The position numbers and the translations under genes were made by a program. The notes under the pieces are model-generated. The model saw only the letters and a program-made list of their open reading frames with translations. It was not told the origin of the DNA and did not search any database. Shown in pieces: positions 1 to 45,385 of a DNA stretch of 45,385 nucleotides (positions are counted from its first letter, which is position 1; each line of letters begins with the position of its first letter). Source of the stretch: Spirochaetota bacterium (GTDB lineage Bacteria > Spirochaetota > Leptospiria > Turneriellales > Turneriellaceae); the NCBI GenBank assembly GCA_017302045.1, contig JAFLED010000002.1, positions 1 through 45,385 on the forward strand, written 5' to 3'.

Positions 1-663
1 GTGCCTCAGATCGAGGCCGTGTATGTGCAGATTATCTTTCCAATGGGGGTAATCCGCCTCTTTACTGAAACGAATGGCAGCATCGGCGGGAAACCGCGTC
101 GTCACGATGACACGTGCACCCGATTGCAGCATGATGAGCGCCGACTGGTAGCCGATCTTGAGCCGGGCGCCGGTGATGAGCGCGGTCATGCCGGTCAGGT
201 CGGCGCGCGCAAAGCGTTTCTGGTAGTTAAACTCGCCGCACTCGGGGCACATCGCATCGTAGAAATGATGCAGTTTTACGTACTCCGCTTTGCAGACATA
301 ACAGTTGCGTGGCGAGGCGAGATCGGGTTTTTGTTCGCCGGGCTCGGGGGCCAGCAAAAGTTTTTGCGGCGCCTTGAACACCGCGCTTTGCCGCGCGGCG
401 CGGATACCCGTCTGCGCACGTGCTTTGCGCTCAGCAAGCGCGACGGCGAGGCGTTCTTGTTTACGTGCCTGGCGCCGGCGCTGCCTGATGGTACCGCGGT
501 CGGGACGCGAAAGTTCACCCGCGAGCTTCATGATTTCGACGCGCTGCGTCTCTTCGAGCCCCGCCCATGCTGCGGGGTCTGTCGCGAGTGTTTTTAAAAC
601 GTGTAGAGAGCGCTCGATTTCTTCGGCGCTGACGACCTGCAAGTTGCTGATTTTTTGATCCAT
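1..663 (-). CDS. SDR-family oxidoreductase with N-terminal zinc-ribbon-like segment (partial)
   Basis: Reading the minus strand from ATG at 663 gives 221 codons that run off the window edge with no stop, so the C-terminal catalytic half is missing. Residues about 1-100 are charged and helical, with an Arg/Lys-rich stretch. A CxxC pair (Cys-Tyr-Val-Cys) and a second CxxC (Cys-Pro-Glu-Cys) about 18 residues later resemble a zinc ribbon. They are followed by the first Rossmann beta strand with TGARLKIG and, further on, VIVTTRFP. The TGxxxGxG motif has Lys at the middle glycine. This fits a short-chain dehydrogenase/reductase; the substrate cannot be told. It is divergent from msrB. Confidence 0.75.
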   Translation of the reverse strand, partial: MDQKISNLQVVSAEEIERSLHVLKTLATDPAAWAGLEETQRVEIMKLAGELSRPDRGTIRQRRRQARKQERLAVALAERKARAQTGIRAARQSAVFKAPQKLLLAPEPGEQKPDLASPRNCYVCKAEYVKLHHFYDAMCPECGEFNYQKRFARADLTGMTALITGARLKIGYQSALIMLQSGARVIVTTRFPADAAIRFSKEADYPHWKDNLHIHGLDLRH

Positions 664-743
664 GGCCAGGCGCAAAACTGGAAAAATTGTTCCGATTGTT
701 ATATCTTTGACTCAGATTCGACTAACACCGTAAAGGATAACAC

Positions 744-1109
744 ATGAAGCTCAATCCACTCACCGTCGAAGAGGCGCGCGTCATTATTCACAAAGGTACC
801 GAATACCCCGGCACCGGCGAATACGAGCACAATAAAGCCGCCGGCATTTATGTCTGCCGGCAATGCGATGCGGAGCTCTACCGCAGCGAAGACAAGTTCG
901 AGTCAGGCTGCGGCTGGCCCAGCTTCGACGACGAAATCGCGGGAGCCGTGGAGCATGTGCCCGACGCGGATGGCCGCCGTACTGAAATTGTCTGCGCCCA
1001 GTGCGGCGGACACCTGGGCCATGTTTTTAAAGGAGAACGCTTTACGCCCAAGAACACACGCCATTGTGTGAATTCTATTTCGATGAAATTTATCCCGAGG
1101 AAATCGTGA
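744..1109 (+). CDS. msrB: Peptide methionine-R-sulfoxide reductase MsrB
   Basis: MsrB reduces the R epimer of methionine sulfoxide in proteins. The 121-residue product has the whole family pattern: zinc cysteines at 38/41 and 84/87 (CRQC, CAQC), GCGWPSF around residue 56-61, HLGHVF, and RHCVNS with the catalytic Cys at about 108. Cys56 lies at the position used as resolving cysteine in many homologues. There is no signal peptide, so it is probably cytoplasmic. An AAGGA-like ribosome site precedes the ATG. The stop codon overlaps the GTG start of the next gene, so the two are probably translationally coupled, and msrA follows after that gene. Confidence 0.95.
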
Positions 1110-1711
1110 AAAAACTTATATCCTTATGCATACCCGCTTTAACGCTGTTTGCAGGCAGCGATACTTTTGTGCAGAACCACCTAAGCCTGTTAAAGCAACA
1201 CGGGGGATGCACCTCTGCGGCGGCAGACAAACTCTGGTGCCGGTTTACGGGTTTTAATTCTGCGCAGAAATCGGCTCCTCCCAACCCAGGCGTATACCTC
1301 GGTGTCACAACCTTTGTGCAGACAAACGGTGGCTCGGCAGTGACGCTGGGTAAATTTACCCGTCTTTCAAGCCTGGCGGTACGTAAAAGCGGAGATGGCT
1401 TTGTCGCCCTTATCGCCACGGTCAATCCTCAGAACGACACCGGCAAGGCAGAGGTGGCGAGACTTGCGCCGCTCGTGCGCGGGCAAATCGAAGGCGCGGC
1501 AAAACCCGAGATTCAAGAAGTGGGCCTAAAAGGCTATATCGGTTCTTTGCCAGACCGTGCCAAGTACCCGCTGGTCGCGCATAAAAACGGCTTCACACTA
1601 AACGGCGGCTCGAAAGCAGATTTGCGTAAAGTCGGCGACACATGGGTTTCGATAGAAGTGCCGCAGAAAAATCCGACAGGCATCTGGGTTACTGTCTTCG
1701 CGGCAAAATAG
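1106..1711 (+). CDS. Secreted protein of unknown function, coupled to msrB
   Basis: I chose GTG at 1106 because it overlaps the msrB stop (GTGA), follows a GAGG ribosome site, and puts a normal signal peptide ([17 protein letters not shown]) at the N-terminus. A longer reading from 1064 would place unlikely residues before it. The product is 201 residues with two cysteines near the start of the mature part (about residues 34 and 44) and a beta-rich body. I recognise no family. Its position between msrB and msrA suggests an envelope role connected with oxidative damage, which is inference from context only. Confidence 0.75.
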
Positions 1712-1721
1712 GGATACAACC

Positions 1722-2225
1722 ATGAAAAAAGCAGTACTTGCCGGCGGATGTTTCTGGGGCCTTGAAGAATTGATTCGCTCGCAGCCCGGCGTGGTCGACA
1801 CCGAATGCGGTTATTGTGGCGGCAAAGTGGATAATCCCACCTACCGTAACCACGAAGGGCATGCCGAGGCGCTCGAGATAACCTACGACGAAAGCAAGAC
1901 GAGTTTCAGAAATCTGCTGAACTTCTTCTTTCAGATTCACAACCCGACGACGATGAACCGGCAGGGCAACGACATCGGTACTTCATACCGTTCGACGATC
2001 TTCTATGCCAATGCGGATGAAAAACGCGAAGCAGAGGAGTTCATCCGACTCGTCGATGACTCGAAACGCTGGCCGAAGCCCGTGGTTACAACACTCGAAC
2101 CTTTGGGGCCCGAGCACGGTGTCGCCGGTAAATTTTTTCCCGCAGAAGACTACCACCAAGATTACCTGCAGAAAAACCCGAACGGTTATACCTGCCACCG
2201 TATTTATTTTTCGAGTTATATTTAA
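1722..2225 (+). CDS. msrA: Peptide methionine-S-sulfoxide reductase MsrA
   Basis: MsrA reduces the S epimer of methionine sulfoxide. The 167-residue protein starts [13 protein letters not shown] with the catalytic Cys at residue 10, has the GYCGG segment and the [11 protein letters not shown] block, and ends with a Cys at about 158 (YTCH) in the position of a resolving cysteine. The [21 protein letters not shown] region is typical. It sits 10 bases after the secreted gene, forming an msrB-unknown-msrA-cupin run. No signal peptide is visible, so it should be cytoplasmic. Confidence 0.95.
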
Positions 2226-2228
2226 CCT

Positions 2229-2702
2229 ATGGAAAAACCCATTGCCCTTCATGCCCACCAGGTCGAACCGCGCGCAAAAAAGTCTGTCTATCCCGCGCCC
2301 TTTGCGGCGATGATGGAGCTGCGCGAAAAGCGTGTGCTGGGCGATTTATTCGGCCTGACGAATTTCGGCGTAAATCTGACCACAATCAAACCCGGCGGTA
2401 TGTCAGCGCTCCGCCATGCGCATGCGACGCAAGACGAGTTTATTTACGTCGTCTCGGGTAACCCCATTCTAGTGACGAATGCGGGCGAGACACAGCTAGC
2501 CCCCGGCATGTGCGCAGGTTTTTTACACGCGAATGGCGATGCCCATCAATTAATCAATCGCAGCGAAACCGACGCCGTTTACCTCGAGATTGGCGACCGC
2601 AGTGCGGGCGATTCGACAACCTACCCCGATAACGATCTGGTAGCAATCTTTGAAGGTACCGGCAAGTGGCGTTTCACGCACAAAGACAGCGGGCCCTATT
2701 AA
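2229..2702 (+). CDS. Cupin-domain protein
   Basis: The 157-residue protein carries a single cupin barrel. The first motif reads HAHATQDEF (His-x-His-x4-Glu) and the second is GMCAGFLHANGDAHQLIN, which supplies the third His and the usual Asn. These should bind one metal ion. The reaction is unknown; single-domain cupins of this type include sugar isomerase-like and dioxygenase-like proteins. It begins 3 bases after msrA and its stop abuts the next ATG, so it is part of the same operon. Confidence 0.85.
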   Translation: MEKPIALHAHQVEPRAKKSVYPAPFAAMMELREKRVLGDLFGLTNFGVNLTTIKPGGMSALRHAHATQDEFIYVVSGNPILVTNAGETQLAPGMCAGFLHANGDAHQLINRSETDAVYLEIGDRSAGDSTTYPDNDLVAIFEGTGKWRFTHKDSGPY

Positions 2703-3149
2703 ATGCTAAAACAAAGAATATATTTTTCTCTTTTGGTGATTGTCACCTGTCTGGTGCTGCCTTTGCAGGGAGAAAAAAGTGCAGTAAAAGAAGCGGGAGA
2801 ACTAAAGCTAAAGCTGATTCAGTTTCAGGGCAAGAAATCCCATACATTGCAGATCAAGCTCGATTGGGGCGAGGGAAAATCACTCGGCGATAATACCTGG
2901 GTTGCGCGGGTGAAAGGCGAGGGTAACGATTCGCTGGGCGGTTTTAACTATGTGGCGACCCGAATCGCCAATCCCGAATGGACGGAGTATAACCTCTGGA
3001 TAAATTATTCCGATGGCAAATACAAAGACCGCTCGCTGCGCCTGAGTTGGGTAACCCATGGCCACGAACCACCCGATAATATCGAGGTAGCCGACGGTGT
3101 GTGGGTATTCCGAAGCAAAGCTGGTAAAGTTACTGGCAGCGCGAGGTAG
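2703..3149 (+). CDS. Small secreted protein of unknown function, probably frameshifted near its C-terminus
   Basis: The ATG follows the cupin stop directly (TAAATG). The 148-residue reading has a signal peptide (residues 1-22, LLVIVTCLVLPLQG) and a beta-rich body rich in Trp and Tyr. The annotated frame ends at TAG 3147-3149. A shift of -1 near 3126-3130 would carry on in a frame that reads like good protein (SYWQREVVTRVLEKNLKEAY...) to a TGA at 3206-3208, so the natural C-terminus may be about 20 residues longer. No family recognised. Confidence 0.65.
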   Translation: MLKQRIYFSLLVIVTCLVLPLQGEKSAVKEAGELKLKLIQFQGKKSHTLQIKLDWGEGKSLGDNTWVARVKGEGNDSLGGFNYVATRIANPEWTEYNLWINYSDGKYKDRSLRLSWVTHGHEPPDNIEVADGVWVFRSKAGKVTGSAR

Positions 3150-3320
3150 TTACCCGCGTTCTCGAAAAAAACCTGAAAGAAGCATACGAACCCGAACTGG
3201 AGGCCTGAGCACCGTTGCCGCGATAAGTCATTTTTCAGCGAATCACCAGATACAGCTACCAAAATCAAACGTCTTCACACCTCCCGGGCATTGCTTTGGA
3301 ACGATCTGCTGAGGGGTGAA

Positions 3321-3470
3321 ATGGGAATTCTTCCGCTCATTGGTGAGTCGCCTTTTTTCCGGAAGATACTGCGACCGGAAAAAACCCGCTTTCGCGGCAT
3401 TGGCTCATCTCAACCCTTCAATACTGTGGGCATATATACCGCTGCAATGGGTACTTATCATTATGGGTGA
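3321..3470 (+). CDS. Possible small ORF, 49 residues
   Basis: A GAGGGG ribosome-site match lies 5 bases upstream of ATG 3321, and the frame runs 49 codons to TGA. The product (starting MGILPLIGES) has no recognisable domain, signal peptide or membrane segment. It lies in a decayed region, so it may equally be a scrap of a former gene. Confidence 0.25.
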   Translation: MGILPLIGESPFFRKILRPEKTRFRGIGSSQPFNTVGIYTAAMGTYHYG

Positions 3471-3527
3471 GATTCTTTCTGAACTCTGAGACTGCATCGT
3501 TGTCGGCTACGCCGTATTAAGGGTTAA

Positions 3528-3728
3528 AACAAGAATCGAATCTTTAATGCGAATCTATATGTAAGATATGGGTGTTCACAAATCGCCTATCCCCAGGCAA
3601 AGTACGAGTTTAGTGTATGGGCCACACAGTTGGGGAAAATCACACAGGACGCAAAATCTTCATTCTCGAAAACATTCTGCAATATCGGCGCTCAAAACGC
3701 ATCAAAGCCGTTTTCAATTTCCGATTGA
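3528..3728 (+). pseudogene. Startless open frame, probable gene remnant
   Basis: From just after a TAA at 3525-3527 the frame stays open for 66 codons to TGA 3726-3728 and reads like a beta-rich protein C-terminus (NLYVRYG..., YEFSVWATQLGKI, ending KPFSISD). There is no ATG, GTG or TTG that would give a sensible start, and nothing continues upstream in frame. I read it as the tail of a lost gene; the family is not recognised. Confidence 0.3.
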
Positions 3729-4004
3729 GTTACAGCCTTCTCCCGGATGTCGATAGCATTGTCGGTTTAAACGACATGGCTCCACTGTCGGGGTTTGCGT
3801 TTTTTTGATCGGTATCACTAAACAGTAGCCGAAGCTATCCGACATTATTGAACATCTGCTCGAGAACCGCCGAACCGAATACGCACTTTCCTCGCAACAA
3901 TCTTACTCATCAGGTGCATGTTTGGTGCCTTTTTTGGCATCCGGAGAGATTGATCAGCGTACCTAAGGCATCACGATTTGGATCAAGAGGAAGAAACGCA
4001 TTAC

Positions 4005-4601
4005 ATGCAGGAATATGGACACTTGATGCTCTTTGGTTTTATCAGCGGAATTACACCTGGGCCCAACAATATTCTGCTCTTGAGCACTGGTGTCCGCTGG
4101 GGATTTCGCCGCAGCCTTCCCTTAACCGCGGGAATAACAATAGGATTACCTTCTGTCATGTTTTTTGCCGGGACAGGCCTGCAGCAGGTGTTCGCTATCT
4201 ATCCGATTATCTTCACAGCCATGAAGTTGATCTGCGGCCTATGGACCGTCTTTCTGGCATATGGCATGCTCCGCTCTGATAATGCAGAAATGCAATCTTT
4301 CCGATTGCAGAAACCCGTTAATTTTCTGGATGCCCTCTTGCTACAATGGGTGAATCCAAAAGTATGGGCGATTGCCATTAGTGCAATGACCCTGTTTATG
4401 GTGGGCGAAAAGAATTCAATAAGCCTGTTATTGAGGACAATTCTGCCTATTACTGCGGCCATTATCCCCGCCAACCTTGCCTGGTGTCTCTTCGGCGTCT
4501 CGCTTTCGAAAATTCTCCAATCCAAAAAGAGGTTGCGGATATTCAACTATACGATGGCGCTCGCACTGATCTTGTCGATAGTTCCGGTTTTTCGCACGTA
4601 A
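4005..4601 (+). CDS. LysE/RhtB-family amino acid exporter
   Basis: The protein has about six hydrophobic segments and the family signature GITPGPNN near residue 17-24, with a second conserved block around WVNPKVWAIAISA. LysE/RhtB proteins export amino acids or their derivatives across the inner membrane; the substrate cannot be predicted. ATG 4005 (MQEYGHLMLFG) follows AAGAGGAAG; an earlier TTG at 3978 is possible but less likely. The product is 198 residues, close to the usual size. The gene is visibly lower in G+C (about 43% in its first 60 bases) than most of the window and is flanked by decayed DNA, suggesting acquisition. Confidence 0.85.
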   Translation: MQEYGHLMLFGFISGITPGPNNILLLSTGVRWGFRRSLPLTAGITIGLPSVMFFAGTGLQQVFAIYPIIFTAMKLICGLWTVFLAYGMLRSDNAEMQSFRLQKPVNFLDALLLQWVNPKVWAIAISAMTLFMVGEKNSISLLLRTILPITAAIIPANLAWCLFGVSLSKILQSKKRLRIFNYTMALALILSIVPVFRT

Positions 4602-4656
4602 GCCAAAAACCAACTATCACGCGTATGGCCTCAAAGCGCGGCGCGTACGCGGATCC

Positions 4657-5046
4657 TCAACTATGGCAAACTGCCTCGATCCGGTTTCCAAAAGGATCCA
4701 ACAAAAAGGCGGCATAATATGAGGCATGGTATTGCGTCCGCAATCCCGGGGAGCCGTCACTCATACCACCATGCCGAATACCCGTCGAGTAAAAAGCATC
4801 AACTTGAGCGCGCGTTTCTGCTTTGAAGCACCAATGCCTGCGTGCATCCGTGTTGGTATTTTCTGAGAGGTAAATGCTCAGGTAAGAGTTATGGATATTT
4901 CCATTGTCGCAACGCTCACCATAGCCAATGGCCTCTGGCAAATGGTATACTTTTTTCGCGCGCAGTTCGGTCATTATAGCATCATAAAAAACCGCCGCCA
5001 CCTCCAGGTCGGAAACTGATATCGAAACATGATCCAATAAATTCAC
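4657..5046 (-). CDS. VOC (glyoxalase/bleomycin-resistance-fold) protein
   Basis: The product reads LLDHVSISVSDLEVAAVFYDA at the start and YYAAFLLDPFGNRIEAVCH at the end, which is the usual frame of single-domain vicinal-oxygen-chelate proteins. The starting His and terminal Glu are metal-ligand positions. I place the start at GTG 5046 because homology begins there. The frame is open up to an ATG at 5184, but those 46 residues do not look like this family. Substrate unknown. It converges with the LysE gene and lies in the low-G+C stretch. Confidence 0.7.
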   Translation of the reverse strand: MNLLDHVSISVSDLEVAAVFYDAIMTELRAKKVYHLPEAIGYGERCDNGNIHNSYLSIYLSENTNTDARRHWCFKAETRAQVDAFYSTGIRHGGMSDGSPGLRTQYHASYYAAFLLDPFGNRIEAVCHS

Positions 5047-5430
5047 AGCGAATGAATGTAAGCGAGCGAGACATATCTGCAACTCCTTAGGGCGCAACAT
5101 CGAACCCGCGTTTGTGCGCTGCGTTACGAGATAAGTTGGTCTTCGTCTGTCCAGCTGAACGGTCTGGTCTCCCATATTCTCCAAATGGGAGGTTCTACGC
5201 CGACACTCTGATTACGTATACTACTCCTTGCGATAGCGGTGAGTAGCCTTTCTGCATGCTTACTGTGTGCTTTTTTGACCAGTGGTGCAGAAATCCTATC
5301 ACAGAACGCAAATTCCGATACCACGAAAATGATGGCACTCAATACCAGTCTTGTGCGTATCTTTGCCAACAGCGGTCATGCCTCTGAACCGATCTTGGTA
5401 AATCGGCCGCCGTTTAAGGAAGCATATAAA
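5047..5430. other. Intergenic stretch with an orphan lipoprotein-leader-like frame
   Basis: This spacer between the VOC gene and the gene at 5431 has no complete gene. From 5212 the plus strand is open in the same frame as the downstream gene and begins RILLLAIAVSSLSAC, which looks like a lipoprotein signal peptide with lipobox. It lacks an ATG; GTG 5239 cuts into the leader. I see a probable remnant rather than a working start, because the gene at 5431 has its own ribosome site and signal peptide. Confidence 0.4.
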
Positions 5431-5913
5431 ATGAGATTATTATTACGAACCATTAGTCTTGTCGGGTTGTTGTGCTTTGCCGCGACCGTCACAGAAGCAA
5501 AGACTTTCCAGTTTAATCGGAGTAGCGCGACTGCTAAGGAGTGGTCACTTAGTGAGATGTACGCAAACGCGACTCGACAAAAGCTTTATGCAAAAGAGTT
5601 ACCTTATTTTGGAATGATGCAGTTGGCGCCGAACGGAAAAATAAATTTTTTCAGCGCGATTACGAATTGCAGTTCCGGTACCTGGCAGATGCGCGGCAAT
5701 ACCCTGTCGCTGACGTTAACGGCAAAAGAGAAATTCGACGGTTTGAATAAGGCGACGAAAGTCACTATTCAGTTCACAAGAAATTCAATCGGTGAAAAGG
5801 AAAGCCCCTTTCACAAGGGTAAAATGCTGCAAGTGCTCACTTTGGAGGGAAAGGTTAACAAAACCTCAGTCAAGTATGTGTTTACAGAATTCGAAGGAAA
5901 GGGCGGTTCCTGA
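5431..5913 (+). CDS. Secreted protein of unknown function
   Basis: ATG 5431 follows AAGGA at 5416-5420 and opens with a clean signal peptide (MRLLLRTISLVGLLCFAATVTEA). The 160-residue product has a mature beta-rich domain with segments such as FGMMQLAPNGKINFF, SGTWQMRGNTLSLTL and GKMLQVLTLEGKV, reminiscent of lipocalin-like small periplasmic domains (the pattern of strands ending in GxW and xLxLT). That resemblance is weak. Upstream in-frame DNA looks like another, startless leader. It lies in the lower-G+C stretch and is followed by an SDR gene on the same strand. Confidence 0.7.
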   Translation: MRLLLRTISLVGLLCFAATVTEAKTFQFNRSSATAKEWSLSEMYANATRQKLYAKELPYFGMMQLAPNGKINFFSAITNCSSGTWQMRGNTLSLTLTAKEKFDGLNKATKVTIQFTRNSIGEKESPFHKGKMLQVLTLEGKVNKTSVKYVFTEFEGKGGS

Positions 5914-5973
5914 GGTCAATGGCAATGCGAATATGCCATGGTTGCTGTGCAAAGCGCAGCGCCTGATAAGAAA

Positions 5974-6696
5974 ATGCTCCGGTCAGCCATAGTGATTGGC
6001 GCGACTTCTGGCATTGGGAGCGAACTCGCCGATATTCTAGTTTCCCAGGGCTACCGTGTGGGAATCACCGGGCGCCGGGTAAACCTGCTTCGTGACAAAG
6101 TGAACACCATGCCTGATCGATATGTTTCTCAGTATATGGATGTGTCTGACCCAAAAGATTGTGCCTGGGCTTTGGAGAGACTATGGAGTCGTTTTTCCCA
6201 CGTCGATGTGGTCATTTTCTGCGCAGGGACTGGCGATATTAATCTGGATTTGGATTTCTCCAAGGAGCAACAAACTATCCGTACAAACATTAGCGGGTTT
6301 ACGTTTGTGGCAGATTGGGTATTCCGCGCGTTTCAGAAACAAGGGATCGGACACCTTGTGGCAATTACCTCGGTCGCGGCTTTGCGCGGCAACCGGCAAG
6401 CGCCTGCATACAATGCTTCGAAGGCCTACCAGGCAAATTACATTGAAGGGCTTCAGCAAAAGGCAATGAATGAAAAGCTGAATATTCGCATAACCGATAT
6501 CAGGCCAGGCTTCGTAGATACGGCGATGGCAAAAGGTGAGGGAAAATTCTGGGTCATGCCAGTGAAAAAGGCGGCATTGCAGGTTTTTCAAGCAATAGAA
6601 AGCAAAAAACGTGTCGCATATGTTACGAGACGATGGTGGTTGATTGGCGTTCTGCTGAGAGCATTGCCCAAATCCATTTATCTGAGATTACCGTGA
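5974..6696 (+). CDS. SDR-family NAD(P)-dependent oxidoreductase
   Basis: The protein starts MLRSAIVIGATSGIG, giving the TGxxxGIG-type cofactor site in the form GATSGIG, then CAGTGD (NAG-like), an active-site Ser in ITSVAA, and YNASK with the catalytic Tyr and Lys. A basic, hydrophobic C-terminus (YVTRRWWLIGVLLRALP) is typical of a subgroup of classical SDRs and may touch the membrane. ATG 5974 is preferred on homology; ATG 5938 is possible. Length about 240 residues is normal. Substrate unknown. Confidence 0.85.
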   Translation: MLRSAIVIGATSGIGSELADILVSQGYRVGITGRRVNLLRDKVNTMPDRYVSQYMDVSDPKDCAWALERLWSRFSHVDVVIFCAGTGDINLDLDFSKEQQTIRTNISGFTFVADWVFRAFQKQGIGHLVAITSVAALRGNRQAPAYNASKAYQANYIEGLQQKAMNEKLNIRITDIRPGFVDTAMAKGEGKFWVMPVKKAALQVFQAIESKKRVAYVTRRWWLIGVLLRALPKSIYLRLP

Positions 6697-7013
6697 AAAA
6701 GAAAAACATGGTATAAACTATTTTAATGCGTTCATAGCTATGGCAGAAGACTGCTCGACGCAATCCGCGGAAACGCCTGAGCCTTTCCGCGGTGAAGAGA
6801 CCGCAGCAACTATTCAGTCTGATGCGAAGGGTAAAATTGCGCTATGGGCCATCGATTCGAAAGAATACCAGAAGCTGTCTCGATAAGTCGCTCAAACAAG
6901 TTAAGGCGATGAGCGCTTCCTGTGTCAACGCGCAAGCCCCCTAGGGCCCGAGCACTGCGTCGACGCTAAGTTTTTCACAGACAAAGACGGTACGCCGTAT
7001 TAGCTGAGGCTCA
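6697..7013. other. Intergenic stretch holding decayed genes
   Basis: Between the SDR gene and the response regulator there is no intact gene of normal size. It contains a 48-codon frame (6740-6886) and an msrA-like scrap ending at 7003; both are described in the pseudogene entry. Confidence 0.5.
6740..7003 (+). pseudogene. Decayed remnants, the last part resembling MsrA
   Basis: ATG 6740 opens 48 codons (MAEDCSTQSAETPEPF...) to TAA 6886. In the same frame, near 6940-7003, the sequence reads LGPEHCVDAKFFTDKDGTPY before TAG. This matches the [12 protein letters not shown] block of the MsrA encoded at 1722 at 10 of 16 positions, and the DNA is also similar (GGGCCCGAGCAC shared). The rest of MsrA is absent. 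I read this as a scrap of a second msrA, with an unidentified fragment before it. Confidence 0.4.
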
Positions 7014-7637
7014 TTACATTTTGCGCAAAATACCGGACTCTATTCCGAACAGAATAGCGCCCGATTTGCTGTTGACATTGATTTTGCGATAGATATTCTC
7101 GAGGTGCTTCTTGATTGTTGCGGGGGCACAATCCATCGCCCGGCTGATTTCGTTTGCCGTTAGCCCCAGGGTCAGATTGCGCAGAACTTCTGTCTCACGC
7201 GGTGTGAGTATATTCGCCCCCGGTTTCTTTTTTTGTAAACCCAGCAGAGTTTCGGCAATCGCCGGAGAGAGAATCACTCCCCCCTGTAAAATTGCACGGA
7301 CGAAATCGAGCATCTTAGCCGGCGGCGTTTCTTTGAGTAAATAACCGTGCGCACCCTGTGTCATGGCGTTGAGCATCAGTTCTGTGTCTTCGACAACCGT
7401 ATACATGAGTATCTTGATACCGGGAGATCTTTCCTGCAAAACCGGAATCAGATCGATGCCCGAACCGTCGGGTAAAAGCAGGTCCAGAATTGCGACATCC
7501 GCATTATCGAAGCCTGACCGCGCGGTGGTCAGGTTACCGAACACACGGCTGACCATAAAGTCACCCGCCTCGGAGAAAAAGCCGCACAACATCTCTGCGA
7601 TATCTGCCTTATCTTCGACGATAACTACACGATACAT
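7014..7637 (-). CDS. NarL/FixJ-family response regulator
   Basis: This 207-residue protein has a receiver domain (residues 1-120) with acidic Glu/Asp near the start (VEDKAD), phospho-acceptor Asp52 (AILDLLLPD) and Lys102 (YLLKE). A LuxR-type helix-turn-helix follows (about 143-205, LTPRETEVLRNLTLGLTANEIS...TIKKHLENIYRKI). A GGAG-containing ribosome site precedes the ATG. It starts 13 bases after the stop of the histidine kinase gene, so it is the cognate partner. The target promoters are not evident. Confidence 0.95.
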   Translation of the reverse strand: MYRVVIVEDKADIAEMLCGFFSEAGDFMVSRVFGNLTTARSGFDNADVAILDLLLPDGSGIDLIPVLQERSPGIKILMYTVVEDTELMLNAMTQGAHGYLLKETPPAKMLDFVRAILQGGVILSPAIAETLLGLQKKKPGANILTPRETEVLRNLTLGLTANEISRAMDCAPATIKKHLENIYRKINVNSKSGAILFGIESGILRKM

Positions 7638-7650
7638 ACTGCTCTCCGGA

Positions 7651-8817
7651 TCACGAAAACCTTAAAGCAACGGTGGTACCTTTGCCTTCGCTGGTGAAGA
7701 TACGCAGGCGTCCGTTCAACCGGCGCGTACGCTCGGCGAGGTTCGGTAAACCCATACCCTGGGCTTTTGTTGTCTTATTAAAACCCCGGCCATCGTCGGC
7801 GATAATCATCGTTTTGCGGTTGCCTCTTGTTTTCATGCGGATGACCATCTTCTTTGCCTGAGCGTGCCGCATGGTATTGGCGAGCGCTTCGAAAAAAAAG
7901 CGCTGTAGGTGAAATGCCTGATGTATGGAAAGGACAGTATGCTCGATAGCGCATTTGAGGTCGAGTTTCGCGACGCGCGCCACTTCGTGGGCGCGTTCTA
8001 CGAGTTCGTCGGTAACGCGCTCTGGCAGGTCGGGACTTATGCTATTCAGCATAATGAGTTCACGTAACCGTTCGAGCATTCTGCGCAGGCGGGGTCGAAT
8101 GTCGCCGGGTACACCCGGGTTTTCCACCGGGGTTGTGGCTAAGGCCAACAGCGCCAATTCGGAGCCTATAACATCGTGCAGCTCTGCGTTGATACGATTC
8201 TTTTCGTCGCGTAGTATCGGTTCGAGCTCGGCGCGTGCATGCATACTTTCTACCTCGCGGTGCGCTTTGCGAAACTGGATGGTAGCATTTGAGAAGTATA
8301 ACCACCATAAGGCCGAAATGCCTGAGACAGTCAGTAAAAGGCCAGTAATATTTACCTCACTGCTACGCCAACCTAGCCACAGACTGCAATGCCAAGCAAT
8401 GAATGGTGTTACAAAAATAGCTATGCCTGAGAAGACGCTGGGGCCGCATTCGAAAGTTTCCATGATGCACAAGACAGTGAAGAAAATCCACATGAACCCC
8501 GCGTCGGGCGATGCGGCGAGAGCGAATGCCGCCATGAGCAAGCGATCGATAAAAAGTTCCCAAAGTACGAATTTTGAAACATACAGTCCTTTGAAAAGTA
8601 TCTGCGGCAGCACACTTAATGAAAAATGCACGAGGCCAATCATCGCGACCTTACTGCCGGTAATACCAACCGACCGCTCCACGACGGGGATTGAGAATAG
8701 AAGTACAAAAAAAACAAATGTTAAAAAATACATTAATAGAATCTGCCAAGTATAAGTGACAGCGTGAATTTTCTTATCGTGCTTCGGAATCCACGGAATT
8801 TTCATCAACCAAGACAT
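7651..8817 (-). CDS. Membrane histidine kinase (HisKA_3 type), partner of the response regulator
   Basis: The N-terminal half has about six hydrophobic segments (roughly residues 20-180 from ATG 8817) with no large periplasmic domain, so the signal may be in the membrane. It is followed by a short coiled coil and the HisKA_3 box INAELHDVIGSELALLAL with the phospho-His. The ATPase domain carries an N-box (EALANTMRHA), DDGRGF and GMGLPNLAERTRRL. ATG 8817 is my choice; the frame extends to a TTG at 8853 and another ATG lies at 8805, with no clear ribosome site for any. It is divergent from the lipoprotein gene at 8945. Confidence 0.92.
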   Translation of the reverse strand: MSWLMKIPWIPKHDKKIHAVTYTWQILLMYFLTFVFFVLLFSIPVVERSVGITGSKVAMIGLVHFSLSVLPQILFKGLYVSKFVLWELFIDRLLMAAFALAASPDAGFMWIFFTVLCIMETFECGPSVFSGIAIFVTPFIAWHCSLWLGWRSSEVNITGLLLTVSGISALWWLYFSNATIQFRKAHREVESMHARAELEPILRDEKNRINAELHDVIGSELALLALATTPVENPGVPGDIRPRLRRMLERLRELIMLNSISPDLPERVTDELVERAHEVARVAKLDLKCAIEHTVLSIHQAFHLQRFFFEALANTMRHAQAKKMVIRMKTRGNRKTMIIADDGRGFNKTTKAQGMGLPNLAERTRRLNGRLRIFTSEGKGTTVALRFS

Positions 8818-8889
8818 GAGGAGTCCGGTTCTTACTCCGCCGCATAGCGTCAAGATCAGCCATCATGCGAAGTACGTCTATTCGGCGTA

Positions 8890-8917
8890 TTGACTTTGTC
8901 GTAAAATCTGCTATATT
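8890..8917 (+). promoter_or_regulatory. Sigma70-like promoter for the lipoprotein gene
   Basis: TTGACT (8890-8895) and TATATT (8912-8917) are separated by 16 bases and lie 27 bases before ATG 8945, which also has GGAGG at 8936-8940. This is the best consensus-like promoter in the window. Confidence 0.6.
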
Positions 8918-8944
8918 CAACAAAAATTTAATCTCGGAGGGTCT

Positions 8945-9913
8945 ATGCGTTATACAATTATTTTTACCGTACTCGGCTTGTTGCTGAACTGTGCCGGTAA
9001 ACCGGCAATCAAGGTGAATCACAGCGGCAATGAAGCGGCGCGGCAATTAGCGAAGCGGCACTTCTCTGTTCTCGAACCCAAGGCGCTGGCCGAATACCCC
9101 AAGGTCGTGGTACCCAATTACCAGATTGGCCTGCAAACTACCTATTTCATGATGAATAAAGGCAACGTGCTTGGTCGCCTTGCCAAAACCACCGGCACGA
9201 TGGAGATGACTGTCTCCACAGACCCGGCGCCACTCGCCGCGACGCTGAAAGAGGTTAGTGCTCTATCGCGTGCGCGTTTTAAGAAAAAATTAACGGCCTT
9301 TGGTTTTGAAGTACTCGACGAACAAGAGCTGAAAAACAGCAGCGAAGACGTTAAAAAATGGTATGCGAAAAAGCTTGAGCCTTCGACGACCCTGGACCTG
9401 GGTAGTAACCAGGCTGGCGTACTGTACGGTGCCGAGGGCGCCTCTACCTCAGGTTGTAATTTTACCCGCGATATCAAAGCGGGTTGCCAGATACCGACTT
9501 TCACTATTGCCTTAGGTGCCTTTGTCGACAGCGATGGCCCGGGTGTGATTAAAGCGACACACGAAAATGTGCAGCTTTTCTTTAAGCCCGAAATACAGAT
9601 TTCAAATGGCACGATTTTTAACGGTGAGTACCGCTCGGGCATGGTAACGAGCAAGAGTCCCCTGTCGATGGGTGAGCTTACCGGCGAGGTACAGAAGACT
9701 CTCGACACCTCTGCCGACGCGAGTGCGCGCGCACAGCGCAAGCTCGATTGGGCAAATGCCATGGGCAAAACAGACCGCATCTTTGCGTTTTCTCATGGTA
9801 ATAAACAGTTCGAGCTCAACCCCGACCCCGCGCAGTTGCGTGCAGCACTGTTAGATACTCTCGATATCGCAGAAAACCTGACGCTCGAAATCTACGCGGA
9901 TGAGCTGAAATAA
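8945..9913 (+). CDS. Lipoprotein of unknown function
   Basis: The N-terminus MRYTIIFTVLGLLLNCAGK is a lipoprotein signal peptide with the lipid-modified Cys at residue 16. The mature protein is about 307 residues. Two cysteines near the middle (SGCNF and AGCQI) could form a disulfide, and the C-terminal 100 residues are helical and acidic. I recognise no family. A strong ribosome site and promoter precede it. The outer-membrane barrel gene starts 9 bases after its stop, so the two may act together at the outer membrane. Confidence 0.8.
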   Translation: MRYTIIFTVLGLLLNCAGKPAIKVNHSGNEAARQLAKRHFSVLEPKALAEYPKVVVPNYQIGLQTTYFMMNKGNVLGRLAKTTGTMEMTVSTDPAPLAATLKEVSALSRARFKKKLTAFGFEVLDEQELKNSSEDVKKWYAKKLEPSTTLDLGSNQAGVLYGAEGASTSGCNFTRDIKAGCQIPTFTIALGAFVDSDGPGVIKATHENVQLFFKPEIQISNGTIFNGEYRSGMVTSKSPLSMGELTGEVQKTLDTSADASARAQRKLDWANAMGKTDRIFAFSHGNKQFELNPDPAQLRAALLDTLDIAENLTLEIYADELK

Positions 9914-9922
9914 ACTGGCAGA

Positions 9923-11053
9923 ATGCGCATCGGCCTTGGCAAACGTATCGCAGGGGTGGCGCTCGCCACCCTTGTTTTCGCTCCCGCAACTTTCGCGTTG
10001 GGATCGCAAAACCGGTTTCTGGACGGGAAATATTTCGATTTTTATCTCGGCGTGAATTATACGTTTTGGAATATGAATTATTCGCTTTCGGATAGCGTCG
10101 CCAATGCCGTCGGAGATTCCTCGGCGCGGCGCTACGACACCAAAGTAGATCCTTATATTTTGAAAGTCATCGACGTAAAGTTTAAGAATCTCTGGGGATT
10201 CGAACTCGGATTAAATTATCTCAGCCAGAGCATCTTCGAATCTCTTTCATTCACTCCACCGCAAGATGTCACAACGAAAGAAGAACGGGTTGCACGCCAG
10301 ATCGAGCTCTATGTCAACAGACATATCACAGATAATTTTAAAATCATCGCCGACGCAAAGTTACGAAAATTCCAGGGTACGGTGACGGTTCTCAATATCG
10401 ATAGCTCGGCTGGCTCGAACGTCATCAATTATTACGGCGACGGTGGCCTGACGCGGCAGTTGCGCAGCGGCGATCAAATCGCCTGGAGCACGGGTGCCGA
10501 AGAACTTGCCTTGTTGGGCTACTTTACCGATGGCCATGAAAAAAGCTGGATTAATTTTTATTTCGGCTACCGTAAGTTCACCCATCGAGCGCCGGCCGAA
10601 ATCAGTTTTGATTCTGCCCAGAACTCCAGCGGGCCCAGTGTTTTTTTTGACGCCTTGATGTTAACCGATATCCATATCCATACCGCCGAAGCGGGTCTTG
10701 AAATTAACGCATTTTCCGAAGCGGGTAACGGCGTCAGTTTTAATATTCCCGTTAATCTCGGCTCTTATCATTACAGCAACGAATACTTTTCTTCACCTGG
10801 CGCCTTCATCACCATGATACCGTTCGATATCAGCGCTATCTATGGCGGTTCGAACTGGAAATTCGTTCTGGGATTCCATTATACCTATATGTTTTCTGTC
10901 GCTCAGAATACGGATATTACCATGGATAAACGCCTGACATACCAGGTGAATGGCGTGAATCGCAGCATACCAGAAGGCGCGGCGGTTCGCATTTTCTCCT
11001 TACGCAGTGAAACCTTCTGGGGGCCGTACTTTTCTTTTTCGATGAGCTTCTGA
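9923..11053 (+). CDS. Outer-membrane beta-barrel protein
   Basis: A signal peptide (about residues 1-25, ending FAPATFALG) is followed by about 350 residues of alternating hydrophobic and polar strands rich in Tyr, Phe and Gly (YFDFYLGVNYTFWNMNY, NFYFGYRKFTH, FVLGFHYTYMF). The chain ends with a phenylalanine (FSFSMSF), the usual signal for outer-membrane assembly. No porin family is recognised. It lies in an operon with the lipoprotein at 8945 and converges with the next gene. Confidence 0.8.
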   Translation: MRIGLGKRIAGVALATLVFAPATFALGSQNRFLDGKYFDFYLGVNYTFWNMNYSLSDSVANAVGDSSARRYDTKVDPYILKVIDVKFKNLWGFELGLNYLSQSIFESLSFTPPQDVTTKEERVARQIELYVNRHITDNFKIIADAKLRKFQGTVTVLNIDSSAGSNVINYYGDGGLTRQLRSGDQIAWSTGAEELALLGYFTDGHEKSWINFYFGYRKFTHRAPAEISFDSAQNSSGPSVFFDALMLTDIHIHTAEAGLEINAFSEAGNGVSFNIPVNLGSYHYSNEYFSSPGAFITMIPFDISAIYGGSNWKFVLGFHYTYMFSVAQNTDITMDKRLTYQVNGVNRSIPEGAAVRIFSLRSETFWGPYFSFSMSF

Positions 11054-11082
11054 TAATACGAAGCTCGGAGTATGTTGGGCGT

Positions 11083-11712
11083 TTAGCCGAATGGCCGGCC
11101 CGAAATCAACGCTTTCTCCGATTTCTTCTTACGCAGAGTATTCTCAAAGTTCAGTATTTTATCTTTGAACCGAATCACCAGTTTTTGTCTCAGCGTTTCC
11201 GGAAAAACTTCGGTTTCGTATTCCATATCGTAAGAGAACGTTGCCATCATTGTATCGTTATATTTATAGTGAACCAGGTCATCCGGATAGAGATCGTAAA
11301 GAGCCCCCGGGAAATCTTCTCTCTTGATATCCGGTGAACTTTTGCCGTCCCAGTATGAAATCCTGAGTTTGTTCTTCTTCACCGGCACGATTTTTTCGCC
11401 GTCATAAAGCGTGATTTCGATTTTTTCGAGTTTCGCCCAGTTGGCCTGGGTTTCGCTGAAATTCAGATACGAAGAAATAATGCCCGGGTTGGTGAGGTCG
11501 TGATAGGTGGGGTTGAGCTTCGTTTCGAGGTTTTTTCCGTTCGCACGCACGGTGTACGTCAGTTCTTTGTCCGGAATATAACGATAACTGGTGCTGCCGC
11601 ATGCGCCGACGGCACATAGAATTATGAATGAGCTGAACCAGGCAAGTGCCGCATGGCGAGCCGTCTGATTTCTTGCAAGCCACGGGATATATATTGCATC
11701 AGCCTGGATCAT
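11083..11712 (-). CDS. Lipoprotein of unknown function
   Basis: A hydrophobic segment (WFSSFIILCAVGACGS) ends in a lipobox with Cys at about residue 38. The region before it is long (about 24 residues), so the true start may be further in, but ATG 11712 is the only good ATG. The mature part is beta-rich and charged, ending in a Lys-rich tail. No family recognised. It follows the WG-repeat gene by only 8 bases on the same strand. Confidence 0.7.
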   Translation of the reverse strand: MIQADAIYIPWLARNQTARHAALAWFSSFIILCAVGACGSTSYRYIPDKELTYTVRANGKNLETKLNPTYHDLTNPGIISSYLNFSETQANWAKLEKIEITLYDGEKIVPVKKNKLRISYWDGKSSPDIKREDFPGALYDLYPDDLVHYKYNDTMMATFSYDMEYETEVFPETLRQKLVIRFKDKILNFENTLRKKKSEKALISGRPFG

Positions 11713-11720
11713 TAACGAGT

Positions 11721-13889
11721 CTAATAAACGAAGACCAAGCGGCCTTCACGATCCATATAGCCTGACACGGGCCGCCCGGTATTCGCGTCGATTTCGACCA
11801 CAGCTTGGTTGGCCGAGACGTCCCGCACATTCCAGAACATGGGTTTTAATATCCACTCGCCTTTGAGGTTTGCGAGGCCCCATTGCGCATGCTCCTTGGT
11901 TCTCTCATAACCTTCCCTTTGTTCCTCCGTCGGACTATCGGCCGCTCGCAACCATACCTGGTTGTTGTAAACATCGCTGGCGTCGTAGAAATTAAATGGT
12001 ACAATCACGCTGCCTTTACGATTGATAATTCCCCAATGCTTATTGTTGTAAACCCGGGCATACCCTGATGTGAATTCATAGCAGGCTGCGTAGGCCGGCT
12101 GCACAACCCATTGTCCGTTCTTGCCGATATAGCCGCAGAGCTTGCCCTGCCAGGCCGCAGCGAGACCTTCTGAAAAGGGTCTGACGCCATGGAAATTTGC
12201 CGGAATCACCCACATGCCCCGGTCATTGACAAAACCAGCCATTACCTTATCTTTATATGCCCGTCTAAGGCCGTCTGACATTTCGTCGAGTGACGCAAAT
12301 TCTTCGTCAACGACCTTTTCGCCTTTCAGATTCATCAATGTGGTTTTGCCTGAGCGGGTGCAGCCAAACTTACCATTTTGTACTTTTGAAATATATGCGC
12401 AGTCCGTTCTTAAAATTTCTTCGCCGCGCGCGTTAATGATGACCAGAGGCTCACCCTTCTCCGTGCGTACAACCGCATAACCTTCGGAAAAATCCGCGAC
12501 ATCGGCAAACTGTGGAGTAATAGCAACAGCTCCCCGACTATCGAGATAACCCCATTTGCCGCCTCTGTGAAATCGCGAATAACCATTTTCGAGACGAAAA
12601 GCCTGAAATGCAGGCACACGATACATCTCTTTGCCCTGAAAATTATAAAATATGGCCTCTGAGTAGTCTCGAGTCTGTACAAAGCTGGTTGCTCCAATCG
12701 CCGGAAAATCCATGGTGAGCCCCAAATGACCCGCGAGAACAGTGCCGTCAGTTTTGACGACGAGTTTTCTTCCGCGCACGAGTACGGGCACCAGATTCGC
12801 ATATTCGCCTTGGGGCAATCCGAGTTCGTAGCTCCGGGTTGAAAACTTCCATGCTCCCGATTTATCGAGGATTCCACCTTCGTAAAGTCTCGATCCAGGA
12901 ATTTTGCACGTTGCAGAGTATTCATCGTCGGTAATGGCCTCCAGGCGAAAACAGGAGCGGTTCACCATTAATTTCCCGTCTCGGGTCATCATGTCGCGGG
13001 TAATTTTTGTTCCACTGGCATCGCCCAATTCAACGACACTCAAGTCTCCCCGAAAAGGGTCTGCATTTCGCAGGATATTTTCCGGACTCAGCGGATTGCC
13101 CACAGCGTTGTAGAGTCCTCCTAAAATCCCGTTTTTTCGCGCGAGAAAAATACCGGAGCCAAGGTCATTCGATATGGAAAATTCCGCAGGGCTTTTTAAT
13201 CCCGTTGGAGTTCCCTCCGATGAAATGACAAATTGTTCCCCGTTTCGGCCTACGATTGCAAAACCGCCATAGAAAAAACTGGCATAATCGTAATTGTCCT
13301 GGAATATTTTCTCTCCTCGCGTGTTAATGTAGTAATATTTTTTATCTTCGATCACTACCGCTTTGCCTTCTGAAAAGCTGTAGGCGTCGGCAAATACGGG
13401 TTGAATGACAAATTGCCCGCGCTTGTTGATATAACCCCAGCCTGTTTTACCTTTTACCGGGGCCAGACCCGCAGAAAAGGCCCGTGCGCTTTCGAATTTG
13501 GGTTGAACAACTATTTGCCCACTCGGGCTGAGAAAGCCGCATCGCCCTTTCAGGCAAAAAGCCGCCAAACCTTCTGAAAGATCCTCGAGGGCATCATACT
13601 TAACCGGTATGACGATTTTCCCCTGCGCACTGACCATGCCGAACTTTCCGCCTTTGTACTTTTCAGAAGATTGGGAGGCGTAAGCTCCCCCGATATTGAC
13701 GATTGCAAAGCCCGAAACGAATGGCTCGACGTGATCAAATGCCGGCTTCAGAATCACACGGGCGTTTTTATCGATGAGGCCGTATTTTTCAATGGGGTTT
13801 GTAAACCAATAAGCCTCGGCAGAAGCTTTTTCGACGGCTGTCAGTTGAAGTAAAACCAAAGCAGAGATTGCAAATAGTTTTATTTTCAT
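11721..13889 (-). CDS. Secreted WG-repeat protein
   Basis: From ATG 13889 the protein has a signal peptide (MKIKLFAISALVLLQLTAVEKASA) and then about 700 residues of WG repeats, each of the form W/F-G-x-I/L-D/N-x-x-G-x-x-V-I-x-P-x-F/Y followed by FSEGLA-like ends. Clear copies include KFGMVSAQGKIVIPVKYD, WGYINKRGQFVIQPVFAD, KWGYLDSRGAVAITPQF, CGYIGKNGQWVVQP and WGIINRKGSVIVPFNF; I count at least ten, some degenerate. WG repeats are thought to form a repeat scaffold for binding; partner unknown. An ATG 30 codons earlier would put a basic stretch before the signal peptide and is unlikely. Confidence 0.9.
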   Translation of the reverse strand: MKIKLFAISALVLLQLTAVEKASAEAYWFTNPIEKYGLIDKNARVILKPAFDHVEPFVSGFAIVNIGGAYASQSSEKYKGGKFGMVSAQGKIVIPVKYDALEDLSEGLAAFCLKGRCGFLSPSGQIVVQPKFESARAFSAGLAPVKGKTGWGYINKRGQFVIQPVFADAYSFSEGKAVVIEDKKYYYINTRGEKIFQDNYDYASFFYGGFAIVGRNGEQFVISSEGTPTGLKSPAEFSISNDLGSGIFLARKNGILGGLYNAVGNPLSPENILRNADPFRGDLSVVELGDASGTKITRDMMTRDGKLMVNRSCFRLEAITDDEYSATCKIPGSRLYEGGILDKSGAWKFSTRSYELGLPQGEYANLVPVLVRGRKLVVKTDGTVLAGHLGLTMDFPAIGATSFVQTRDYSEAIFYNFQGKEMYRVPAFQAFRLENGYSRFHRGGKWGYLDSRGAVAITPQFADVADFSEGYAVVRTEKGEPLVIINARGEEILRTDCAYISKVQNGKFGCTRSGKTTLMNLKGEKVVDEEFASLDEMSDGLRRAYKDKVMAGFVNDRGMWVIPANFHGVRPFSEGLAAAWQGKLCGYIGKNGQWVVQPAYAACYEFTSGYARVYNNKHWGIINRKGSVIVPFNFYDASDVYNNQVWLRAADSPTEEQREGYERTKEHAQWGLANLKGEWILKPMFWNVRDVSANQAVVEIDANTGRPVSGYMDREGRLVFVY

Positions 13890-13921
13890 TCTGATTCGCC
13901 GCCTAATACCTATGGTTTGAA

Positions 13922-14344
13922 TTACCGCGCGCAATCCCAGGTGCTTTCTTGCCAATCGGCCTCGCCTTTGTTTTTCCACTTGCCGCGCAGGTTTGTCGGC
14001 GCGGGTGTCATGCGTTCGATCGAAACCTTGAATTCAAAACTTCCCTGACCCTTACCCTTAGCCTGCTTCCATGTGCCGCGAAAAACGCCGTCTTTGACCG
14101 TGCCGGTCACACTGCCTTTTTTGTACGTGTAGCTGCCCGTCACTTTGCCGCTCTTATCGTTCAGCGTCATGGTACCGAACTCGCCGCAATTCCATTTGCC
14201 CGAGATACTTTTCGAAAAGCCACCTTCAGGCCTTGCTTCGATGCGCTCGGGAGGCATACCGCCTGTGGGCCGTTGTTCCATATCAGCTTGCGCAGCAAGC
14301 GCCGGTGCCAGCAATACGAAAAGAAGCGATTGAGTTAGTTTCAT
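13922..14344 (-). CDS. Small secreted protein with repeated GS-Y-G-T motif
   Basis: A GAGGAA ribosome site precedes ATG 14344, and residues 1-20 are a signal peptide (MKLTQSLLFVLLAPALAAQA). The 140-residue product then has a beta-sheet domain built of KWNCGEFGTMTL, GKVTGSYTYKKGSVTGTV, GVFRGTWKQ and LRGKWKNKG, ending in a Cys. The pair of Cys residues (Cys52 region and Cys138) could form a disulfide. This pattern is common in short exported bacterial proteins without a known job. It is the first gene of a three-gene run with the WG-repeat protein and the lipoprotein. Confidence 0.75.
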   Translation of the reverse strand: MKLTQSLLFVLLAPALAAQADMEQRPTGGMPPERIEARPEGGFSKSISGKWNCGEFGTMTLNDKSGKVTGSYTYKKGSVTGTVKDGVFRGTWKQAKGKGQGSFEFKVSIERMTPAPTNLRGKWKNKGEADWQESTWDCAR

Positions 14345-14377
14345 GGGATTTCCTCTTGTTTTTTTTAAACTTTGTAC

Positions 14378-15976
14378 CTACTGCCATTTACTGAACATCT
14401 TCTTCAGCGAAAAGACCGTCAAATGAAGAGACGCGCGTAGCCATGAAAGCGGACCACGCGGCGCCGAGAAAATCAGCGCTGATTTCAGCGCTTCGTACGT
14501 TTCTTTTGAAAACGGAAACCACCACAGGTTGCGCGGCGGATTGATGAGATCCCAGTTGATGATCTGCGGTTGCGTCATCTCTTCGAGACCGAGCGCCGAA
14601 TGCGTGCGCCCGAGACCGCTTTCTTTAAAGCCGCCCCACGGGGTTTCTGACAGGCCATGTGTGTAGAGATGGTCGTTGATGGTGACGACGCCCGACTGAA
14701 TACGCGGCGCAATTTTTTTCGCGAGCCGCGTGTTCTTTGTCCAGATCGAAGCGGTGAGGCCCATCGAGCAGTCATTTGCGAGGTTGATAGCCTCTTCGAT
14801 GTCGTCGAATTTCATCACGGGCAGAATCGGGCCGAAGGTCTCTTCGCGCATGAGATCCATATTGTGATTCACATGTGTGACGAGCGTCGCCGGGAAAAAA
14901 TTACCGTTCTTGCCGGCGCTCGCGCTGCTCTGCGATTCAGCCACAACCTTCGCGCCTTTTTTCACCGCGCTCGTCAGGTGTGACTTGATCGTATTATATT
15001 GGTCTTTCGTTGTCACGGCACCCATGTCGACATTGAAGTCTGTGTCGGCGCCATGGCGGATTGCCTTCGTCTTCTGCGCCAATAAATCGACAAACGCCTG
15101 GTACACCGAGCTGTGCACATAGATACGTTCGACACCGCCGCACGACTGGCCCGCATTCTGGTAACCCGCCCACGCGGCGCCGTTCGTGGCGCGCTCTAAG
15201 TCGGCATCGCCGAGCACAATCATCGGGTCTTTACCACCCAACTCAAGCGAGAGCGGCACGAGCTTCGCGGCAGCCTGCGCCATGAGTTTTTTACCCGTCG
15301 GCACCGAGCCTGTGAAAAAGATTTTACCGATACCGTTGTCGATCATCGCGGTTGAAACCTCGCCGCCCGAACCGATGACGTGAGTAAAGAGGCCATCCGG
15401 CAGGCCTGCCGCAGCCACGATATTCTCGATTGCTTTGCCGCACGAGAGAGTGACTGCTGCCACCTTGAGAATGACGGCGTTACCGGCCATGAGAGCCATC
15501 ACCACTTCGCCAAACGGAATCGACAGGGGGTAGTTCCACGGGCTGATAATGCCAACGACACCCCAAGGTACGCGCACAATCTTCGACTGCTTATTAAAGA
15601 AGAGCCAGCTCGAACGGTTGAGGCGGGTTTCGCCGAGCACCTTGCCCGCATTTTTTGCATACCAGCGCACGGCGAGCGAACAGGGGATTACCTCTGTCGC
15701 GAGCGCATCGATGCGCGACTTGCCGTTTTCGCGCGAGACCGTGAGCGCGAGTTCATCGGCGTGTTCGGTGATATACCGGCGCATGCGCAGTATATGCCGG
15801 GCGCGCTGGCGAAACGATTTCTGCGCCCAGTCTTTTTGTGCGCGCCGTGCCTTTTCCATAATCTGCGGAAAGCTACGCATGTCGGTATTGGTATATTCCG
15901 CGACCTGTTCGCCGGTCGCGGGGTTGTAGGTGACGCTGGTCTGTACTTTGGCGGATTTCTTTTTAGGCGCTCTCAT
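14378..15976 (-). CDS. NAD(P)-dependent aldehyde dehydrogenase
   Basis: The 532-residue enzyme oxidises an aldehyde to an acid. It has the classical blocks SPWNYPLS (Asn oxyanion), FTGSVPTGK, LELGGKD with the general-base Glu245, NAGQSCGG with catalytic Cys279, and EETFGPILPV. The usual LKPSE block near 170 reads LKVAAVT, so cofactor contacts may be altered. A basic C-terminal tail of about 50 residues, with a hydrophobic stretch (LTVFSLKKMF), resembles membrane-associated aldehyde dehydrogenases. Its start overlaps the symporter stop by 14 bases, so the two are co-translated; the symporter could import a substrate. Confidence 0.92.
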   Translation of the reverse strand: MRAPKKKSAKVQTSVTYNPATGEQVAEYTNTDMRSFPQIMEKARRAQKDWAQKSFRQRARHILRMRRYITEHADELALTVSRENGKSRIDALATEVIPCSLAVRWYAKNAGKVLGETRLNRSSWLFFNKQSKIVRVPWGVVGIISPWNYPLSIPFGEVVMALMAGNAVILKVAAVTLSCGKAIENIVAAAGLPDGLFTHVIGSGGEVSTAMIDNGIGKIFFTGSVPTGKKLMAQAAAKLVPLSLELGGKDPMIVLGDADLERATNGAAWAGYQNAGQSCGGVERIYVHSSVYQAFVDLLAQKTKAIRHGADTDFNVDMGAVTTKDQYNTIKSHLTSAVKKGAKVVAESQSSASAGKNGNFFPATLVTHVNHNMDLMREETFGPILPVMKFDDIEEAINLANDCSMGLTASIWTKNTRLAKKIAPRIQSGVVTINDHLYTHGLSETPWGGFKESGLGRTHSALGLEEMTQPQIINWDLINPPRNLWWFPFSKETYEALKSALIFSAPRGPLSWLRASLHLTVFSLKKMFSKWQ

Positions 15977-17390
15977 GCGGCGAGCGGCTGACTTTCAGCG
16001 CAAGCTGTAAAGCAAATGCCGGAACGAGGCAGAAAATGAGTCCCGTCGGCACATACCATGTCCACGCCAGCGGTGAAAAGAAGGCGATGGCGGCCATACC
16101 CGTTGCCGATGCGAGAAATCCGACCAATGCGGGCAACTGGCGAAACTGTAAAAAACCCAGAATGTAGAGGCCGACAATGCCACCGCCCAAAAGCGAGGCC
16201 AGCTTCAGCGCAATGACGACGACGGGATTCTTCTGATCGGTAAAAATCAGCGCGATGAGCATAATTGCGATCGCCCAGAGCACGGTGAGAATGCGCGAGA
16301 GGCGCAGGCGGCGGCGCTCATCGTTTTTCGCATAATTCGGGAAGATGTCAAGCAGCGTCGACGAGGCGAGCGAGCTCAGCGTCGCCGAGAGCGTCGACTG
16401 GCCTGTGGCAAAGATCGCCGCGAGCACAAGACCCACCAACCCTGCGGGCAGATGTTTGATAATAAAGGTCGGGAAGATGTTGTCGCTCACAGGAAACGTT
16501 GCGCCTTTAAAGAAGACAAACAGCCAGACACCGATGATGAGAAAGAGCAGAAACTGCAGGTCGACGAGAATACCGCTCGTGATCATCGCCTTCTGCGCAT
16601 CTTTGAGATTACGACAGGCGAGTGACTTTTGTACAATCAGCTGGTCGGTGCCATGCGAAGAGATGGCAAGCAGCGCACCGCCGATGATACCTGCCGTGAT
16701 GTGAAATGGCTGCGCAAAGAAGGATGTCCAGCCGTTCGTGAACCCCGACGCGAGAAAACGGAATTTTTCCGCAGGCGCAGAACCCAGATCGACACCGCTT
16801 ACCTGCAAGACAAAGACCGCGGCGAAGGCACCCGCGAGATAGACCGCGGTCTGAATGAATTCAACCCACATCGCGGCGCGCACACCACCGAAAAATGTAT
16901 AGGGCAAGGTCAATAGTGTGAACACGAGAATTGAGGTGGTGATCGACCAGCCGCTGATAAGCGAGAGCGGCAGCGCCGTGGCATAGAGGCGCACGCCGGT
17001 ACCAAAGAGGCGCGTGATCTGGAAGAGTACCGCTGCGATACGCCGCATCGAGATACTGAAACGCAGTTCGAGAAAGGCATACACAGTTTCAATGTTGCCT
17101 TTAAAGTATGCAGGCAAGAACACAAATGCGACGATGATGCGGCCGACGACATAACCAAATGCCAGCTGCATAAACGTGAGGTCTCCCGTGTAAGCAAGGC
17201 CCGGTATCGAGATGAAGGTGAGGCTCGAGGTTTCGGCGGCGACGATCGACGCCGAAATCACCCACCACGGCAAAGTGTGTTTGCCCGAAAAAAAATCCGC
17301 GCTGTCTTTTTGACCGCGGCCAGCGACAAAGCCGACGAGTTGCAGCAAAACGAAATAACCTAGAAGTACAATGAGATCAGGCGTGGTCAT
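15963..17390 (-). CDS. Sodium:solute symporter (SSS family)
   Basis: A 475-residue integral membrane protein with about 13 hydrophobic segments. The N-terminal part (FFSGKHTLPWWVISASIVAAETSSLTFI) and the segment GQSTLSATLSSLASSTLLDIFP are hallmarks of sodium-coupled SSS transporters, the latter lying in the sodium-binding helix. The substrate (sugar, amino acid, vitamin or carboxylate) cannot be deduced. It overlaps the aldehyde dehydrogenase gene downstream and is divergent from the oxidoreductase at 17447. Confidence 0.9.
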   Translation of the reverse strand: MTTPDLIVLLGYFVLLQLVGFVAGRGQKDSADFFSGKHTLPWWVISASIVAAETSSLTFISIPGLAYTGDLTFMQLAFGYVVGRIIVAFVFLPAYFKGNIETVYAFLELRFSISMRRIAAVLFQITRLFGTGVRLYATALPLSLISGWSITTSILVFTLLTLPYTFFGGVRAAMWVEFIQTAVYLAGAFAAVFVLQVSGVDLGSAPAEKFRFLASGFTNGWTSFFAQPFHITAGIIGGALLAISSHGTDQLIVQKSLACRNLKDAQKAMITSGILVDLQFLLFLIIGVWLFVFFKGATFPVSDNIFPTFIIKHLPAGLVGLVLAAIFATGQSTLSATLSSLASSTLLDIFPNYAKNDERRRLRLSRILTVLWAIAIMLIALIFTDQKNPVVVIALKLASLLGGGIVGLYILGFLQFRQLPALVGFLASATGMAAIAFFSPLAWTWYVPTGLIFCLVPAFALQLALKVSRSPHESA

Positions 17391-17446
17391 GCGCTTTCGG
17401 CGAAAACAGTCTTTACGCGGCAGCGTCGACGCATTCTGTCTTTTAA

Positions 17447-18418
17447 ATGAAGACGATGCGCGCAGTCTGGCGTGAAGAGTATTGCGCTCCCGAAAAAGCG
17501 GGCTGCAAGAATGTGGATATCCCCCTGCCGGGGCCGGGAGAAGTTCTCGTGCGCGTTATGGCGACGACCGTGAACCGCACCGACTGCGCGATCTTGACGG
17601 GAAAACCTTTCATCATGCGGTTCTTTACGGGGTTCGGTCGCCCAAAATCACCCATTCCGGGAACCGATTTTGCAGGCATCGTCGAGAGTGTCGGTGAAGG
17701 TGTCACGGCTTTCAAAGCCGGTGATCGTGTCTGGGGTTTCGACGACCAGGGGCTCGCGACACAGGCTGAATATGCGGTGATTCCGGTTAAAAAGGCGATC
17801 TTGCCCCTACCCGGAAAAATTTCTTTTACCGATGCTGCGGCGAGTGCCGAGGGTGCGCACTATGCGTACAATTTTCTGAACAAGGTCAAGCTGCGCGCGG
17901 GGCAAAAGGCGCTCGTGCTGGGTGCCACAGGGGCGATCGGTTCGGCATTGCTGCAGTTCTGTAAATACCACGGCCTGCACGTAACCGCGACGGGGCCGAC
18001 CCCTGAGCTCAAGCGGGTCAAAGCGCTCGGTGCGGATGGCGTGATCGATTACCTGGCAGAAGATTTTACGGCAACCGGTGAGACATATGATTATGTTTTC
18101 GATGCGGTCGGTAAGAGCACATTTGGCATCTGTAAACGTCTGCTGGTGCCTCGGGGGATTTATATTTCATCAGAGCCAGGTCCCGGTGGGCAGAACATCT
18201 TTCTCGCGCTGTGGGGTTTATTCCGCCTCGGCCGGCGCGTAATTTTTCCTGTCCCTTCGAATATTCGCCGCAGCCTGGGTTTTGTCGCCGAACTTACCGC
18301 GCAGGGTAAATTCAAGCCTCTCATCGACAAACACTACGCGATTGAAAAAGCGGGTGAAGCGTATGCCTATGCAGCGTCGGGGAAGAAGATTGGGAATATC
18401 ATTTTGGACTTGGAATAA
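17447..18418 (+). CDS. Quinone-oxidoreductase-like MDR-family dehydrogenase
   Basis: The 323-residue protein has the GroES-like N-terminal domain (PGPGEVLVRVMATTVNRTDC, PGTDFAGIVESVGEGVTAFKAGDRVWGF) and a Rossmann domain with GATGAIGSALLQF. There is no structural-zinc cysteine loop, which points to the zinc-independent quinone oxidoreductase branch using NADPH. A hydrophobic insert near residues 240-260 (NIFLALWGLFRLG) is typical of one subgroup. Start at ATG 17447; ATG 17456 is also possible. Substrate unknown. Confidence 0.9.
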   Translation: MKTMRAVWREEYCAPEKAGCKNVDIPLPGPGEVLVRVMATTVNRTDCAILTGKPFIMRFFTGFGRPKSPIPGTDFAGIVESVGEGVTAFKAGDRVWGFDDQGLATQAEYAVIPVKKAILPLPGKISFTDAAASAEGAHYAYNFLNKVKLRAGQKALVLGATGAIGSALLQFCKYHGLHVTATGPTPELKRVKALGADGVIDYLAEDFTATGETYDYVFDAVGKSTFGICKRLLVPRGIYISSEPGPGGQNIFLALWGLFRLGRRVIFPVPSNIRRSLGFVAELTAQGKFKPLIDKHYAIEKAGEAYAYAASGKKIGNIILDLE

Positions 18419-18466
18419 TTCGCGAATCGAGTCCCTCTTTAACAGAGCCCGGTTACCGAGCGAGGT

Positions 18467-19621
18467 CTATTTCTCGCCTTGGAGCCGTTTCTTTTCTTTT
18501 TCAGCATCGCGCTCAATGCGACTCATTCGAAGTTGTATCTCTGTCCGGCGCATCTCGAGCTTACGCACCTCATCCCGATGCCTCGCCCGGGCATAATAGC
18601 TCGAGGCCGATTCGCCCCCACCTTGATATTTTGCCCCGCAGTTTTGTCCACGCTCGTCGCAACGGTAGTCTGTCACGCCTTTCGACGCGGAACCGTATTG
18701 CTGACTGCCCTGGCCATGCGTGCCGATCTGAGATTCAATGCTGTCTAATTCGGCACGCAGATTGTCGAGCTCTTGCTCCAGCGCAAGAAGACGCGGCGAA
18801 GTATTCGGAGCTTTGGCCTCTTTTTTGGGGTTGCGCTTTGCTGCATTCAGGGCTCGGTTGCGTGCAAAGTCTGCTTCCATGGCTTCGCCTTCGGCTGCTG
18901 TCACTAGTACCTTGTAATTGAAGACGGTGGAGAATTCGTTATCCTCGCGTTTTGCCAGCGCGCCCTGTGGACAAAGTCTCAGGACTCGCAGAAACTGATA
19001 CGTTTCTCTATTATAGACTCTGTCGCCCTTCTTAAAGCGATCATGCTTTATTTCCGGGGCTTTTCCTAACAACTGTTCATACTGTTTCTTGTCGTAATGG
19101 CAAATTTCTTCGCGCAGGTTACCCTCGGAAATTTCCAAACGCTTCAGGTGTTTTACCCATTTTTGCACAAGCTTATCGTTTACTCCGGGTTGATGCCGGT
19201 AAACCGCTATTTCGAGGGCCGTGCGATCGCCCGTCTTGGTGTCCAAAAGGCTCTCTTTTCGTGCGTTCATGATCAGGGCATCGAAAGCCGCATCATCTTT
19301 CGCCGCGTAGAGGCAGTTTCCCTCTTTGCAGAACCGGTTCGACGTTACTGGCGCCCCGGGAATGCATGAAGCGGCCTGGCAGTTTTTGTCCTTGATCTTT
19401 CTTTCGAGCCGCAGCGAACACTTGATGAGCTTTGTGTCGCCGATCTCTAAACCGTGTGCGAGTATCTTGTCATCGAACCAGAAGCCCGGTAAACCGCATG
19501 AACCAGTATCCTCGGTTTCTTTCTTCTCTTTGACCTTAACGCCTGCTGACAGCTGTGCGCTCGCGAGAATACTGATCACCCCCAGGGTCAAGAGTATCGC
19601 ACGGTTTGCCCGAAATTTCAT
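18467..19621 (-). CDS. Secreted Cys-containing coiled-coil protein of unknown function
   Basis: I start at ATG 19621, which gives a signal peptide (MKFRANRAILLTLGVISILASAQLSAG). A TTG at 19669 would add 16 residues before it. The mature protein has eight or more cysteines, mostly in the first 190 residues (GSCGLPG, KNCQAASCIPG, RFCKEGNCLYA), and a short stretch resembling an ankyrin unit (DTKTGDRTALEIAVYRHQ). The C-terminal third is a charged coiled coil (LLALEQELDNLRAELDSIESQI, then KLEMRRTEIQLRMSRIERDAEKEKKRL). No family recognised. It follows namZ by 60 bases on the same strand. Confidence 0.75.
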   Translation of the reverse strand: MKFRANRAILLTLGVISILASAQLSAGVKVKEKKETEDTGSCGLPGFWFDDKILAHGLEIGDTKLIKCSLRLERKIKDKNCQAASCIPGAPVTSNRFCKEGNCLYAAKDDAAFDALIMNARKESLLDTKTGDRTALEIAVYRHQPGVNDKLVQKWVKHLKRLEISEGNLREEICHYDKKQYEQLLGKAPEIKHDRFKKGDRVYNRETYQFLRVLRLCPQGALAKREDNEFSTVFNYKVLVTAAEGEAMEADFARNRALNAAKRNPKKEAKAPNTSPRLLALEQELDNLRAELDSIESQIGTHGQGSQQYGSASKGVTDYRCDERGQNCGAKYQGGGESASSYYARARHRDEVRKLEMRRTEIQLRMSRIERDAEKEKKRLQGEK

Positions 19622-19681
19622 ACATGCAGGAATGAAGATTTTTGCCAAAACGACAATCAAAAATGGCAAAGCTGGCTAAAA

Positions 19682-20857
19682 TCAGCGGTAAAAACGGAAA
19701 TCCTGAATATAGGATAAAAATGCCGATTCTTCTTGCATATAAAACTGCCGGTAATCGCGGAGTGCCTCACCTTTCTCGGTATTCATGCGAAACTTTTCTG
19801 AACCGGTCAGAAGATCAATCGCGAGAACATCGGTAACATACTCATAAGGCTCGCGCCGCCAGTCGAATTCTTTCGGCCAGAGATCGTGCGCAGTTTTCAC
19901 CATCGCCAGCCCGGTGAAATAGCTTTGAAAAAGTGTGGCATCCGTTACATGGACGAACACGCCGCCGCAAACCTCGTCTTTGAACTTATGGAATGTCGGT
20001 TTGAAATAAAGCGGGCGAAAGTAGGCGCCAGGAATATTCTGCGCGTTGAGTGCAGCGGCATATTTTTTCGGATCGATAAAAGGTGCCCCAATGATTTCGA
20101 AGGGCCGAGTCGTGCCGCGCCCTTCGGAAACATTCGTCGCTTCGAAAAGGCAGGTTCCGGGGTACACCAGCACGGTATCGAGCGTTGGCATATTCGGTGA
20201 CGGTTGTACCCAGAGGCCGCCTGTTTCGGCATATAGTATGTCGCGCCGCCAGCCATCCACCCTGATAATTTCAAGATCGGCGTTCCAGTTTTCGGTCTTG
20301 TTGAGCAGCGCAGCGATCTCACCAATGGTCAGGCCATGCCGCACCGCCAGCGGGTAGGCACCGACAAACGACTCACAGCCCTTGTGTACAATGCCGCCTT
20401 CGATCACCTGGCCACCCAGCGGGTTCGGGCGGTCGCAGACAATAACGCGGATGCCCTTTTGGGCGCAGGCCTCGATACAGAATGCCATGGTGTATGCGTA
20501 GGTATAATAGCGGCAGCCGATATCTTGAATGTCGACGATAAGCGTATCGATGTCTTCAAGATCACGAGCCGCGGGTTTTAGTTCTTCTTTAGTTTGACCA
20601 TAGAGGCTGACTGCCTTGAGGCCCGTGAAGCCATCGACTTCATCGGCGACCGTGATCTGGTCTTGCTCGGTGCCGAACATGCCATGCTCGGGGGCAAATA
20701 TTTTCACGGGGGGATATCCCCCTTGGATAAGCGCTTCAAACAAATAGCGGCCGTCGCTGGCGACCGAGCTCTGGTTAACGAGTAGCGCGAAGCGCCGGCC
20801 TTTCAGATACTTCTGAGGGTCGGCAAGAAGGCGGTCTACGCCGAAAGTGACGGGCAT
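19682..20857 (-). CDS. namZ: Exo-beta-N-acetylmuramidase NamZ (DUF1343, GH171)
   Basis: The 391-residue protein shows the DUF1343 pattern throughout: FALLVNQSSV, KIFAPEHGMFG (residues 53-61), VDIQDIGCRYYTYAYTM, CDRPNPLGG and a C-terminal half with PNMPTLDTVLVYPGTCLFEATNVSEGRGTTRPFE. Characterised members remove terminal MurNAc from peptidoglycan pieces, and the PEHG block holds the proposed catalytic acid. No signal peptide is visible, so it may act on imported fragments. It lies 40 bases after clpP on the same strand. AmgK- and MurU-like genes later in the window could use its product. Confidence 0.9.
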   Translation of the reverse strand: MPVTFGVDRLLADPQKYLKGRRFALLVNQSSVASDGRYLFEALIQGGYPPVKIFAPEHGMFGTEQDQITVADEVDGFTGLKAVSLYGQTKEELKPAARDLEDIDTLIVDIQDIGCRYYTYAYTMAFCIEACAQKGIRVIVCDRPNPLGGQVIEGGIVHKGCESFVGAYPLAVRHGLTIGEIAALLNKTENWNADLEIIRVDGWRRDILYAETGGLWVQPSPNMPTLDTVLVYPGTCLFEATNVSEGRGTTRPFEIIGAPFIDPKKYAAALNAQNIPGAYFRPLYFKPTFHKFKDEVCGGVFVHVTDATLFQSYFTGLAMVKTAHDLWPKEFDWRREPYEYVTDVLAIDLLTGSEKFRMNTEKGEALRDYRQFYMQEESAFLSYIQDFRFYR

Positions 20858-20897
20858 TGCGGCAAAGCGGCGAAACGCCCTGCCGCGTAAAACCCGG

Positions 20898-21533
20898 TTA
20901 ACTCTCGAGTTCGGCTAAGTTGCGCAAGACCTTATCGGCCAAACCGTAATCGACCGCCGCCTGCGCATCGAGGTAATAATCGCGATCGGTGTCTTTCTCG
21001 ACGCGTTCGAGCGGTTGTCCGGTTGTTGCAGCGATGATGCGGTTCATCTCAGCGCGTGTATTGCGTATGTTATCGGCGAAAATCTTGAGGTCGGTTGCAG
21101 GCGCGCGCACTTCGCCGCTGATGAGCGGTTGGTGAATGAGTACCTTGGCGTGTTCAAAGACATAGCGGTGGCCTTTTTCGCCGACGGTGAGAAAGATTGC
21201 GCCCATGGAAGCGGCGGTACCCATTGCGATTGTATAAACGGGCGAGCTGATCATTTTCATCACATCGTAAACCGCAAGACCTGCCGTGATGACTCCGCCT
21301 GGTGAGTTAATAAAGAAGTAGATCGGTTTACCCGGGTCAGCTGCTTCGAGATAGAGCAAGCGCTCGACGAGAATTTCAGCAGATTTATCGGTCACGGGGC
21401 CCCAGAGAAAGATCTGGCGCTTGTCGATGAACTTCTCGGCGAGACGCTCGACGAGGGGGGCGCGCATCTGCGCCTTTTCGTTTTTTTTCTTCGCCTCGCG
21501 TACGGGCGGACTTTTCTTCTTAGTCGAATTCAT
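20898..21533 (-). CDS. clpP: ClpP-family serine protease subunit
   Basis: From ATG 21533 the product is 211 residues. The triad is present: Ser109 in GTAASMGA, His134 in LIHQPL, and Asp185 in TDRDYYLDA. INSPGG and the C-terminal AVDYGLADKVL are also typical. An N-terminal extension of about 25 residues is rich in Lys and lacks the usual MIP(x)V start, which suggests a variant ClpP rather than the main housekeeping copy. ClpP rings degrade proteins fed by Clp ATPases in the cytoplasm. An upstream TTG at 21581 would lengthen it. It is followed by namZ. Confidence 0.9.
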   Translation of the reverse strand: MNSTKKKSPPVREAKKKNEKAQMRAPLVERLAEKFIDKRQIFLWGPVTDKSAEILVERLLYLEAADPGKPIYFFINSPGGVITAGLAVYDVMKMISSPVYTIAMGTAASMGAIFLTVGEKGHRYVFEHAKVLIHQPLISGEVRAPATDLKIFADNIRNTRAEMNRIIAATTGQPLERVEKDTDRDYYLDAQAAVDYGLADKVLRNLAELES

Positions 21534-21683
21534 ATGCGAAAGATAAGATTTAGCGCCAACGGCGTCGATTATTTTCACCAAGAATTGCGTCGTTGCCGAA
21601 AAAAAAATGGCATTGGATCAACTGAATGCTCGTAGAGGAAAATGCACCACACTTTATGGCGCATTTTGTCAGATGAGCCTATT

Positions 21684-21833
21684 TCAGTACTTTACCCACT
21701 GACCACCGACCTTCAGGCAAAGCTCTTGTGATGCGTCGCGGTTCATAGAACCTCCGAAACGAAATGCAGAATAGGTCTCGAAACCCGGTTGCGAGAAACC
21801 GTCAAGAAAATGCCCCGCCCGTGGCCAGCATCA
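21684..21833 (-). pseudogene. Frameshifted small gene remnant
   Basis: After the DUF4386 gene an ATG at 21833 opens only ten codons (MMLATGGAFS) before a stop. A neighbouring frame then reads HFLDGFSQPGFETYSAFRF and on to ELCLKVGGQWVKY with a stop at 21684-21686. This looks like a real protein C-terminus of about 45 residues broken by a frameshift. No family recognised. The remaining spacer up to clpP (21534-21683) shows nothing else. Confidence 0.35.
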
Positions 21834-21837
21834 TGCC

Positions 21838-22395
21838 CTATACTGTGCGCAAACCCTTTACCATGAGCCAGATGCCGAATACCAATTCAAAAAGACCGCC
21901 TGGCAGCGAGAGAATTATACCGTAGGGCAATCCGAGAAATTCGGCGATGATACCTGCCAGAAGCAGAGCATAGCCGAAAAAGCCCCATGCGGCAATGAAG
22001 CGCGGCACCATATGGGCGCGGTAGAGCAGGCCACAAAAGAAGAGGCTGCCAATAGCCAGCGTTGCCATGCCAAGGTTGTAGACGAGCATGTTTTCACGCA
22101 GGCCTGCCTTTAAAAGAAAAACCGCGCCCATGCCGAGCAAGGCGGCCTCGCCGAACCGCGCGATCTGATAAATCCATGCGACCCATGGTCGAACGCGTTG
22201 CAGAGCATCGAAAAGCAGCGTACCGATTGCCGCGACGATGAGCGAGTTGAGCAGCATCAGGCCAACGCCGGCGAAAAGTTTAAGGCCGCGGCTGCCCACA
22301 GCGAGGTTCATACCGAATCCGTAGGCAAGAAACGCCGCGAGAAAAAATATGCCCGCGAGGCGAACCTGCCAGGTTTTGTCGATTGCAGCGGCCAT
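21838..22395 (-). CDS. DUF4386-type membrane protein
   Basis: A 185-residue protein with about six transmembrane segments (for example RLAGIFFLAAFLAYGFGM, GLMLLNSLIVAAIGTLLF, GFFGYALLLAGIIAEFLGL). The layout, including a small-residue-rich end GGLFELVFGIWLMVKG, matches DUF4386 membrane proteins, whose function is unknown. It begins 17 bases after the adenylate cyclase stop on the same strand and may be co-transcribed with it. Confidence 0.75.
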   Translation of the reverse strand: MAAAIDKTWQVRLAGIFFLAAFLAYGFGMNLAVGSRGLKLFAGVGLMLLNSLIVAAIGTLLFDALQRVRPWVAWIYQIARFGEAALLGMGAVFLLKAGLRENMLVYNLGMATLAIGSLFFCGLLYRAHMVPRFIAAWGFFGYALLLAGIIAEFLGLPYGIILSLPGGLFELVFGIWLMVKGLRTV

Positions 22396-22412
22396 TTACG
22401 GATAACCCTGAC

Positions 22413-24935
22413 TCATTTACTCTTCATTACATAAACGCCATCCCAGTCTTTAGGAGGAGCTTTTTTGATATAAGCCTTGCAGCGTTCGATGAACATTTCG
22501 GCGAGCGGGTCTTTGGGAAAGGTTTTGCCGAGTTGCGTGTAAAGGCCGAGGGCTTTTTCGAAATCCTGTTCCATGTAAGCGTTAAAAGCCTTTTCGGTAA
22601 GCTTTTGTGACTCGATATCTTCTTTCGTCGGTGCAATTGTGTCATCGCCGGGCAGACCCGCTAATAAGTGGTAAATCCGCACGCCCTGGCTCTTACCCTT
22701 CACTGCGACGACATCGACGGGTCTGAAGCAGAAGCGGGATTTCACCTTTTCGTATGTGCTTTCGCCGACGATGATATTCGTGCCATAGTATTTGTTGATT
22801 GCTTCGAGTCGCGACGCGAGATTCACCGAATCGCCGAGCACAGTGTAATTCATGCGGTCGCTCGAGCCCATGTTGCCGACGCTGACATCGCCCGAGCTGA
22901 TACCGAAGCGCGTATAGAGTTCGGGTTTGCCTTCGGCAATCCAGCGTTTGTTGAGGTCTTTGAGTTTTGCGGTGCAGAGCAGCGCTGTTTTGCAGCTATG
23001 GTATTCCTGCTCTGCGTCGGGTAGCGGCGCGCCCCAGAAAGACATGATCGCGTCGCCGATGTATTTGTCGACAGTGCCTTGTTGCGCGAGAATAATCTTG
23101 GTAAGGCTATCGAGATATTCCGAAATGTGGATGAGCAGCTCTTCGGTCGTCATGCTCTCAGAAATTGTGGTGAACCCCGCGATGTCGGTGAACATCATCG
23201 TCAGGTGGCGTTTCTCCCCGCCCAGCTCGGCGCCCTTACCCGATTCGATGAGCTGTTTGACGAGTGTGAACGGCACAAACTTACTGAACGCTTTGAGACC
23301 GTGTTTCATCGAAGCGAGGGCATCGGCGATGAGAGAAATCTCGTAAAAGAAAGAACGATGCCGCACCGATTCGTCGATATCGAGATTCTGGATGCGGTTC
23401 ATATCCTGCGCGATGAGTTTCAGCGGCGCCAGAATGCGGTGCGCAGCGTAGATGATTGCTCCGATCGATAACATCAGTATCGCGAGAGAAATCAGCGTCA
23501 CGTGCAGAATCGTTGTTTTCAGTGCTCCGATAAAGTCGTTCACCGGCACGAGAATGCCGATCATCCATTCTTTACCGTAGCTCTCTGGAAAATCCTGGAA
23601 GCTGGCGAGATATTCTTCACCCGCGGCGCTGAAGCGCATGTTGTACGTATAATTGATCGATTCGAGTACGTCGTCGACGGTGGGGATAACCTCTTTCGGC
23701 AAATTCGGATTCAGCGTGATGGTCTTTTTTTCGTCGTTCAGCGTGTAGATCCTATCGAAAGCCTTACGCGGTTCGGCCTCGAGGCGTTTTACCGCCTTGT
23801 GGTAATCCTGATAGTTAAGCCGTTTGGGTATATTTTTTCCGTCGCTGAGGTTCGATTTTTCTTTGTATTTGTGAAACGCCGCCGCGAGCGCGGGATTCTC
23901 CACTTCGTCTGCCTTGGCAAACCGGCATTTCGGCGGGGGCTCTTTTACCGCGGGGTCGGCCGCCTGCTTTCTTTGGCGCGCCAATTCTTTCGCCGTTCTT
24001 TCTTTTTTTCGGGGTTCTTTTTGGCCTGGCTTCGCCACGGTTGGGGGCGGAGCTGCCCCTGCCTGGGGTGCGGGTTCGGGGGCATTTTCTTCACAGCGCG
24101 TGATCTTATCCATCTCGGGATACGCGATCACTTTGCCCTCGCCATCGAGAATGAACGCAAAACCGTTTTGTCCGACATTGAGGCGCGATGAAATACCGTC
24201 TTTGAGCGAGAGTGCAATGCTCGCCGAGATCACGATGTTTGTTTTGCCGGCGGCATCGCGTATCGCTTCGACATTTGCGGTGCCGAATTCGCCGTTGCCA
24301 TAAATACGCACGTCGGTCCAGGTATTGCCCTTGGCTTTGTCAGCATCCGTGTACCAGGCTTTGGTGCGCGCATCGTAGGTGATTTTACCCGCGGGCACGA
24401 CTTCGCGATCCACAACCTTCATTTTTTTGTCCATGTAGAGATAGTACTCGATGCCTCCCGGTTTGTCGACATAGTGCGACCGAAAGGCCACTTCAGCCGG
24501 CAGCGGCTTTGCTTTATTGACACTGTATTTGGGGTCTTCAAAGATCTTGCCGACCATGAGCAATGAGCCGGTGCTGTCGCCTGCACTGATGGCAAAGATC
24601 TCGCGCTGTGCTTTGAGTTGGCCCACCATGACGGGAAAGAGTTTTTCGTAGTTGCCGCGCACCGTGCTGACGTCTTTAAAACCGTAGGTCGTCGCCGTGA
24701 CGGTCCGCTTGGCGGTGCCGAGGTAGCGTAAAACGTCGCGGCGCATGCTGCGGTTTGTCGATTTCATCATCTGCCACGCCGATTTCAGCGCGCCATCCGA
24801 AGTTTCAATGTAGGTATAGACCAGGGTAAAAATCGACGAAACCGCAAGCAGCAATACGACGAGAGTCGTGATTGCCAGTTGAAGCTGGCTTTTACCGCGT
24901 GTGAAAAGTTTGGTGACGTCGAATTCTTGTTTCAT
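22413..24935 (-). CDS. Membrane adenylate cyclase (class III) with periplasmic Cache domain
   Basis: The 840-residue protein makes cAMP. Order: TM helix (about 20-42), periplasmic dCache-type sensor (about 45-470), TM helix (about 475-498), HAMP-like linker, class III cyclase domain (about 570-755) and a helical, TPR-like tail. Metal Asp residues lie in MMFTDIAGFT and GDAIMSF, Lys and Asp for adenine recognition in DKYIGDA and VLGDSVNLASRLE. The sensor contains a Pro/Lys-rich insert bounded by Cys281 and Cys337. Ribosome site GAGGAG precedes the ATG. A DUF4386 gene follows. The sensed ligand is unknown. Confidence 0.93.
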   Translation of the reverse strand: MKQEFDVTKLFTRGKSQLQLAITTLVVLLLAVSSIFTLVYTYIETSDGALKSAWQMMKSTNRSMRRDVLRYLGTAKRTVTATTYGFKDVSTVRGNYEKLFPVMVGQLKAQREIFAISAGDSTGSLLMVGKIFEDPKYSVNKAKPLPAEVAFRSHYVDKPGGIEYYLYMDKKMKVVDREVVPAGKITYDARTKAWYTDADKAKGNTWTDVRIYGNGEFGTANVEAIRDAAGKTNIVISASIALSLKDGISSRLNVGQNGFAFILDGEGKVIAYPEMDKITRCEENAPEPAPQAGAAPPPTVAKPGQKEPRKKERTAKELARQRKQAADPAVKEPPPKCRFAKADEVENPALAAAFHKYKEKSNLSDGKNIPKRLNYQDYHKAVKRLEAEPRKAFDRIYTLNDEKKTITLNPNLPKEVIPTVDDVLESINYTYNMRFSAAGEEYLASFQDFPESYGKEWMIGILVPVNDFIGALKTTILHVTLISLAILMLSIGAIIYAAHRILAPLKLIAQDMNRIQNLDIDESVRHRSFFYEISLIADALASMKHGLKAFSKFVPFTLVKQLIESGKGAELGGEKRHLTMMFTDIAGFTTISESMTTEELLIHISEYLDSLTKIILAQQGTVDKYIGDAIMSFWGAPLPDAEQEYHSCKTALLCTAKLKDLNKRWIAEGKPELYTRFGISSGDVSVGNMGSSDRMNYTVLGDSVNLASRLEAINKYYGTNIIVGESTYEKVKSRFCFRPVDVVAVKGKSQGVRIYHLLAGLPGDDTIAPTKEDIESQKLTEKAFNAYMEQDFEKALGLYTQLGKTFPKDPLAEMFIERCKAYIKKAPPKDWDGVYVMKSK

Positions 24936-25010
24936 AGGAATACCGACTCCTCATGATCAGGATAGCCGGTTACGTCAAACCATTTAGCAAGGTCTGGACG
25001 CTCCGATGCC

Positions 25011-25703
25011 CTACGATCGGTCGCGCGCAGCTGTTTTCTCAATGGCGTCGAGTAATAGGTTCAGCCCGAAAAAAAATTCCGCGTCATAATCGCTGTCGCC
25101 CGTTGGGTTCGTCGGCATTTTGGCCACATGCGCCATGATTTCTACCAGGTGAGGGTGGCTTCCCGCCGGAATAAAATCATGAACGGCGGCAATGATCATC
25201 TTACGCTCATGCGCAGTCTGTACCCAGTTGAGCTCTTGCGTCACGAAGCCAAAAATAAAACTATCGAGTAGCACAAAGGCGCGGTAACTTTGTTCCACGG
25301 ACAAACCGCCCCGGCGCAGAAAACCGAGTACTGCGTTTGCATATGCCATGCGTACTGTGCTCGGGTTGCGGCGTGATTCGAAGATAGGGGCGATCCACGG
25401 GTGTTTAAATATCACACGGCGTGCCGAAATTGCACGCGAATGCATCGCTTCGCGCCAGGGGGTTTGTTCGGGTGGCAGTTCTATTTCAGCGATGACGAGA
25501 TCAACAAGCCCGTCGAAGACTGCTTCTTTATTGGCGACATGTTTATAAAGAGACATCGCCTCGACATTGAGTTTTGCAGCCAGGGTACGCATCGATAACG
25601 CTTCGATGCCATCTTTGTCAGCAAGGGCTAATGCAGCATGGAGTATACGGTCTATGCTAAGGGGTTTATGTTTTCGCGAAACTGCCTTCTTGCGCGCCGC
25701 CAT
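25011..25703 (-). CDS. TetR-family regulator (TetR_C_1 type)
   Basis: From ATG 25703 the protein has a basic N-terminal tail, a TetR helix-turn-helix (about residues 17-62, IDRILHAALALADKDGIEALSMRTLAAKLNVEAMSLYKHVANKEAV) and a ligand-binding domain with features of the TetR_C_1 group (PWREAM, HPWIAPIF, FLLRRGG-like segment, FVLLDSFIFGFV). A longer start at 25742 adds 13 residues. It is divergent from the TonB-like gene, and a perfect 23-bp palindrome lies between them, so it probably represses both itself and the envelope genes at 25895 and 26797. The effector is unknown. Confidence 0.88.
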   Translation of the reverse strand: MAARKKAVSRKHKPLSIDRILHAALALADKDGIEALSMRTLAAKLNVEAMSLYKHVANKEAVFDGLVDLVIAEIELPPEQTPWREAMHSRAISARRVIFKHPWIAPIFESRRNPSTVRMAYANAVLGFLRRGGLSVEQSYRAFVLLDSFIFGFVTQELNWVQTAHERKMIIAAVHDFIPAGSHPHLVEIMAHVAKMPTNPTGDSDYDAEFFFGLNLLLDAIEKTAARDRS

Positions 25704-25764
25704 AGCAACCGGCAGCTGCCATAAATGCCGTTGCCTCTGCAACCGAAATTAACAAAAATGCTTT

Positions 25765-25787
25765 ACAGGCTTACGTCGTAAGCCTGT
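25765..25787. promoter_or_regulatory. Probable TetR operator, perfect 10-bp palindrome
   Basis: ACAGGCTTAC and GTAAGCCTGT form perfect inverted arms around a GTC centre, between the divergent tetR-like gene (start 25703) and the gene at 25895. The CTTACnnnGTAAG core is of the kind bound by TetR_C_1 regulators. A second copy lies at 26737-26753. Confidence 0.7.
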
Positions 25788-25894
25788 CATGGGGTGCGAT
25801 GTTAGCCGCGCAATAAGAGAATGCAGGGCGTCAAATCTCCCTGTTGGACTCTGTGCTTATCGGTCCGGTTTTTCAAGAGTTTGCGCAGCCCGAA

Positions 25895-26674
25895 ATGATA
25901 GAACGACGGCCAAACGCAGTTAAAAAACTCATTATCTTTGCCGCGCTTTCCCTCTCGCTCCATGCGGGCGTTTTCCTGCTGCTGTTTTTTGCGACGCGAT
26001 ATGCGATTCAAAATGTGATAACCATTCATCCAGTCGTCATTGAAACAAACCGTAGATTATCCTCAAAAACTCGTGCAAGAAACGCTCCTGGTACGCCTTA
26101 CAACGACCTGGCCCCACTCTTGTCGCCGGGTGGCAGAAAGTTCGATGCAACAGGGGTTTTTTCTCTACCCGACTTCTATACAGCTAACCCGTCGGGAAAT
26201 CCCAATCTCACCAGGCCCGGGGCCCCAGAGCAGAGCGGGTCTGGCGTCGAACCTGGCAGGTTCAGCACCGGGTTCGACACTAAAAGATATACAACACTCC
26301 AATACCACGAATTCAAAGTGGCTAAGATGCTCCGCTTAACGGAAATCCCATGGCTTGAAAATCCGGCCCAATGCTTGTTTATGGAGAGATATATTCTCGA
26401 TTTTCTAAACGACAGACTACGGCTCAAGACCTGGTATACTCTGGGGGCGGCCTCCCGATTGCCAGATGATTCTGAAAAAAAGGCACTGGTCTACTACCTG
26501 CGGCGGCTGCAACTGCGGGTTATGGTCGATGGATCGGCTGAACAGCTTAAGAATATTTCCGTAACCTACCGTAACATCTACGAGGCTTTGAATCCGGATT
26601 TAAAACAGTATTGGGATAGTTTAACGGGAAACTACCAGGCGCTCAATGATCCAGAGCGTAGTCCCGAGTTTTGA
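25895..26674 (+). CDS. TonB-like membrane-anchored periplasmic protein
   Basis: ATG 25895 gives MIERRPNAVKKLIIFAALSLSLHAGVFLLLFF, a short cytoplasmic tail and one transmembrane helix with the His-containing pattern seen at the N-terminus of TonB-like proteins. A Pro/Gly/Ser-rich periplasmic linker and a helical C-terminal domain (about 110 residues) follow. A TTG at 25844 would extend it by 17 residues. I do not see a standard TonB C-terminal domain, so TonB function is only suggested. It lies directly after the palindromic operator, and the barrel gene at 26797 has a similar operator, which suggests a joint envelope function. Confidence 0.65.
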   Translation: MIERRPNAVKKLIIFAALSLSLHAGVFLLLFFATRYAIQNVITIHPVVIETNRRLSSKTRARNAPGTPYNDLAPLLSPGGRKFDATGVFSLPDFYTANPSGNPNLTRPGAPEQSGSGVEPGRFSTGFDTKRYTTLQYHEFKVAKMLRLTEIPWLENPAQCLFMERYILDFLNDRLRLKTWYTLGAASRLPDDSEKKALVYYLRRLQLRVMVDGSAEQLKNISVTYRNIYEALNPDLKQYWDSLTGNYQALNDPERSPEF

Positions 26675-26712
26675 AACGCAACGCGATGCTACGTTCGACC
26701 CACGACGGCACA

Positions 26713-26753
26713 CAGGCTTACTGAAATTGCTTTTCAGGCTTACACTGTAAGCC
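26713..26753. promoter_or_regulatory. Second TetR-like operator plus a half-site
   Basis: GGCTTAC-ACT-GTAAGCC (26737-26753) matches the core of the palindrome at 25765, and the preceding bases (TGCTTTTCAGG versus TGCTTTACAGG) match too. An extra half-site CAGGCTTAC begins 22 bases upstream (26713-26721). The gene start is at 26797. Confidence 0.65.
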
Positions 26754-26796
26754 AAATTGTCCGCGCCGCCATATCATGGGGCGCGACAAGGAAAAA

Positions 26797-27447
26797 ATGA
26801 TAAAAATGAAAAAGACGATATTTCTTACCTGCCTGATCTGCAGCCTCGCTGCGGCTGCAAATCCGCCCCAACTAAACACAGAACAGGAAGACGACACTCA
26901 ACGAAGATATTTTGTCGGGAGCACCCTCTTGATGTTGGGGAATTTTATTCCTAATGACCCAAATCGACCCGATTTCGTACAAATTAATCTTGGATACAGA
27001 ATCACACCCAAACATGTTGTTTTTCTAGAATTAAAAACCTCGAAGTTCAATTGGCCATTAGGCATGCCTTGGTCAGAATTAGTCGATGAACAGCGACAAC
27101 AATACAACTTTCCCGGATATGTCCGGCAATACTTAGTTGGCGCGGCTTACAATTATTTCTGGTGGAAGGGATTATATACAGGTGTTCATACGATGCATGC
27201 GTATCAGGTATATAATAATGAGAACGGTGTCGAAATTGCCACCGGGTATACGTTATTTGTGACCTATCGTTTGGGTTACCATTTCAGATTTTTTGATAAT
27301 CTTTTCTTTATAGAGCCTTCGATTGGCCTCACGCATTGGCCGATAAAAACGAATACGCCACCCGCTTTCGAGGCAAAAGAAAGTAGATGGCCCAAATACT
27401 TTGGTTTCGAACCCGGACTGCATTTCGGGTTTAACTTTAATCTTTGA
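26797..27447 (+). CDS. Outer-membrane beta-barrel protein of the TetR-linked set
   Basis: AAGGA at 26788-26792 favours ATG 26797. The 216-residue product has a signal peptide (MIKMKKTIFLTCLICSLAAAA) and then many aromatic beta strands (DFVQINLGYRITPKHVVFLELKTSKF, AAYNYFWWKGLYTGVH, LFFIEPSIGLTHW), ending in FGFNFNL. This is a small barrel, perhaps 8 strands, of unknown function. The gene is A+T-richer than its neighbours. Its promoter region carries the second palindrome. Confidence 0.75.
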   Translation: MIKMKKTIFLTCLICSLAAAANPPQLNTEQEDDTQRRYFVGSTLLMLGNFIPNDPNRPDFVQINLGYRITPKHVVFLELKTSKFNWPLGMPWSELVDEQRQQYNFPGYVRQYLVGAAYNYFWWKGLYTGVHTMHAYQVYNNENGVEIATGYTLFVTYRLGYHFRFFDNLFFIEPSIGLTHWPIKTNTPPAFEAKESRWPKYFGFEPGLHFGFNFNL

Positions 27448-27497
27448 GCAATATCTCCTGGTAGCACCTGTCGCGCATACAATTCCTGACCAACCCC

Positions 27498-27530
27498 ACG
27501 GAGCGTTAGGATTTACCGCTTCGCTCCGTG
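27498..27530. repeat. Inverted repeat (9-bp arms) upstream of the acyl-CoA ligase
   Basis: CACGGAGCG (27498-27506) and CGCTCCGTG (27522-27530) are perfect inverted arms around a 15-base loop. There is no T-run, so it is a weak terminator candidate for the barrel gene, or a leader structure for the ligase gene. Confidence 0.4.
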
Positions 27531-27581
27531 CGGCTTTCGCAAAAGATTGACCTTCCAGCTCCGGAGCGGCAACCGTGCCCG

Positions 27582-29477
27582 ATGCAGAAACCCCGCGTGT
27601 TCTATGATCTTTTCCGCAAAGCAGCAGAAGAGAAACCTTCGTTAGAAAGCTTTTTTATGCGCCGTAAAGACGGCAAAATACGCGGCCGCACAATGCGGCA
27701 GATGCATGACCTGGTGACCGAGCTTGCCGCAGGGCTGAATGCCCTGGGTATTCAACCCGGCGAGCGCATCACGCTCATCTGCGACACCTCGCCCAACTGG
27801 ATCATCGGCGACGCGGGTATCATTGCCGCCAATGCAGTCAGTGTGCCGCGCGGCACCGACGTCACCGATGACGACATACTCTACATCGTTGGGCACAGTG
27901 AAAGCCGCTGGGCGATCGTACAGACCGCGAAAGACCGTACCCGCCTTCTAACCTTCAAAGATAAACTGCCGCTCCTGGAAAAGATATTTGTGCTCGAAGA
28001 CGCCGACTTCGAAATTGCAACGGGCGAAAACTCAGTCAGTGAAATTCTCGAAGCCGGCCGCAAAGCCCTTGCCCTAAACAAAAATCTTGTCGCCGATCTC
28101 GCGAAGGTCGCCGACCCCGAAGCCATGGCGACGATCATTTATACTAGTGGCACGACCGGCGCACCCAAGGGCGTGATGCTTGCGCAACGCGGATGGCTAA
28201 ACGCTCTCGGCAGGGCGATCGAGATGAAAATTTTCACCGAAAAAGATTCCGCGCTTTCGCTCTTGCCGCCGTGGCATGCCTTCGAGCGCGCCGTCGAATA
28301 CGGTGTCATGATGGTGCAATGCCCGTTCATGATTTCGGGTATTACGAACTTGCGGCAAGACCTCGGTGAATTTAAGCCGACCAGTTTCCCATCTGTACCG
28401 CGCATTTGGGAATCCCTCTATAATGGCATCATGCAGAAGCTCGAAAAGGAATCCCCCGTGAAGCGCGCGGTCTTCCATTTCTTTCTCGATGTCGGCGCGC
28501 GCTGGGCTGAGAACGACGCGATCTTTAACGAATATGATTTGCAGATAACTGCGAAACCTCAGGCGGAGCAACTGCTGCGCAAAGCTGCTGCTGGCACAAC
28601 GCTGGCGGCATTATTACCCCTGAAACTGGCATCGGGTGCGATTTTCGGTCCGATACACCAGGCGCTGGGCGGCAGAGTGACGAAATCGGTTTCAGGCGGC
28701 TCAGCGCTGCCGCAGGTCGTCGACCGTTTTCTGACGGCAATCGGTATCAAGGTGCTCGAAGGCTATGGTATGACCGAGACCTCGGCGCTCATCAGTCTGC
28801 GCGATCCCCAAAAGCCGGTGAGCGGCACCGTAGGACGTCCCTTTCCGGGGTATGAAATCAAACTCAAAGACGAGCGCGGCAACGAAGTGCCTGCCGTTCC
28901 CGGTGCAAAAGGGACGTTGTGGGTGAAATCCAACCAGTTATTGCTGGGTTATTATAAGCGGCCCGAACTCAACGCGGTAGTTTTCGATAAAGATAAGTTC
29001 TTCGACACCGGCGACATTATGGTGCTGACTTCGCAGGGCGACCTTATGTTTGCGGGCCGCAGCAAAGAGACCCTCGCACTCGCGGGTGGCGAGAACATCG
29101 AGCCGGTGCCGATCGAAGACAAACTTCTGGCATCGGAATATATCGATCAGGTCATGGTTGTCGGCGACGACAAAAAGACGCTCGGTGTGTTAATTGTACC
29201 CAATTTCGAAAAAGTGCGCAAGCAGACGCATCAGGATAACCTCCCCGAAAAAGACTGGAACAGTAACGCGGCGATCCGCGAGATTTTCAAGAAAGAAATT
29301 TCAGAGCGGATCAGCGTCAAAACCGGCTTCAAGAACTTCGAACTAATTCCGAAGAATATCTTTTATGTCGTGCCGAAAGCCTTCGAGGCCGGTCACGAGT
29401 TAACACGCACCTACAAACTGCGCCGCACGGTCATCAAGGAGCTATACGCGAAAGAAATCGACGCGATGTACAATTAA
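27582..29477 (+). CDS. Long-chain acyl-CoA synthetase (AMP-forming)
   Basis: The enzyme joins a fatty acid to CoA through an acyl-adenylate. Visible motifs include TIIYTSGTTGAPKGVML (phosphate-binding loop), LLPPWHAFERA, GGSALP, EGYGMTETSALIS and FDTGDIM, plus the C-terminal lid with Lys-rich EKDWNS... region. ATG 27582 gives 631 residues; GTG 27528 would add 18. It resembles the long FadD15/ACSL-like branch with a helical insert around residues 310-370. Its stop overlaps the stop of the converging MurU-like gene. Confidence 0.93.
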   Translation: MQKPRVFYDLFRKAAEEKPSLESFFMRRKDGKIRGRTMRQMHDLVTELAAGLNALGIQPGERITLICDTSPNWIIGDAGIIAANAVSVPRGTDVTDDDILYIVGHSESRWAIVQTAKDRTRLLTFKDKLPLLEKIFVLEDADFEIATGENSVSEILEAGRKALALNKNLVADLAKVADPEAMATIIYTSGTTGAPKGVMLAQRGWLNALGRAIEMKIFTEKDSALSLLPPWHAFERAVEYGVMMVQCPFMISGITNLRQDLGEFKPTSFPSVPRIWESLYNGIMQKLEKESPVKRAVFHFFLDVGARWAENDAIFNEYDLQITAKPQAEQLLRKAAAGTTLAALLPLKLASGAIFGPIHQALGGRVTKSVSGGSALPQVVDRFLTAIGIKVLEGYGMTETSALISLRDPQKPVSGTVGRPFPGYEIKLKDERGNEVPAVPGAKGTLWVKSNQLLLGYYKRPELNAVVFDKDKFFDTGDIMVLTSQGDLMFAGRSKETLALAGGENIEPVPIEDKLLASEYIDQVMVVGDDKKTLGVLIVPNFEKVRKQTHQDNLPEKDWNSNAAIREIFKKEISERISVKTGFKNFELIPKNIFYVVPKAFEAGHELTRTYKLRRTVIKELYAKEIDAMYN

Positions 29478-30223
29478 AGTCGCAACACTTCGATTTCCGG
29501 CCGCAGCAACTTCGACCAGTGCCATGCATCGATAGCAACGGCACGGTTGACCGCCGCGTAACTTTCAGGAGTACCGCAATCATACCAGCGGTCTTCGTGA
29601 ATATACGCGCAGACTCGTTTGCCTGCAGCGATCATGCCGGTGTAACCAGTATAGACAATGCTCGAAGGTTCTTTCTTTAGATACGTGAAAAGCTCAGGCT
29701 CAAACACTGCGATGCCGGCATAGAGATGTTTACCGGTACTCTTCTTGTCGAATGTGCGGTTGATATCGACAATGGCATCGTCGTCGCCAATAGTAATCGG
29801 CGCGATCTCATTGGCGTTGGCATGCGGCACGGTCACCAGTGTGAGAGCGGCCCCGCGCGCCTCGTGAAAGCGCAATAATCGTGGGATATCCACATCGGCA
29901 ACGATGTCGGCATTCGCCAGCAAGACCGGCGCGTCGGCAAGAAACTCTTCACAGTTTTTGACGCCGCCGCCCGTATCGAGCAGGTCTTTTTCATGAGATA
30001 CTTTGAGTTCCCATGGATGCTCTGCTTTATTCAGAATGCGTTCGATGCTTTGCGGAAAATGGTGCGTGTTCACCGCCAGCTTTGTAACTCCCGCTTGATA
30101 AAAAAAGTTCAGCGAGTAGGCGAGCATCGGCAACCCCGATACCGGTAGCGCCGGCTTTGCCGTTTTGTCGGTCAGGGGTTTGAGCCGCGTACCGCGGCCA
30201 GCGGCTAAAAGAAATCCGTTCAA
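29474..30223 (-). CDS. murU: MurU-like sugar-phosphate nucleotidyltransferase
   Basis: The product begins (TTG start) MNGFLLAAGRGTRLKPLTDKTAKP, the nucleotide-binding signature, and has LLDTGGGVKN, LLANADIVADVD and WYDCGTPESYAAV, which match the MurNAc-1-phosphate uridylyltransferase/GDP-mannose-pyrophosphorylase group. At 249 residues it lacks a C-terminal hexapeptide domain, as MurU does. An AmgK-like kinase gene about 2 kb away supports MurU; mannose-1-phosphate guanylyltransferase is the alternative. It follows the hemerythrin gene by 37 bases. Confidence 0.75.
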   Translation of the reverse strand: MNGFLLAAGRGTRLKPLTDKTAKPALPVSGLPMLAYSLNFFYQAGVTKLAVNTHHFPQSIERILNKAEHPWELKVSHEKDLLDTGGGVKNCEEFLADAPVLLANADIVADVDIPRLLRFHEARGAALTLVTVPHANANEIAPITIGDDDAIVDINRTFDKKSTGKHLYAGIAVFEPELFTYLKKEPSSIVYTGYTGMIAAGKRVCAYIHEDRWYDCGTPESYAAVNRAVAIDAWHWSKLLRPEIEVLRL

Positions 30224-30260
30224 GACAGGCGAGCAGCCGGTAAGCCGCGCGCTGCGTAAA

Positions 30261-31394
30261 CTACGATTCCGTTTTCTGGAGGCCGAAAACCTGGTTATAG
30301 AGTTCGACCTGCTTTTTGCGCACGGTGATCTCGCCCGAGTTGATCAGCTCGCGTACATATTTCTGCACATCGGGTAAGTGGCTGCGCAGCGCGAGGTAGA
30401 TCTTATGATCTTCGATTGCGATATGAGATAACAGCCACTCGCGCAGATCTTGCACCAGCTTGATCGCCGCCTTCGTATCACCCTGGCGGTATTCCAGGGC
30501 CCGGCGCGCGACAAAATCCTTAAAGCCCTGGTGTTGTTTCAGGTGAGCTGTATAGCCGGGAAAATGAAATTTCTCCATAATGCGCTCTTCTGTCGCAAAA
30601 TGTTCCTGCGCATACTGCGTCGCGCCCTGTACGACGCGGTGAAAGATTTTTTCACGCGCGGATGTCCCCATATTGCGGCTGCGGCTTGAGAGATCGAGTT
30701 CGACAATGAGGCCGATGAGCCAGAGATGTTGCAGGTCGATAATCGGAATCTGGACGCTGAGCGTGTTCGAGTTCCAGATTTTAGTGACATTGCTTGCGAT
30801 ATTGGCGTTGACGATCTCGCGCACCTCTTCAGATTCTGAGACTAACTTATAAACGGCGACCTGGCCGCGGTCTATGGTCAGCGCATGTTTCTCAACCTGG
30901 TTTTGAAAATACTGTTTCAGATTGATGCCCTGGTCGCGGTAATAATCCGCATAATGGCGGTCATCTTTGAGAATGTGCATGGTGAGCCAGTCTTTGAGAA
31001 AAGAAACCAACACTTTGAGCGAATCTTTGTTGCCGCTGTGCAATTCGTTTGTGCGTTCGGACAGAAATTGCACAAAATGCCGGTGCTTTTCACCGTGAGC
31101 GGCACCTTCCGGTATGTCGAATGCAAGAAAGAGATCTTCTTCGAGACTAAAATGCTCCGTGGCAAAACCGAGAAGGTCGGCGATGATTTTCCGGGTTCTT
31201 TCGTCTGAGTCGCGGTCGGGCACGGTGCCCGGTTGAATTTCATTCTCGAGCTCCATGATGAGAAAGACGAGCCAGACATGTTGCAGGTCGATCACCGGAA
31301 TATCGAGCTTGAGATTATTTTTTAACCAGAAATCTTTGAGTCGAATGCCGAACTCTTCGGTGATGCCGAGGGCATCGAGTGTTGCGGTCGCCAT
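30261..31394 (-). CDS. Tandem bacteriohemerythrin
   Basis: From ATG 31394 the 377-residue protein carries two hemerythrin domains. Each has its diiron ligands: DLQHVW, HFSLEED, HGEKHRHF, HILKDD in the first and DLQHLW, HFATEER, HLKQHQGF, HIAIED in the second. A linker of about 60 residues joins them and a helical tail follows. Such proteins bind oxygen or nitric oxide, or act as sensors. No output domain is present, so a storage or scavenging role is likeliest. A 9-bp inverted repeat lies just upstream. Confidence 0.9.
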   Translation of the reverse strand: MATATLDALGITEEFGIRLKDFWLKNNLKLDIPVIDLQHVWLVFLIMELENEIQPGTVPDRDSDERTRKIIADLLGFATEHFSLEEDLFLAFDIPEGAAHGEKHRHFVQFLSERTNELHSGNKDSLKVLVSFLKDWLTMHILKDDRHYADYYRDQGINLKQYFQNQVEKHALTIDRGQVAVYKLVSESEEVREIVNANIASNVTKIWNSNTLSVQIPIIDLQHLWLIGLIVELDLSSRSRNMGTSAREKIFHRVVQGATQYAQEHFATEERIMEKFHFPGYTAHLKQHQGFKDFVARRALEYRQGDTKAAIKLVQDLREWLLSHIAIEDHKIYLALRSHLPDVQKYVRELINSGEITVRKKQVELYNQVFGLQKTES

Positions 31395-31427
31395 AGGCCA
31401 TTCTGCCGATACGGATACGGCGTCACG

Positions 31428-31463
31428 CAAATAAAGAATAATTAATCTATTTATCTTTATTTG
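31428..31463. promoter_or_regulatory. Dyad upstream of the hemerythrin gene
   Basis: CAAATAAAG (31428-31436) and CTTTATTTG (31455-31463) are perfect inverted arms around an 18-base A+T-rich centre, 34 bases before the hemerythrin start. This is a candidate regulator site; the protein that would bind it is not evident. Confidence 0.45.
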
Positions 31464-31505
31464 ACATCCCAAAAATTGCCCCTGCGGCCCGGTTTTGCCG
31501 GGGGA

Positions 31506-31919
31506 TTACCACTCTCCGGAGTCTTTCCAGTTTGTATTGGGGCGTTTGTTCGTGCGCTTTGCAGCTGCCTTTCTTTTTGCCTTACGCTTGCGGTCGAGTT
31601 TCGCCAGCCGCTTCTTCTTGTGCGTCGGATTTTCTTCGGCGCGCGCGTCGCGTTCGCGCTGCTCCAGTTTTTCACAGAGCATGACGCGCGCCGCATAACG
31701 GTTGAGTCCCTGTGTACGGTGTGTGCTGCACTTGATATCGAGACCGCTTGCCTTATGCGAAAGGCGCACCGCGGTCGAGACCTTGTTCACGTTCTGCCCG
31801 CCCTTGCCACCGCTGCGGATAAACGCTTCTACCAGGTCGGCTTCACGGATGCCGAGCTTTGCCATGCGCGCTTCGAGCGCAGAAATCTTGCCTGGGGATA
31901 CAGGTAGGGAGATCGCCAT
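31506..31919 (-). CDS. Release-factor-like peptidyl-tRNA hydrolase (GGQ protein)
   Basis: The 137-residue protein has the catalytic loop SGGKGGQNVNKVSTAVRL near residues 36-53 and a very basic C-terminal tail (KKKRLAKLDRKRKAKRKAAAKR). It lacks the codon-recognition domain of RF1/RF2, so it belongs to the stand-alone RF-1-domain proteins related to ArfB and C12orf65, which free stalled ribosomes by hydrolysing peptidyl-tRNA. The Cys/Thr-His-Arg block (CSTHRTQGLNR) matches the C12orf65 branch better than ArfB. Cytoplasmic. Confidence 0.85.
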   Translation of the reverse strand: MAISLPVSPGKISALEARMAKLGIREADLVEAFIRSGGKGGQNVNKVSTAVRLSHKASGLDIKCSTHRTQGLNRYAARVMLCEKLEQRERDARAEENPTHKKKRLAKLDRKRKAKRKAAAKRTNKRPNTNWKDSGEW

Positions 31920-32019
31920 ATTTAGAGGAAAGGCAGGTGGTTTTTTAGTCAGCGCGTCACGCCGATTTGGTTATGATATCCGGTTTACGTGCTAACTCTG
32001 CAAACCGGTCGATAACCCC

Positions 32020-32223
32020 ATGCCTTACGTGAATATTCAAATTACCAAAGGCGCGACGCGCGACCAACGCTCGCAGCTCGTCCGCGAAGTCACCGATTCC
32101 CTGGTGCGCATTCTCAATAAAAGGCCCGATCAAACGCATATCGTGATTCAGGAAATTGAAGAAGACCATTGGGGCTTTGGCGGTATGCTTACCGAAGATT
32201 ATAAGAAAAAGCATGCGGGTTAA
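32020..32223 (+). CDS. 4-oxalocrotonate tautomerase-family enzyme
   Basis: The 67-residue product begins MPYVNIQITKGAT; after Met removal Pro1 would be the catalytic base. The length and the segment VTDSLVRILNKRPDQTHIVIQEI match small tautomerases that assemble as hexamers. Substrate unknown. It converges with the AmgK-like gene, 5 bases away. Confidence 0.88.
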   Translation: MPYVNIQITKGATRDQRSQLVREVTDSLVRILNKRPDQTHIVIQEIEEDHWGFGGMLTEDYKKKHAG

Positions 32224-32228
32224 AACAG

Positions 32229-33263
32229 TTAACCCTTCTCGATCGCGCTTTCCATTCTGAATGTAATGCCCCGCAGCTTGACGTCGCCGTCAGTGATCTC
32301 GGCGAGCATCTGCCATGCGGGTTCGAGGTAAGCTTCGAAATCTCTGCGGCCCAGCGCGGCCTGCCGACCGAAGGTGCCCATGGCCTTTACCAAACGCTGG
32401 AATGCGCTGAGTCGCAGGTAACGATCGAATTCGGCACGTGTCTGTCCGTGAATGCTCTGGCCCTCTGCAAAGGCAAAATCAATCAAGCTGCCCCGCAGCG
32501 TCTTTTCGATGGGCGCATAGGCGTCGTAGAGCAGTGAGCACAGATCATATTGAAATAACCCCAGCCGGGCATCCTGAAAGTCGATGATATATTGCTGATC
32601 CCTGTGGATCATGATATTGCGCGAATGGTAATCGCGGTGTGTAAAAACCTTGTTTTGGGGTGCAGCAAGGGTTTCGGCGATCTCGGTGAAATCTTCGCGC
32701 AGGCCGTCTAAGCTGCCTACGCCGTAATAGCCTTGTAAAGTGTGCGTGATAAAGAAATCAAACTCGAACATGAGTTTGGGAACGTCGAAACTCAGCCGGA
32801 ATGCAGGGCATTGGCCGTCGTCGGGGATTCGTTGCCAGCGGATCATATGCCTGATCGCTTGCCGGTAGAGGGCATCCGCCTGATCGCTGTTTTCGCGCAG
32901 CGCCAGGTTGAGGCTAAGGTCGCCCAGATCTTGCTGCAGCATGATGCCGGCCTCGCTGTCGGCATAGAGTATTTCGGGAACGGCAACGCCATTTTTCTTC
33001 AGCATGTCTTGAATGCCCGTCACCAGCGGCATATTTGTGGGCGCGGTTGCGGCATCTTCATGCACGCCGACAAGCGTTGAACAGCCTGCCCTGCGACCGT
33101 CTTCGGTCTCCCGCTGCGGGAGCGAAGTCGAAGGGTCGTTCAGAGTAAGCCGGTAATAACGGCGGGTCGAGGCTTCGGGCACAAGCGCAGAGATGTGCGC
33201 TGGTGCGGGGGTTCCGATGGTGTATAGCGCTTCGGCGAACAGGCTTTGAACGGGGAGCGTCAT
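32229..33263 (-). CDS. amgK: AmgK-like amino-sugar kinase (phosphotransferase), with repeat insertion
   Basis: The kinase fold motifs are clear: STRRYYRL, the catalytic loop FTHRDYHSRNIM, and YIIDFQDARLG with the metal Asp, followed by YDLCSLLYDAY. These match AmgK, which makes MurNAc-1-phosphate or GlcNAc-1-phosphate for MurU. ATG 33263 overlaps the doc stop (TGATG), so it is coupled to the toxin gene; GTG 33266 is also possible. About 19 residues in the N-lobe (near PSTSLPQRETEDGRRAGC) look inserted and correspond to a palindromic DNA repeat. The reading frame stays open. Confidence 0.82.
   Translation of the reverse strand: MTLPVQSLFAEALYTIGTPAPAHISALVPEASTRRYYRLTLNDPSTSLPQRETEDGRRAGCSTLVGVHEDAATAPTNMPLVTGIQDMLKKNGVAVPEILYADSEAGIMLQQDLGDLSLNLALRENSDQADALYRQAIRHMIRWQRIPDDGQCPAFRLSFDVPKLMFEFDFFITHTLQGYYGVGSLDGLREDFTEIAETLAAPQNKVFTHRDYHSRNIMIHRDQQYIIDFQDARLGLFQYDLCSLLYDAYAPIEKTLRGSLIDFAFAEGQSIHGQTRAEFDRYLRLSAFQRLVKAMGTFGRQAALGRRDFEAYLEPAWQMLAEITDGDVKLRGITFRMESAIEKG
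33089..33135. repeat. REP-like palindromic element inside the AmgK-like gene
   Basis: Three nested inverted pairs lie within 47 bases: CCCTGCGAC with GTCGAAGGG (outer, one mismatch), GACCGtcttCGGTC, and CTCCCGCtGCGGGAG. The encoded residues break the kinase N-lobe without breaking the frame. I did not see another copy in the window. Confidence 0.6.
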
Positions 33264-33655
33264 CACAATTTCGCGTGGTTTGCCTTTAGCCAGGCGGCAA
33301 GGTCTGCCTCGCTCAAATTGCCTTCGGCAAGGCGCAGGATGGTGGCAACGGCGTCGACTTCATCGGCTGTTATTTCATAGCCATTCATCTGGAGAAATAC
33401 ACCCATCGCAGCAAAGGCGATGCGCTTATTGCCGTCTGCAAAGGGGTGGTTTTTAGCTAACCCGAAACCCAAGGAAGCTGCCATCTGGAAAATATCTGCC
33501 GAGCTTTCGTAATGGAGTCTTTGCTGTGGCTTCGCCAATGCTGATTCCAATAAAGATTCGTCACGTATTGCATAGAGGCCGCCGTGAAGCCGAATCAGTT
33601 CGCGGTGCATTGCCACGACCAGATCTTTCGGGAGCCATTGTGGCTCACGTTTCAT
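33263..33655 (-). CDS. doc: Doc-type toxin (Fic/DOC family)
   Basis: The 130-residue protein has the Doc motif HPFADGNKRIAF near residues 70-81, with Lys in place of the second Gly of AMP-transferring Fic proteins. Doc phosphorylates EF-Tu and stops translation. The N-terminal LHGGLYAIRDESLLESAL segment is typical. Its ATG overlaps the antitoxin stop (ATGA), and its own stop overlaps the start of the AmgK-like gene, so all three genes are likely translated from one message. Confidence 0.92.
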   Translation of the reverse strand: MKREPQWLPKDLVVAMHRELIRLHGGLYAIRDESLLESALAKPQQRLHYESSADIFQMAASLGFGLAKNHPFADGNKRIAFAAMGVFLQMNGYEITADEVDAVATILRLAEGNLSEADLAAWLKANHAKL

Positions 33656-33879
33656 TTGGCGAGTTCGCGCAGTGCGTTCTTATATTTTGCGGAGAACTTG
33701 TTAAACTGTTTCATACCCTCTTCGAATACCGGGTCGTGGGATTTGAGTAAAATCCCGTCTTCTGTTTCGACAGTGGTAAGAGTATCCCCTTCTTTCAGCT
33801 GGTATTTTTCGAGCAATGCTTTGGGCAAAGTCACGCCCTGTGAATTGCCAATCGCGCGGATTTTTACCGTGTTTGCCAT
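33652..33879 (-). CDS. AbrB/MazE-type antitoxin of the doc module
   Basis: The 75-residue protein has a swapped-hairpin DNA-binding domain (VKIRAIGNSQGVTLPKALLEKYQLKEGDTL) and a charged C-terminal tail that should bind Doc. Doc toxins pair with Phd or with AbrB-type antitoxins, and this is the latter. A short palindrome (TGTTATAACA) overlaps the start codon and is a likely autoregulatory site. Confidence 0.88.
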   Translation of the reverse strand: MANTVKIRAIGNSQGVTLPKALLEKYQLKEGDTLTTVETEDGILLKSHDPVFEEGMKQFNKFSAKYKNALRELAK

Positions 33880-33898
33880 GTTATAACATTAGTATACA
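33879..33898. promoter_or_regulatory. Possible autoregulatory operator of the toxin-antitoxin module
   Basis: TGTTATAACA (33879-33888) is a perfect 10-bp palindrome at the antitoxin start, followed by GTATAC (33893-33898). AbrB/MazE-type antitoxins commonly bind such short palindromes in their own promoter. Confidence 0.4.
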
Positions 33899-33988
33899 CC
33901 GGCTCTTTCGCGTCGCCCATTTTACCGATGTGATTGACGCATGCGGCGCGGGTTGAATCACACCGGCATGGAGCCGGGGGCTTTTCGG

Positions 33989-34675
33989 ATGAAGAGCCTG
34001 CCCGGCGAGATACGTGCGTTTCTGAAAAATCCCGATGCGCCCGGGGCGCGTAGCCAGGTCAGGCTTTTTTTACCACCCCCCGCCGACGGCTGGTTTCTGA
34101 ATTTCATCGCCTTCGCATTTTGTGGCTTGTTTGCATTCGGCCTCTGGGCGGGTATGTACGCGGTCGTGACCAAGGAGAAGATCGCGGGAAACAAAGGCGC
34201 CTTGTTTGTCATGCTGCTTTTTGCCGCGCTCTTTACCTGGGCCGCACTCTATGCCTGGGCGGGGCTGCGCATTAAGAGCGTCCGGGCCAATACGGTGCGG
34301 CCGCAGTTTGGCTACTGGGTTCTGCAATCCGGCATTCTCGCGCGCAACCGCGTTTGGGAAATAATTTACCTGCCCTGGGATAAAATCAGGTCAATCACCG
34401 AGGTAAAAATCTACCAAAAGAGCTCTGACAGCCAGTATTATTCCGTTTACCCGACGCTTCGTGTACGCTTCGAAGAAAACGGCGCGGCGATGCACTACAA
34501 TTTTTCGGGCGAATCACAGAACTCCGTAACGGCAGACAAGATCGATACCGCCTACGTGAACCTGTACCGCTATCAAATTACCCGTAAGGGCGAGGGGGAG
34601 TTCCGCATGTTCAAAAATGCTTGCTCTGACTTCAAGCCACTGGAGAGCGTGGCGTCAGTAAAACGCAGGAGGTAG
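33989..34675 (+). CDS. Membrane protein of unknown function with two TM helices
   Basis: ATG 33989 (MKSLPGEIRAFL) is preferred; ATGs at 33941 and 33968 are possible. The 228-residue product has two hydrophobic helices near residues 30-57 and 65-90 (FIAFAFCGLFAFGLWAGMYAVV, FVMLLFAALFTWAALYAWAGL) and then a soluble domain of about 135 residues with beta strands (FGYWVLQSGILARNRVWEIIYLPWDKIRSI), which looks PH-like in layout. No family recognised. The next gene begins one base after its stop. Confidence 0.7.
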   Translation: MKSLPGEIRAFLKNPDAPGARSQVRLFLPPPADGWFLNFIAFAFCGLFAFGLWAGMYAVVTKEKIAGNKGALFVMLLFAALFTWAALYAWAGLRIKSVRANTVRPQFGYWVLQSGILARNRVWEIIYLPWDKIRSITEVKIYQKSSDSQYYSVYPTLRVRFEENGAAMHYNFSGESQNSVTADKIDTAYVNLYRYQITRKGEGEFRMFKNACSDFKPLESVASVKRRR

Positions 34676-34676
34676 A

Positions 34677-35333
34677 ATGAGACGCATTATTTTCTCTGGT
34701 ATTTCGGTCTGCATATTCACGGGAGTTTCTCTCTCCGCAGCTGAGTTTACGCCTAAGCAGGTGGTCTATTCGACGGTGAATGCATTGCGCATCCGCGATA
34801 CCCCGTCGCTCGAGGGTAAGACTATCGGTTCGTTTGTGAAAGGCGACAGCCTGCGTGTTATCCGCGTGACCGGCAACGCGATAACCGTCGACGAGAAGAC
34901 AGGGCGTTGGGTCGAGTTTGATTTTGAGGGCAAAAAGGGATACGCCTTTGCCGGATTTCTGGCGGCTGACATGCCCCTGCTTGCGCATACCGAGACCGAG
35001 TGGAAAAAAATTACCGCCAGAAACGCACGCCATAGTGCGCAGCGTATTAAAGAAGCTGAAGATTGGGCGAAGGCGCATCCCGATGACCAGAATTGTACGC
35101 CTTCGAGCTGTTACCGCGAGCCCGCATTCGGATATCCTAAAGAATATCAAAAGGGTTGTACGGCACGCAAGCTGGCCGCGATTAAAAAACTCAGCGCCGA
35201 CAAGGGCATTTCGTTAGCCGAGGCCGTCGGCGAATATGGCGACGGGTATTGCCTGGGCTGGGTAGAACGCGAGGTTATAGAAAACAACTGCTCGCTGGGC
35301 GGTGATAGTATGCCGGCTTTTCCTCTGCGCTAA
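34677..35333 (+). CDS. Secreted protein with bacterial SH3 domain
   Basis: AGGAGG at 34667-34672 precedes ATG 34677. A signal peptide (MRRIIFSGISVCIFTGVSLSA) is followed by an SH3b domain (about residues 28-95: VNALRIRDTPSLEGKTIGSFVKGDSLRV...GRWVEFDFEGKKGYAFAGFL) and a C-terminal part with five cysteines (NCTPSSCYRE, KGCTARK, GYCLGW, NNCSLGG). SH3b domains usually bind peptidoglycan or peptides. The Cys-rich tail is not recognised. Confidence 0.85.
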   Translation: MRRIIFSGISVCIFTGVSLSAAEFTPKQVVYSTVNALRIRDTPSLEGKTIGSFVKGDSLRVIRVTGNAITVDEKTGRWVEFDFEGKKGYAFAGFLAADMPLLAHTETEWKKITARNARHSAQRIKEAEDWAKAHPDDQNCTPSSCYREPAFGYPKEYQKGCTARKLAAIKKLSADKGISLAEAVGEYGDGYCLGWVEREVIENNCSLGGDSMPAFPLR

Positions 35334-35340
35334 CGCCCGC

Positions 35341-36198
35341 GTGAAAAAAATATTCTGCGGCATATTCATTCTCGAAGGCATCTTTGCGACGCAGGTGAAT
35401 ATCCCCGCAGGGCGCTTTCGTATGGGGCGCAACGGCGCGGCGCGGCACGATCAGGGCCCCGCTTTCTGGGTGAATCTCCCGGCTTTCAAAATCGATGCAA
35501 CGCTCGTCACCTATGCGGATTTCCACCGTTTTGTCGCGGAGACGAAATATGTCACGAGCGCCGAGAAGATCGGTCATGTGCTGGCGGCATTTGAAGGCAT
35601 GGGAGAATATGAGTGGAAGCGGCTCAAGGGCGCGACCTGGCGCATGCCTTACGGTGCGGATAAATCCGGCACATGGCCCATGCAAGATGACTTTCCCGTC
35701 ACCGCGATCAGCTGGAACGACGCCGACGCCTATTGCCGTCACTATGGCAAACGGCTGCCGACCGAGGCCGAATGGGAATACGCGATGCGCGCGGGCTCGC
35801 AGGGCACGCGCTTTCCCTGGGGTGATTCGACGCGCGACAAAAACGGAAAATACCTGTTGAATTACTGGCAGGGACGCGACCACAAGCACAACGAAAACGA
35901 AGACGGGTATATGTATCTTTCGCCCGTGAAGGCATTTCCACCCAATGCCTGGGGCATTTACGACCCGGTCGGCAATGTCTGGCAATACACGGCCGACTGG
36001 TACGGGGCTTTCGATGAAAAAGAGAAAATAAATCCCAAGGGGCCGGCCACGGGCACGTTAAAGGTCGCGCGCGGTGGCTCGTGGTGGTGCTCTTTTCACG
36101 CCTGCAACGCCTTTGGCCTGTTCTACCGCGGTAAGTCGTTACCCGACGCGCCGTTTTCGAATAATGGCTTTCGTTGCGTTTCGTCTCCGGAAAAATAG
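35341..36198 (+). CDS. Secreted FGE-sulfatase (SUMF1)-family protein with conserved cysteine pair
   Basis: Start GTG 35341 gives a short hydrophobic leader (VKKIFCGIFILEGIFA). The FGE domain follows (VNIPAGRFRMGRNGAARHDQGPAFWVNL, PVTAISWNDADAYCRHYGKRLPTEAEWEYAMRAGSQGTRFPWGD, WGIYDPVGNVWQYTADWYG, RGGSWWCSFHAC, NNGFRCVSS). RGGSWWC-x4-C has the spacing of the active-site cysteine pair of true formylglycine-generating enzymes; most related non-FGE proteins lack both cysteines. The frame extends upstream to GTG 35302, overlapping the SH3 gene. Three bases separate it from the NagX-like gene. Confidence 0.85.
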   Translation: MKKIFCGIFILEGIFATQVNIPAGRFRMGRNGAARHDQGPAFWVNLPAFKIDATLVTYADFHRFVAETKYVTSAEKIGHVLAAFEGMGEYEWKRLKGATWRMPYGADKSGTWPMQDDFPVTAISWNDADAYCRHYGKRLPTEAEWEYAMRAGSQGTRFPWGDSTRDKNGKYLLNYWQGRDHKHNENEDGYMYLSPVKAFPPNAWGIYDPVGNVWQYTADWYGAFDEKEKINPKGPATGTLKVARGGSWWCSFHACNAFGLFYRGKSLPDAPFSNNGFRCVSSPEK

Positions 36199-36201
36199 TC
36201 A

Positions 36202-37380
36202 GTGCAGGATATAAAGCGTAACGCAGCTCTCGATCTCTTGCGCGGGCTGACCATCGCGCTCATGATCATTGTAAATAACCCCGGTGACTGGAAGCAGATG
36301 TTCCAGGTGCTGCGGCACGCCGAGTGGGATGGCTTTCTGGGGGCCGATATCGTATTCCCGTTGTTTCTTTTTGTCGCAGGCTTTGCCGCTGCCATGAAGG
36401 TCGACCGGCTCACGGGCATTCAGGGCACCGGGCCGCATTGCGCGAGTGCGCTGACTCTCGACGCACCCGAAGAGCCTCCCTACTATTTGCCGCTGATTCG
36501 CCGCGCCTCCATTCTTTTCGCTATCGGACTTTTTTTGAATGCCTGGCCATTCGGCCTCTTACCCGGCACGGAATTTCATCCTGAAAAACTGCGCGTCTTT
36601 GGCGTGCTGCAACGTATTGCGCTCTGTGTGCTTATCGGTGGATTCATACTGCGGAAATGTATTTCGCCGCGCGCGACGATCTTTGCCCTTATTGTTATGG
36701 CCGCCATCTACGAGATCGGCATGCGGCTGCCCCTCGTCACAACCGCTGCGGGAACCTTCGGCCGCAGTTTTGCGTTAACGGATAATTTTGCCCGGCTCGT
36801 CGATACATCCATCTTGCCGGACGCAATGCTCTACAAGGTGCAAAAGATACCCTTCGATCCCGAGGGGCTGTTCACGACGCTCACGGCGGTGGCGACGTTT
36901 CTGATCGGTGCGCTCTGTTACAGGTTGCCAAGGGGAGGGGGGGCAGAAGCGGGGAGGGGTTTTGGCAGAGTTTACCTCGCCACAAGCCTCGCAGTAGCTG
37001 GGGTTCTCATGGCATTTATAGAGCCAGTGAATAAGAACCTGTGGACACTCCCCTATGCGTTGCTGACGGGCGCCGCGGGGGTAATCCTACTGAGTTTTTT
37101 GGAGATGCTGCGCTTCACGAATACCGGCTGGGGGGCATGGTTTTTGCGGCCTATTAGCTATATGGGTATGAACCCGCTGGTGATCTATGTGCTCAGCGGA
37201 ATCATCGGAAAGGCGCTTGCGGTGACCAAAATGGCCTCTGGGTTGAGTTTGAAAGCTATTTTGTTTAACTCGTTGGCCATTCTGCCGGCTTCAGGCCCGA
37301 TGCTTTCCTTGCTATATTCCCTGCTGTTGCTATTGGTCCTGGCCTGCATGACGCGGCTGATCCCCCGCTTATCGGCTTGA
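36202..37380 (+). CDS. NagX-like transmembrane acyltransferase (DUF5009/HGSNAT-like)
   Basis: The 392-residue protein begins RNAALDLLRGLTIALMIIVNNPGDW and has ADIVFPLFLFVAGFAAAM, the conserved first parts of this family, then about ten membrane helices, including MGMNPLVIYVLSGI. Homologues include the lysosomal enzyme that acetylates heparan glucosamine and bacterial NagX linked with GlcNAc use. Substrate here is unknown. A Gly/Arg-rich stretch near residue 245 (RLPRGGGAEAGRGFGR) is encoded by very G-rich DNA. Start is GTG, 3 bases after the FGE gene. Confidence 0.85.
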   Translation: MQDIKRNAALDLLRGLTIALMIIVNNPGDWKQMFQVLRHAEWDGFLGADIVFPLFLFVAGFAAAMKVDRLTGIQGTGPHCASALTLDAPEEPPYYLPLIRRASILFAIGLFLNAWPFGLLPGTEFHPEKLRVFGVLQRIALCVLIGGFILRKCISPRATIFALIVMAAIYEIGMRLPLVTTAAGTFGRSFALTDNFARLVDTSILPDAMLYKVQKIPFDPEGLFTTLTAVATFLIGALCYRLPRGGGAEAGRGFGRVYLATSLAVAGVLMAFIEPVNKNLWTLPYALLTGAAGVILLSFLEMLRFTNTGWGAWFLRPISYMGMNPLVIYVLSGIIGKALAVTKMASGLSLKAILFNSLAILPASGPMLSLLYSLLLLLVLACMTRLIPRLSA

Positions 37381-37410
37381 CTTGCCTGAGCAAATGGCCC
37401 AGTTCGGGGT

Positions 37411-37878
37411 ATGAAAGTCCGTCACCTGTTTATCGTGGGATTCGTGGTGCTGAGCTCGGGCATCGGGGCCAAGGCTAAATTTATCAACAAAGATACGCTC
37501 GAGGTTACGGCGCCGGGCAAGGCGCGCAAATCGGGTTCGGCGATGCGCGACGAATCGAGCTGCAAAGAAGCGGCGCGCAGCGAGGCGCTCCGCATCGCCA
37601 TCGAAACACTCGTCGATATGAACTGGCCGAATGTCAGGGGCAAGGTTTCGCGCGAAAAGTACGGTGAAAAAGTCACGCAGACAACCGAAGGCAGTATCCG
37701 GGGCGCGCACGTGGTTCGCGCGAGCGTCGACACCAGTGTTGATCCCGTTGTCTGTACGGTAACAGTGAGAATTCAGCGCATGGACCCGGCTTCGACGCAT
37801 AAGCGTGTCATGCAGGCGCTCGACGCCGAAGCCGCGGGAAACAAAGAAATTCTCGCAACGCCCACACCGAAGAAGTAA
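37411..37878 (+). CDS. Secreted protein of unknown function
   Basis: ATG 37411 opens a signal peptide (MKVRHLFIVGFVVLSSGIGAKA). The mature part, about 130 residues, contains two cysteines (SSCKEAARSEAL and PVVCTVTVRI) and the alternation AALRIAIETLVDMNWP...KVSREKYGEKVTQTTEGSI...VVRASVDTS, reminiscent of LPP20/FlgT-type exported domains. That resemblance is weak. Its 3' end overlaps the earliest possible start of the ABC-F gene. Confidence 0.7.
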   Translation: MKVRHLFIVGFVVLSSGIGAKAKFINKDTLEVTAPGKARKSGSAMRDESSCKEAARSEALRIAIETLVDMNWPNVRGKVSREKYGEKVTQTTEGSIRGAHVVRASVDTSVDPVVCTVTVRIQRMDPASTHKRVMQALDAEAAGNKEILATPTPKK

Positions 37879-37924
37879 CACCGAACGCCTTGACGCTCGG
37901 TTTCGGGCGCCGTATGCGCTGACC

Positions 37925-39793
37925 CTGAACTACCTCTCCGCCGAAAAACTCAGCAAAAGCTTCGGCATCAAGCCGCTCTTCCACGAGATCTCGTTTGGCC
38001 TCAACGCGGGCGACAAAAAAGCCCTCATCGCGAAAAACGGCGCCGGCAAGTCGACGCTGATGCAGGTGCTGGTGGGCAAAGAGCCTGCCGATGCCGGGCG
38101 CGTCATTCTCAAAAAAGGCATCTCCGTCGCGTACCTCGATCAATCGGACACGCTCGACGAGAACATGACGATTCTAGAAACCATTTTTGATACGTCGCGC
38201 CCCATGATGCGCGTGCTCGCTAAATACGAAGAGGCGATGATTTCGGGCAAGGGCGTCGACCAGGCCATTGCCGATGTCGAGGCCGCGAATGCGTGGGACT
38301 ATGAGCGGCGCATCAAAAGCATTCTGACCCGGCTGGGGATTACCCAACTTGGCGCGCGCGTGGGCTCACTCTCAGGCGGCGAGCGCAAGCGTGTCGCGCT
38401 CGCGCATACGCTGATCGAAGAGGCAGACGTGCTGATTCTCGACGAACCGACGAACCACCTCGATCTCGACATGATCGAATGGCTTGAGAGTTATCTGCAG
38501 CGTGATAACATCACACTCTTTCTTGTCACCCATGACCGCTACTTTCTCGAGACGATCTGCGACGAAATTCTTGAACTCGACGACGGTAAGCTCTATACCT
38601 ACCATGGCAACTACTCGAACTTTCTCGAAAAAAAAGCCGAACGCGAGGAGAGTGAGCGCAAGTCGATCGACGCCGCGCAGAATAAGATGCGCCGCGAGCT
38701 CGAATGGATACGCAAACAACCCAAGGCGCGCACGACGAAGGCAAAATACCGCGTGAATGCGTTCGAAGATCTGAAGGTTGCGGCGACGGCGAAGAAGAGA
38801 GAAGAACTGAAGACCCTCGATACCGAGATGAGCCGCATCGGCGGCAAAATTCTCGAGATCGAGAATATCAGTAAGAGTTTTGGCGAGCGCCGTCTCGTCG
38901 CCAATTTCACCTACAAGTTCCTGAAAGGCGATCGCATTGGGGTGATCGGCAAGAACGGCGCGGGGAAATCCACCTTTCTGAATCTGATCACCGGCCTCGA
39001 AAAACCCGATGCCGGTACCGTTGAGAAGGGCGACAATACGGTCTTCGGCTATTACCGCCAAGCCGGGTTGGATTTCCGCAAGGATGCGACGATTCTCGAC
39101 GTGGTGCGCGATGTCGCCGAGGCGATTCCGCTGGCAAAGGGCAAATCGCTCACGGCCGCACAGCTCTTGGAGCAGTTTCTGTTTCCGCCCGGCATGCACC
39201 GCCAGCAGGCCGCGCGGCTTTCGGGTGGAGAAAAGCGGCGGCTCTATCTCTTGACGATTCTCATGAAGAATCCGAATTTTCTCATTCTCGACGAGCCCAC
39301 AAACGATCTCGACATCGCGACGATCGACGTGCTCGAAGATTATCTGCAAAATTTCGCCGGTTGCCTCGTCGTGGTGTCGCATGACCGCTACTTCATGGAT
39401 AAACTCACGCAGCATCTTTTCGTGCTCGATAAAGACTTCGGCAATGTCCAGGAAGGGATCATCACCGACTTCAACGGCAATTATTCGGACTACCTCGCTG
39501 CTAAAGAAGCGCAGGAAAAGGCTACCGTTGCGGAGCAAAAGAAAGAACAAAAACCGCGCGAGCGCCCAAACCGCGACAAGCCCAAGGGCCCGACGATGTC
39601 ACAAGTTAAAGAGCGCGAGCGTCTTGAGAAAGAGATACCCGTGCTCGAGGCAAAGCTCGCAGAACTGACGGCAGAGCTTGCGCAACCGGGGCTTGCGTTT
39701 GAACGCGCAGCGGCGGTGGGTCGCGAAATCGATACCTTAAATCGGGAGATTGAGGCGAAGACGAACCGTTTTCTCGAACTTGTCGATCCTTAA
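37925..39793 (+). CDS. uup: ABC-F ATPase, Uup type; start codon unclear
   Basis: The protein has two ATP-binding cassettes: AKNGAGKST, LSGGERKRVALAH, LILDEPTNHLD, then GKNGAGKST, LSGGEKRRLYLL, LILDEPTNDLD. The TNDLD ending and a C-terminal coiled coil (RERLEKEIPVLEAKLAELTAEL...EIDTLNREIEAKTN) point to Uup, a ribosome-linked ABC-F protein. Homologues begin MNYLSAENLSKSFG; here that position is a CTG codon (37925) reading LNYLSAEKLSKSFG. The only ATG/GTG/TTG in frame upstream is GTG 37805 inside the preceding gene. I use CTG 37925 as the working start. Confidence 0.88.
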   Translation: MNYLSAEKLSKSFGIKPLFHEISFGLNAGDKKALIAKNGAGKSTLMQVLVGKEPADAGRVILKKGISVAYLDQSDTLDENMTILETIFDTSRPMMRVLAKYEEAMISGKGVDQAIADVEAANAWDYERRIKSILTRLGITQLGARVGSLSGGERKRVALAHTLIEEADVLILDEPTNHLDLDMIEWLESYLQRDNITLFLVTHDRYFLETICDEILELDDGKLYTYHGNYSNFLEKKAEREESERKSIDAAQNKMRRELEWIRKQPKARTTKAKYRVNAFEDLKVAATAKKREELKTLDTEMSRIGGKILEIENISKSFGERRLVANFTYKFLKGDRIGVIGKNGAGKSTFLNLITGLEKPDAGTVEKGDNTVFGYYRQAGLDFRKDATILDVVRDVAEAIPLAKGKSLTAAQLLEQFLFPPGMHRQQAARLSGGEKRRLYLLTILMKNPNFLILDEPTNDLDIATIDVLEDYLQNFAGCLVVVSHDRYFMDKLTQHLFVLDKDFGNVQEGIITDFNGNYSDYLAAKEAQEKATVAEQKKEQKPRERPNRDKPKGPTMSQVKERERLEKEIPVLEAKLAELTAELAQPGLAFERAAAVGREIDTLNREIEAKTNRFLELVDP

Positions 39794-39869
39794 TCGTTGA
39801 CGGCCCCGGGCAGGCATCGCTTCGTCTCGCATGTGTGGCCCGACCGCCTGCGCACTTCAGAAAGACCTG

Positions 39870-40268
39870 ATGCAAATACGCGAGCTGGCCGGCAGTCTTT
39901 TGTCGCGCGATGCCTATGACCGCTGGAGCTATGGCCCGCCTGAAGAGAAAGAAGAAAATCTCGCCGCCATGGCCCGTGAAGACCGGGAAATCCGTGCCCA
40001 GCGCGAGCAACTTTCGCAGCGTGTGCAGCAATTGCGCGCAAGCGAACCCGAGGCAGTCGTCGAATGGGCTGCGGCGCATATCGCGCTGCTTGAAGATTTC
40101 ATCGCAGAGAAGAGTGCCGATAAAGAAAAAAATGGTACCGAAATTTATGTTGCCGAGGGCGAGCTCGCCGAGTGGCGCAAGCTGAAAAATGGCGAGGTTT
40201 CGTTCGTCGAGCAGAATGTGTTCTACGTGCACTACAACGAAAAACTCTACCGTTCGTATTTTGGTTGA
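39870..40268 (+). CDS. Small coiled-coil protein of unknown function
   Basis: ATG 39870 (MQIRELAGSLLSRD) follows AAAGA; ATG 39831 is an alternative. The product, about 132 residues, is mostly charged helix (EEKEENLAAMAREDREIRAQREQLSQRVQQL) and ends with an aromatic-rich stretch (FYVHYNEKLYRSYFG). It has no signal peptide. No family recognised. It follows the uup gene by 76 bases. Confidence 0.65.
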   Translation: MQIRELAGSLLSRDAYDRWSYGPPEEKEENLAAMAREDREIRAQREQLSQRVQQLRASEPEAVVEWAAAHIALLEDFIAEKSADKEKNGTEIYVAEGELAEWRKLKNGEVSFVEQNVFYVHYNEKLYRSYFG

Positions 40269-40271
40269 TGG

Positions 40272-40397
40272 ATGGCGAAGCTCCTACCCTACTTTATCAT
40301 TACCTTTATCAACATGGCGGGCTTCGCCCTTATCTTTCCCGTCATGCCCGAGATGCTCTATTATTTCCGTAAGGCAGCACCCGAGTCGGGCCGCTGA
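40272..40397 (+). pseudogene. Truncated major-facilitator transporter, N-terminus only
   Basis: The frame (41 codons) reads MAKLLPYFIITFINMAGFALIFPVMPEMLYYF, which looks like the first membrane helix of a drug-efflux-type MFS transporter, and then stops. No second helix follows, and the next gene starts 77 bases later. This is a large deletion of an MFS gene or a scrap of one; a working 41-residue protein is less likely. Confidence 0.55.
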
Positions 40398-40474
40398 CTC
40401 GATGCCGCCGTGGCGCTCGTTCACCGCATGCGCGAATAGAATTTACATAACCGGGGGCAGAGCTGCCGTTGGCT

Positions 40475-41362
40475 ATGTTCAAATTTGCCGCCGTGTTTTT
40501 TACCCTGGCTTCTGTTCTGCTGGCCGATTCGCCGGAGGCGCAATGCGGGCCGCATGCGTTGCAGCCTAAACCGGATTTCCTCGTGGCCGTGACCTCGGCC
40601 TACCGCCAGGTTGAAGGCGGTTATGAAATTACCGTGAAGAACAACGAACGCTTCGGGGTTTATCTCGATATGCGGATGACCAAGCTCGTGAATCTCGAAT
40701 CCGAAGCGGGAAAATCTTTCATTCTGCCCGTGGCGGCAGGCGCCGAAATTGTCGCCACAAAACTGCGCATTGTTAATCCTATAGCCGCGTCGAACTTCAA
40801 TTACACCTTCGATAACTATCTGGGCGATCCGAAAAATACCCGCCACGATCCAAAGACCGAATACGAGTTGCCCTATGCTGCCGGATTTTCCTCTCCTGTT
40901 TTGCAAGGGTACAAAGGCAAATTCTCACACAACAACGAACTCAACCTGCATGCGCTGGACTTCGGCATGCCGCGCGGTACACCGATTCTCGCGGCGCGGG
41001 CGGGTGTTGTCATCGCCTCGCGGAGCGATGTCACGACGGGCGGTCACGATCCCGGGCTTTTGGGCACGGTCGATGGTGCGGGTAATTTTGTTATGGTGCT
41101 GCATGAGGACGGTACCGTGGGCAACTATTTTCACATGCGCTGCGGCAGTATCACGCTCAAGAAAGGGGATACCGTCCGCGCGGGTGATACTCTCGGGGAA
41201 GCCGGCTCAACCGGCTATTCGCACCCGGATTATCCGCACCTGCTCTTCGTGGTGCGCGTGCCCGATCAGAAGAATCGCTACGGGCGTAAGACGGTGCCGA
41301 CGCTGTTTCGTACGCGTGAGGGAGTAAAGCTTTTGAAAGAGAAAGAGGTTTATGAGAAATGA
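40475..41362 (+). CDS. Secreted M23-family peptidase-like protein with altered zinc site
   Basis: From ATG 40475 the 295-residue product has a signal peptide (MFKFAAVFFTLASVLLA) and an N-terminal domain of about 130 residues. The M23 core follows: LHALDFGMPRGTPILAARAGVVIA, NYFHMRCGS and DYPHLLFVVRVP. In active enzymes the last block is HxH; here it reads HLL, so the final zinc His is Leu. It may be a non-catalytic regulator, as EnvC and NlpD are, or use a different ligand set. It probably acts on peptidoglycan in the periplasm. Confidence 0.85.
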   Translation: MFKFAAVFFTLASVLLADSPEAQCGPHALQPKPDFLVAVTSAYRQVEGGYEITVKNNERFGVYLDMRMTKLVNLESEAGKSFILPVAAGAEIVATKLRIVNPIAASNFNYTFDNYLGDPKNTRHDPKTEYELPYAAGFSSPVLQGYKGKFSHNNELNLHALDFGMPRGTPILAARAGVVIASRSDVTTGGHDPGLLGTVDGAGNFVMVLHEDGTVGNYFHMRCGSITLKKGDTVRAGDTLGEAGSTGYSHPDYPHLLFVVRVPDQKNRYGRKTVPTLFRTREGVKLLKEKEVYEK

Positions 41363-41419
41363 ATTTCCGAAACAGTGACGGGTAGTAGGCGTTCTCTGAC
41401 GTAGTTGCGCCTTTGTACT

Positions 41420-41441
41420 GCGCCCGCGTCCATGCGGGCGC
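41420..41441. terminator. GC-rich hairpin between converging genes
   Basis: GCGCCCGC and GCGGGCGC form a perfect 8-bp stem with a 6-base loop, between the stops of the M23 gene and the anti-sigma gene. The T-run after it is weak on both strands, so it may be a bidirectional or Rho-assisted stop. Confidence 0.5.
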
Positions 41442-41460
41442 TTAAACGATATTGCATATT

Positions 41461-42111
41461 TCATTCACCTGCTTCGAGGTTTAGTGTGATAGTAAAAATA
41501 GCTTCCTTTTTCTTCAGAAACCGGATATCAAACTCACCCTTCCGGGGAAATTGCGTTGAAAGCGTCGATTGGCGCGAAATATCATCGATAGTTTCGCAGA
41601 CTTCACCATCAAAAGTCACAATCGCTTGCAAGGCCTCCGAGGGGCTGACATGCAATGCCAGGCCAATTTTATCCTTTTGAGTTAAAGGATGAATCGTCAA
41701 CGTTACCTCGCGTTCCCGAATGACGCGGGTAATACTGATCGGGCCTTCTTGATTACGGCTCAAAATATTTTCCCCGCTATCGCGAAACGAGTACGATGCC
41801 TTGAGACCCTGATAGCTCAGGGAGTCCTGGTCGCCGCTGAAGACGATAATTTTGTCTTTCAGAAAGCGAACAATAACGGAAATGTGGCTTTGTTTTGTAT
41901 CGCGGATCCTCTGCAAAACGGCATCCCGCATCTTTGCAGGGATTTTCTCGCCGCCTTTCTGCAAAAAAATTGCCTCGCGCATATTCATATAAGATTGAAA
42001 ACAATCGCCGCATAATTTCAGATGGCGCTCTGCCTCATCGCGTACGGTCCCTGTCGCCGCTCCCGAGATGTAAGCCGATAGCTCCTTTTCGTTCAAATGT
42101 TTATCAGACAT
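41461..42111 (-). CDS. Soluble zinc-binding anti-sigma factor
   Basis: The N-terminus carries the ZAS-type zinc motif with His30, Cys34 and Cys37 (ERHLKLCGDC), in the helical arrangement of anti-sigma domains. The remaining 150 residues are beta-rich, with no hydrophobic segment long enough for a membrane helix, so this is a soluble anti-sigma factor. It starts 27 bases after the sigma gene and should bind that sigma factor. A further sensing domain is possible in the C-terminal part, but I do not recognise it. Confidence 0.85.
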   Translation of the reverse strand: MSDKHLNEKELSAYISGAATGTVRDEAERHLKLCGDCFQSYMNMREAIFLQKGGEKIPAKMRDAVLQRIRDTKQSHISVIVRFLKDKIIVFSGDQDSLSYQGLKASYSFRDSGENILSRNQEGPISITRVIREREVTLTIHPLTQKDKIGLALHVSPSEALQAIVTFDGEVCETIDDISRQSTLSTQFPRKGEFDIRFLKKKEAIFTITLNLEAGE

Positions 42112-42138
42112 AATGTTTCACGATATTCCCTGTTTCGT

Positions 42139-42711
42139 TCAATTCACTATAAATTTTTTCAGGTTTTCTTCCAATTTTGCATACGCACGACGAATGCGCG
42201 TCGAAGCGGTGTCGATGGGAACTCCCAAAATACCGGCAATCTCCTTATGTTTATATCCTTGCATCAGCAGATATACCGGCTCGCGATACTTCATATCCAA
42301 CTTAGCGATGGCACTCATCACTTCGCGCGAAACTTCGGTTTGCAAATAGCGGGTTTCGGGATCATGCTCCGAACTCAAGAGACCCATGAAATCTTCGATG
42401 CTTGTAATACGCGCTTTTTCGACGCCTTGAGAGCGGCGTTGATTGGCGGCGGTATTAAAGGCAATTTGCCGGACATAGGCAAGCAGTTCGTAAAAACTCT
42501 CGCCGCGGAATTTACGCAACAGCCCGTAATTGTTGTCGATGAGTTTGCAGTAAATCGTCTGAACGATATCGTCGTGATCGTAGTTTACTGTCTTACGAAC
42601 CCTTCCAGCAATCAACGGGTGAAAAAGTTCAAAAAAGCGATTCCATGCTGTCTCGGAACCGGCACAGCATTCGGCGATAAAAGGACGGATGTCGGAGTTA
42701 CCGGAGAGCAT
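42139..42711 (-). CDS. ECF-family RNA polymerase sigma factor
   Basis: The 190-residue protein has sigma region 2 (about 20-90: WNRFFELFHPLIAGRVRKTV...DDIVQTIYCKLIDN, FYELLAYVRQIAFNTAANQRR) and region 4 (about 130-185: AIAKLDMKYREPVYLLMQGYKHKEIAGILGVPIDTASTRIRRAYAKL). There is no region 1.1 or 3, as for ECF factors. It is followed by its anti-sigma gene and preceded by the CHAT operon genes on the same strand. A 12-bp palindrome lies just upstream. Confidence 0.92.
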   Translation of the reverse strand: MLSGNSDIRPFIAECCAGSETAWNRFFELFHPLIAGRVRKTVNYDHDDIVQTIYCKLIDNNYGLLRKFRGESFYELLAYVRQIAFNTAANQRRSQGVEKARITSIEDFMGLLSSEHDPETRYLQTEVSREVMSAIAKLDMKYREPVYLLMQGYKHKEIAGILGVPIDTASTRIRRAYAKLEENLKKFIVN

Positions 42712-42736
42712 ACAATCGTCGGGAATAACGGCCCGG

Positions 42737-42748
42737 GAAGCATGCTTC
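42737..42748. promoter_or_regulatory. 12-bp palindrome upstream of the sigma factor gene
   Basis: GAAGCATGCTTC is a perfect palindrome 26 bases before the sigma factor start, within the 79-base gap after the upstream gene. It may be a protein site or part of a promoter for the sigma/anti-sigma pair. Confidence 0.3.
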
Positions 42749-42790
42749 GAACTCCCGTAATACGTCCACTAAAAAGCGATAAGTGCCCGG

Positions 42791-43585
42791 TCAGTTCTTT
42801 CGCAATGATTTCATAATCTCTATCGCCTTCTGAGCGCGAATAAAACCCTCTTTCAGACCAGTCAACTTTTCAAGATTCTCAGATTTTGTGTGGCGATCGA
42901 GTTGAAACAAAACTTGTTCAAGACTGTTATACCCTCCCGCAACGAGTATCTTATCTGCACTGCGGTGTTTCAGCACGGCAAGTTCCGCAAGCGTGGCTTC
43001 GGCGGCGGCGCGCACGTCGCCGTCTTTACAGGCGTCGATATAAGGCTGAAGATTAGGGGATTTTTTGTTCTTGAAGCGTGCCGTCCTGAGTTCCGAGCGG
43101 ATTTGTATCGCAAGACTATCCGTAAAAAACCGATCTTCTTTTTGCTCCCGGCAAATTTGTAAATATTCGATCGCAATTGAATAAGCAGCGGCGTATTCGA
43201 CATACTCGTCTAAAGCCGAGTTCAGTTCGGCATTCTGGCAGGTTTTCCTGAATTTTTCATAGTCATCGCGCTGCTGTTTCTCGTATGACTTTAACTGCCC
43301 TTTCGTATCGGCAACGCCGCCTTTGAGCTGCCGGTTTGTCTGTTTCATGGTCTCTCGTAGCTTGACGATCTGAGCGTCACTGACACCTTCGGTCGCGCAG
43401 ACATCGACGATCGCAGAGAACGCTTTACAAGAATCTGCTCCCGCTCCCAAACCTTGAACAATGGTACAATTTTCTTCCGCCAGACGCACCAGCTCGGCAT
43501 CGCGGCATTTTTTATCTTCGGTCGCGGAAATTTCCGCCGATATAAATCCGACGAGGAGAAGAAAAATCGGATGGCACAATTTCAT
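42791..43585 (-). CDS. Secreted helical protein of the CHAT operon
   Basis: A signal peptide (MKLCHPIFLLLVGFISAEISA) is followed by about 240 residues that are almost all helical and charged, with five cysteines in the mature part (KKCRDAEL, ENCTIV, DSCKAF, DVCATE, KTCQNAEL) and another two later. The layout, helical pairs such as YSIAIEYLQICREQK and AEATLAELAVLKHRSADKI, suggests a TPR-like or coiled-coil scaffold. Its ATG overlaps the CHAT stop (ATGA), so its amount is tied to CHAT. It may meet the periplasmic tail of the CHAT protein. No family recognised. Confidence 0.75.
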   Translation of the reverse strand: MKLCHPIFLLLVGFISAEISATEDKKCRDAELVRLAEENCTIVQGLGAGADSCKAFSAIVDVCATEGVSDAQIVKLRETMKQTNRQLKGGVADTKGQLKSYEKQQRDDYEKFRKTCQNAELNSALDEYVEYAAAYSIAIEYLQICREQKEDRFFTDSLAIQIRSELRTARFKNKKSPNLQPYIDACKDGDVRAAAEATLAELAVLKHRSADKILVAGGYNSLEQVLFQLDRHTKSENLEKLTGLKEGFIRAQKAIEIMKSLRKN

Positions 43586-45039
43586 GGCAGCTCGTTTTTC
43601 AGCCGAATAATTTTCGAGGTCTCGGGGACATCGGAAGTCAGCACGTCGGACAAAATTCTTTCTTTATCTTCCTTCGTGTAGAAAGGATGCGGCATCGTGC
43701 GAAAATCGGCCACCAGGCTCGCCAGGGCCGGCGACTGTATTGTCGGCGTTTTCTCATGGTGACGGGAGGTAATGACACCGATCGGTTTCTCGGGAAGCCG
43801 TGCCGCCGGCGCCCGGGATTCTGCGGCTTTGGCGGTTCGTTTGTCGCGCCGCCGGTTTGACGGATTTTCCGGTTGAGACAATCTCGCTTTAGACGACATC
43901 TCTGCCGGTTTGGACATGCGATCTCCTGCGAAGAAGACAATACTCAGGGCTATCGCAAAAAATGCCGCCGCTGCAATCACGAATTTTCCGGCTTTCTGTC
44001 GTTTGCGGTTTTCCGCGCCGGCAAAAAACTGTATGCCCAGCCATGCCAATTCGGCGGCACCGAATTTTTCAAAGATCGCGCGCCTTAAAGACAGCGCGAT
44101 TGCGGAAAGTGATTTCTTGCGGTCTCGGTAAAATAATTTCAAGATCGGAGACCTGTTTTCGCGCCGAAGGAAATCCGCCCAAAACGCCTCTGCCGCAAAC
44201 AGGGCAGCCGCGTCGGATACCGGATAGCCATAGCCGATATAATTTTTCACCCCCGCCGACAAAAAAGCGGCCGCAAGCCCGGTTTGAGCATATTCGCCGG
44301 CAGAATTACAGCCGTTGATAAATGCCAGCTTCATATTATCGAGGTTCATGGCCGCGATGTCCTGTGGAAACAAAGCACCGTCCCGGAAACGCAGCGATTG
44401 TTCGCGGACATGCCCCGAATAGTGCAGATACTCGCAGTGTGCAAGTTCTTCGACAGCCTGTGTGGTAGCCGCGAGCTTTCCCAACACGCGCATATCCACC
44501 TTGCCGCTGCCGATGTGCTCCAGGGATTTTTTCTCTTCGTTAGTCAGGACGGCGATGTCGGAGGCGCCTTCGGGATTCGCCAATAGAAGAAAATTTCGCG
44601 CGCGGTTTGCGGTATTTGCCGTTTCGCTTCGTGCTGAAACCGTGCGCATCTGCCGCAGAATCGGTATGCCAAGGCCCGCGAAATTTTCCGTTGCCCGGTT
44701 CATCGGTAAAAGTTCGAACGGCAGACGCGCCCAATCCGCATCGACCGAAAAGACGAGTTGGAGCGCGTCGGCGCAGTCAAAGGAGGGTTGAAAAAGCAGC
44801 GTACGCAGCGTGTTACCGTAACGCCGTAGCCTCTCTGCCACCTCACGATCAAAGACATGGTCTTCGGGTCTGCTGTTCTTTTGCGCCAGTACGCGAGCGA
44901 CGAAATCAAGCCAGTCGTCGAGAAACGCCAGCAGCAATTTTTTAGGAATCAGTTTGTGATTTTCAACGGTGCCTGGGATTACCTCATCAACGATAACGTC
45001 GACGTTGTCGAGGGCGGCGTCGATGATTCGGATACGCAT
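43582..45039 (-). CDS. Membrane-anchored CHAT-domain protease
   Basis: The 485-residue protein has a CHAT (caspase HetF associated with TPRs) domain with the catalytic His210 (YLHYSGHV) and Cys244 (FINGCNSA) in the right order and context, plus the typical DADWARLPFELLP and GLAAAFLSAGVKNYIGYGYPVSD. There are no TPR repeats; residues 1-80 form a separate N-terminal region. A basic stretch precedes one membrane helix (353-372), and about 113 residues rich in Lys, Pro and Ser should lie outside. The protease domain would then be cytoplasmic, next to the sigma and anti-sigma factors. It is the second gene of the operon. Confidence 0.9.
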   Translation of the reverse strand: MRIRIIDAALDNVDVIVDEVIPGTVENHKLIPKKLLLAFLDDWLDFVARVLAQKNSRPEDHVFDREVAERLRRYGNTLRTLLFQPSFDCADALQLVFSVDADWARLPFELLPMNRATENFAGLGIPILRQMRTVSARSETANTANRARNFLLLANPEGASDIAVLTNEEKKSLEHIGSGKVDMRVLGKLAATTQAVEELAHCEYLHYSGHVREQSLRFRDGALFPQDIAAMNLDNMKLAFINGCNSAGEYAQTGLAAAFLSAGVKNYIGYGYPVSDAAALFAAEAFWADFLRRENRSPILKLFYRDRKKSLSAIALSLRRAIFEKFGAAELAWLGIQFFAGAENRKRQKAGKFVIAAAAFFAIALSIVFFAGDRMSKPAEMSSKARLSQPENPSNRRRDKRTAKAAESRAPAARLPEKPIGVITSRHHEKTPTIQSPALASLVADFRTMPHPFYTKEDKERILSDVLTSDVPETSKIIRLKNELP

Positions 45040-45101
45040 TCTTAAACAAGCGACTCAGCTTTTATACAGCCGGTTTTCCGCCTTATCCGTCCAGCGGACA
45101 T

Positions 45102-45278
45102 TCACCATTTCTCAATGCGTTTAAGGAGTTCTTCCGTTGAAATAGAACGACCGGCTTCCGAGGCGGCAAGACCTTCTACTACCTGATTTACAAAGTTAAC
45201 TTTTTCCATAATGTCTTCGGCCGAGACATCGTCGGGTAATTTCTTTATAACTTCGAGAGTTGCTTCTTTAAGCGACAT
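45102..45278 (-). CDS. Small antitoxin-like protein at the head of the CHAT operon
   Basis: AGGAG precedes ATG 45278. The 58-residue product (MSLKEATLEVIKKLPDDVSAEDIMEKV..., ending STEELLKRIEKW) matches the pattern of small helical antitoxins that pair with ParE/RelE toxins: KKLPDD, EDIM, EGL, EAGR, EELLKRI. No such toxin gene adjoins; the next gene, 62 bases away, is CHAT. The protein may be an orphan antitoxin, or an inhibitor or substrate of CHAT. Confidence 0.75.
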   Translation of the reverse strand: MSLKEATLEVIKKLPDDVSAEDIMEKVNFVNQVVEGLAASEAGRSISTEELLKRIEKW

Positions 45279-45300
45279 GGTAACTCCTGGTACCTGAAAT

Positions 45301-45347
45301 CTGCCCGAACCGCGCACCTTAATTTATGCACGATGGCGGGCAGTCAA
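45301..45347 (-). promoter_or_regulatory. Promoter and inverted repeat for the CHAT operon
   Basis: On the minus strand TTGACT (45347-45342) and an A+T-rich -10 (TAAATT or AAATTA, about 45326-45320) are 15-16 bases apart. CTGCCCG (45301-45307) and CGGGCAG (45337-45343) form a 7-bp inverted repeat that brackets the -10 region, a likely operator. Confidence 0.45.
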
Positions 45348-45385
45348 GACAGAAATACCTTTATCAATCTTTTCTGGCGCTCATT

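Follow-up and report, generated by a model that had tools for sequence, protein, structure and literature searches.

A CHAT-domain protease, a secreted helical protein, an ECF sigma factor and a putative anti-sigma factor make up a four-gene module, adjoining a broken toxin-antitoxin locus, in the genome of a free-living spirochete. The linkage of these genes is more than chance, as the same set recurs in several families. The component parts, an intact catalytic dyad, the conserved linkage and a predicted topology are grounded in the sequence. Whether the module works as a CRISPR-independent, membrane-gated CHAT-sigma switch, in which the protease would cleave the anti-sigma factor, we regard as evenly balanced.

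Gene layout of the module

The window, that is the whole stretch of DNA analysed here, is an entire contig of 45,385 bases (G000:C112), and the CHAT-sigma genes sit at its end. Among named relatives, Turneriella sp. Bin_83R and a Spirochaetes MAG come closest. The original prediction was a co-directional five-gene operon that included an antitoxin-like gene. Five open reading frames were indeed found where it had placed them, all on the minus strand, but the antitoxin gene proved to be no member, so that four genes remain in the order CHAT, secreted protein, ECF sigma, anti-sigma. The features are as follows.

43582–45039, minus strand: CHAT-domain protease of 485 aa, with CHAT domain (residues 73-296; Pfam CHAT), membrane helix, Pro/Lys-rich linker and conserved C-terminal tail
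44410–44412, minus strand: codon of catalytic His210 (HYSGH), from the subfamily alignment
44308–44310, minus strand: codon of catalytic Cys244 (NGCNSAG), from the subfamily alignment
43927–43983, minus strand: membrane helix of CHAT, the only one, at residues 353-371, from hydropathy
43585–43926, minus strand: CHAT tail, residues 372-485, predicted periplasmic, with the conserved end HP-YYTKEDKERIL...SKIIRLKNELP
42791–43585, minus strand: secreted all-helical partner of 264 aa, from its N-terminal hydrophobic signal and a structure model
42139–42711, minus strand: ECF sigma factor of 190 aa (TIGR02937; Sigma70_r4_2)
41461–42111, minus strand: predicted soluble anti-sigma factor of 216 aa, with N-terminal zinc-type anti-sigma domain (zf-HC2, motif) and C-terminal beta domain
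45102–45278, minus strand: orphan antitoxin gene outside the module, 79% identical to its best relative, G014:C225:8501-8674
45055–45108, minus strand: remains of a ParE toxin gene, ended by a stop after 17 codons, overlapping the antitoxin stop and resembling the start of the intact ParE gene of G014

The antitoxin gene is the leftover of a neighbouring ParE-type toxin-antitoxin locus. Its relative in G014 overlaps and precedes an intact ParE toxin gene (PF05016, 9.1e-15), the product of which begins MVAVRWTDRAEL; in the window the toxin frame 45108-45055 reads MVNVRWTDKAENRLYKS before a stop and ends after 17 codons, 15 bases short of the CHAT start. The intact ParE pair of G014 lies about 10 kb away, and an antitoxin gene beside CHAT was absent from every other related CHAT locus examined. 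Given this absence and the 79% identity to the antitoxin of a ParE pair, membership of the operon was rejected.

The upstream regions of the CHAT orthologues do not align, no common ECF motif or promoter was recognised in them, and sigma-70-like and terminator-like matches occurred only at chance level. A 12-mer, TTGAAAGAATTT, is found upstream of the operons in both G021 and G092:C16.

The CHAT protease and its secreted partner

By domain and dyad the protease belongs to the CHAT / caspase-clan peptidases, with predicted peptidase activity. The match to Pfam CHAT (PF12770; 58.6 bits, 8.7e-16) exceeds the curated cut-off of 24, and the orthologues are 50-57% identical. A membrane CHAT protein with intact His and Cys had been proposed, and His210, Cys244 and one hydrophobic helix are all present. 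In the subfamily alignment Cys244 is invariant (11/11), and His210 is kept in 10 of the 11 members, with Tyr instead in G001b; the CHAT of G001:C50 has lost the catalytic His. The helix has a hydropathy of 2.71 over 19 residues and is preceded by the basic stretch RKRQKAGK, which by prediction places the protease domain in the cytosol and the final 114 residues outside. The topology, one membrane helix with a cytosolic catalytic domain and a periplasmic tail, is thus a prediction from hydropathy.

A C-terminal element of the tail is common to the window, G014a, G015 and the distant G116; in these genomes the last 50 residues of the tail are kept, whereas its linker is variable. The paralogue G014b, encoded at G014:C58, carries a NADase_transloc F5/8-type-C domain (3.8e-29) as its tail, and there the secreted partner is absent, as if sensing had shifted from a separate protein into the CHAT tail. 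No TPR model matched the CHAT protein, nor did Lon or SAVED. The PADLOC models of anti-phage defence proteins gave no match for CHAT or the anti-sigma and only weak, unspecific matches for the others.

The secreted helical protein, predicted to start over the CHAT stop, was confirmed as such: its ATG overlaps that stop (ATGA), it has a hydrophobic signal, and its structure model is all helix (mean pLDDT 74). A homologue follows CHAT in 7 of the 8 loci with a visible downstream side. Since the alignments were limited to sequences of the window and related loci they are shallow, two and three sequences serving as input for structure prediction, and with these the partner fold gave no significant PDB match.

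The sigma and anti-sigma factors

The identification of an ECF sigma factor was borne out. With 190 aa and regions 2 and 4 only, the protein conforms to the ECF type; it passes the TIGR02937 cut-off of 42.9 with 70.2 bits (1.5e-19). Region 4 is over the cut-off (Sigma70_r4_2, 1.7e-10), and region 2, at 15.4 bits, is under its cut-off of 24. Relatives in the PDB are SigE, SigH and SigW.

The zinc-type anti-sigma assignment stands on its motif, H5-x24-H30-x3-C34-x2-C37, which is complete, although the zf-HC2 score (20.6 bits, 4.7e-4) is slightly below the cut-off of 22.2. The protein thus has the motif of the ZAS / zf-HC2 class I, and sigma binding and inhibition are predicted. None of the nine members of its family has a hydrophobic helix, so they are predicted to be cytosolic and to share a compartment with the CHAT domain. 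HxxxCxxC is also present in the G014a and G116 anti-sigmas, and the zinc motif is gone in 6/9 members, including the CHAT-linked ones of G014b, G000b, G021 and G092:C16. The C-terminal beta domain is kept even in those without zinc ligands. In the weak structure model (mean pLDDT 57) this domain reached about 70-86 and the N-terminal part was low, and no significant sequence or fold match to the PDB was obtained for it, nor any to Csx30.

Recurrence and exceptions in the Spirochaetota

Profile searches covered 393 Spirochaetota genomes, several of them incomplete assemblies, and the counts rest on 12 membrane-CHAT and 9 anti-sigma loci. The 12 loci of the membrane-CHAT subfamily (E < 1e-70) were cleanly separated from the next best match (2e-41); the other 9 encode the full-length anti-sigma family. 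The former occurred in 8 genomes, the latter in 6 and both in 5 (hypergeometric P=4e-9). A sigma gene was adjacent in 7/10 membrane-CHAT loci with enough flanking sequence, whereas control CHATs, to which a narrow sigma profile was applied, had one within 5 kb in 1/31 scanned loci (7/10 versus about 1/30, Fisher P=5e-5). The CHAT-sigma distance correlation was 0.49 with one member per clade, and co-evolution of the distance matrices was significant with orthologous pairs and not convincing with one per clade.

The window order recurs in G014:C225, where the four proteins are, in the order CHAT, secreted, sigma and anti-sigma, 50/50/65/60% identical, and in G021. In G092:C16 and G116 the full set is reordered as sigma, anti-sigma, CHAT, secreted. 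The paralogous operon G014:C58 consists of CHAT followed by sigma and anti-sigma; its G000 counterpart is split over the contig ends C341/C329. The paralogous copy was thus found in two genomes of the window's genus. At G001:C50 a sigma N-terminus, MSEQEFQKILAGCKQGDQEAWSLFMDEFHPLITGT, begins right after the CHAT stop, and then the contig ends.

The genes are not always neighbours. In G015 (99% complete) CHAT is intact, the secreted partner is shortened to 92 residues, and searches for the sigma pair found no close relative of the anti-sigma and none of the sigma, for which there was only a distant match (2.9e-4). The CHAT of G017 ends at residue 241, just ahead of the catalytic Cys, and the sigma pair is absent. 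Besides its complete set, G092 has CHAT and secreted partner alone on one contig (C135) and sigma and anti-sigma alone on another (C9), and G118 has the sigma-anti-sigma pair only. The pair is also carried by five L. interrogans plasmids (anti-sigma identity 25-29%), flanked by secreted or lipoprotein genes; no CHAT was found near it in the four regions inspected, nor any CHAT relative among the plasmid records. An obligatory coupling of CHAT and sigma was rejected on the evidence of G015, the plasmids and G092:C9. From all these exceptions the pair and the protease appear as separable, often joined modules, and the pair can apparently work alone, as in G092:C9, G118 and on the plasmids.

A second, soluble CHAT lineage

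The control match, G044, encodes CHAT, then a sigma-like gene, then a zf-HC2 protein. It points to a soluble operon in which an EVE/DCD-like-CHAT gene is followed by sigma-like and soluble zf-HC2 anti-sigma genes, found in 6/6 CHAT-bearing genomes of another order. The sigma-like gene adjoins CHAT in 6/6, and the anti-sigma follows in 5/5 where the contig goes on; no secreted partner is encoded. The check put forward with the original prediction, a look for the gene order in further genomes, thus largely bears it out, CHAT and sigma genes being neighbours in 7/10 membrane-CHAT and 6/6 soluble-lineage loci, although they are not always together. The sigma-like proteins have 281-316 aa (TIGR02937 up to 2e-17), and the CHAT dyad is kept in 5/5 aligned members; the N-terminal EVE/DCD-like assignment is weak (E 0.0015-0.003, under the cut-off). 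In profile comparisons the two lineages match in their anti-sigma families (E 1e-8) and in their CHATs (3e-15). The soluble operon adjoins genes which we take from their sequences to be tsaB/tsaE homologues.

We tentatively suggest, at somewhat less than an even chance, that such CHATs form a general, CRISPR-independent class of sigma-releasing proteases in spirochetes, built in two or more ways: as a transmembrane protein with periplasmic receptor tail and secreted partner, and in soluble form with an EVE/DCD-like sensor.

Relation to known protease-sigma systems

Two CRISPR-associated systems resemble the module. In Craspase, or CASP (Csx29, Csx30, CASP-sigma; PMC10028731), a CHAT protease, Csx29, is likewise encoded together with an ECF-like sigma and Csx30, an inhibitor which is soluble and has two domains; Csx29 cuts Csx30 and docks on its C-terminal domain. 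No TPR or Cas7-11/gRAMP partner was found for the window CHAT, which unlike Csx29 is predicted to be membrane-anchored with its tail outside, and the window anti-sigma is of zf-HC2 type and not recognisably Csx30; membership of the type III-E CASP systems was rejected on TPR and locus. The type III CRISPR system CalpL/CalpT/CalpS (PMC11417357) has the same three-part logic of protease, soluble anti-sigma and ECF sigma, the anti-sigma CalpT being cut by CalpL, a Lon protease. Whereas CalpL joins Lon to a SAVED cyclic-nucleotide sensor, the protease here is a CHAT that has a membrane helix and a predicted periplasmic tail, and membership fails accordingly.

In DegS/RseP-RseA-RpoE and other systems of regulated intramembrane proteolysis (RIP), proteases acting in the periplasm or within the membrane cut a membrane-spanning anti-sigma. 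The proposed path from envelope signal through anti-sigma proteolysis to ECF sigma release is similar, but here the protease is predicted to span the membrane and the anti-sigma to be cytosolic; as its anti-sigma lacks a membrane helix, the module is no RIP system. Soluble anti-sigmas of the ZAS (RsrA/ChrR) type share the N-terminal domain with H...HxxxCxxC, whereas the window family adds a conserved C-terminal beta domain, mostly lacks zinc ligands and has a CHAT neighbour.

The absence of CRISPR parts, which had been predicted, was upheld: no array lies in 36000-45385, and no cas gene was recognised among the open reading frames beside the module with the models used, among which Cas7-11 had none of its own. 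Cas1 was found neither in the G000 (84% complete) nor in the G092 assembly, and in other genomes never beside the module. In the open-access literature, subscription papers and preprints lying outside its scope, CHAT with sigma/anti-sigma appears only in type III CRISPR, apart from passing mentions, and as far as that literature shows, no CHAT-inhibitor-sigma cascade is known so far outside type III-E CRISPR loci. As the grouping recurs in distant relatives without CRISPR nearby, it looks like a general route from outside signals to gene expression, which would run through cleavage of the inhibitor.

If this is true, type III-E Craspase would be one CRISPR-wired version of a broader CHAT-sigma theme, and the same gene logic without CRISPR, kept within orders and present in two architectures, would suggest that Craspase joined a CRISPR sensor to an older signalling device. 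The transmembrane form would be a new path from envelope to ECF sigma via a membrane-spanning protease, a mode of transmembrane control distinct both from partner switching and from proteolysis of the anti-sigma within the membrane. For many CHAT proteases that are otherwise orphans, a switch would also predict a substrate.

The proposed switch and its rivals

The course of signalling may be depicted as follows. At rest, the soluble anti-sigma would keep the ECF sigma bound in the cytosol. An outside cue would act through the secreted helical partner, or in the paralogue through the fused F5/8-type-C domain, on the periplasmic tail of CHAT, and this input would activate the cytosolic CHAT domain. 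CHAT, probably docked on the conserved beta domain at the C-terminus of the anti-sigma, would then cut this inhibitor, and the freed sigma would transcribe its regulon. As Csx29 binds and cuts the C-terminal domain of Csx30 (PMC10028731), the beta domain is the natural candidate for the substrate region. We infer that the anti-sigma is the substrate and the partner the sensor, and likewise which way the signal runs and the regulon. The predicted topology fits the original proposal, with catalytic domain and anti-sigma in the cytosol and the tail outside. The switch is favoured by this shared compartment, by the recurring gene sets with their linkage and co-occurrence, by the conserved dyad, by a tail end that is either kept or exchanged for a domain of extracellular type, by the soluble lineage and by the Csx30 and CalpL/T/S precedents. 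Weighing against it are G015 with CHAT and no pair, the pair without nearby CHAT in G092:C9, G118 and the L. interrogans plasmids, the lost His of G001:C50, the distance correlation of no more than 0.49, and the lack of a match of the beta domain to Csx30, for which the structure model was weak. Nevertheless, the best reading by analogy is that it would work like Craspase or CalpL/T/S while belonging to neither.

The main rival, which we think somewhat unlikely, makes CHAT and its partner the output of the regulon, an on-demand membrane proteolytic effector, with the sigma factor controlled by its anti-sigma on some other signal and the linkage reflecting autoregulation. It agrees with the sigma pair preceding CHAT and partner in G092:C16 and G116, with the pair lying beside secreted or lipoprotein genes without CHAT on the L. 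interrogans plasmids, and with CHAT and partner without the pair in G015 and G092:C135. However, the operons of the window, G014 and G021 open with CHAT and close with the pair, the soluble lineage likewise starts with CHAT (6/6), both known CHAT or Lon protease-sigma systems employ the protease upstream, and the sequences ahead of the operons showed no recognisable ECF promoter in common.

That CHAT and the secreted protein form an autonomous pair with another substrate, for instance in an envelope or defence response, the sigma pair being exchangeable, is improbable. The partner does follow CHAT in 7/8 loci, and the two persist without the sigma pair in G015 and G092:C135, but the CHAT-sigma linkage is far over background, is kept in two paralogous operons of one genus and is found in the soluble lineage, where the partner is missing. 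We hold it highly improbable that the anti-sigma is a ZAS-type redox or zinc sensor which frees sigma unaided, with CHAT incidental; the complete motif of the window and HxxxCxxC in G014a and G116 would suit such a sensor, whereas 6/9 members, CHAT-linked ones included, have lost the motif and kept the beta domain. Chance neighbourhood in one genome, which the position at a contig end beside a broken toxin-antitoxin locus might suggest, is hardly credible, being contradicted by conserved gene sets that recur over families and orders.

CHAT operons and sigma/anti-sigma pairs elsewhere

In another spirochete order, an operon encoding a soluble EVE/DCD-like-CHAT protein, a sigma-like protein (281-316 aa) and a zf-HC2 anti-sigma factor was conserved in all six CHAT-bearing genomes (L048, L090-L094), adjoining genes that we take from their sequences to be tsaB/tsaE homologues. 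In one of these genomes, G020, a gene for what is presumably a caspase-like protein, as named by its sequence (L093 8125-9171), lay a few genes away from the operon.

Plasmids of L. interrogans belonging to one replicon cluster (L079-L082) carried a sigma and an anti-sigma gene of the same family as those of the window module, flanked by genes for secreted and SH3-domain proteins; CHAT was not found near this plasmid pair.

Variant copies and remnants at the module loci

Genes of this kind were identified at the following positions:

Window 45055-45278, minus strand: orphan antitoxin and truncated ParE toxin gene
L027 6087-6680 (G014): degenerate second CHAT copy
L037 3889-4131 (G021): degenerate second CHAT copy
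L031 9326-11143 (second operon of G014): paralogous CHAT
L030 103-1338 (G001:C50): CHAT with Tyr in place of the catalytic His (HYAGY)
L041 6656-7009 (G118): the C-terminal beta domain of the anti-sigma factor encoded on its own, adjoining a sigma-anti-sigma pair

The ParE frame of the window was cut off after 17 codons and ends 15 bases ahead of the CHAT gene, and an intact antitoxin-ParE pair was present in G014 (L027 502-974), about 10 kb upstream of CHAT. Because the degenerate copies in G014 and G021 share their loci with an intact CHAT, repeated tandem duplication followed by decay is suggested. The paralogue in L031 has as predicted periplasmic tail a NADase_transloc F5/8-type-C domain, which replaces the usual CHAT tail and the secreted partner. 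The CHAT of G001:C50, followed by a sigma gene, is possibly inactive, given its His-to-Tyr substitution.

The 12-mer TTGAAAGAATTT occurred once per locus in L037 (G021) and L039 (G092:C16), in both cases shortly before the operon's first gene, and could be a promoter element common to both or a chance match in AT-rich DNA.
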